IMG/VR virus record: IMGVR_UViG_3300035672_000076
Span: 1 to 29,738 of that record
DNA: 29,738 bases
Strand: one strand, 5' to 3'
Origin: a virus
Shown here: piece by piece, positions 1-29,738 of the stretch
Position numbering within the stretch: the first letter of the stretch is position 1
How the letters are laid out: every line of letters begins with the position of its first letter
Translations under genes and position numbers: made by a program
Notes under the pieces: generated by a model
What the model saw: the letters and a program-made list of their open reading frames with translations, nothing else
Told to the model about the DNA's origin: nothing
Databases searched by the model: none

Positions 1-2079
1 GATGATGGCGAGCGTCTGCGCCTTGGTCGCTGGCGCCGTGCCCTCCATCAATTCGGGAATACCCTCATCCTCTTGTTCGACCGGAGTGACGGCCGCTCCG
101 GTCGAAGGTCTCGGATCAAACAGGTCCGGCGCGATCGGCGCCGACAGTTGTGCTAGTTCGGCCGCGCGCTGTGCCCATCGGGCTTCTGTCCACGCCCACA
201 ACCCGACGTGATGTGTCAGCGCCGTGTTGTAGACGCGGCAATCGAGCCAGTGGTTCGGACCCTTGCGGACCCAGATTCGTTCGCCGTCGTCATCTTTTTT
301 GACGTATTCCGACGACATGTGCCGGAAATATTCGTCAGTCGTATCGGCTGGCCAATGACAGTATCCGGTCGGAAAGCCCGCTTTGTTTTCTTTCGGCACC
401 CGCGCCAGATAGATCATCAGCGCGGCCTTGAGACCGTAAGTACCGACCAACCAAATCTTGACGCCGTATCGTTTCGAGCGGCCGGCTTGCGGCCCGGAGT
501 GTTTTACCTCCGCCGCCTTGGCGCCGAAGATCGCGGGCTTTGACCAGCCGTCTTCGCCTTTTAACGCAAGCGCATTGTGCCTACGCTTCACCCAGAGACT
601 GACCGGATCGATATTGTAGCCGCTGTCGACCCCGATCAGGTCATCGGCGAGCTTCGCGCCGCTCGCAAGACGGAAGCCTTGATCCACGATGATATCGAGC
701 TTCGGCCAGGCACCTTCGAATGCGACGTCGGTCGCGCCGGACAGATACCCGTAACCGACAAGCCAGTTTTCCTTGTTCGGTCCCCAACCGACCCGCTCCC
801 AATAAAGCCCGTCACCTTGCACGTCGACTGCAAGCGTGAAGTACATTGCGCCAGACGGCGCGGTTCCGCGGTGCCATTCGGATTCACGGCGGGATGATAG
901 CACTTCCCACGGCGGCCCCTCGCCCTTGGCCTCCCACGAGCGCCCAAGGCCAGCGTTCTGAAAAGGCTTCTGCAGTTCCGGATCGTCGCCGGCGTCAGCT
1001 TCTTGTCGCGCCAGTTCGTCCCAGGTTTCGAAAGAAACGATCTCTCCTATCTGCGCGTAACTATGATCGAGGCGGGCTTCGTGCGGTGCCCGCCACTTAT
1101 CGGCTTCGCTCCGGTGCATCGTCAGCGGCGGCACAACGCCATCCGCATCGGGAACGGTCGGAATCCAGCATGCTCCACGCGCAAGCGATTTGATTTCCGG
1201 CTTGTCGGCGTCAATATGTTCGGTCTTGCACGACGGACAGAACCAGCGGCAATGAAAAGGCGGCGTCTTGTTGCGTTGGATGTCTTCGAAGCGAACGTCC
1301 GAGATCATTCCGCACGCGTCGTTCTTGCAGGCCATGTAGAAGCGGCGTTGATCGCTTCCCATATACTCGCGATCAATATCCTTACCCTTCATCACCGGGG
1401 TCGAGATATCGAGCACCTTGGCGAGCCCGAAGCGGCGATAGGTTTTGAGCCGCTTGTCGGACAGGCTCTTCGGATCACCCTCGCCTTCCGCGTCGTCGGT
1501 CCACGCTGACCGATCGTCACGGATCATGAAGCGGATCGAGTGCTGCCGCAGCGTGGCCGCGGAATTAGCACCCGCGAACAGAATGTAGCCACCCTTGAAG
1601 CGCAGCCGGTTCGCAACCGACCCTTCTCCCGACCGGGACTTTTGGGCGCTGACAACTCCGCCCTTCTGCGGGTTGAGAACGTCGGTTACCGCGATCGTCG
1701 GATCGAGCTTCTCAACCCTCCAGTCTTTCGCGGCACTCACGGTCGGACCGACATACATGCCCGGGCCAGGCGTCTTGTGCGCGATGTAACCGATCCAGTT
1801 GCAGGCGACTTCGGAGCCGCCTGACTGCGCGGCCTTGACAAGGATGACGTTCTCGCAAGGATCATCCGGCGAGAGCCGGTCCATGATCTCAACGAGTTCG
1901 GGCGCTACGTCGTTGCTCCATTGCCCGGGCAGTACAGAAGCTTCGGCCGATACCACACGCTCTTCGGCGGCCCATTCCGAAACCCGCTTACGTGGATCCG
2001 GGCGAAGCGCCTTAGACGCTGTCCTTTCGACGATGCGTCCGTTGGACTTGATGCGCGCATCACTGAACTCCTGCAGCAT
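1..2079 (-). CDS. Phage terminase large subunit, GpA family (C-terminus beyond window)
   Basis: This is the ATPase-nuclease motor that cuts concatemeric phage DNA and pumps it into proheads. The first 693 codons are present and the frame is still open at the left edge. The Walker A-like segment AAQSGGSE is at residues 83-90, followed by ANSAATLR near 171-178. The Walker B/EGEGDP segment lies at 184-202 but reads IRDDRSAW where GpA proteins usually have a DE pair. A cysteine cluster (C251, C256, C277, C281, C284) precedes a nuclease half with VDVQGDGLYW (from 418) and VDSGYN (from 484), both typical of the family. The ATG at 2079 has AGAGGA 11 nt upstream and an in-frame stop lies just before it. 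It overlaps the end of the small-subunit gene by 20 nt. The GpA assignment is secure; activity of the altered Walker B is not. Confidence 0.95.
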   Translation of the reverse strand, partial: MLQEFSDARIKSNGRIVERTASKALRPDPRKRVSEWAAEERVVSAEASVLPGQWSNDVAPELVEIMDRLSPDDPCENVILVKAAQSGGSEVACNWIGYIAHKTPGPGMYVGPTVSAAKDWRVEKLDPTIAVTDVLNPQKGGVVSAQKSRSGEGSVANRLRFKGGYILFAGANSAATLRQHSIRFMIRDDRSAWTDDAEGEGDPKSLSDKRLKTYRRFGLAKVLDISTPVMKGKDIDREYMGSDQRRFYMACKNDACGMISDVRFEDIQRNKTPPFHCRWFCPSCKTEHIDADKPEIKSLARGACWIPTVPDADGVVPPLTMHRSEADKWRAPHEARLDHSYAQIGEIVSFETWDELARQEADAGDDPELQKPFQNAGLGRSWEAKGEGPPWEVLSSRRESEWHRGTAPSGAMYFTLAVDVQGDGLYWERVGWGPNKENWLVGYGYLSGATDVAFEGAWPKLDIIVDQGFRLASGAKLADDLIGVDSGYNIDPVSLWVKRRHNALALKGEDGWSKPAIFGAKAAEVKHSGPQAGRSKRYGVKIWLVGTYGLKAALMIYLARVPKENKAGFPTGYCHWPADTTDEYFRHMSSEYVKKDDDGERIWVRKGPNHWLDCRVYNTALTHHVGLWAWTEARWAQRAAELAQLSAPIAPDLFDPRPSTGAAVTPVEQEDEGIPELMEGTAPATKAQTLAII

Positions 2080-2725
2080 CAAGGGCCGGTTCCTCTAACT
2101 CGTCGCCGGCGTCGTCATCCTCCGGCTTGTCCAAATCGTTGGCGAGCGCATCGAGAAGCTTCCTGACTTCCTCATCGAGGATCGCGCGCGCGGCGCGCTC
2201 GTCACTTGCATTGGCAACTCGCGGCGCGCAGATCGATGGCAGAGAAAGCAGGCGATCCCGCAGCCGGCGAAACACGTTGAAGGTCCGGGTCTCGACGTCG
2301 CCGCTGTCACAGGTCCGTTCCAGCCGATCCTCAAGGTCGAGGCGATCATTCTCCGCCTGGTAGGCGGCGCTGGTTTCCTTGTGCTTCAGATAGCCTTTCG
2401 ACTTCGGCGGGCGGTCGTCAGTTGCCGGCTGTGTCGCCGCCGGTGGCGCTTCATCAGTCGCGGCGACGCCAAGGTCCAGCCCCGGATTGCGTAGCGCCTG
2501 CGCCGGATCGGTATGCTCGCCGATCGCACGATCATACGCGACGATGTTGACCAGAATTTCCGACCCTTCACGGCGGACCGTCAACACCTTGCCGTCAACC
2601 AGCTTCTTAACCCGCTTCGAAACGCTCTGTTTCGACTTCCGCTTGATCCGCGCCAGTTCTGAGATCGAAACCCAAAGGTCTGAATTCTCGACCGCTGTCC
2701 CGCCGTCAACCGGTTGACCGCTCAA
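2060..2725 (-). CDS. Probable terminase small subunit (Nu1-like), HTH protein
   Basis: The 221-residue protein should recognise the packaging site and hand it to the large terminase encoded immediately downstream. The N-terminal 60 residues form a winged-helix/HTH unit (VSISELARIKRKSKQSVSKR, then the wing). A charged, Ala/Pro-rich linker follows, then a helical segment resembling other phage packaging small subunits (around DVETRTFNVFRRLRDRL), and an acidic tail. No ATG fits. I chose TTG at 2725 because AGGAG lies 6 nt upstream; a TTG at 2731 would abut that Shine-Dalgarno sequence. The start region is embedded in repeated GTCAAC motifs, which may mean self-binding. It could instead be a MarR-like regulator, but position next to the terminase and the two-part architecture favour TerS. 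Confidence 0.75.
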   Translation of the reverse strand: MSGQPVDGGTAVENSDLWVSISELARIKRKSKQSVSKRVKKLVDGKVLTVRREGSEILVNIVAYDRAIGEHTDPAQALRNPGLDLGVAATDEAPPAATQPATDDRPPKSKGYLKHKETSAAYQAENDRLDLEDRLERTCDSGDVETRTFNVFRRLRDRLLSLPSICAPRVANASDERAARAILDEEVRKLLDALANDLDKPEDDDAGDELEEPALDAAGVQ

Positions 2726-2751
2726 CGTCAACTCCTGTCAACCCCGTCAAC
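2705..2751. repeat. Cluster of GTCAAC repeats with a 14-bp palindrome
   Basis: GTCAAC occurs at 2705, 2727, 2737 and 2746, with a near copy (CTCAAC) at 2721 and an inverted copy forming the perfect palindrome GTCAACCGGTTGAC at 2705-2718. The last three direct copies are spaced 9-10 bp, about one helical turn. The cluster covers the Shine-Dalgarno and first codons of the small-terminase gene. It could be a small-terminase binding (packaging) site or an autoregulatory operator; that role is inference. Confidence 0.6.
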
Positions 2752-2862
2752 CCTGCGAAAAATCATGGAAACTACAAAACTGTCGGGGTTCGAATTACTC
2801 GCCACGGGAAAGGTTTCAGGAAGGACCCGGAGACCCCCCACCCCCTCCATTTGTCTTAAGGC

Positions 2863-2898
2863 GGGCCGCTTGCGAAGGGCAACCTCAACAAGCGGCCC
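2863..2898. repeat. Perfect 10-bp inverted repeat, 16-nt loop
   Basis: GGGCCGCTTG at 2863-2872 is mirrored by CAAGCGGCCC at 2889-2898. Neither strand has a T-run after the stem, so it does not look like an intrinsic terminator. It lies about 140 bp upstream of the small-terminase start and may be an RNA structure in that leader or a protein-binding site. Confidence 0.55.
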
Positions 2899-2936
2899 GA
2901 AGTTCAACAAGGCGCTACCGCATACCCTATGCAAAC

Positions 2937-2971
2937 AAAAACGCCCGACAGATCGAAGCCTGCCGGGCGTT
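2937..2971 (-). terminator. Intrinsic terminator facing the terminase genes
   Basis: On the leftward strand, a stem of AACGCCCG plus CA (one internal mismatch) with a 10-nt loop is followed by TTTTTGTTT. The stem pairs 2940-2950 with 2961-2971 and the T-run begins at 2941. It is the strongest terminator signature in the window and stands between the NusG-like gene and the packaging genes. Confidence 0.75.
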
Positions 2972-3087
2972 GGTTCCAGATTGTGTGGAATGGATGCTTA
3001 CTTCATGGCTCAATCTCCGAGCGTAATGGACGTTCTGTGGTGAACGACGCGTCACGACCTTTGCAGGTCCTGTACCCTATGACATGC

Positions 3088-3114
3088 AAAAGCCCCGGAC
3101 TATGCCGGGGCTTT
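3088..3114 (-). terminator. GC-rich terminator hairpin after the NusG-like gene, nested in an outer repeat
   Basis: AAAGCCCCGG (3089-3098) pairs perfectly with CCGGGGCTTT (3105-3114) around a 6-nt loop, giving TTTT on the leftward strand and a weaker TTT on the other. An outer 8-bp arm pair, CTGTACCC (3070-3077) and GGGTACAG (3115-3122), encloses it. It lies about 120 bp past the stop of the NusG-like gene and may act in both directions. Confidence 0.65.
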
Positions 3115-3234
3115 GGGTACAGTGCAGGCTGCGGGAACAGGATGGTTTTCCTGTTCGGTCCGCCAAGCCTCGCTTGTGAGGGTGACTTCGCTGGCCCTTC
3201 CAGCGCATCGGAGGAGTGCAAGGTGGACTGATTC

Positions 3235-3840
3235 TCAAATTGGCGCAATCTGATCCGGTGACACGACCATGCGCCGCAAGCATCCAAACAGTTTTATTTC
3301 TAGATGGACGCGGCCCGACTTTTCGATTTTCTCGATCTTTGCGGTGAAGTGCTTCATGATATCGCCCACAATCACCACGGCATCGTCCACCTTGAAGCTG
3401 TGAACAACCTTCTCCGGCAAGGGTCGGTTCAGTCCAGCCTCGATCTTATGCATCAACACGACGTCGACATCATCGATAACGAGCTCATCGCCATTCAGCT
3501 TGCGCACCACATTAACTGCGCCGGGCGCAAGGTCGATTGAGGCCCAAAAGAGCGAATTCAACCGGCTCGGCGACAAGATGATGCCGGGCATGACGCCGGA
3601 CCTCACCATCCGCGTGTAGCGCTTCCCCGAAGCGCCGTCCTTGGCTGACTCTTCCTTCGGATAATTCGGCCACCAAGCCCCGATGCCGCGGCGCCTTAGG
3701 CTGTCGCGCGCCGTCTGTTCGTAGCCCGGTCGCACGATGATCATCACCATGCCATCGGCCGGAACGTAGTTTTGCCCGTCATCTAGGATTTGGCCCTTGA
3801 AAGCCTGCTCCAAATTCCCTTTTTCCACTGCCATCAGCAT
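3235..3840 (-). CDS. NusG/RfaH-like transcription elongation (antitermination) protein
   Basis: The 201-residue protein has the two-domain form of NusG paralogues. An NGN-like domain (about 27-130: MVMIIVRPGYEQTARDSL, then the region of GVMPGIILSPSR) binds the RNA polymerase clamp. A KOW domain (about 147-201: FKVDDAVVIVGDIMKHFTAK, then LFGCLRRMVVSPDQIAPI) usually contacts a partner. The length matches bacterial NusG rather than the shorter NGN-only proteins. The ATG at 3840 has GAGGG just upstream; a second ATG at 3834 is possible. It is the last gene before two terminators and then the packaging genes, the position that Q-type antiterminators occupy in lambdoid phages. The NusG-family call is good; specific antitermination of the terminase operon is inference. 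Confidence 0.85.
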   Translation of the reverse strand: MLMAVEKGNLEQAFKGQILDDGQNYVPADGMVMIIVRPGYEQTARDSLRRRGIGAWWPNYPKEESAKDGASGKRYTRMVRSGVMPGIILSPSRLNSLFWASIDLAPGAVNVVRKLNGDELVIDDVDVVLMHKIEAGLNRPLPEKVVHSFKVDDAVVIVGDIMKHFTAKIEKIEKSGRVHLEIKLFGCLRRMVVSPDQIAPI

Positions 3841-3860
3841 GTTCCCTCACCCTCTCCTGT

Positions 3861-5042
3861 TCACTTGAAATCTTCCTGCAAATCCTGTTCGCTCATCAGC
3901 GCGTCCAAAGAGCCGGTCGGCGACAGCTTGCCATCGATGCGCGGCGGCCAATCCCAAGGCGCTTCGATACCGCGGCGCTGAGCGTCGCCGATGCCGCGCG
4001 TGACCACGAACTGAGGCCGGTTGCCGCGCACGTGCTCGCTGAGGAAGTTCGCCCATGCCGCGATTTGCTGGCGATCCTCGATGAACGGCCAGCTTGACGG
4101 CGGTCCGGCATCGGCAAATTTCAAGACTTGCGGCGTGATTTCGCCGGCGTAGACCAGCCCGTTCCGGCCTTCGAACGGTCGCGTTTTTGCAACCGCGTAG
4201 ATCGCAAGGATCGCCCTGCCCTCAACGCTATCGAGCTCAAAGCCGGTGATGCCGGCAGGTTTCGCATCGGGCGCGTAGGCCGCGAAGCCTGGCCAGGCTT
4301 CGCGTTCCCGCAAAAACAGGTGCGCGCCGAGCACGTTTGGCGGTCTGCGCTGCGCTTTGCGCCAGGCGACGTAGCCGCGAGCTGCTTGCCGGGCCTGCGT
4401 TCGCTGATCTGCGTTCAGCGCTTGCCACTCGTGCTGCGCGATCGACTGACGCAGGATCGGTTCCTGCCAATCTTCTTGAAATTCTTTCCAGCCTTCCAGG
4501 TCCACACTCCCCCCGGAGGGGGGCTGGGGGGGAGATTCAGGTTCAGGTTCAGAGGTTAGGCCCTGTCCAGAGTGGTAGGGCTGCGGTAGGGCTGCGGTAG
4601 GGCTAAGCGAATTCTCGGCCTCATTTGCCCCTTCCCCGTGGATAGGGGCAATCGCTGCGGTTTCACCGTCATGCAGCCCCGCCGCGCGTGCCTCGATATC
4701 GTCGGTATCGGCATCGAGCAGCAGCCGGATCAGGTCGCTGGAGCGCTTGCCGCGGCCGTCGCCATTTCGCGTTCCCTTTTCATCGATCCACTGCGGTAAC
4801 CGGGCGATGGCGCCGATCTCTTCAAGCCAGGCGAGGCGGCGCCGAACCGTCTGCGCGGACAACTCGGTGTCATCGGCAAGCGAAGGCACGCTGACGAAGC
4901 AATAGCCGTCGCCATCGACATAGAGCGTCGCCATAGACAGCACGAGCTTGGCCTGCGAATTGTTCAGCCGCAGATTGCGAGCCCAGGCGTGGGCTTCATC
5001 TGCAGCAATGCGGCGCGGCCGCTTTTTCTTATCGATCGCCAA
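3861..5042 (-). CDS. HTH replication-initiation/organiser-like phage protein
   Basis: The 393-residue protein has an N-terminal winged-helix domain of the type found in phage O-like and DnaD-like replication proteins (about 15-100; LSMATLYVDGDGYCFVSVPS, then TELSAQTVRRRLAWLEEIG). A low-complexity linker follows (about 130-185, with SEPEPE and PPQPPSGG) and then a helical C-terminal part (YVAWRKAQRRPP...FLREREAW) common in such proteins. The start is TTG at 5042 with GGTGG upstream; the HTH begins too early for a later start. It overlaps the preceding gene by 14 nt, so the two are coupled. The linker DNA contains 11-bp and 6-bp tandem repeats. Replication is inferred from architecture and from nearby helicases; a transcriptional role is possible. 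Confidence 0.6.
   Translation of the reverse strand: MAIDKKKRPRRIAADEAHAWARNLRLNNSQAKLVLSMATLYVDGDGYCFVSVPSLADDTELSAQTVRRRLAWLEEIGAIARLPQWIDEKGTRNGDGRGKRSSDLIRLLLDADTDDIEARAAGLHDGETAAIAPIHGEGANEAENSLSPTAALPQPYHSGQGLTSEPEPESPPQPPSGGSVDLEGWKEFQEDWQEPILRQSIAQHEWQALNADQRTQARQAARGYVAWRKAQRRPPNVLGAHLFLREREAWPGFAAYAPDAKPAGITGFELDSVEGRAILAIYAVAKTRPFEGRNGLVYAGEITPQVLKFADAGPPSSWPFIEDRQQIAAWANFLSEHVRGNRPQFVVTRGIGDAQRRGIEAPWDWPPRIDGKLSPTGSLDALMSEQDLQEDFK
4535..4604. repeat. Short tandem repeats in the linker of the replication-type gene
   Basis: An 11-nt unit GGTAGGGCTGC is repeated 2.8 times at 4574-4604, and a GTTCAG-type hexamer is repeated three times at 4535-4552. The 11-nt period is not a multiple of three, so the copies are read in different frames (SPTA, ALPQ, PYHS), and gain or loss of one unit would shift the frame. 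Confidence 0.7.
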
Positions 5043-5541
5043 GAGCCACCTTCTTGAAGGGCAACGCCGCGCACGGCGGCGGCATATCTTTCGGATACAT
5101 TTGAAATACGAGAAGTCCGGCCTTCGTTTTGCCGACGTAGTGAAACCCGGCCTTGATCCAAATCCAGCCGAAAGAGGGAACGCCGCGCGTTAGGATGGGA
5201 TCAACTTTGCCGGCGTCGATAAAGGTAACCAAGCCGAGTTCTGGCGGCTCACCGAAATGCGCCCGCGTCGCGGCGAGCGCCTGCTTGACCAGTTCGATTG
5301 AGCCGCCGGCATCTTCGCTTCGAAATGCGGAGCACATCCACGCTCCCGCCCAATCGTGCTTGACATACTCGGCAAAGGGCCACGACGTTACCCAAAATGC
5401 TTTCGCGCAATCGGAAAGCAGAACGAGGCAGCGGCCCGGCGGCACAAATTGCTTTGAACCAACCGACTGCCGGTTGTAATGCCGGTCGGCTAAGACGCGC
5501 GCAGCTGGGTCAGCTCGATTTGAGAGTTGCCAGCGCATCAT
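5029..5541 (-). CDS. Conserved phage hypothetical, acetyltransferase-like
   Basis: The 170-residue protein has a pattern I associate with a widespread phage protein of unknown function: ADRHYNRQ near the start, FVPPGRCLVLL, AFWVTSWPFAEYVKHDWAGA, CSAFRSED, LVTFIDAGKV, then GFHYVGKTKAGLLVF. The alternating strands and the Arg/Gly-rich turn resemble a GNAT fold, but I see no certain acetyl-CoA motif. I placed the start at the first ATG of ATGATG (5541) because AGGTG lies 5 nt upstream; a TTG at 5577 would add 12 residues of low-quality sequence. The 3' end overlaps the HTH replication-type gene. Function unknown. Confidence 0.65.
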   Translation of the reverse strand: MMRWQLSNRADPAARVLADRHYNRQSVGSKQFVPPGRCLVLLSDCAKAFWVTSWPFAEYVKHDWAGAWMCSAFRSEDAGGSIELVKQALAATRAHFGEPPELGLVTFIDAGKVDPILTRGVPSFGWIWIKAGFHYVGKTKAGLLVFQMYPKDMPPPCAALPFKKVALGDR

Positions 5542-5653
5542 GCCTGCACCTGTGGACAACTCGGAGAACGGGGACAACCACGCCTCAAATCACCCTTGCG
5601 AGGCGACGAAGGGACGCGCGCGTGAGAGGATGGGACTGTGGAAAAGCCTGCGG

Positions 5654-7531
5654 TCATTTGCGACCTCGAAGCATCGAAAGCACGCCTTCCATGTGCTGCT
5701 TGGCGTGATCCTTGGCGTCGCGGCGATCGTCGTCAGTCTCGCCCTTGTCCTGCATCAGGCCGGTGAACTGGCTGGCCTTGAGGTTGAGCGTCATCATCAC
5801 GAACGGGTCGGTGCCGAGATCGGTCACGAGGTAATAGGCCAGAACGGAATCCCGCTGCCCCATGCGATGGGCGCGATCTTCCGCCTGGCGATGTACGGCC
5901 GGTGACCAGTCCAGTTCGACAAACACCACGACGCGGGCCCGGGCCTGCAACCCGTCAATGCCTGTCGCCGTGCGCAGCGAGATCAGGCAAAGGTTTGTGT
6001 CGCCGCGCGCGAACGCGTTGAGGGCATCGTCCTTTTGCGTCTTGTCTTGCCGGCCGGTGATGCAGACCGGCTTGAACTCTTCAAGCGCCTCGAGGATGCC
6101 GTCGGTCACGGCGTGATGGTGCAGGAAAACGAGTGTCGGTTCGTCTGCCTCCATCAACCCGCGCAGGAAGGCGATCGCCGCCGGCAGCTTTGCCAGCGCC
6201 GTGGCGCGGCGAGTTTGCCGGATCGCCTCGGATTCCATTCGCGCGCGGTCGAAGGGATCATTGATCTCCTCGGCGCGCCGTGCGAGCTCCGCGGCTTCCT
6301 TGACCATGTCGGCGAAGATGCCTTGATCGCCCGCGATCGGCTCAATGACGCGGCGCTTGGCCGGTAGCTCCAGCTGCACCTCGTCCTTGCGCCTGCGCAG
6401 CATCAGGCGGCGGTCGCGCAGGTACTCGCCGAGCACTTCGGGATCCTGCACGATGATCTTGTTGTCCACGTAGGCGCACCAATCCCGCTCGAACGCCGCC
6501 CGCGTGCCGAGCGCGCCCCGGCAGAGCGTGTTGACCACGCTGTGCATCTCGATGCCGTGATTGTAGATCGGCGTGCCGGACAGCCCCGCGACGTTGTCCG
6601 CAGCCTTGGCCACGGCCGTGCAGGCGTCATGTTTGCGCGTGTTAGGATGCCGCAGCTCCTGACATTCGTCGAAGATGACGGTCTTGACGCCGCGCTCAAT
6701 CAGGAAATCGGACCACGCGTGCAGCACCAGGTAATGCACGATGTAGACATCCGCCGCAGGTGTACTGTCGAACCGCTTTCCGCCGTTGAGAGAGACAACG
6801 CGCAGGCCTTCCGCGAGGTGGCTTTCCGGCAAAGTGTTGACGTGCATGAATTCGACGATCTTCTTTTCCCAGTGCCGCTGCACATGCGGCTGCACGACAA
6901 TCGCGGCCGGCCAGGATGCGATGCGGTCGAGGAAGCCGAAGGCCTGCACGGTCTTGCCGAGCCCCATGTCGTCCGCCAGAAGCCCCTTGCGCACGGCGCA
7001 AAGGAAGGCGACGCCCTCGGTCTGGAACGGCAACAGCCGCCCCCGGAAATAGCGGCCGGCCGCGGCTTCTGCCGGCACGGACGCGGCGATATGCCTCTCG
7101 GCGACCAGTTGCCGGTACATGCGGTCGAACATCGCGGACGCTGCTTCCGTCATCTTCAGCGGGAAGCGATGCAGCAAGAGCAAGAGTTCGTCGAACGAGC
7201 CGAGCGTTGCGGGGAACGAAATCGACTTGACGCTGTCCGATGCCGTTGAATCATTGCCGAACAGCTTCCGCGCCATGATGATGGCGTGCGCTGAGCCCGT
7301 AATCTTCCAGCGGGGCCAGGATGGCGACTTCGGGTCGTCCGGCTCGGAATAATCAAGAACCCCGACCGCGCCCTCCAGCGGCGGCCGCGTCAGGACCGTC
7401 GGCAGTGAAACGCTCGGCTCTTCCGCGCGCCACGCCAGATCGAGCGCAGCCTTGATCAGCGGCGAATTCCAGAATTCGTCGCCGTCATCAGTCGCGTCTG
7501 TGGGCACGAGCGCGTTCACTTCAGGCGTCAT
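5654..7531 (-). CDS. SNF2-family DEAD/DEAH-box helicase (translocase)
   Basis: The 625-residue protein carries both RecA-like domains of SNF2 ATPases, which translocate on double-stranded DNA and remodel forks or protein-DNA complexes. Seen directly: the Q-like motif LLPFQTEGVAFL (about 166-177), Walker A in ADDMGLGKT (186-194), Walker B as DECQ (288-291) instead of the usual DEAH, motif III SGTP (318-321), the helicase-C segment TLVFLHHHAVTDGILEAL, and motif VI RQAEDRAHRMGQ. The motif set resembles the SMARCAL1/HepA-type branch. The N-terminal 150 residues match nothing I recognise. It overlaps the preceding gene by 11 nt. A role in phage DNA replication or recombination is inferred from the family and the adjacent replication-type gene. 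Confidence 0.9.
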   Translation of the reverse strand: MTPEVNALVPTDATDDGDEFWNSPLIKAALDLAWRAEEPSVSLPTVLTRPPLEGAVGVLDYSEPDDPKSPSWPRWKITGSAHAIIMARKLFGNDSTASDSVKSISFPATLGSFDELLLLLHRFPLKMTEAASAMFDRMYRQLVAERHIAASVPAEAAAGRYFRGRLLPFQTEGVAFLCAVRKGLLADDMGLGKTVQAFGFLDRIASWPAAIVVQPHVQRHWEKKIVEFMHVNTLPESHLAEGLRVVSLNGGKRFDSTPAADVYIVHYLVLHAWSDFLIERGVKTVIFDECQELRHPNTRKHDACTAVAKAADNVAGLSGTPIYNHGIEMHSVVNTLCRGALGTRAAFERDWCAYVDNKIIVQDPEVLGEYLRDRRLMLRRRKDEVQLELPAKRRVIEPIAGDQGIFADMVKEAAELARRAEEINDPFDRARMESEAIRQTRRATALAKLPAAIAFLRGLMEADEPTLVFLHHHAVTDGILEALEEFKPVCITGRQDKTQKDDALNAFARGDTNLCLISLRTATGIDGLQARARVVVFVELDWSPAVHRQAEDRAHRMGQRDSVLAYYLVTDLGTDPFVMMTLNLKASQFTGLMQDKGETDDDRRDAKDHAKQHMEGVLSMLRGRK

Positions 7532-7961
7532 GGCCGCGCGGCATCAGAGTGTCGCTCAGCAGCGCAGGCGGTTTCATCCCAAGCACGCCATAGACGCCGG
7601 CAACCGCATCATCGACGAGCCCGACGAGTTCGTGTGCGCGGGCGTCCAACTCATCCCACTTCACCAGCCGCTCACAGACGCCCATGTCGCCGGGAGCGCC
7701 CTGCTTTTCGAGTTCATCGGGCGTCCGCGACGCGATATGGGCCCTGATCAGAATGCCGGTACTGATCCAATCCTCCGTGGCGATAACGCCGGTCCGGTTC
7801 GCTACGGTGCCGGACCATTGATTCATGATCCTGATGCGAAGCTTGCGCGTCGCCTCGAACTGGTGGCGCTGCGCGCGGTCCATCGCTGCCTTGATGTGCT
7901 CGCCTGTGGTCATTTGGTTTTTCTCCATGTTGTATCGCTGCACTTCGGCGGAAACGTCCAT
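7521..7961 (-). CDS. Hypothetical protein, 146 aa, coupled to GapR-like gene
   Basis: I do not recognise this protein. It is predicted soluble, begins [20 protein letters not shown] and continues with a helical stretch (GEHIKAAMDRAQRHQFEATR). Near the C-terminus it has DELDARAHELVGLVDDAVAG, which looks like a helix-loop-helix. The frame is open further upstream, but that part is the shadow of the GapR-like gene. The ATG at 7961 shares one base with the TGA of that gene (TGATG), so the two are translationally coupled. The 3' end overlaps the SNF2 start by 11 nt, so its product is probably made together with the helicase. Confidence 0.7.
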   Translation of the reverse strand: MDVSAEVQRYNMEKNQMTTGEHIKAAMDRAQRHQFEATRKLRIRIMNQWSGTVANRTGVIATEDWISTGILIRAHIASRTPDELEKQGAPGDMGVCERLVKWDELDARAHELVGLVDDAVAGVYGVLGMKPPALLSDTLMPRGHDA

Positions 7962-8242
7962 CACAGCATCCCCAACGCCTGCATATACGTCTCCAGGATG
8001 GTCTCCTGTTCTGCCCGCTCGCCTGCGTCCTGCTTGCGCAGGCGCACGATGGTGCGCAGCGCCTTGACGTCGAAGCCGTTGCCCTTGGCCTCCGCGTAGA
8101 CGTCGCGGATATCGTCCGAGATGGTTTTGCGCTCTTCCTCGAGGCGCTCGATCCGCTCGATGATGGACTTGAGCTGGTCCTTGGCGATGCGCGCCGGAGG
8201 CTCTTCGCGGATGGCGGCAGACGAATGGGCGTGCGCAAGCAT
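7961..8242 (-). CDS. gapR: GapR-like (DUF2312) DNA-binding protein
   Basis: The 93-residue protein matches the GapR/DUF2312 pattern almost from end to end: [48 protein letters not shown], then [14 protein letters not shown]. In Caulobacter, GapR is an essential nucleoid protein that clamps overtwisted AT-rich DNA ahead of forks and stimulates type II topoisomerases. Here the copy is inside the phage operon, just upstream of a coupled hypothetical gene and the SNF2 helicase, so it probably helps phage DNA replication or competes with host GapR. The ATG at 8242 is preceded by GGAGAGG. The family assignment is firm; the phage-specific role is inference. Confidence 0.9.
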
Positions 8243-8304
8243 CGCGCCTCTCCTTCAGATTTTCGAATTTTGGGGAACGCAACAGACGCAACGAAACAAC
8301 AGAA

Positions 8305-8514
8305 TCAACGCGGCTCGATCTTCCAGCCGGCGTCGCGGATCGCCTTCAAGACGGTCGCCACGATGACACCGTCAGGATCGATCAAGCCGCCGGGTTTCCA
8401 CTCTGTGACGGACAGCGCGATCGCGATGGCTTCAGCAGGCTCAACCAACGGCCCAGCGGAGGGCTTGCGCGCGTCGACTGCGGCTTGATCGATGGTGCGG
8501 GGCGCAGAGGTCAA
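8305..8514 (-). CDS. Small hypothetical protein, 69 aa
   Basis: A short protein rich in small hydrophobic residues (AEAIAIALSV, then DGVIVATVLKAIRDAGWKIE), probably one small alpha/beta domain; I do not recognise it. The frame is open far upstream, but the real start is most likely TTG at 8514. It shares bases with the TGA of the hypermodification-type gene and has GGAGG 5 nt upstream. The tight coupling suggests that it is made together with that upstream protein. Confidence 0.6.
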   Translation of the reverse strand: MTSAPRTIDQAAVDARKPSAGPLVEPAEAIAIALSVTEWKPGGLIDPDGVIVATVLKAIRDAGWKIEPR

Positions 8515-9380
8515 TAGCCCCTCCCCGCCACGTAGCGCGTGCGCGGATGGCCATCGCCATTTTTCTCCCGCAGGTACTTGTCGGTCTCGCAAAGAATGTT
8601 CGGCACGTCGCTGAAATCCAGCATGACGTTGGTCTCTTGCTGCACGATTTTGTAGATCGCGCGCATCTCTGTCAGGGCTTGGCCTTGCGACAGCGGCGCA
8701 TCGACCGCGCGCCCGTGGATACGATTTAGACCGCGTAACGTTCCCGGGCCAGCGGCGGCCCATTCATAGGTATCAAGCGCGTGTCTCAGCAACGGCGTGA
8801 ACCGGATGTCCACTACGGCCTGATAAGCCATGAACTGGCCCCAGCCGCTGGTGCGGGTAATCAGTTCGTGCGTTCGCTGGAGCGTCGGTTTCCCCGCGAA
8901 GTGTTTTTCGAACACCTCGCGACGCTTCCAGAGGCCGCCTATAACCTCTTCGCAAACGTAAGCCTGTTTATCCGCGCCCTTCTTTGCCGGCGCCGAAATC
9001 ATGTAGGCGCCGGTCTCAATTTTCTTGCCCGCGGCTTTTCGTTGGTGAAGAACCTCCGTCATCTGGGCCGGAGCGAATTCAACGGCGTGCGGCCACGCAT
9101 CGGCGTTAATCAGGTCAGCCAAACTCTCCGGCCAATTGATCTGCCGCGCGATGCACAGCATAAACCACAGATTAGGCTGGCAGGCGAAGCGCTCGCGGAT
9201 GTTCTTCCGCACCCAGATCGTAACCAGGTCATCCTCTCGCCGAACATTGCAGAAGCGCCACTCCCGCAAGATCGGATCGACCGTCCATGACGCTTGATCC
9301 AAGCCCATATCCTTGCGGCGGCGGATTTCCTCGCGTTCACGGACCCAGTAGAACATCGGCGTATAATCGGGCTGGGTCAT
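8511..9380 (-). CDS. 5-hmdU DNA kinase helical-domain / thymine-hypermodification family protein
   Basis: The 289-residue protein carries the pattern of the family predicted to act in thymine hypermodification of phage DNA (HMUDK helical domain / alpha-glutamyl-putrescinyl-thymine pyrophosphorylase-like). Visible elements: FYWVREREEIRRRKDMG, ASWTVDPILREWRFCNVRRE, DDLVTIWV, LWFMLCIARQINWP, TLQRTHELITRTSGWGQFMA, AAGPGTLRGLNRIHGR, and near the end NILCETDKYLREKNGDG. There is no P-loop, so only the helical part is present. ATG at 9380 overlaps the upstream TGA (ATGA); an open extension to 9425 is shadow. No dUMP hydroxymethylase or separate hmdU kinase is seen here. Its neighbour upstream is MazG-like. 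Family recognition is from memory of its motifs; chemistry is inferred. Confidence 0.6.
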   Translation of the reverse strand: MTQPDYTPMFYWVREREEIRRRKDMGLDQASWTVDPILREWRFCNVRREDDLVTIWVRKNIRERFACQPNLWFMLCIARQINWPESLADLINADAWPHAVEFAPAQMTEVLHQRKAAGKKIETGAYMISAPAKKGADKQAYVCEEVIGGLWKRREVFEKHFAGKPTLQRTHELITRTSGWGQFMAYQAVVDIRFTPLLRHALDTYEWAAAGPGTLRGLNRIHGRAVDAPLSQGQALTEMRAIYKIVQQETNVMLDFSDVPNILCETDKYLREKNGDGHPRTRYVAGRGY

Positions 9381-9739
9381 TTTGCTATCCCCAACACGAC
9401 CTTGGCGGCATGCCTCTTCTGCCAATGTTCTTTTGGCAAGCGCTGCACGCGCGCGAATTCCCGTGCCGCTTCATCACTGGCGGAAACGCCGATGCTGGCG
9501 GCAAGCATTTCGAGGGTCGCCGACGCCTGCCCTATCTCACGGGCGATATCGCCGGGCTTTCGCGTATAGACGCGCTCGATCATGTTGCCGAGCGCGATTT
9601 CTAACACGCCTTCGGCATGTGCCACCTCGATTGCCTCTTCGACAAAGCGCATCGCTCGCTCGTGCCGATCGGCGGCGACGGGACCAAAAATCCCGATGGC
9701 CCAATCTAGGAATTGTTCGCCAATGCTTTTTGTGATCAT
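9377..9739 (-). CDS. MazG-like nucleotide pyrophosphohydrolase-type protein
   Basis: The 120-residue all-helical protein has an acidic metal-binding pattern typical of MazG-like NTP pyrophosphohydrolases: RHERAMRFVEEAIEVAHAEG, then GDIAREIGQASATLEMLAAS. MazG-type enzymes cleave (d)NTPs to (d)NMPs and pyrophosphate, and phages use them to shape the nucleotide pool. I start it at ATG 9739, which shares ATGA with the upstream stop; a TTG at 9751 is an alternative. It lies directly upstream of the thymine-hypermodification-type gene, which fits a role in removing an unmodified dNTP. The substrate cannot be read from sequence, and the fold call is moderate. Confidence 0.6.
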   Translation of the reverse strand: MITKSIGEQFLDWAIGIFGPVAADRHERAMRFVEEAIEVAHAEGVLEIALGNMIERVYTRKPGDIAREIGQASATLEMLAASIGVSASDEAAREFARVQRLPKEHWQKRHAAKVVLGIAK

Positions 9740-10074
9740 CGGGTTTTCCAATCAGGAAACGGCCGCTCAATCTCGCGGCCCCACCATCGCTTGCGAAGCC
9801 CACGGAATCCGGGAATTGGTTGGTCAATTGTGCAGGCTACGGCGCCGCCCTTGCGCACGATCGCGCCGCCCTGCAGGCCGAGCGTCGGCGCCCAGCCGCG
9901 CAACCTTCCGTGCGCGACAACGTAGAACCGGTCGCCGGGCAGGATCAGCGAACGGAACTTGTGCTTGGTGTACCAGCCCCACTCTTCGCCGGTCTCAGGC
10001 TGACCCGCGGCATCGCCTTCCGCGATCCATTCTTCCCAAAAATCTTTCGGGCACGTACCTACAAGATCAACCAT
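9736..10074 (-). CDS. Conserved phage hypothetical protein, 112 aa
   Basis: This soluble protein has the run CPKDFWEEWIAEGDAAG, then EEWGWYTKHK, LPGDRFYVVAHGRLRGWAP, GGAIVRKGGAVA, and a Trp/Arg-rich end (GFRGLRKRWWGREIERPFPD). The beta-rich middle with a PGDRFYVV element suggests a small barrel, possibly ASCH/PUA-like, which would fit a nucleic-acid-binding role; this is a guess. ATG at 10074 has GAGGT 5 nt upstream; codons further upstream lack a ribosome binding site. It is coupled by ATGA to the MazG-like gene. Confidence 0.65.
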   Translation of the reverse strand: MVDLVGTCPKDFWEEWIAEGDAAGQPETGEEWGWYTKHKFRSLILPGDRFYVVAHGRLRGWAPTLGLQGGAIVRKGGAVACTIDQPIPGFRGLRKRWWGREIERPFPDWKTR

Positions 10075-10164
10075 AGCTGACCTCGCGCGTCTCATGCCGC
10101 TTGTTCGGCGAAAGCCAGAGCGATCCCCATGGCTGCCATAGGGAGAGGGCTTTGAGTGTATTGG

Positions 10165-10431
10165 TCATCGGGCACCAACCCGAAATGTCCGGGCACCAAC
10201 CTCAAACTGAATGTGCCTGAAATATCGCGCAGATATTCCGAGCGCGAGGATGGTTGGCCGACCGTAGTCAATATTGCGATACACCTTGAAATGGATTGAC
10301 CAATGGCGTCTAACCCACGGCAGCAACGGGCGCGGAGAGATATCCAACCGCCACGTTTCGACCCGCGCGAGATCGGCGAAAACGATGAGCGTCAAAAACA
10401 ACGCCGCGCCGGATATCATGGCCAATGTCAT
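10165..10431 (-). CDS. Small single-pass membrane protein, 88 aa
   Basis: The N-terminal segment MISGAALFLTLIVFADLA is a clear transmembrane helix or uncleaved signal anchor, followed by a basic, aromatic-rich soluble tail (VRRHWSIHFKVYRNIDYGRP). The ATG at 10431 overlaps the TGA of the helicase-methyltransferase gene (TGATG), and a GTG sits one codon earlier. I do not recognise the family. After it comes a 90-nt gap with nothing evident before the next gene. Confidence 0.55.
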   Translation of the reverse strand: MTLAMISGAALFLTLIVFADLARVETWRLDISPRPLLPWVRRHWSIHFKVYRNIDYGRPTILALGISARYFRHIQFEVGARTFRVGAR

Positions 10432-13400
10432 CACGCCTCAATCTCCATCATGTCCGTGGGGGGGGGGGTATTGACGGCATCGAATGTCGCCAGATCGAAC
10501 AGCTGCGGCGTTTCCATCTTCTCTTCGGCCATGCGCAGGTAGTGCACGCCGTCAAGGAAATAGGACGCGGAGAGTTCGGTTGCGGCGCCCCGGCGCTTTT
10601 TCAGCAGCGCGCGATAAGGCACGGTCATCAGGCCGCCGAACGGATCGAAGATTAGGTCCCCTTCATTCGAGTATCGCTCAATCAGGCGATCGACGATATC
10701 AAACTGAATCGGACAAAGATGCATCTCAGCGCCTTTGCGTTGCTGCATCATGTTCAATGTCCGCATCCGGTTGATGTCGGACCAAACGTCGGGATGGTGC
10801 GAGCCAGGCGCGATCGCCATGAAGGTCGCCGGCAGTGAACCCGTGCGCTCGACCGCTTCGCCGATCTTGACGTGCGCCTCGTAATTATAGATTCGCTGGG
10901 CGCTGGTTTTCGAGAAAAGCTTGGCAAGATCGGCAGACGAGCACTGCGCAAATTCTTCAGGTCTCAAGTGCCGATCGCCGCTCGATGACCAGAACGAATG
11001 GGCATCGATCTGCCAGCGCGCGCGGGAGCATCCGTCGTTTTCGCCGTCCCATTTTTCCTTTGTAACGGGCACATCGGCGTAGCTGCGCGACCGGTCGCTC
11101 TGCGGCTTGCGCAAGAGCAGGATGTATTCCGGCATGCCGACGCCCATCTTGGTGCCGTCCTTGCACATTTCGCTCCAGCCGAGCCGGTAGGTCTGGTTGT
11201 TTTCGCGCACGACGTCGGTGACGACGGTGATCATGCCGCAGTAGTCGAAGCCATGGGCCCGATAGTGCATGATCGCTTCGGCGTGGAATGGAGAAACCGT
11301 CGGCACGCCGGCACCCGTAACCGATCCGAACAGTACCCGATCCTTGACGTGGATGCAGGCGAGCCGGCCGGGCTTGAGCATCCGCAACAGGTGCACGGTC
11401 AAGAAGTCCATCTGACTCCAGAAGTGGCCTGAATCATCGCTGTGGCCGAAATCCTCATAGCGCGCGGAATATTCGTACTGGTTGCCGAACGGGACGGAGG
11501 TGATGATCTCGTCGACCGAATTATCCGGCCAGGTCCTGCATTCGGCGACCGCGTCATTGTTGATGGCGATAAAGTTCGCGCCCCTGATCTCGACCCGCTG
11601 CACCCCGATCGTGCGCAGCAACGCATCGCGCAAGGGCAGCGTGTTGAGGCCGTGCGCCTTGATGATCTCCGACATCCGCGTGCGCATCTCGGTATCGCGC
11701 TGCCACTTTTCCTCCAGCGCCGCACGGCCGGCGCGCTCGTCCTCCGAATAGATGATGTCGACTTCGACCAGGTGCGCCTGGCCGAAGCGCTGCAGCCGGT
11801 ACAGCGACTGCAGGAAATCGTTGAACTTGTAGCCGTAGCCCGGCAGCGCGACATAGATCGCCTTGTGGCAGTGGTATTGGAAATTCGATCCGGACCCGGA
11901 CAGGATAGGCTTGGTGGCGAAGTGTCTGGTCTCGCCTTCCTCGAAGGCGCGCAGGCGTTCTTCGCGATCGTCAATGTCCATGCTGCCCATGATGGTGACG
12001 ACGCCGGGCAGCGCCTGTTCGATCGCTTCGCGCTCGGCCTCGAGGTCGTGCCAGATCACGCGATGGCTGTCGGGATCCTGCGCGATGATCTCCACCATCT
12101 TTGCGATCCGCGACGACAGGCTGTCGCGGCGCGACTTGGCCGCGTCCTGCAGGCTGTTGGCGACATTGCGGAACATGACGCCCTGCCCGTCGCGCTCCGG
12201 CACGGCCTTGGAATGATCTGCCGGCACCTCGTGCCAGGTGAGCTTTAGCGGCGGCAGTTCATAGCCTTCATCACTGTAGCCGAGTTCGGACGGGCGCTGC
12301 AGGAACGCACAGTACGAGTGAATCCACATCCAGAATTCATCAGCTTTATGTGGATACAAAGTCAGATCGCCGGCCTTTTCCGGGTTGCGCTGGAACCAGC
12401 GTGTCAATGCGAGACCGGTATCCATCACGCCAAGGAAGCCGGCATAGTGGATCAGTTCCTTGTAGCGGTTCGGCGAAGGGGTCGCGGTTGCGACCAGCTT
12501 GAACACGACCTTGGAGAACAGCGGCAGGAATTCCTGAAACGTTTTTGAGCCGTAGCTGCGCAGCACGCTCGCCTCATCCAGAGACGTCGCCATGAACAGG
12601 TTCGGATCGAGCTTGCCCTCGCGGATTGATTCATAGTTCGTGAGGAAGTGGACCACACCCTCCGCCGTGAGCGCGTGGAACTCCGCATTGGTGCGGATGA
12701 AGCGCACGTCCATGCCGAGCTGCAGCGCTTCCTTGATGAAGCCGTGACGGACGCCGAGCGGAACGACGTTCAGCGTGGCGCCGCCGACATGGCGATGCAG
12801 TTGCCGGCACCATTCCAGCTGCATCGCCGTCTTGTGCAGGCCGAAATTGGCGAAGATGGCAGCGCATCCCAGCCGCAGGGCCCAGAGCGTCAGGTCCTTG
12901 CAGTGAGGTTTCAGCCATGGATGCAGGTCGTCGCGTCTGACCTCGATGCCGCGCAAGGGTGCGGTAACGATCTTGTCCTCGAGGAAGGCGTCATAGGACG
13001 GCCATTCGATGGCGAGGTCGTCGTCATCGGAAAGGGGTGCTGTCTCTCCAGCTGTCCCACCACTTTCGGCGGCTGCTCGTTCGCAGGTGGCGCTATCCGT
13101 CTCTCCGGCCGTCACGTCCGTACCCGACGTTGCGGCGCCATTCACAGCATCGGCAACGGCATGATCCGTCCCGCCGACCGTATCGCCGTCGCCCAGCGAT
13201 CCTGTAGAGCCTGCGCAAATTTGCGCAGGCTGGCATGCTTGACACTTCGCATCGGTTTCTGACGGGGCGAGGGCGATAGCGCCGTCCCCGGGGCCGCTTT
13301 CCCCGCCTCCGTCAGAACTTTTGAGCAACGCTTCGCCTGCTTCGGTCAGGCTGATCCGCGTCGTCGTCGCATGTACCAGGCCGTCAACGACAAGCCCGCG

Positions 13401-14321
13401 CACGATCGAGAACGTGACCTGTTCGCCGGCCGCGATCGCGCGCAGCGCTGAAAGGGTTGAGCCCGCGCCGTCTGGGGGCGCGTCAGGCGCGGGCTCTCTC
13501 TCACGCAGAGGCGGGGATGAAGCGCCCTCCGCGAGATGCGGCGCTGAGGTTAGCCCTCCGGCGCCGGGTCGGGATTTAGGTCGTGACTTTTTGGGCTTTT
13601 CAGCGCCGATAGGTTGTCCGCGCCCGTCCACCTTCTCCGGCAGATGATCGAACGATTGCCAGTGAGCTTCTTCGGCGGCGGTCACGCGATCGTTGCTGCC
13701 CCACTTGAAAGAAATGACGCAGTTGCCGCACTCGCAGGTGGCCATATTCACCATCTGGCCGTTGACGATCGGGTTGGTTCGCCAGAAGCAATGTCCGGCC
13801 GGATAGAATTTCCGTGCGAGATAGGCGGTGTAGAGTTCGGCGACGACCGGATCGGTGATTTCCTCTACGGTCGTTTTGACGCCTAAGACACTGTTCGGAT
13901 TGGGCGGAGGGTTGATTTCCTCCGATCTCGGTTTACCGATATCAGCCAGCAGCGACCGCGCCCAATGGATGACCTGGTTGCCGTAGTCGGCGCTCCACTG
14001 CGTCCCCTCGCCTTCCTCGTTGCCCATGTAGGTTTGCGCGCGGCAGACGACCTCTTCGACAGCCGACTGCAAGGCCTCTTCGCGGTCCACGAAGAACATG
14101 GGCACGTCCACCCGGAACCCCGGCGGATGGGCCAGCCACTTGCCGTTTTCCAGTTCCAGAACGCCGATCTTTGCCAAGGGCGAGCGGAAACGCGGGTTGT
14201 CGTGTTCGAACATCTCGCCCTGGTCGTCGCGGAAGGCGAGACCGCCGATGCCGAGCGGAGGCTCGCCGGCGGCGTTGCGGAGGATGGGGGTTGCGGATGT
14301 GGCGCGGGCGGTAGCGTTCAT
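10431..14321 (-). CDS. Giant fusion: N-terminal domain, winged helix, SNF2-like helicase, DNA methyltransferase
   Basis: The 1296-residue protein joins at least four parts. Residues 1-230 form an uncharacterised domain with a Cys cluster (C196, C198, C201). Residues 285-335 look like a winged helix ending TRISLTEAGEALL. Low-complexity linkers (240-285, 338-432) contain a palindromic insertion read as PAQICA (365-370). A SNF2-like helicase spans about 450-870: GLHKT (494-498) in place of GLGKT, DEAS (582-585), ATATPSP, and QSLYRLQRFGQ (838-848). The C-terminal methyltransferase has SVPF (942-945) where N4-C/N6-A enzymes have (D/N/S)PP(Y/F/W), and motif I FDPFGG near 1230, a beta-class order. 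ATG at 14321 overlaps the upstream stop (ATGA). Likely self-methylation of phage DNA coupled to translocation; activity of the altered motifs is uncertain. Confidence 0.85.
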   Translation of the reverse strand: MNATARATSATPILRNAAGEPPLGIGGLAFRDDQGEMFEHDNPRFRSPLAKIGVLELENGKWLAHPPGFRVDVPMFFVDREEALQSAVEEVVCRAQTYMGNEEGEGTQWSADYGNQVIHWARSLLADIGKPRSEEINPPPNPNSVLGVKTTVEEITDPVVAELYTAYLARKFYPAGHCFWRTNPIVNGQMVNMATCECGNCVISFKWGSNDRVTAAEEAHWQSFDHLPEKVDGRGQPIGAEKPKKSRPKSRPGAGGLTSAPHLAEGASSPPLREREPAPDAPPDGAGSTLSALRAIAAGEQVTFSIVRGLVVDGLVHATTTRISLTEAGEALLKSSDGGGESGPGDGAIALAPSETDAKCQACQPAQICAGSTGSLGDGDTVGGTDHAVADAVNGAATSGTDVTAGETDSATCERAAAESGGTAGETAPLSDDDDLAIEWPSYDAFLEDKIVTAPLRGIEVRRDDLHPWLKPHCKDLTLWALRLGCAAIFANFGLHKTAMQLEWCRQLHRHVGGATLNVVPLGVRHGFIKEALQLGMDVRFIRTNAEFHALTAEGVVHFLTNYESIREGKLDPNLFMATSLDEASVLRSYGSKTFQEFLPLFSKVVFKLVATATPSPNRYKELIHYAGFLGVMDTGLALTRWFQRNPEKAGDLTLYPHKADEFWMWIHSYCAFLQRPSELGYSDEGYELPPLKLTWHEVPADHSKAVPERDGQGVMFRNVANSLQDAAKSRRDSLSSRIAKMVEIIAQDPDSHRVIWHDLEAEREAIEQALPGVVTIMGSMDIDDREERLRAFEEGETRHFATKPILSGSGSNFQYHCHKAIYVALPGYGYKFNDFLQSLYRLQRFGQAHLVEVDIIYSEDERAGRAALEEKWQRDTEMRTRMSEIIKAHGLNTLPLRDALLRTIGVQRVEIRGANFIAINNDAVAECRTWPDNSVDEIITSVPFGNQYEYSARYEDFGHSDDSGHFWSQMDFLTVHLLRMLKPGRLACIHVKDRVLFGSVTGAGVPTVSPFHAEAIMHYRAHGFDYCGMITVVTDVVRENNQTYRLGWSEMCKDGTKMGVGMPEYILLLRKPQSDRSRSYADVPVTKEKWDGENDGCSRARWQIDAHSFWSSSGDRHLRPEEFAQCSSADLAKLFSKTSAQRIYNYEAHVKIGEAVERTGSLPATFMAIAPGSHHPDVWSDINRMRTLNMMQQRKGAEMHLCPIQFDIVDRLIERYSNEGDLIFDPFGGLMTVPYRALLKKRRGAATELSASYFLDGVHYLRMAEEKMETPQLFDLATFDAVNTPPPTDMMEIEA
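10458..10468. repeat. 11-base homopolymer G tract near the end of the fusion gene
   Basis: Eleven consecutive G on the plus strand (C on the coding strand) encode the PPP about nine codons from the C-terminus. Slippage would change only the last residues and the overlap with the next gene. It is also a typical place for a sequencing error. Confidence 0.8.
13208..13231. repeat. Palindromic element, copy 1 (in a coding linker)
   Basis: A perfect 24-bp palindrome with the core TGCGCAAATTTGCGCA. It is inside the helicase-methyltransferase gene, in frame, in the Ala/Gly/Ser/Thr-rich linker before the helicase, where it reads PAQICA. It shares 20 identical bases with copies 2 and 3. Confidence 0.85.
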
Positions 14322-14662
14322 GCGCGCGCTCCGCGCTTAAGTACAAAGCAGGCCGATGCGTGTACGGATATACGACCTTGCTGTTCGATCCGCGCCGCGC
14401 TGCCGGGCGCTCCGATAGGCTTCATCGTGAAGGGCTTGAACGTATCGACCATAGCTTGCAGTGCGTCGCGAAGCCTCTCGATTTCCGCCGCAGCTTCGTG
14501 CTGGATGGGCGGCGCTTGGAATTGACGCCAGCCGAATTCCGGCGCGCCATTCGGTAAGTGAGGTCCCATGGCGTAGTTACCGCGCAACCGATCAACGAGG
14601 CGGTTGCTGACTTCGACGTCCTTGCCGAGAAACGGATCGTGGACCTTGCGCGTCCCTGTCAT
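14318..14662 (-). CDS. Hypothetical protein, 114 aa, with a coiled-coil segment
   Basis: I do not recognise this protein. It begins MTGTRKVHDPFLGKDVEVSN, has a Trp/Pro-rich middle (APEFGWRQFQAPPI), then a helix likely to form a short coiled coil (HEAAAEIERLRDALQAMVDT), and a basic tail. It is coupled at both ends: its ATG (14662) overlaps the stop of the SANT-like gene, and its stop overlaps the start of the giant helicase-methyltransferase gene. Confidence 0.65.
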   Translation of the reverse strand: MTGTRKVHDPFLGKDVEVSNRLVDRLRGNYAMGPHLPNGAPEFGWRQFQAPPIQHEAAAEIERLRDALQAMVDTFKPFTMKPIGAPGSAARIEQQGRISVHASACFVLKRGARA

Positions 14663-15021
14663 CGCATCGGCTCCATCGCCAGCGTGACCCGGGACACCTC
14701 AACACGGCGCTGATCCAGCGCGCTGCGCCCGGGCAACGGGTCGCCGAAAAACTCCGCCGTAATGCTACGATGTTGCGGGCGCGTCTCGCGGATTTCCTTG
14801 GCGAGCGCGGTTGCCTCCAGGCGGCGGATGCGCTGGACCGAGACGTGCTTGGCTTCGCCCCGCTCGCGGCGCTTCAACGTATTGTACTGCACCTTGCAGG
14901 CCGTGCCGGTGCGGTTGAGACGCAAGCCGATCTCGCCCCATTGCTCGCCCTTGTCGCCGGCTGCGAGCAGTTTCGTGTTCTCAGCGTCGGTCCAGAGTTC
15001 GCCCTTGCGGTCCGGCTTCAT
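14659..15021 (-). CDS. SANT/Myb-like DNA-binding protein, 120 aa
   Basis: Residues 8-55 (LWTDAENTKLLAAGDKGEQW, then IGLRLNRTGTACKVQYNTLK) have the tryptophan spacing and three-helix pattern of SANT/Myb-like or GcrA-like HTH domains, so DNA binding is likely. The rest is basic and partly helical (IRRLEATALAKEIRETRP). ATG at 15021 overlaps the stop of the C5 methyltransferase gene (ATGA); the open frame upstream is shadow. Coupling to a methyltransferase raises the possibility that it regulates or targets methylation, but nothing in the sequence proves it. Confidence 0.65.
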   Translation of the reverse strand: MKPDRKGELWTDAENTKLLAAGDKGEQWGEIGLRLNRTGTACKVQYNTLKRRERGEAKHVSVQRIRRLEATALAKEIRETRPQHRSITAEFFGDPLPGRSALDQRRVEVSRVTLAMEPMR

Positions 15022-17129
15022 TCCGCCGCCTCCATGAACTGAGGCGCGGGCTCTACATCGCGCGGCGCATAGTTCGCGCCTATCAGCGCTTCCGCCACCG
15101 GAGGGCAAACGCTGTTGCCGCACTTATTAACCTGCTGCGTTTTGGAGATCGGCGTCCCGTCCGGCCTGCGATCGATCTTGTAGGTTTTCGGGAATCCGTT
15201 GGCGCCGTACAGTTCGGGCGGCACGAGCATTCGCATCCCGACGTCGACGATGACGACGGTGATGCCGCAAATCTCGACCGTGACGAACTCGCGATCATCC
15301 CAGAGGCCATGCAAGCGGAGGAGATCAGCGACCTTGCGCGCCTTGACTTCGTGCTCCGGCGTGAACGGCGGCAGATCGAGCAGCACCTGGTGCAACCCGA
15401 ACCTGTGTTTCGAGGTAACCGTGTGCAGAGGCTCGTCAAGCTGCGGGTCCTGATCCGCGCCATAGTACTTCTGCAGAAGAGCGACGGAGAGTTGCGTCTT
15501 GCCCTGCCCGTCCGCCATCACAGTGCGTGCAGGCTCATCCATTGACGATCCGACGCCGGTCCCGAATTGCCGCAATAGATTGGCAGCGACGACACTCTGA
15601 TGCGATCCGGACTGCAGGATGGTGGATAGCGGCACCTCGATCGGATGCCCCGCGTTGCCCTCGCCCGTGCGGCCGTCGATGTTGTTCTGCGCAAGGAATG
15701 CGGCGACCACGGCGTGATGCCCGCCTGTGGTAATCGTCTTGAGTGGTTCATCCGCGCCGGAGTGAGGCTTGTCGCCGAAGTTGCTCTTGACGATTGAGGC
15801 CGCGACTAGGGACAGCCCCGCGCCGCCCGCTGTAACCGTATGTGTCGGCTTGTCCGCTTCGTTGAACGGCTTCTGCGCGTTGCGCATGGTCATCAGGTGA
15901 GCAGCAACCACTTGGTTCTGATCTTTCGGCGAAGCCGTGATCGTATGAAGCGGCGCATCGGACGGCCGCACACTGCCGCCCTGCTGGGCGGCGGCGATGA
16001 AGGGCGCGACCACGACGCTGTCAGCTTTTGAAGTCAGGGTTTGGGCAGGCCGATCTACCCCGCGCGGTTCGGTCTGCCCCATCCGTCCGCCGACGCCGGC
16101 TATGAACGGCGTAACCAGCATTCCGGGCGCGTTGCCGTGCGACGTAATGGTGGCGGCCGGCTCTTCGCAGCTGCGCGTTCGGGGATCCTGCCCGGGCTTC
16201 TCCTGATAGCGCGGCGCGAAGTATGGCGTCACCAGCGCTTTCTCGCCACGATGCGCCCCGGTGACCGTTCTCAGCGGATCGTTGACGTCTTGCGTCTGCC
16301 CGGCGCCGTGATGCGTGAGGTTGACGATAAACGGTTTTGCCGCGTCGACAACATATCGGCGGATGCCTTTTGCTAGCCGCGCGGTCGACGCATTGGCCAG
16401 CGGCCGCACGGCGCGGAGGCCGTACTTCGCCTTGATCTCTGCGGCGCTATCGAAGATCGATGGGCACGGCAGCGACCAGTCGATGATCTCCGCTGCCGTG
16501 CGCCAGGGCTTGAGCCTGCCGGATTTGACGGCTTCCGTTTTCGGGTCGCCATGCGTCGGCATCGGCCAGATGATCGGTTCGCCGTCTCTCTTCGCAATGA
16601 GAAAAAGCCGCTTTCGGATCGTCGGCGCGCCATAGTCGCAGGCGCGCAGCTCGCGCCACTCCACGACGTAGCCGAGCGTTTCCAATTCCTTCAGCCAGCG
16701 CTTGAACGTGAGACCCTTTTGCAGCGGACACGGCCTGTTATCAGCGCCGAGCGGTCCCCATGTCGCGAACTCTTCGACGTTCTCCATGATGATGACGCGC
16801 GGCGCAACCACGTTGGCCCAATGAACGACCACCCAGGCGAGCCCGCGGATTTTCTTTTCTACCGGCTTGCCGCCCTTGGCTTTGCTGAAATGCTTGCAGT
16901 CCGGCGATGCCCAGAGCAACCCGACGGGACGACCGCCGCACGCTTCGACCGGGTCGACGTCCCAGATATCCGAGGTCAGGTGCAGCGTCTGCGGATGGTT
17001 TACCTCGTGCATCGCAAGTGCTGTCGCGTCATGGTTGATCGCGATGTCCGGCGAGCGGCCAAGCGCCATCTCGATGCCGGTCGAGGCACCTCCGCCGCCC
17101 GCGAAGCTGTCGACGATCAATTCGATCAT
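15018..17129 (-). CDS. DNA (cytosine-5) methyltransferase with a nine-repeat central region
   Basis: The 703-residue protein has the ordered C5-methyltransferase motifs: I DSFAGGGGASTGI (7-19), IV SPDCKHFSKAKGG with the likely catalytic Cys at 78, VI ENVEEF (116-121), VIII RKRLF (172-176), and C-terminal motif X GNSVCPPVAEALIGAN. It transfers methyl from AdoMet to C5 of cytosine. The segment 283-584, where the target recognition domain should be, consists of nine degenerate repeats of the form (D/E)xPxxT(V/I/L)T followed by a VxPF/VAA strand, every 32-39 residues. The protein is much longer than a typical Dcm (about 400-470). ATG at 17129 overlaps the upstream stop. It probably protects phage DNA from restriction. 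Confidence 0.92.
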   Translation of the reverse strand: MIELIVDSFAGGGGASTGIEMALGRSPDIAINHDATALAMHEVNHPQTLHLTSDIWDVDPVEACGGRPVGLLWASPDCKHFSKAKGGKPVEKKIRGLAWVVVHWANVVAPRVIIMENVEEFATWGPLGADNRPCPLQKGLTFKRWLKELETLGYVVEWRELRACDYGAPTIRKRLFLIAKRDGEPIIWPMPTHGDPKTEAVKSGRLKPWRTAAEIIDWSLPCPSIFDSAAEIKAKYGLRAVRPLANASTARLAKGIRRYVVDAAKPFIVNLTHHGAGQTQDVNDPLRTVTGAHRGEKALVTPYFAPRYQEKPGQDPRTRSCEEPAATITSHGNAPGMLVTPFIAGVGGRMGQTEPRGVDRPAQTLTSKADSVVVAPFIAAAQQGGSVRPSDAPLHTITASPKDQNQVVAAHLMTMRNAQKPFNEADKPTHTVTAGGAGLSLVAASIVKSNFGDKPHSGADEPLKTITTGGHHAVVAAFLAQNNIDGRTGEGNAGHPIEVPLSTILQSGSHQSVVAANLLRQFGTGVGSSMDEPARTVMADGQGKTQLSVALLQKYYGADQDPQLDEPLHTVTSKHRFGLHQVLLDLPPFTPEHEVKARKVADLLRLHGLWDDREFVTVEICGITVVIVDVGMRMLVPPELYGANGFPKTYKIDRRPDGTPISKTQQVNKCGNSVCPPVAEALIGANYAPRDVEPAPQFMEAAE

Positions 17130-17521
17130 GCGCGTCCGCCTTGCTGGGTGCGCACAATATGATTGCTGATGTTCCTAGCCTCTCCATTGAACCGCTGGGA
17201 AAGACAGCGCGCGACCTTGAGCATTTGCCGCTCAACCAACACCAACTGCCGTTCAGTCGGAGCATCTTCCGGTAGACCGGAGCCGACGAAGTCGCAGATC
17301 ATGTTCGCACAAACAGCCGCCAGGCCGTCGGAGGTTAAATCCCAGCTCGTGTTCCTGTTGACCTCATCGGCCAAGTGACGACTGAAGGCGTGATGCACGG
17401 CGATTGTCATGCGGGCCTGGGCGCCTGAGCTATCGTTTCTCAAACCGATAGGCTCCATGGCAGAACGCGCCTCCGCCAGCGCCGCCTCTATTTCCACCAT
17501 GTCGACGTGAACCGGGCTCAC
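17126..17521 (-). CDS. Hypothetical protein, 131 aa
   Basis: I do not recognise this helical, soluble protein. It reads MVEIEAALAEARSAMEPIGL near the start, then a His/Asn-rich section (IAVHHAFSRHLADEVNRN) and SWDLTSDGLAAVCANMICDF. I start it at GTG 17521, which shares GTGA with the preceding stop and has GGAGG 7 nt upstream; a longer open frame to 17563 is shadow. Its stop overlaps the C5-methyltransferase start, so the two are coupled. Confidence 0.6.
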   Translation of the reverse strand: MSPVHVDMVEIEAALAEARSAMEPIGLRNDSSGAQARMTIAVHHAFSRHLADEVNRNTSWDLTSDGLAAVCANMICDFVGSGLPEDAPTERQLVLVERQMLKVARCLSQRFNGEARNISNHIVRTQQGGRA

Positions 17522-17781
17522 TCCGCAGCCTCCAGCATCATCCCGACATTTCCGAAATGCCATTCAACCGGATAGCCCGCGACCTTTGCAGGCTTCGGCA
17601 GGCTCCACTGCGCTTCGTCGCAGCCCGCATAGACGTGGAGTTCGCCGTCGCCGAGCGCGATGGCGAAGTTCTTCGGCAGCGCGCCATGGCCTTCGAGGAT
17701 GTCCGCCAGCCAGCGGGCGCCGAATTCGAGATCGTCGCGGAGCAGTGCTGCGCGCGGGCGGGCGAGAGGATTGGCGTTCAT
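17518..17781 (-). CDS. Hypothetical protein, 87 aa
   Basis: A small soluble protein of unknown function: RDDLEFGARWLADILEGHG, then LPKNFAIALGDGELHVYAGC and VEWHFGNVGMM. It looks like one compact alpha/beta domain. The ATG at 17781 overlaps the stop of the DUF7220-type gene (TGATG), and its stop overlaps the GTG of the next gene, so it sits in a tightly coupled string. Confidence 0.65.
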   Translation of the reverse strand: MNANPLARPRAALLRDDLEFGARWLADILEGHGALPKNFAIALGDGELHVYAGCDEAQWSLPKPAKVAGYPVEWHFGNVGMMLEAAE

Positions 17782-18293
17782 CAGAACGACCTCCGCTTTG
17801 ACTTGCGGGAGCGGTCGAACTTGTTGCCTTCGGCAATGCCTAGCGCCACGCCGCGCACGAGGTCGCGGCGCAGGCCGTTTGGTTTCCATAGCTCGTCTTG
17901 CAACGGCCATTCGATTGGCGGTATGGGGTCTAACGTCCCCGCATGAGACAGGTACGTCGCGCCAGCAGCCGCAAGCTCGCCGGGACGAAGTTCGTCATCG
18001 TGCTCGGTCGAGTAGCCCTCCACCTCGCGCTGGCGGAAGACTTCGGCGATAACCGCCTGCACGAAAGCCGACATCGGCCGGCGGATATGCAGCGCCTCGA
18101 ACACACGGCGCAGGATGAACTGCCGCGCCAGCGACACGAACGTCATGATCACGGCGAAGGTGAAGTTCTGCGACAACGAGATGGTGATGCCGATCAGCGG
18201 CAGGAAGAACCACTGCGCGGCGAGCGAGATGCCGAAACCGGCCGCGGTTGAAAGTGCGGCCTCCAGCATGGACATGAAGCGGGACTGTTTCAT
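17781..18293 (-). CDS. DUF7220-type membrane protein fused to a second phage domain
   Basis: The 170-residue protein begins MKQSRFMSMLEAALSTAAGF with a transmembrane helix, then a second one (FTFAVIMTFVSLARQFIL) and a basic LRRVFEAL end, the pattern of the DUF7220 phage membrane family. From about residue 85 the sequence changes to REVEGYSTEHDDELRPGELA, then WPLQDELWKPNGLRRDLVRG and ALGIAEGNKFDR. I know that second unit as a separate small phage protein. Starting at 18293 gives the family's usual N-terminus and an ATGA overlap; ATG 18308 is possible. The second domain should face the cytoplasm. Function unknown. Confidence 0.7.
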   Translation of the reverse strand: MKQSRFMSMLEAALSTAAGFGISLAAQWFFLPLIGITISLSQNFTFAVIMTFVSLARQFILRRVFEALHIRRPMSAFVQAVIAEVFRQREVEGYSTEHDDELRPGELAAAGATYLSHAGTLDPIPPIEWPLQDELWKPNGLRRDLVRGVALGIAEGNKFDRSRKSKRRSF

Positions 18294-18607
18294 GCGAGAT
18301 CGTGCCATTGCTTGAGGTAACGCTTCTTTATCTCAACCCTTATCGCCATCGCCTCTTCATCCAGACCAAAGCGCTCGATTACAAGGTCAAGGTTCGCCTG
18401 CACGTCGGCGACTTCATCTTGCAACCAGGCGCGGTTTGGCTTGTGGGTTTCGGGCTCGACTCCATCGAGGCCCTGAATGATGCAACGCGCGACCGCGCTT
18501 CCGCATTCGTTGAGCTCTTCGCTCAGCTTGCCGAGATGCTTAAGGTCGACAGCATCCGACATCGGATGCCACGGACTTGCGTCGCGGAGATGATCTGCGT
18601 TGCTCAT
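18290..18607 (-). CDS. MazG-like helical phage protein, 105 aa
   Basis: An all-helical protein with acidic positions in a MazG-like arrangement: DLKHLGKLSEELNECGSAVA, then the segment NRAWLQDEVADVQANLDLVI and RVEIKKRYLKQWHDLA. The EELNE and DEVADV pairs could chelate Mg2+ as in NTP pyrophosphohydrolases. If so it is the second nucleotide-pool enzyme in this operon. ATG at 18607 overlaps the stop of the ParB-methyltransferase gene, and its own stop overlaps the next start. The fold is likely; the substrate is unknown. Confidence 0.6.
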   Translation of the reverse strand: MSNADHLRDASPWHPMSDAVDLKHLGKLSEELNECGSAVARCIIQGLDGVEPETHKPNRAWLQDEVADVQANLDLVIERFGLDEEAMAIRVEIKKRYLKQWHDLA

Positions 18608-19995
18608 TCCGCAGCCTCCGCAGTTTCGGCAACCCGCTTCGCAACCGGTCGCTGCGTAAACCGCAACGCATCATCCGGCCGCGTCAGTGCCTCCCGGCAA
18701 CCAGGTGGAATCCAGAACGGCGCCCGCGGCGCTTCGCCCTTGATCCAGACCAGCCAGATGTAGGCAGTGGCAGTGCCGCCCTCAGGATCCCAACGGCCCT
18801 TGCAGAGGTTGACCCGCTCGGCAAAGAACGCGATCAGCGTCGGCGGATTGTCCTTGAAGATGCGCTCGTATCGGCCGACAGATTCAAGCCACTGCAGCCG
18901 AAAGAACATTGCCACGCCGACGCGTGCACGGCGTAAGGCCTGCATCGCGCAAACCTCGCCCTTGTCGCCGAACGGCAGATTGGAGATGACGAAGTCGCGG
19001 TCGATATGCGCGCTAGCTTCAAGATCGCTGGTGAAATCAAGCGTCGTATCGCCGTAACCGTAGTCGAAGATGTCGGTTGCCAGAACGTCGCTCGAATATT
19101 CGCGCAGCACTTCCGCCATGTGGCCTTCGCCGCAAGCCGGCTCCCATGCCGTGTATCCGGAGAAATCGATATCCAGCCCGGCTTGGCGGCTATGCAACAC
19201 CCGCTCAACCAGCGCCCGCGTGGCCCATGGCGGCGTCGGGAAAAAATCGAGGCTGTCATCAGGCTCTTGCCGTGAGGACATGATGGCGCGATTGCCGTTG
19301 GGTAACGCTTTTTCCAGCGCCTCCGGCTGCTGTTCTTTCGGTAGGCGCGCGATCTTCTCCGCAACCGAGATCGCTACCTTGTCTTCCTGCACCGCCTGCT
19401 GCAGGTCCGGCGTCCCCTGGTTGATAACGACGGTCGCGCTTTGAACGCTGCGCCGGCTGACATTGAACATCTCCGCTGCATCAGCCTGCGATATCATCGG
19501 CTGCGGTGCGGTAGGTTCGATTGCCGGCTCGCCGCCGAGCTGTAACGAGGGTGCGCAAATTTGCGCAGGCTTTGTGGTGTGCTGGTTGGCGCCGACCGGA
19601 AGCATCGCGATGCGCGCGGCATAATCGGAAAGCTGCGTCGGGGACAAATGCCGCCGCTCGATGTTTTCGGCCTTCACCAGGGCCAACGCCTGCAGGTTGT
19701 CTCCGATGAATATGCCGGTCGAGATCGGCTTGCGCAGCTGCGTCAACTCGCGAGTGCGATTGCGCCCGTCCAGCAACATCCCGTTCGCGAAGATCACGGC
19801 GTGAAGCTGGCGTTCGGCCAGCGAAGCCCGCAAACTTCCGCGCTGGTTGTCCGCGACCATCGGCAGCATTCGCGCGAACGGATGCACGATCGCTTCTAGT
19901 TTCTTCAGGTCGCCGGTCGCCAGCGCGTCCGCCAGCTGCTCATACCGAGGCTCGCCGGGCATCAAGGTCGGACCTGGCTGGATGTGACCGATCAT
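18604..19995 (-). CDS. ParB-like domain, HTH and DNA methyltransferase fusion
   Basis: The 463-residue protein starts with a ParB/sulfiredoxin-like domain (about 30-125; DGRNRTREL at 76-84, then ENIERRHLSPTQLSDYAARI). A linker follows, carrying a palindromic insertion read as PAQICA (143-148), then a HTH (ADAAEMFNVSRRSVQSA, 171-187). The C-terminal half is a Rossmann methyltransferase with motif I EPACGEGHM (285-293), LATDIFDYGYGD, and motif IV ISNLPFGD (NLPF 339-342 instead of NPPF). ParB-methyltransferase fusions are common in phages and usually modify phage DNA, not segregate plasmids. ATG at 19995 lies 3 nt past a tiny membrane-protein gene. Target base and activity are not readable. Confidence 0.85.
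   Translation of the reverse strand: MIGHIQPGPTLMPGEPRYEQLADALATGDLKKLEAIVHPFARMLPMVADNQRGSLRASLAERQLHAVIFANGMLLDGRNRTRELTQLRKPISTGIFIGDNLQALALVKAENIERRHLSPTQLSDYAARIAMLPVGANQHTTKPAQICAPSLQLGGEPAIEPTAPQPMISQADAAEMFNVSRRSVQSATVVINQGTPDLQQAVQEDKVAISVAEKIARLPKEQQPEALEKALPNGNRAIMSSRQEPDDSLDFFPTPPWATRALVERVLHSRQAGLDIDFSGYTAWEPACGEGHMAEVLREYSSDVLATDIFDYGYGDTTLDFTSDLEASAHIDRDFVISNLPFGDKGEVCAMQALRRARVGVAMFFRLQWLESVGRYERIFKDNPPTLIAFFAERVNLCKGRWDPEGGTATAYIWLVWIKGEAPRAPFWIPPGCREALTRPDDALRFTQRPVAKRVAETAEAAE
19548..19572. repeat. Palindromic element, copy 2 (in a coding linker)
   Basis: The core TGCGCAAATTTGCGCA is at 19552-19567. The whole 25-base stretch is identical to copy 3 at 28204-28228. It is in frame in the linker between the ParB-like and HTH parts of the ParB-methyltransferase and reads PAQICA, as copy 1 does in an unrelated protein. 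Confidence 0.85.
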
Positions 19996-19998
19996 GAC

Positions 19999-20175
19999 CT
20001 AGCGCCCCGCCCGCTTGTGGATGATCCGCTCGACCGGGGCTTGCAGACGCTCCCAGAGTGCCGCGGCAAGCAGCAGCGCCAGTACCACGGCGACCGCCAC
20101 CAACACGGGCAGCAGGTTGAGCTGCAGATCGCCGAAGATGTCCGCCACTCCGTCCAGGTCGATTGCAAGCGGCAT
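19999..20175 (-). CDS. Tiny membrane protein, 58 aa
   Basis: The frame reads MPLAIDLDGVADIFGDLQLN, followed by one strong transmembrane helix (LLPVLVAVAVVLALLLAAAL), then the basic amphipathic tail WERLQAPVERIIHKRAGR. It ends 3 nt before the ParB-methyltransferase start. Composition (acidic outside, basic after the helix) supports a real N-out, C-in single-pass protein. Candidates are a lysis accessory or a superinfection protein; nothing decides between them. Confidence 0.6.
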   Translation of the reverse strand: MPLAIDLDGVADIFGDLQLNLLPVLVAVAVVLALLLAAALWERLQAPVERIIHKRAGR

Positions 20176-20290
20176 CGGAAAGATGCTCCGGTTTTTAAGA
20201 CAAGAGTTCTCACGTCCGGAAATGACCGGACGCGCGCGAAGGCTAAAAACGCTGGGATAAGCAACTGGAACTGGATGCGAGGCGGTTCGG
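20176..20290. other. Short gap with a hairpin between two tiny membrane genes
   Basis: The gap holds a 7-bp hairpin, CGTCCGG at 20213-20219 paired with CCGGACG at 20226-20232, with no T-run directly after it on either strand. No reading frame of note is seen. Confidence 0.4.
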
Positions 20291-20431
20291 CTACTGCCGG
20301 CGGACCTCGCGTGTTTCGTTTCTGGCGCGAACAGGTTGCATGGGCCGGATCGTTACCGTCGCTACAAAGAGCGCCGCGGCCAGACCAAACAGCACAGGAG
20401 AGATGGCGTTAAGGAATTCGAGGAGCGTCAT
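20291..20431 (-). CDS. Tiny membrane protein, 46 aa
   Basis: The frame reads MTLLEFLNAISPVLFGLAAA and continues LFVATVTIRP, one transmembrane helix, then a basic tail (RARNETREVRRQ). The ATG at 20431 overlaps the TGA of the zinc-protein gene (ATGA), which supports real translation despite the length. Together with the 58-aa protein it forms a pair of small inner-membrane proteins in an operon otherwise made of DNA-processing genes. Function unknown. Confidence 0.55.
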   Translation of the reverse strand: MTLLEFLNAISPVLFGLAAALFVATVTIRPMQPVRARNETREVRRQ

Positions 20432-20691
20432 GCGGCGCGCCGGTTGCTGGAATATCCGGGGCCGTAGCACTCACGGCATTCGAGACGTTCCCAATCGGTG
20501 TTGCCTTCGGGATCGTCGAACGCGGCGTGAGACCGTCCGGTCCACCAAAGCCACAGTGACCGGTAAAAGAACCAGTTGAAGCGCGGCTCCGGTTTGCCGT
20601 CGAGATCGTCGATATGCGTGAGCTTGCTGCATTTCGCGCACGGAAAATATTGATCCAGATCGCCCTGAATTTTGAATGGTGGTAACGTCAA
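20428..20691 (-). CDS. Small zinc-ribbon-type protein, 87 aa
   Basis: Two CxxC pairs, CAKC (18-21) and CREC (72-75), should bind one zinc ion. They flank an aromatic-rich segment (FNWFFYRSLWLWW) and an acidic loop (DDPEGNTDWERLE). The start is TTG at 20691, sharing TTGA with the preceding stop and with GAGGG 4 nt upstream. No family recognised. A nucleic-acid or protein-docking role is typical for such ribbons but is only inference. Confidence 0.65.
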   Translation of the reverse strand: MTLPPFKIQGDLDQYFPCAKCSKLTHIDDLDGKPEPRFNWFFYRSLWLWWTGRSHAAFDDPEGNTDWERLECRECYGPGYSSNRRAA

Positions 20692-20810
20692 GCCGCCCTC
20701 CCCTCAGCCGACAATTTCGCCCACACCAACGGCGGCAGCCGGTCCCACGCCGAGCCGTCGCATTCAGGCGGCTCGCCTTCAACCCAGCGCTCAGCCGATG
20801 ATCTCGGCAT
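20688..20810 (-). CDS. Very small hypothetical protein, 40 aa
   Basis: The frame reads MPRSSAERWVEGEPPECDGS, then AWDRLPPLVWAKLSAEGRAA. Tryptophans and a proline-rich turn look like protein rather than noise, and its stop overlaps the TTG of the zinc-protein gene. The ribosome binding site at ATG 20810 is weak. The same frame stays open to 21524, but that longer version crosses other genes and is not credible. Confidence 0.45.
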   Translation of the reverse strand: MPRSSAERWVEGEPPECDGSAWDRLPPLVWAKLSAEGRAA

Positions 20811-21039
20811 AGACCGCAAGGGCTGCGCGGGCGTTCGGCTTGCGTTTGCCTTCGATAAGCAGGTTGGCGTGGCGTTCAGTGCACTTGCCGCCCTGACGTT
20901 TGACGCGCTCGGAGAGCCACTGCGCCGGCTTGATGCCACCAGCAAGAACGATGACGCATCGGCCGAAGCGAGAGTTAGGGAACAGTTGTTCCTTAATTGC
21001 CTTTGACCGGCGCCGCCTGCGCACGTTTGATTCCCCCAT
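20791..21039 (-). CDS. Small basic HTH-like protein, 82 aa
   Basis: A basic N-terminus (NVRRRRRSKAIKEQ) is followed by IKPAQWLSERVKRQGGKCTE, then the segment from RHANLLIEGKRKPNARAALA to AVYAEIIG. The second half has the spacing of a helix-turn-helix with a KPNAR-type turn as in small phage regulators. ATG at 21039 has GAGG about 8 nt upstream. It is the first gene of the tightly packed leftward run, so a regulatory role is plausible. Confidence 0.6.
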   Translation of the reverse strand: MGESNVRRRRRSKAIKEQLFPNSRFGRCVIVLAGGIKPAQWLSERVKRQGGKCTERHANLLIEGKRKPNARAALAVYAEIIG

Positions 21040-21068
21040 GACACAACCTCAACGCTACGGGACGCCCG

Positions 21069-21233
21069 ATGAAAAATCCGGTGCTGCTTGCGATACTGCT
21101 TGCCCTGCTTGTCGCAGCGACGGTCGCCGTCATGCTGAAGTGGCCGGAACTCTACACCTGCGATCAGAGCAAGCCGGCAGGTCCGGCCATCGGCCATGTG
21201 TTGCGGATCATGGGGTGCCAGGGCGCGCGGTAA
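21069..21233 (+). CDS. Tiny membrane or exported protein on the opposite strand, 54 aa
   Basis: The frame reads MKNPVLLAILLALLVAATVA, then VMLKWPELYTC and a short tail with a second cysteine (RIMGCQGAR). The first 22 residues are a strong transmembrane or signal-anchor helix, and the two cysteines could pair outside the membrane. It is divergent from the 82-aa gene, with 29 bp between the starts. GGGAC lies 6 nt before the ATG. It is the only rightward frame I accept left of the immunity region. Confidence 0.45.
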   Translation: MKNPVLLAILLALLVAATVAVMLKWPELYTCDQSKPAGPAIGHVLRIMGCQGAR

Positions 21234-21520
21234 CTGCCGTGAAGCCTCACCCGGTTGCAACCGGCGCGATCTACATGCTACGTTCCATTTGCACCCCGTC
21301 CGTAATGCAACTTCACGCTGGTACGGTTGCACAACTTGAACATGACCACGCGGCACGCGAAGCAAGAGCAAATCCCACATTTGCCCGGGGTGCGACAAAA
21401 AACATTCCGTTACCAGGTCGCGGCAGGGTTGTGTCGCCTGCCCAACATATGTGCTTGGCTGGCCCCGTTGCGTTAGTAGCAGGGGCTGGGAATGGGAATG
21501 ATAGTGCGCTTCCCGCGGCG
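21234..21520. other. Gap of about 290 bp with no convincing gene
   Basis: A leftward frame starting at 21524 runs through here but overlaps two better genes and has no domain signal. The gap contains scattered TTGCA half-sites (for example near 21288 and 21302) and a weak inverted repeat, GGCAGG at 21422-21427 with CCTGCC at 21437-21442. It may carry leader or regulatory RNA for the leftward operon. Confidence 0.4.
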
Positions 21521-21787
21521 TCATGTCGGGGTCTCTTCGAGTTCTATCGATACTTCAAGCTTCCGGGCCGCTATTTTAGCCAACAATTCGAGTGTGATAT
21601 CCGGCCTGCCACGCTTAGCCGCAAGCGCCACTACTCCGGCCCAATGTGGGGCGGGAATGCCGCGCCTTCGCCACCCGCTCAAGTTGGTCAAACGCTGGCC
21701 CAACGCCTCAGCGACTTCGCTAAGCGCGCCGACGGGTGGCGGTGAGCCTCCACAAAGACCATCAATGACCGAATCCCATGTCACCAT
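21521..21787 (-). CDS. Cro/YdaS-like small DNA-binding regulator
   Basis: The 88-residue protein has MVTWDSVIDGLCGG, then GALSEVAEALGQRLTNLSGW, RRRGIPAPHWAGVVALAAKR and ITLELLAKIAARKLEV. This is the HTH pattern of Cro-like/YdaS (carph-isopro) regulators, with SGWRRRGIP at the end of the recognition helix. It is divergent from the XRE gene across two operators. The ATG at 21787 falls where transcription should begin, 7 nt after the -10 box, so the mRNA may be leaderless. A start at 21808 would lie inside the operator. It is probably the first gene of the lytic side; the Cro versus CI role is inference. Confidence 0.75.
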   Translation of the reverse strand: MVTWDSVIDGLCGGSPPPVGALSEVAEALGQRLTNLSGWRRRGIPAPHWAGVVALAAKRGRPDITLELLAKIAARKLEVSIELEETPT

Positions 21788-21794
21788 AAGCGAC

Positions 21795-21824
21795 ACGGTA
21801 GTTTGCACGATGCAAACATGTCAA
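21795..21824 (-). promoter_or_regulatory. Leftward promoter with an operator in its spacer
   Basis: On the leftward strand, TTGACA (21824-21819) is followed by one base, the full 17-bp operator 1, and TACCGT (21800-21795) as -10 box, an 18-bp spacer. The -35 is consensus; the -10 keeps TA...T. The same layout occurs at 22712-22741. Confidence 0.65.
21801..21817. promoter_or_regulatory. Operator 1, GTTTGCANNNTGCAAAC
   Basis: GTTTGCACGATGCAAAC is a perfect inverted repeat with 7-bp arms and a 3-bp centre. It lies between the divergent Cro-like and XRE genes, inside the leftward promoter, and is the best match to the consensus of the four sites. Confidence 0.75.
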
Positions 21825-21826
21825 GA

Positions 21827-21843
21827 GTTTGCAACTCGCAAAA
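21827..21843. promoter_or_regulatory. Operator 2 (degenerate copy)
   Basis: GTTTGCAACTCGCAAAA matches the operator consensus in the left arm and most of the right arm. Its centre is 26 bp from that of operator 1, which puts the two on roughly the same DNA face about 2.5 turns apart. It is on the XRE-gene side. Confidence 0.55.
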
Positions 21844-21878
21844 CGACTTTTGATCCAAAATGTGGTGCCATCTTGCCC

Positions 21879-22208
21879 ATGATGGACCCGATGGACCCGC
21901 CCGAAGTCATTGCGAAACGCTTGGAATCGCTGAGAAAAGAGCTTGGCTTCAAGACCCAAAGCGAATTTGCCGCAAAACTGGGGATTGATAAGAGCACCTA
22001 TAACCTTTTCAAAACGGGAACCAGGCCCCTAACCTTCGAAACCGCATGTCTGATTCGAAGGCAGTTCGGTATTTCCATCGATTGGCTGTTCTTCGGGGAC
22101 TTGCAGCAAAGTGCCATTCAAACCATGGCCAAGATTGGTAGCGGACGGGATAATACAGAGCGGGCCACTCAAACCCGCCAAAAGTCCCAAAATCGTAAGG
22201 CTGGATAG
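21879..22208 (+). CDS. XRE-family phage repressor-like protein
   Basis: The 109-residue protein has a clear HTH_3 domain: IAKRLESLRKELGFKTQSEF, then AAKLGIDKSTYNLFKTGTRP and LTFETACLIRRQFGISIDWL. It ends soon after FFGD with a polar tail. There is no LexA-type Ser-Lys peptidase domain, so induction would not be by RecA-stimulated self-cleavage. Start choice is uncertain: ATGs lie at 21879, 21882 and 21891, the last two being copies of a tandem 9-bp duplication (GATGGACCC), and none has a good Shine-Dalgarno. It is divergent from the Cro-like gene and next to operators 1 and 2, so it is the best candidate for the lysogeny repressor. Confidence 0.8.
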   Translation: MMDPMDPPEVIAKRLESLRKELGFKTQSEFAAKLGIDKSTYNLFKTGTRPLTFETACLIRRQFGISIDWLFFGDLQQSAIQTMAKIGSGRDNTERATQTRQKSQNRKAG

Positions 22209-22238
22209 CCGGGCATATTTCGGCGGCGCGGAGGGGAA

Positions 22239-22682
22239 ATGCGACAAGTTAGGGGGCTTGCGGCGCTGGGCGCCGCAGTTTTGCTGTGCGGATGCGCAAG
22301 CACCGCTTCGGACCCGCCGCCGGATCCCCCGGTATGGGGCCGCGTCGATTGCCAGCGCGCGGAAGGTAACGCCATCCTTACTCAGGAATTCGACTTAGCC
22401 CGCCAGACATGTTCGTCGCAGGCCCAAGCAGCCGCCATAGCCGGTACGGCGAACATGCCGGGAGGCTACGGACTTGCGGGAGGTATCGCGGCCGGCATCA
22501 ACCAGGGTGTGACCGCGGGCAATATCAGTAGAAACACCGGCAACGCCTGCATGGGCGATCGTGGGTATCTACTTCGGCCTCGATCCGAACACATAGCCGC
22601 CTGCGAAGCCATCGAAGCCCAAAAGGCACAGCAGGCGGCGGCCCAAAATCCAAAACGGACGGCGCCAGCCAAACCAAGGTAA
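22239..22682 (+). CDS. Lipoprotein of unknown function, 147 aa
   Basis: The N-terminus MRQVRGLAALGAAVLLCGCA is a type II signal peptide with lipobox LLCGC and Asp at +5 or later, so it should be lipidated and sorted to the outer membrane. The mature part is Gly/Ala-rich (GTANMPGGYGLAGGIAAGIN) with four more cysteines and a Gln/Ala tail. Glycine-zipper-like spacing suggests membrane association. GGAGGGG sits 2 nt before the ATG. Directly after the repressor gene and expressed in the same direction, it is a plausible lysogenic-conversion (surface) gene, by analogy with phage-encoded lipoproteins; that is inference. Confidence 0.75.
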   Translation: MRQVRGLAALGAAVLLCGCASTASDPPPDPPVWGRVDCQRAEGNAILTQEFDLARQTCSSQAQAAAIAGTANMPGGYGLAGGIAAGINQGVTAGNISRNTGNACMGDRGYLLRPRSEHIAACEAIEAQKAQQAAAQNPKRTAPAKPR

Positions 22683-22687
22683 CTTTT

Positions 22688-22704
22688 ATTTGCAAATTGC
22701 AAAC
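22688..22704. promoter_or_regulatory. Operator 3
   Basis: ATTTGCAAATTGCAAAC fits the operator consensus RTTTGCANNNTGCAAAC. It lies 6 bp after the lipoprotein stop, upstream of the promoter at 22712. Confidence 0.7.
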
Positions 22705-22711
22705 TTTGCTA

Positions 22712-22741
22712 TTGACTGATTTGCAGACTGCAAACTAATCT
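22712..22741 (+). promoter_or_regulatory. Promoter of the PP-loop operon with an operator in its spacer
   Basis: TTGACT (22712-22717), one base, the 17-bp operator 4, then TAATCT (22736-22741). The layout is identical, base spacing included, to the leftward promoter in the immunity region. Transcription would start near 22748, about 30 nt before the ATG of the PP-loop gene. Confidence 0.7.
22719..22735. promoter_or_regulatory. Operator 4
   Basis: ATTTGCAGACTGCAAAC fits the consensus in both arms and exactly fills the spacer of the promoter. Its centre is 31 bp (about three turns) from operator 3, suitable for cooperative binding. Confidence 0.72.
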
Positions 22742-22776
22742 GTTCCCCGTGAAACAACCTCACGGGAATCAGTTCA

Positions 22777-23844
22777 ATGGCCTCCGCCGCTTCAACTGCC
22801 GAGATTGACGCACTGATCGCGTCCAGCGCGCCGGTTGCCATTGGAGTTTCCGGCGGAAAGGACAGCCAGGCTGCTGCCCTCGCGACGTTCGCCTATCTCG
22901 ACAGCAAGGGCCATACGGGTCCGCGCGTGTTGGTGCACGCCGATCTCGGCATGGTCGAATGGGACGCTTCCCTGCCCGTCTGCGAGAAGCTGGCGGCCCA
23001 TCTGGGCGCGGAACTTATCGTCGTGCGCCGCAAGGCTGGCGGCCTGATGGAGCGATGGGAGGCGCGCTGGCAGTCCAGCCTGCGCCGCTACATCAACCTT
23101 GAAACCGTCTGCCTCGTTTTGCCGTGGTCGACGCCGGCAATGCGCTTCTGCACTTCGGAGCTTAAGACGCATCCCATCCGCGCAGAGCTTCGCCGCCGCT
23201 TCAAGAAATGCGTGTTCATCAATGTTACCGGAGTTCGCCGGGCGGAAAGCGCCGCGCGAGCAAAGAGCACGATCGCCGCATTCGACGCGGCAGGCAACGC
23301 CGATTGGCGGCCGATAGCCGACTTGCAGGAACCTGAGGTTTTTGACTTCATCGCCGAAAACGGTCTCCAGCCTCACGAAGCCTATACCGAATTCGGCATG
23401 TCCCGCGTGTCCTGCAAGTTCTGCATCATGTCGAGCGCCGCCGATATTGTCGCGGCGGCGGCGGTCCCGGAATCGCAGGATCTTTATTGCCGAATGGTTG
23501 GCCTCGAAATCGCGAGCACCTTTGCCTTTCAAGGCAACAAGTGGCTAGGCGACGTTGCCCCGCACCTATTGGGCTTTAGCCGCGTCGAAGAATTTCAGAA
23601 CAGCAAAATCCGCGCGCTCGCGAGGATTGCCGTCGAGGCCAGGGTGACCAAGGCCATGCGCTACGTCAGCGGATGGCCAACGCGCATGCTGACGGACGAC
23701 GAAGCGGAAACGCTCGGCAGCGTCCGGCGAGCCATCGGCGGCCTTTTCAGCATCGAACCTCTCTACCTGGACGTTCCCAGCATCCACGGCCGCTACGCCG
23801 CGCTGATCGCGCAGCGCGAGGCCAAGCTTCGTACCGCAGCGTAA
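22777..23844 (+). CDS. PAPS-reductase-family PP-loop protein
   Basis: The 355-residue protein has the ATP-pyrophosphatase PP-loop VSGGKDS (24-30), HADLGMVEWD, the CTSELK motif (Cys125) and TGVRRAES, which define the PAPS-reductase/DndC-like superfamily, plus a CKFC pair (C213, C216) that could hold a metal or Fe-S cluster. Such enzymes adenylate a substrate, usually for sulfur or nitrogen transfer. It lacks the usual C-terminal redox Cys motif of assimilatory PAPS reductase and is longer, so sulfate reduction is unlikely. Nucleic-acid or nucleotide modification is a better guess. It is first in the rightward operon, behind an operator-bearing promoter. No dndB/D/E or brxC-type partners are visible. 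Confidence 0.85.
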   Translation: MASAASTAEIDALIASSAPVAIGVSGGKDSQAAALATFAYLDSKGHTGPRVLVHADLGMVEWDASLPVCEKLAAHLGAELIVVRRKAGGLMERWEARWQSSLRRYINLETVCLVLPWSTPAMRFCTSELKTHPIRAELRRRFKKCVFINVTGVRRAESAARAKSTIAAFDAAGNADWRPIADLQEPEVFDFIAENGLQPHEAYTEFGMSRVSCKFCIMSSAADIVAAAAVPESQDLYCRMVGLEIASTFAFQGNKWLGDVAPHLLGFSRVEEFQNSKIRALARIAVEARVTKAMRYVSGWPTRMLTDDEAETLGSVRRAIGGLFSIEPLYLDVPSIHGRYAALIAQREAKLRTAA

Positions 23845-23855
23845 AGGAATCTGTC

Positions 23856-24290
23856 ATGCGTAAATCCCCTGCCACCTCGATCGCCGTACCCTTCACCCCC
23901 GGCGTAGCCCGGTCCTTCGACCGCCGCACGCTGCCGAAGGTGTTCGCTGAATTCACCTGCATCCTACTGATCAAGCACCACGAGACGGCCAAGGCCATGC
24001 TCGTCTCGACCGATGGCGATGCCGTCGGCGCCGTGTGGGTGCCCAAGGCGATGCTGGGGCTTGATAGCATGGACCGGGGCCGGTTTCTGGTTGCGACCGT
24101 ATCGAAGGCCTTCGCAGGCCAGAAGCGGCTCGACATCGGACACTTGAAGCTTGAGTGGACCGACCGGCTGACGCCGGAAGAGCGCACGCAACTCAGGAGC
24201 GCCGAAGAACTCGCACGCCGCACCCGCCAGCGGTTCAACGGCACTCGCGCGCAGATGTCGTGGTCCGGGGGAAGGAACGTGTTCGCATGA
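23856..24290 (+). CDS. Hypothetical protein, 144 aa
   Basis: The protein starts MRKSPATSIAVPFTPGVARS, with FAEFTCILLIKHHETAKAML, then GDAVGAVWVPKAMLGLD in the middle and a basic end (RTRQRFNGTRAQMSW). It looks alpha/beta and soluble. AAAGGA lies 7 nt before the ATG at 23856; the open frame upstream is shadow of the PP-loop gene. I do not recognise it. The beta-rich centre and basic tail would suit a nucleic-acid-binding protein. Confidence 0.65.
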   Translation: MRKSPATSIAVPFTPGVARSFDRRTLPKVFAEFTCILLIKHHETAKAMLVSTDGDAVGAVWVPKAMLGLDSMDRGRFLVATVSKAFAGQKRLDIGHLKLEWTDRLTPEERTQLRSAEELARRTRQRFNGTRAQMSWSGGRNVFA

Positions 24291-24622
24291 GCGGATGGGT
24301 GCAACATCGTCCCGACGGATTTGAGCTTGAAACGGGCGCGCTGAGCCTTGCCATCACGGATCAGCGCGACCGCAACTGCGGTTGGGTTTGGCACGTATCA
24401 GCCGGCGGCATCTACGGCGGCGACACGATTGAGCAACGCGGCCACTTTGCCTCATCCGACGACGCCAAGCGCGCTTGCGAGGAATGGGTCCGCGAGTTCT
24501 GCCGGAAAACCTTAGCGGCATTCTCCGAGGCGCCGACGCGCGGCGGTCCGACCGAACAGTTCCCGAATGCTCCCTACTGCAAGCCCGATCAATCGTGCTG
24601 CGACTTCGTCTGCGGCAACTAG
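24287..24622 (+). CDS. Hypothetical protein, 111 aa, cysteine-rich end
   Basis: It reads MSGWVQHRPDGFELETGALS, then GWVWHVSAGGIYGGDTIEQR, a helix DDAKRACEEWVREFCRKTLA and a Cys-rich C-terminus (CKPDQSCCDFVC). The Trp/Gly beta part followed by a helix is common in small phage proteins of this kind. The ATG overlaps the previous stop (ATGA). Function unknown. Confidence 0.65.
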   Translation: MSGWVQHRPDGFELETGALSLAITDQRDRNCGWVWHVSAGGIYGGDTIEQRGHFASSDDAKRACEEWVREFCRKTLAAFSEAPTRGGPTEQFPNAPYCKPDQSCCDFVCGN

Positions 24623-24637
24623 AAGGAGCGTGTTCGC

Positions 24638-24817
24638 ATGAGACACCGCAACCAAACCGAGGTTTTCACCGGCACTGCCGTCGAACTGCGCGCCGAGATC
24701 GAAGCGCGCCGTCCTTACGCGATCGCGATCAAGGAAGCCCTCTTACGCAACGACATATCCGGCTGCGAAGCCGCGCAAAAGGCGATGCGTGAAGTGTTTT
24801 CGGAGCAACGTCGATGA
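24638..24817 (+). CDS. Small helical hypothetical protein, 59 aa
   Basis: It reads MRHRNQTEVFTGTAVELRAE, then two helices (RRPYAIAIKEALLRNDISGC, AAQKAMREVFSEQRR). AAGGAGCG lies 8 nt before the ATG, and the stop overlaps the next ATG (ATGA), which supports translation. No family recognised. Confidence 0.6.
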   Translation: MRHRNQTEVFTGTAVELRAEIEARRPYAIAIKEALLRNDISGCEAAQKAMREVFSEQRR

Positions 24818-25206
24818 AGGTAAGCGACCTCATCACACAGCTGCAGGCCATGCCGCTGGATGCCGACGTGGACATCTATCTTGGTGAAGAATTCTGCGGC
24901 TTTACGGTCGTGCACCACACGGCGGGCGAGCCTCCGCCGCACCATGTCGTATTGGAGCTTGAACCGGACCCGCCGCACATCGCCGAGATTGCGGCGAAGC
25001 ATCAGCGCCTAGCTGACGCGGCGCCGCAAATTTTCGAAACGCTGCAACTGACCGCCGCCGCCTTGCAATGCGTCGCCAAGCTGTTGCCGGCCGGCGAGAC
25101 GCATTGCGTCAGGTTCACCGGCAAATGGGAAGGCTTTGCGCCGCAGACCATCGCGCAAATCCTCGACCGCGCGAATACTGCGCTCGAACCGAAAGCAGAG
25201 GACTGA
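24814..25206 (+). CDS. Hypothetical protein, 130 aa
   Basis: The N-terminus MKVSDLITQLQAMPLDADVD, then IYLGEEFCGFTVVHHT, follows a pattern seen in many small phage proteins (a helix then a short sheet, KVSDLI..L..M..DADV). The rest is helical with EIAAKHQRLADAAPQIFETL and a basic/aromatic segment (FTGKWEGFAPQTIAQIL). It is coupled to the gene before it by ATGA. Function unknown. Confidence 0.65.
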   Translation: MKVSDLITQLQAMPLDADVDIYLGEEFCGFTVVHHTAGEPPPHHVVLELEPDPPHIAEIAAKHQRLADAAPQIFETLQLTAAALQCVAKLLPAGETHCVRFTGKWEGFAPQTIAQILDRANTALEPKAED

Positions 25207-25209
25207 ATC

Positions 25210-25404
25210 ATGCCCGTGCTTGAGGTCTACGAACGCACCACAGTGCCCGTCATCGTGCTGGATGCCGCAGCGCCCTTGCTGACCTGTACGCCGGTAGACC
25301 CCTTCGGCGTCGACCACGACTGCCTCAACCCGGCTGGTCATGATCCGATCGCAACCTGCCGCGAGATCGTTTGCTGCCACTGCGCGAAGGTGTTCTGGCA
25401 ATGA
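25210..25404 (+). CDS. Small cysteine-containing hypothetical protein, 64 aa
   Basis: It reads MPVLEVYERTTVPVIVLDAA and ends with a cluster (CREIVCCHCAKVFWQ) that could bind zinc together with an earlier Cys and His (DHDCLNPAGHD). AGGAC lies 6 nt before the ATG, and the stop overlaps the next start. Perhaps a one-knuckle zinc protein; no family recognised. Confidence 0.55.
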   Translation: MPVLEVYERTTVPVIVLDAAAPLLTCTPVDPFGVDHDCLNPAGHDPIATCREIVCCHCAKVFWQ

Positions 25405-25649
25405 GCGGCGTCACGCACATTCGGCTGGTCGACGGTCCCTTGGTCGATACCAAGACCTGGCGCACGCTCCTTGTCGAGCGGATGGCTAACGACCTGATCC
25501 GCGCGCCCGGGACCGCGAACAGCGAAGTAGCGGCGATGCGAACGTTGCGCATCTGTGGCCACGCCATGGCGGACATCGTCATGCTGATCGATGACGCGCG
25601 CCAGGTGGCGATGCAGGACATCGTGGCAGAGGAGATGGCAAAGTCGTGA
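25401..25649 (+). CDS. Hypothetical protein, 82 aa
   Basis: A mostly helical protein (TWRTLLVERMANDLIRAPGT, then ICGHAMADIVMLIDDARQVA and an acidic end). The ATG overlaps the previous stop (ATGA), and its own stop overlaps a GTG start. Unrecognised; it belongs to the coupled string of small genes. Confidence 0.6.
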   Translation: MSGVTHIRLVDGPLVDTKTWRTLLVERMANDLIRAPGTANSEVAAMRTLRICGHAMADIVMLIDDARQVAMQDIVAEEMAKS

Positions 25650-25957
25650 AACGCATCGGGGTCATTCTCGAAACGCTCGATGGACAGGAAATGCTTAAGG
25701 TCACAGACCCCCTTTTCGTCGCCATCGTTGCAGACCGGTTCGTCATTGACGATCAGCGCACCCCGATAAGGAAGGCAACGAAACAGGTACGCGACAGATG
25801 CTCGGCGGTAGCCCGCCTACTTTCGCCTGACAAGAAGAAGCGCTGGATGCCGACAATAAACGGCAAGATTGTTGCCGGCGGGAACTTGCCGTTCGGCGGC
25901 TTTGGCACTCGCCGCGAAGCGATCGCAGCCGCAAAACGATTTGAGGCGAGCTCGTGA
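25646..25957 (+). CDS. Hypothetical protein, 103 aa
   Basis: Starts at GTG (GTGA overlap). It reads KRIGVILETLDGQEMLKVTD, then a basic section (TPIRKATKQVRDRCS, LSPDKKKRWMPTINGKIVAG), ending GGFGTRREAIAAAKRFE. That last element resembles the end of AP2/integrase-arm-like small beta-sheet DNA-binding domains, but the match is weak. Function unknown. Confidence 0.55.
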   Translation: MKRIGVILETLDGQEMLKVTDPLFVAIVADRFVIDDQRTPIRKATKQVRDRCSAVARLLSPDKKKRWMPTINGKIVAGGNLPFGGFGTRREAIAAAKRFEASS

Positions 25958-27030
25958 GCAAATCCGCGATCGAATGGACGGAAGAGACGTGGAATCCGAT
26001 CGTCGGTTGTTCGCTGAAATCCCACGGGTGTACCAACTGCTATGCCATGCCGATGGCGGCGCGGATCGAAGCCATCAATGCCGCCCTCGTCGCCGAAGGC
26101 AAGTCGCCGCAGTCCCCGCAATATGACGGCACAACCAAAAAGGTGAACGGCCACGCGGTTTGGACCGGCAAGCTGGCGATGGCCGGCAACAACGTCCTGC
26201 TCGCGCCCTTGAAGCGGAAGAAGCCGACGACGTATTTCGTCAATTCGATGGGCGATCTCTTTCATGAAGATTGCCCGGACGAATGGATTGATCCCGTATT
26301 CGCCGTCATGGCGCTGACACCTCACCATATCTACCAAGTGTTGACGAAGCGCCCTGCCCGCATGCTGGATTATTGTTCTAGACGGGGCATCAGCGGACAG
26401 ATTTCAGATCAAGCCGCGCTGATGCTTAAGAAAAACGGCTACCATAATTTTCCAACATGGCCTCTCCCCAACGTCTGGCTTGGCGTTTCGACCGAACGCC
26501 AACAGGAGGCCGACGAGCGGATTCCGCTGCTGCTACAAACGCCGGCTGCAATTCGGTTCATCAGCGCCGAGCCGTTGATTGGGCCGATCAACTTGACGCG
26601 CTTCAGGTGTGATCACCCAGCCTTTCCAGGGGAAGGATCGGCACAGTGCGACGCGCTGATCGGCTCGATTTATGATCGGGCTAATTTTCCCGTCCAGGCC
26701 AGCAACAAACTCGACTGGATCATGGTAGGCGGCGAGAGCGGCCCCGATGCCCGACCGATGCATCCGGACTGGGCAAGATCGCTGCAGGTGCAGTGCGAAG
26801 CCGCCGGCGTGAAGTTCTTCTTCAAGCAATGGGGCAGTTGGATGCCAGATCAACCGGATGGCAGTGCTCTACGCGGCTCAATGGTTGCGTGGCCAGACGG
26901 CACAGTCGGCAACGGACACGCGGAAGCGCACGGCGGTCCCGGAATTTTCATGTTCAACCGCGGCAAGCATCGCGCCGGCCGTTCCCTCGATGGCATCGTA
27001 TACAACGGCATGCCGGGACGCGCAGCATGA
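25954..27030 (+). CDS. Phage Gp37/Gp68 family protein (DUF5131), radical-SAM-like
   Basis: The 358-residue protein opens with the family signature IEWTEETWNPIVGCSLKSHG and continues CTNCYAM. This gives a CX6CX2C cluster (C19, C26, C29) of the kind proposed to hold a 4Fe-4S centre. It continues with YFVNSMGDLFHEDCP, YQVLTKRPARML, NVWLGVSTERQQEADERIPL, IRFISAEPLIGPI, and WIMVGGESGPDARPMHPDWA, all family hallmarks. The start is GTG at 25954, overlapping the previous stop. DUF5131 proteins are widespread in phages and their reaction is not known to me; a radical chemistry on nucleic acid is possible. Confidence in the family is high. Confidence 0.9.
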   Translation: MSKSAIEWTEETWNPIVGCSLKSHGCTNCYAMPMAARIEAINAALVAEGKSPQSPQYDGTTKKVNGHAVWTGKLAMAGNNVLLAPLKRKKPTTYFVNSMGDLFHEDCPDEWIDPVFAVMALTPHHIYQVLTKRPARMLDYCSRRGISGQISDQAALMLKKNGYHNFPTWPLPNVWLGVSTERQQEADERIPLLLQTPAAIRFISAEPLIGPINLTRFRCDHPAFPGEGSAQCDALIGSIYDRANFPVQASNKLDWIMVGGESGPDARPMHPDWARSLQVQCEAAGVKFFFKQWGSWMPDQPDGSALRGSMVAWPDGTVGNGHAEAHGGPGIFMFNRGKHRAGRSLDGIVYNGMPGRAA

Positions 27031-27470
27031 CCCTGCCCCGCCCGCAACGCCTCACCCATTACGCGCCGCCCGGTTCGCTGCTGAAACGCTTCGACGCGCC
27101 AGCACCACGGCCGCGCGCGATCGAGGCCGAGCGGGATCCTGACTACCTTGTGATGGTCCGGCACTGCCCCTGCCTCAGCTGCGGCATGGACCCGTGCTAT
27201 GAGGCCGCACACGTCCGGATGGCATCGGCCGCTTTCCGCAAGGCCTCAGGGATGGGCAAGACGCCGCCGGACAAATGGGCGCTCTCGCTTTGCGGCGACG
27301 ATCATCGCATCCTGACGACCGCGCAACATAATCACGGCGAGGCGCAATTCTGGTACCGGCTCGGCATCTCGCCCTTGATCGTCTGCGAGAAGCTGTACGC
27401 GCAGCGCGGCGACCTGGTCGCGATGCGGGCTGTGGTTTTTACGGCGATTGCGGAGCGTGGTCGCGCATGA
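27027..27470 (+). CDS. HNH-type nuclease-like protein (DUF968-like)
   Basis: The 147-residue protein has a zinc-knuckle and His arrangement typical of phage HNH proteins: CPCLSCGMDPCYEAAHVR (from residue 47, His62), then WALSLCGDDHRILTTAQHNH (C89, H93, H101, H103) and GEAQFWYRLGISP. The HNH core would be AAH...C..DH...QH. DUF968/Rap-type relatives act in phage recombination, cutting branched or looped DNA. ATG at 27027 overlaps the previous stop. The first 40 residues are basic and Pro-rich. Metal ligands are seen; nuclease activity is inferred. Confidence 0.75.
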   Translation: MTLPRPQRLTHYAPPGSLLKRFDAPAPRPRAIEAERDPDYLVMVRHCPCLSCGMDPCYEAAHVRMASAAFRKASGMGKTPPDKWALSLCGDDHRILTTAQHNHGEAQFWYRLGISPLIVCEKLYAQRGDLVAMRAVVFTAIAERGRA

Positions 27471-27751
27471 CCGATCACAAGAACCAAGCGGAATGCGAGC
27501 GCTACGGTGGAGGCCTGTCCGTTCAGCGCGCCTTCGTCACGCTAATCGAGCCCGGCAAAATAGCGAACGGCAAAGGCCCGTTCCTCACGTCGAAACACCT
27601 TTGGGAATTTGTCCGCGAGTGTGTCGCGCAGCTCCCGCCTACTACACAGATCATCGTTCACGAACTGACTTGGGATGATCAGCTTTGGACGCAGTGCGGC
27701 CGTGAGATGATCACGATAGACGCCATGCTCGATACTGTAGAGAGGGGCTAG
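27467..27751 (+). CDS. Hypothetical protein, 94 aa
   Basis: Soluble, alpha/beta: ECERYGGGLSVQRAFVTLIE, then FLTSKHLWEFVRECVAQLPP and TQIIVHELTWDDQLWTQCGR. The ATG overlaps the HNH-like stop (ATGA). Not recognised. Confidence 0.6.
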   Translation: MTDHKNQAECERYGGGLSVQRAFVTLIEPGKIANGKGPFLTSKHLWEFVRECVAQLPPTTQIIVHELTWDDQLWTQCGREMITIDAMLDTVERG

Positions 27752-27757
27752 CGCGAC

Positions 27758-28048
27758 ATGGGACAAAACACACCACTGTCCGACGACGATTTCGAAACCG
27801 CCGTCCTCTACTCGGACAAGGTTAGGCGCTCCGAAAATCTCTCCGCGAACGACGCCTTTGTGAAGGCCATGAACGCCGCCATCGCGCGCAAACGCGAGAA
27901 GGTGAAGTTCGAAACCATCGTCGACTCCACCCCACCGATCGGCCACATCCGCATCCGTGGTAATGCGATCTTCTCCGCCTGCGGCTCGCCGGCTGCAATG
28001 TGTTTCGATGTCGGCGACCATCATGGCGGGGCGCAGACGCTGAAATGA
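27758..28048 (+). CDS. Hypothetical protein, 96 aa
   Basis: Starts MGQNTPLSDDDFETAVLYSD with a helix (DAFVKAMNAAIARKREKVKF) and a short sheet (HIRIRGNAIFSAC). The ATG is 6 nt past the previous stop, and its stop overlaps the next ATG. Not recognised. Confidence 0.55.
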   Translation: MGQNTPLSDDDFETAVLYSDKVRRSENLSANDAFVKAMNAAIARKREKVKFETIVDSTPPIGHIRIRGNAIFSACGSPAAMCFDVGDHHGGAQTLK

Positions 28049-28203
28049 AACGGTTCAATCCACCTCCGGCGCCGGACAGCGGCCTCGAATGGCGCGGCCC
28101 CGTTAAGTGGCCTTGGTTCTCGGCTAGGCGCCGCGGTCATCTGGTGGAGCAACGCGTTGAAGAACTGGAACGCCGTCTCGCGCATGTCGAAACACTGAAA
28201 TGA
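28045..28203 (+). CDS. Small basic hypothetical protein, 52 aa
   Basis: It reads MKRFNPPPAPDSGLEWRGPV, then KWPWFSARRRGHLVEQRVEE and LERRLAHVETLK, a Pro/Trp-rich start followed by a basic coiled-coil-like helix. The ATG overlaps the previous stop. It is followed directly by palindrome copy 3. Confidence 0.5.
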   Translation: MKRFNPPPAPDSGLEWRGPVKWPWFSARRRGHLVEQRVEELERRLAHVETLK

Positions 28204-28228
28204 AGGGTGCGCAAATTTGCGCAGGCTT
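28204..28228. repeat. Palindromic element, copy 3 (between genes)
   Basis: The core TGCGCAAATTTGCGCA is at 28208-28223, and 25 bases are identical to copy 2. It begins right after the stop of the 52-aa gene and ends 18 bp before the next ATG, so here it is not coding. Confidence 0.85.
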
Positions 28229-28246
28229 AAACGAGGTACGACTGCA

Positions 28247-28429
28247 ATGATTTCCGACACCCTCTCCGATGCCGCCGCCGAGATCAGACGATATCTCAAG
28301 GATATGCCGCATGTTTATGCGGACACGGCACCGTTGATAGGTGACCTGCTCAAGAAGATGGACACCGTCCGCGCTCTACTCGATGCCCCACCACCCCCTC
28401 GACCCAAGGCCGGTGAGAACCGTTTATAA
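28247..28429 (+). CDS. Small helical hypothetical protein, 60 aa
   Basis: It reads MISDTLSDAAAEIRRYLKDM, then helix TAPLIGDLLKKMDTVRALLD and a Pro-rich tail. GAGGT lies 9 nt before the ATG, and its TAA overlaps the next ATG (TAATG). Not recognised; position just before the excisionase-like gene suggests co-expression with the integration module. Confidence 0.55.
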   Translation: MISDTLSDAAAEIRRYLKDMPHVYADTAPLIGDLLKKMDTVRALLDAPPPPRPKAGENRL

Positions 28430-28809
28430 TGCCCCGCCAGCCCCTTGCCAGCGCCTCAGAACGCATCAAAATGCCCCGGGCGGTTGCCATCACCGGGGAA
28501 ACCGAGCGCACGCTGCAGGCTGCGGCGGCGCGGGGCGACATCGAGGGCGCGGCAAAACCGTTCAAGTGCTGGACCTTCGACGAAGCCAAGCTGCGCGCCT
28601 GGCTGAAACGGCAGGAGGCTAAACCGTGCCGCGACGACGAGATCGAGACGACGAGGACGACGGCCGCAAGGCCACCAACGTCTACGACCGCAACGGCATC
28701 AAATGGGCGCGGTTTCAGGTCGACGGCCGCGAGTTCCGAGGAAGCCTATCGACAAGCAATGAAAAGGTTGCGCGGAAACGCGCCAAGGCATGGCGCCGGC
28801 GCGAGGTAG
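28429..28809 (+). CDS. Excisionase-like HTH protein whose frame overlaps the integrase
   Basis: The first 66 residues look like a small winged-HTH of the excisionase/AlpA type: MPRAVAITGETERTLQAAAA, then RGDIEGAAKPFKCWTFDEAK and LRAWLKRQEA. This should bend DNA and steer the integrase toward excision. The remaining 60 residues are Thr/Ala/Ser/Arg-rich and lie over the integrase gene in another frame, so they may be disordered. A start at ATG 28471 is possible but has no ribosome binding site. The start at 28429 overlaps the stop of the gene before it. Role is inferred from the HTH and position. Confidence 0.6.
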   Translation: MPRQPLASASERIKMPRAVAITGETERTLQAAAARGDIEGAAKPFKCWTFDEAKLRAWLKRQEAKPCRDDEIETTRTTAARPPTSTTATASNGRGFRSTAASSEEAYRQAMKRLRGNAPRHGAGAR

Positions 28810-29738
28810 GCATCGCCAAATTCGGCGAAGATCGCAAAAGCTACATCGAGGTGTTCACGGCGTGGACGCCGCATATCGCAACTCAGGTCGGCGAGAGTAC
28901 GGCCCGGCGCTATGCCGTATCGCTCGGACAGCTCGAGCCGTGGCTAAAACCGCTCTTCATCGACGAGATCGACAAGGAGGTGGTTTCCACCATCGTCCGC
29001 GAGCGCCGCGCCCAGGGCGTCACCACGGCAACAATCCGCAGGGATCTGACGGCGCTGTCATCGATCATCGAGTTCGCGATCGACGAGGGCTGGCGCGGCG
29101 ACGACGAAAGCAACCCGGCGGAGCGGCGCCAGCGCAAGCTGAAGGAGCGCCGGGAGCCGATCGTATTGCCGCTTGCCGAGGACATCGCCTATGTCATCGG
29201 CCGCGCGCCGGGAAACTTCGCGAGGATGATCCATGCCGCTCGAGACTCCGGGTGCCGGCAGGACGAGCTCGCCAAGGCAGAGCGGCGGCGTCTGGATCGC
29301 GAGCGCCGGCAGCTGACGATCCGCCGCAAGGGCAACCAGGAACGCACCATCAGCCTGCCAGACGCCGCCTGGGCGGTCATGAGTGCGATCCCGGCGCACC
29401 TGACCGGAAAATGGCTGTTCTGGCACGGCAACGGCGAGCCGTACCGGAACGTCGCGGCGCGATTTAACGAACTGGTCAAGTCGGCACAAAAGGCGGCACA
29501 GAAAGAAGGCCGCGAGTTCCGCCCCTTCACGTTCCATCACCTCCGCCACTTCTACGCGGTATGGTATTTAAAAAACGGCGGCAATATCTACGCCCTGCAA
29601 CAGCACCTTAACCATAAGAGCATCACGACGACGGAGGGATACCTCGCGTTCCTGACGCCGGAGGAAGCCGCTGCGGCCAAGGCTGGCCCGTCACAAATCT
29701 CGGCACAGCAAGAGCGGTTTGGTGAACAATCGACCTGA
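28626..29738 (+). CDS. int: Tyrosine-recombinase phage integrase
   Basis: The 370-residue protein has an AP2-like arm-binding N-terminus (NVYDRNGIKWARFQVDGREF), a SAM-like core-binding domain (about 70-160), and a catalytic domain with the expected residues: Arg211 (DSGCRQDEL), Lys235 region (TIRRKGNQERTISLP), His304-Arg307 (HHLRH), His330 (LNHKSITTTEGY) and nucleophile Tyr339. It would integrate and, with the excisionase-like protein, excise the phage. The start is GTG at 28626 with a perfect AGGAGG (28613-28618) 7 nt upstream; it lies inside the preceding frame. Its stop is the last codon of the window, so an attachment site is expected just beyond. Confidence 0.95.
   Translation: MPRRRDRDDEDDGRKATNVYDRNGIKWARFQVDGREFRGSLSTSNEKVARKRAKAWRRREVGIAKFGEDRKSYIEVFTAWTPHIATQVGESTARRYAVSLGQLEPWLKPLFIDEIDKEVVSTIVRERRAQGVTTATIRRDLTALSSIIEFAIDEGWRGDDESNPAERRQRKLKERREPIVLPLAEDIAYVIGRAPGNFARMIHAARDSGCRQDELAKAERRRLDRERRQLTIRRKGNQERTISLPDAAWAVMSAIPAHLTGKWLFWHGNGEPYRNVAARFNELVKSAQKAAQKEGREFRPFTFHHLRHFYAVWYLKNGGNIYALQQHLNHKSITTTEGYLAFLTPEEAAAAKAGPSQISAQQERFGEQST

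Follow-up and report, generated by a model that had tools for sequence, protein, structure and literature searches.

What does a member of a DNA-hypermodification family do in a phage where none of the enzymes that usually accompany it can be found? The question arises from a 29,738-base viral contig, hereafter the window (contigs in the source collection are often fragments), in which a minus-strand open reading frame at 8511-9380, with an ATG start and a predicted product of 289 aa (ORF list and translation), belongs to the HMUDK_hel family. HMUDK_hel proteins of the type found in Pseudomonas phage M6 are helical, DNA-glycosylase-like proteins whose companions are a dUMP hydroxymethylase and, in many cases, a P-loop 5-hmdU DNA kinase.

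Family Assignment of the 289-aa Protein

The 289-aa protein matches PF18723 (HMUDK_hel) in Pfam over 267 residues, with an E-value of 1.4e-41, a score of 143.2 bits against a cut-off of 25 and a profile span of 6-276 of 281, and it also matches phrog_2396 in PHROG (E 1e-58). All 30 columns that are invariant in 66 aligned family sequences are kept. Because dN/dS between relatives is about 0.09-0.22, the open reading frame is a real gene under selection. Judged by its sequence, the protein is a full-length conserved member of the family of M6 gp55 ("aGPT-Pplase1"). The profile search bears out the family call of the first-pass annotation, 5-hmdU DNA kinase helical; of its double label, HMUDK_hel stands, while "pyrophosphorylase" is an older name of the same family. 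PADLOC gave no match for the protein, and a sequence search of the PDB gave no credible one.

Pfam divides the M6 pathway into three families, namely HMUDK_hel (gp55), the P-loop kinase HMUDK_HMUD1 (gp54) and ADDT (gp51), the latter an amino acid:DNA transferase with solved structures (25qc and 8z2m). M6 gp55 belongs to the same Pfam family over its full length, is 37% identical (tblastn) and has nearly all motifs aligned. In the phage record collection, the nearest relatives (44-46%) come from an uncharacterised cassette of the Rhizobium phages RHph_TM26 and I65. The TM26 protein likewise shares nearly all motifs with the 289-aa protein, but TM26 has an adjacent kinase, ADDT and thymidylate synthase (TS) family gene.

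Gene Surroundings in the Window

The 289-aa gene overlaps both of its neighbors by 4 nt, and the genes named here between 7961 and 14321 all lie on the minus strand. The 69-aa gene overlapping its 3' end (8305-8514) has no family match in Pfam or PHROG. On the other side, the product of 9377-9739/9751 (120-124 aa), which had been labeled "MazG-like," matches no MazG profile; no Pfam match at E ≤ 1 and no NCBIfam match at E ≤ 0.1 supports that label, and its PHROG matches are only of unknown function. It is followed by a hypothetical gene (112-119 aa; 9736-10095, or to 10074), to which genes in three further orphan records (records in which HMUDK_hel stands without the pathway enzymes) are weakly related. 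The wider context comprises a GapR-like DNA-binding protein (7961-8242; PF10073, E 1.4e-35) and, in the same-strand run, a helicase fused to an N4/N6 DNA methyltransferase (10431-14321; phrog_16, E 1.4e-117; PF01555, E 1e-9). This run includes replication, helicase, and methyltransferase genes and is not a typical prophage defence module. On the plus strand, a DUF5131 protein (25954-27030; PF07505) and a tyrosine integrase indicative of a temperate phage (28626-29738; phrog_1, E 4.7e-47) are found.

Three methyltransferase-like genes are present in this phage. One product, encoded at 15018-17129, is a 703-aa C5 cytosine methyltransferase in which a long insertion splits the profile match. A PAPS-reductase-like protein (PF01507, E 1.9e-9) is encoded at 22777-23844.

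Absence of the Partner Enzymes From a Clade of Relatives

Profile searches of the window gave no TS-family gene, P-loop hmdU kinase or ADDT, in agreement with the earlier observation that a dUMP hydroxymethylase and a P-loop hmdU kinase are missing from it. Since the window is a 29.7-kb viral fragment, this absence alone proves nothing, and relatives were therefore fetched from viral contigs and bacterial genomes. TS was searched for as PF00303, the family that includes the TS-like hydroxymethylase of M6. It was absent from all 27 orphan viral records and present in 21 of 21 other viral records as well as in M6 and TM26. Among orphan-like relatives fetched later (L156-L160) it was found in 0 of 5, the neighboring loci L161 and L162 being positive. 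In total, 32 viral records of this clade, on contigs of up to 67 kb and one of 225 kb, gave no TS/dUMP-hydroxymethylase gene. When the comparison is confined to loci flanked on each side by 3 kb or more, TS is found in 89 of 90 non-orphans vs. 0 of 23 orphans (Fisher p 4e-23, a value that overstates independence because the rows are related). TS lies within 3 kb of HMUDK_hel in 163 of the 167 TS-positive loci, and it was not found in orphans with 10-kb flanks, nor in whole orphan contigs 47-67 kb long. Row L033 is ambiguous: it falls close to the orphans, but its contig (G027) carries a TS-family gene at a distance of about 13 kb. Only one non-orphan locus, L250, lacks TS, and on its 33.7-kb contig a 633-aa open frame contains a match to ADDT.

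The other partners are missing as well. The kinase family PF18748 was detected in none of the 27 orphan viral records scanned whole, nor in G027, nor in the whole genomes of Bradyrhizobium sp. LHD-71 (7.5 Mb) and an Enhydrobacter MAG; the same scan gave a match in five of the TS-bearing records that served as controls. Custom profiles for the kinase, ADDT, the radical SAM protein and the PLP enzyme matched 0 of 27 orphan records or loci vs. 11 to 21 of 23 loci outside the clade, and ADDT (PF18724) was found in 0 of 5 later records. A search for TET/JBP proteins, an alternative source of hmdU, gave no match, although it was run without a positive control. The suggestion that the missing enzymes are encoded elsewhere is contradicted by the counts for TS and kinase, and the clade is very probably free of partner enzymes.

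The loss of the kinase had also been considered as a hallmark of the orphans, and was dropped: 79 distinct TS-bearing viral HMUDK_hel rows, a number of which have short flanks, show no recognisable P-loop kinase, so that kinase absence alone means little. Given these rows, TS and HMUDK_hel may form a minimal pair. Pairs of TS and aG/PT-PPlase1 in pelagiphages similarly combine HMUDK_hel with no obvious P-loop kinase (PMC9599517). These pairs retain TS, unlike the orphan clade. According to the pelagiphage study, TS in M6-like systems is always accompanied by aG/PT-PPlase1 (PMC9599517); the converse is disproved by the orphan clade, in which HMUDK_hel occurs without TS.

As regards the origin of the clade, an IQ-TREE analysis of 90 rows requires a single state change for the TS-less rows, support being weak for the full TS-less set (68/13) and higher for a 27-row core (96/90). 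FastTree places the orphans among 177 rows in a 30-row group with a support of 98; the TS-bearing L030, L032, and L161 adjoin this group, and the placement of the TS-less L160 is unsettled. The trees are most simply read as a single loss of the pathway in the descent from an ancestor that had TS.

In chromosomes of Hyphomicrobiaceae and Hyphomonadaceae, HMUDK_hel is followed by a TS-like gene at five loci (L088, L089, L091, L092, and L096), and all except L091 also have a protein of about 270 aa with an internal repeat, the L089 copy having no Pfam match. No PF18748 kinase was detected in three whole genomes from this set. At L089 the cassette comes after recA and a gene that, from reading its sequence, we take to be uracil-DNA-glycosylase-like.

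Neighborhoods of the Orphan Genes

A conserved operon partner was sought by all-against-all comparison and by Pfam and PHROG scans of 150 neighbors. None was found, no neighbor family being common to more than five orphan loci. The one family reaching five is the small downstream gene, at position +1 or +2, represented in the window by the 69-aa gene. With this gene alone recurring, in 5 of about 26 orphan loci, and the other flanking genes not conserved along with HMUDK_hel, the term "cassette" used in the first-pass annotation is unsupported. Across different phages the orphan gene adjoins helicase, methyltransferase, terminase, or portal genes. Bradyrhizobium LHD-71 has a solitary chromosomal copy among metabolic genes, flanked by what, from reading the sequences, are presumably a GntR-type regulator and a tripartite-transporter binding protein. 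Such varied and unshared neighborhoods are the behavior of a self-sufficient single gene.

DUF5131 (PF07505) was examined as a partner on the strength of its distribution (p 0.003), with 9 of the 31 orphan viral records but none of 24 outside the clade carrying it. It was rejected, being seldom adjacent and possibly a reflection of host-lineage background.

Distant HMUDK_hel genes occur on two bacterial plasmids. One, from Allocoleopsis (L155), lies by HTH, ImmA/IrrE, thymidylate synthase, and NTP pyrophosphohydrolase genes, and the other, from Rhizobium (L153), by HTH, ImmA/IrrE, and dCTP deaminase genes. A bacterial operon for nucleotide modification or defence is possible at these loci.

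Predicted Fold and Conserved Residues

An AlphaFold2 model built with 66 relatives has a pLDDT of 94.6 (a single-sequence model, with a pLDDT of 35, was unusable). Its best Foldseek matches in the PDB are 8-oxoguanine DNA glycosylases of the HhH-GPD type (at best probability 1.0, E 0.03 and TM 0.4-0.5; over the glycosylase matches E 0.03 or worse and TM 0.3-0.5; 10-15% identity), and in a viral library they are HMUDK_hel proteins, the SP10 5-hmdU kinase, ADDT, and endonuclease III. ADDT (PF18724; PDB 8z2m and 25qc), which acts in the same pathway and has structurally similar viral models, belongs to a different Pfam family and has no sequence match to the 289-aa protein. The predicted fold resembles base-flipping DNA glycosylases, and on account of it the 289-aa protein is likely to be a base-flipping protein acting on DNA. 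Of the two readings offered at first, that of some other role (base flipping or action on another substrate, for example) is hence the better one.

About 60 positions are at least 90% conserved both inside and outside the orphan clade. The hairpin-like motif GWGQF (codons 179-183; 8832-8846, minus strand), in which G181 and F183 never vary among 66 sequences while conservation of G179 and W180 reaches at least 90%, would correspond to the HhH hairpin; Q182 then stands where the post-hairpin lysine of lyase-type glycosylases would be expected. D203 (8772-8774), invariant in all 66 sequences, is a candidate counterpart of the catalytic Asp of HhH-GPD enzymes. Other invariant polar or charged residues, of kinds typical of an active site, include R48, E49, D51, K138, R216, R220, C264, E265, and K268.

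The groups differ in a loop. The stretch GAYMISAPAKKGADKQAYV (codons 124-142; 8955-9011, minus strand) is replaced in most kinase-bearing relatives by RAES..WY.W.K, the differing region being residues 129-137. A Trp is found there in 26 of 31 kinase-bearing vs. 6 of 77 kinase-less loci (p 1.5e-14, the rows being related). The Trp loop of M6 gp55 is absent from the orphans, as it is from kinase-less TS-bearing relatives and the Hyphomicrobium proteins. This distribution suggests that the loop may dock the kinase. Positions 47 and 50 (R/F and D/L) were discarded as marks of the orphans, because the TS-bearing L030, L032, L035, and L041 share VRREDD.

Possible Roles of the Orphan Protein

An HMUDK_hel protein left without the enzymes that make the base is probably put to stand-alone use. 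It would bind DNA and flip a 5-substituted uracil into its pocket, acting with no phage-encoded partner and with the recognition pocket retained. The conserved residues are shared with relatives from the hmdU pathway, yet the phage itself makes no hmdU; the favored substrate would therefore be a 5-substituted uracil in DNA of other origin, in the first place the hmdU of competing phages, which might be excised, marked, or blocked. Taken together, an orphan, partner-free, base-flipping HMUDK_hel acting on such foreign bases is a plausible reading that falls somewhat short of an even chance. Action on foreign hmdU-type DNA, considered by itself, is proposed tentatively and by analogy. The same caution applies to the view that the clade left hmdU biosynthesis and became a single-gene DNA-base enzyme, perhaps attacking or marking the DNA of rivals.

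The analogy is with Brig1, an anti-phage DNA glycosylase attacking a modified phage base, alpha-glucosyl-hmC (PMC11078745). The likeness concerns only the proposed logic of one protein against a modified base in phage DNA; Brig1 differs in its base and in having uracil-DNA glycosylases as best structural matches. A machine-learning study predicted aGPT-Pplase domains to be defensive without experimental validation, and validated a system with a "5-hmdU DNA kinase" domain that may or may not be HMUDK_hel (PMC13092281). Several points weigh against the favored reading. Conservation of the residues may be due to fold and DNA binding rather than to the same base, the Foldseek E-values are 0.03 or worse, Q182 would stand in place of the lysine, and integrases occur in only 6 of 25 orphan records.

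The chief objection is the setting in the window among replication, helicase, and methyltransferase genes, which is at least equally compatible with action on the DNA of the phage itself. In that case an unmodified base, whether T or another, would be flipped and modified by means of a small cofactor or host enzyme, with an anti-restriction role like that of Mu Mom. Methyltransferases also lie near other orphans, and the similarly folded ADDT proteins are themselves DNA base enzymes. This alternative is nevertheless somewhat less likely, as the protein has no cofactor domain or conserved partner and its conserved residues match those of hmdU-pathway relatives. The lack of a cofactor domain, together with the missing kinase-associated loop, would suit a base-flipping scaffold kept as a non-enzymatic binder of phage or host DNA or as a decoy for a host defence protein; the invariance of ten active-site-type residues, D203 included, makes this improbable. 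There is also a low probability that the hmdU pathway is complete, its other enzymes being supplied by the host, too divergent to recognise, or encoded on stretches of the contigs that were not sequenced. The records are without exception linear contigs and in some cases fragments, the TET/JBP search lacked a positive control, and the missing kinase says little, but the close spacing of TS elsewhere, its absence from the long orphan flanks and contigs, and the kinase-free Bradyrhizobium LHD-71 genome argue against it. A decaying relic of a lost hypermodification pathway, which the missing partners might suggest, is very improbable, being already contradicted by the selection data (dN/dS about 0.1) and by more than 25 intact, divergent copies in the clade with invariant motifs.

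Significance of a Cassette-Free Clade

No published report of the orphan clade was found in the literature compared, which did not include the main pathway papers, so that its novelty is a judgement. The role of HMUDK_hel has so far been inferred from the context of modification cassettes, for instance that of M6, where gp55 is flanked by the P-loop kinase (gp54), ADDT (gp51), a PLP enzyme, a radical SAM protein, and the TS-like hydroxymethylase (gp58) (PMC9476957), none of which accompanies the orphans. A clade of about 30 viral records free of such cassettes is a natural experiment that parts the activity of HMUDK_hel from those of the kinase and hydroxymethylase, and its members are single genes directly assayable on hmdU DNA. 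If action on foreign hmdU DNA is true, the orphan HMUDK_hel would be a counterpart of Brig1 for thymine-modified phages.
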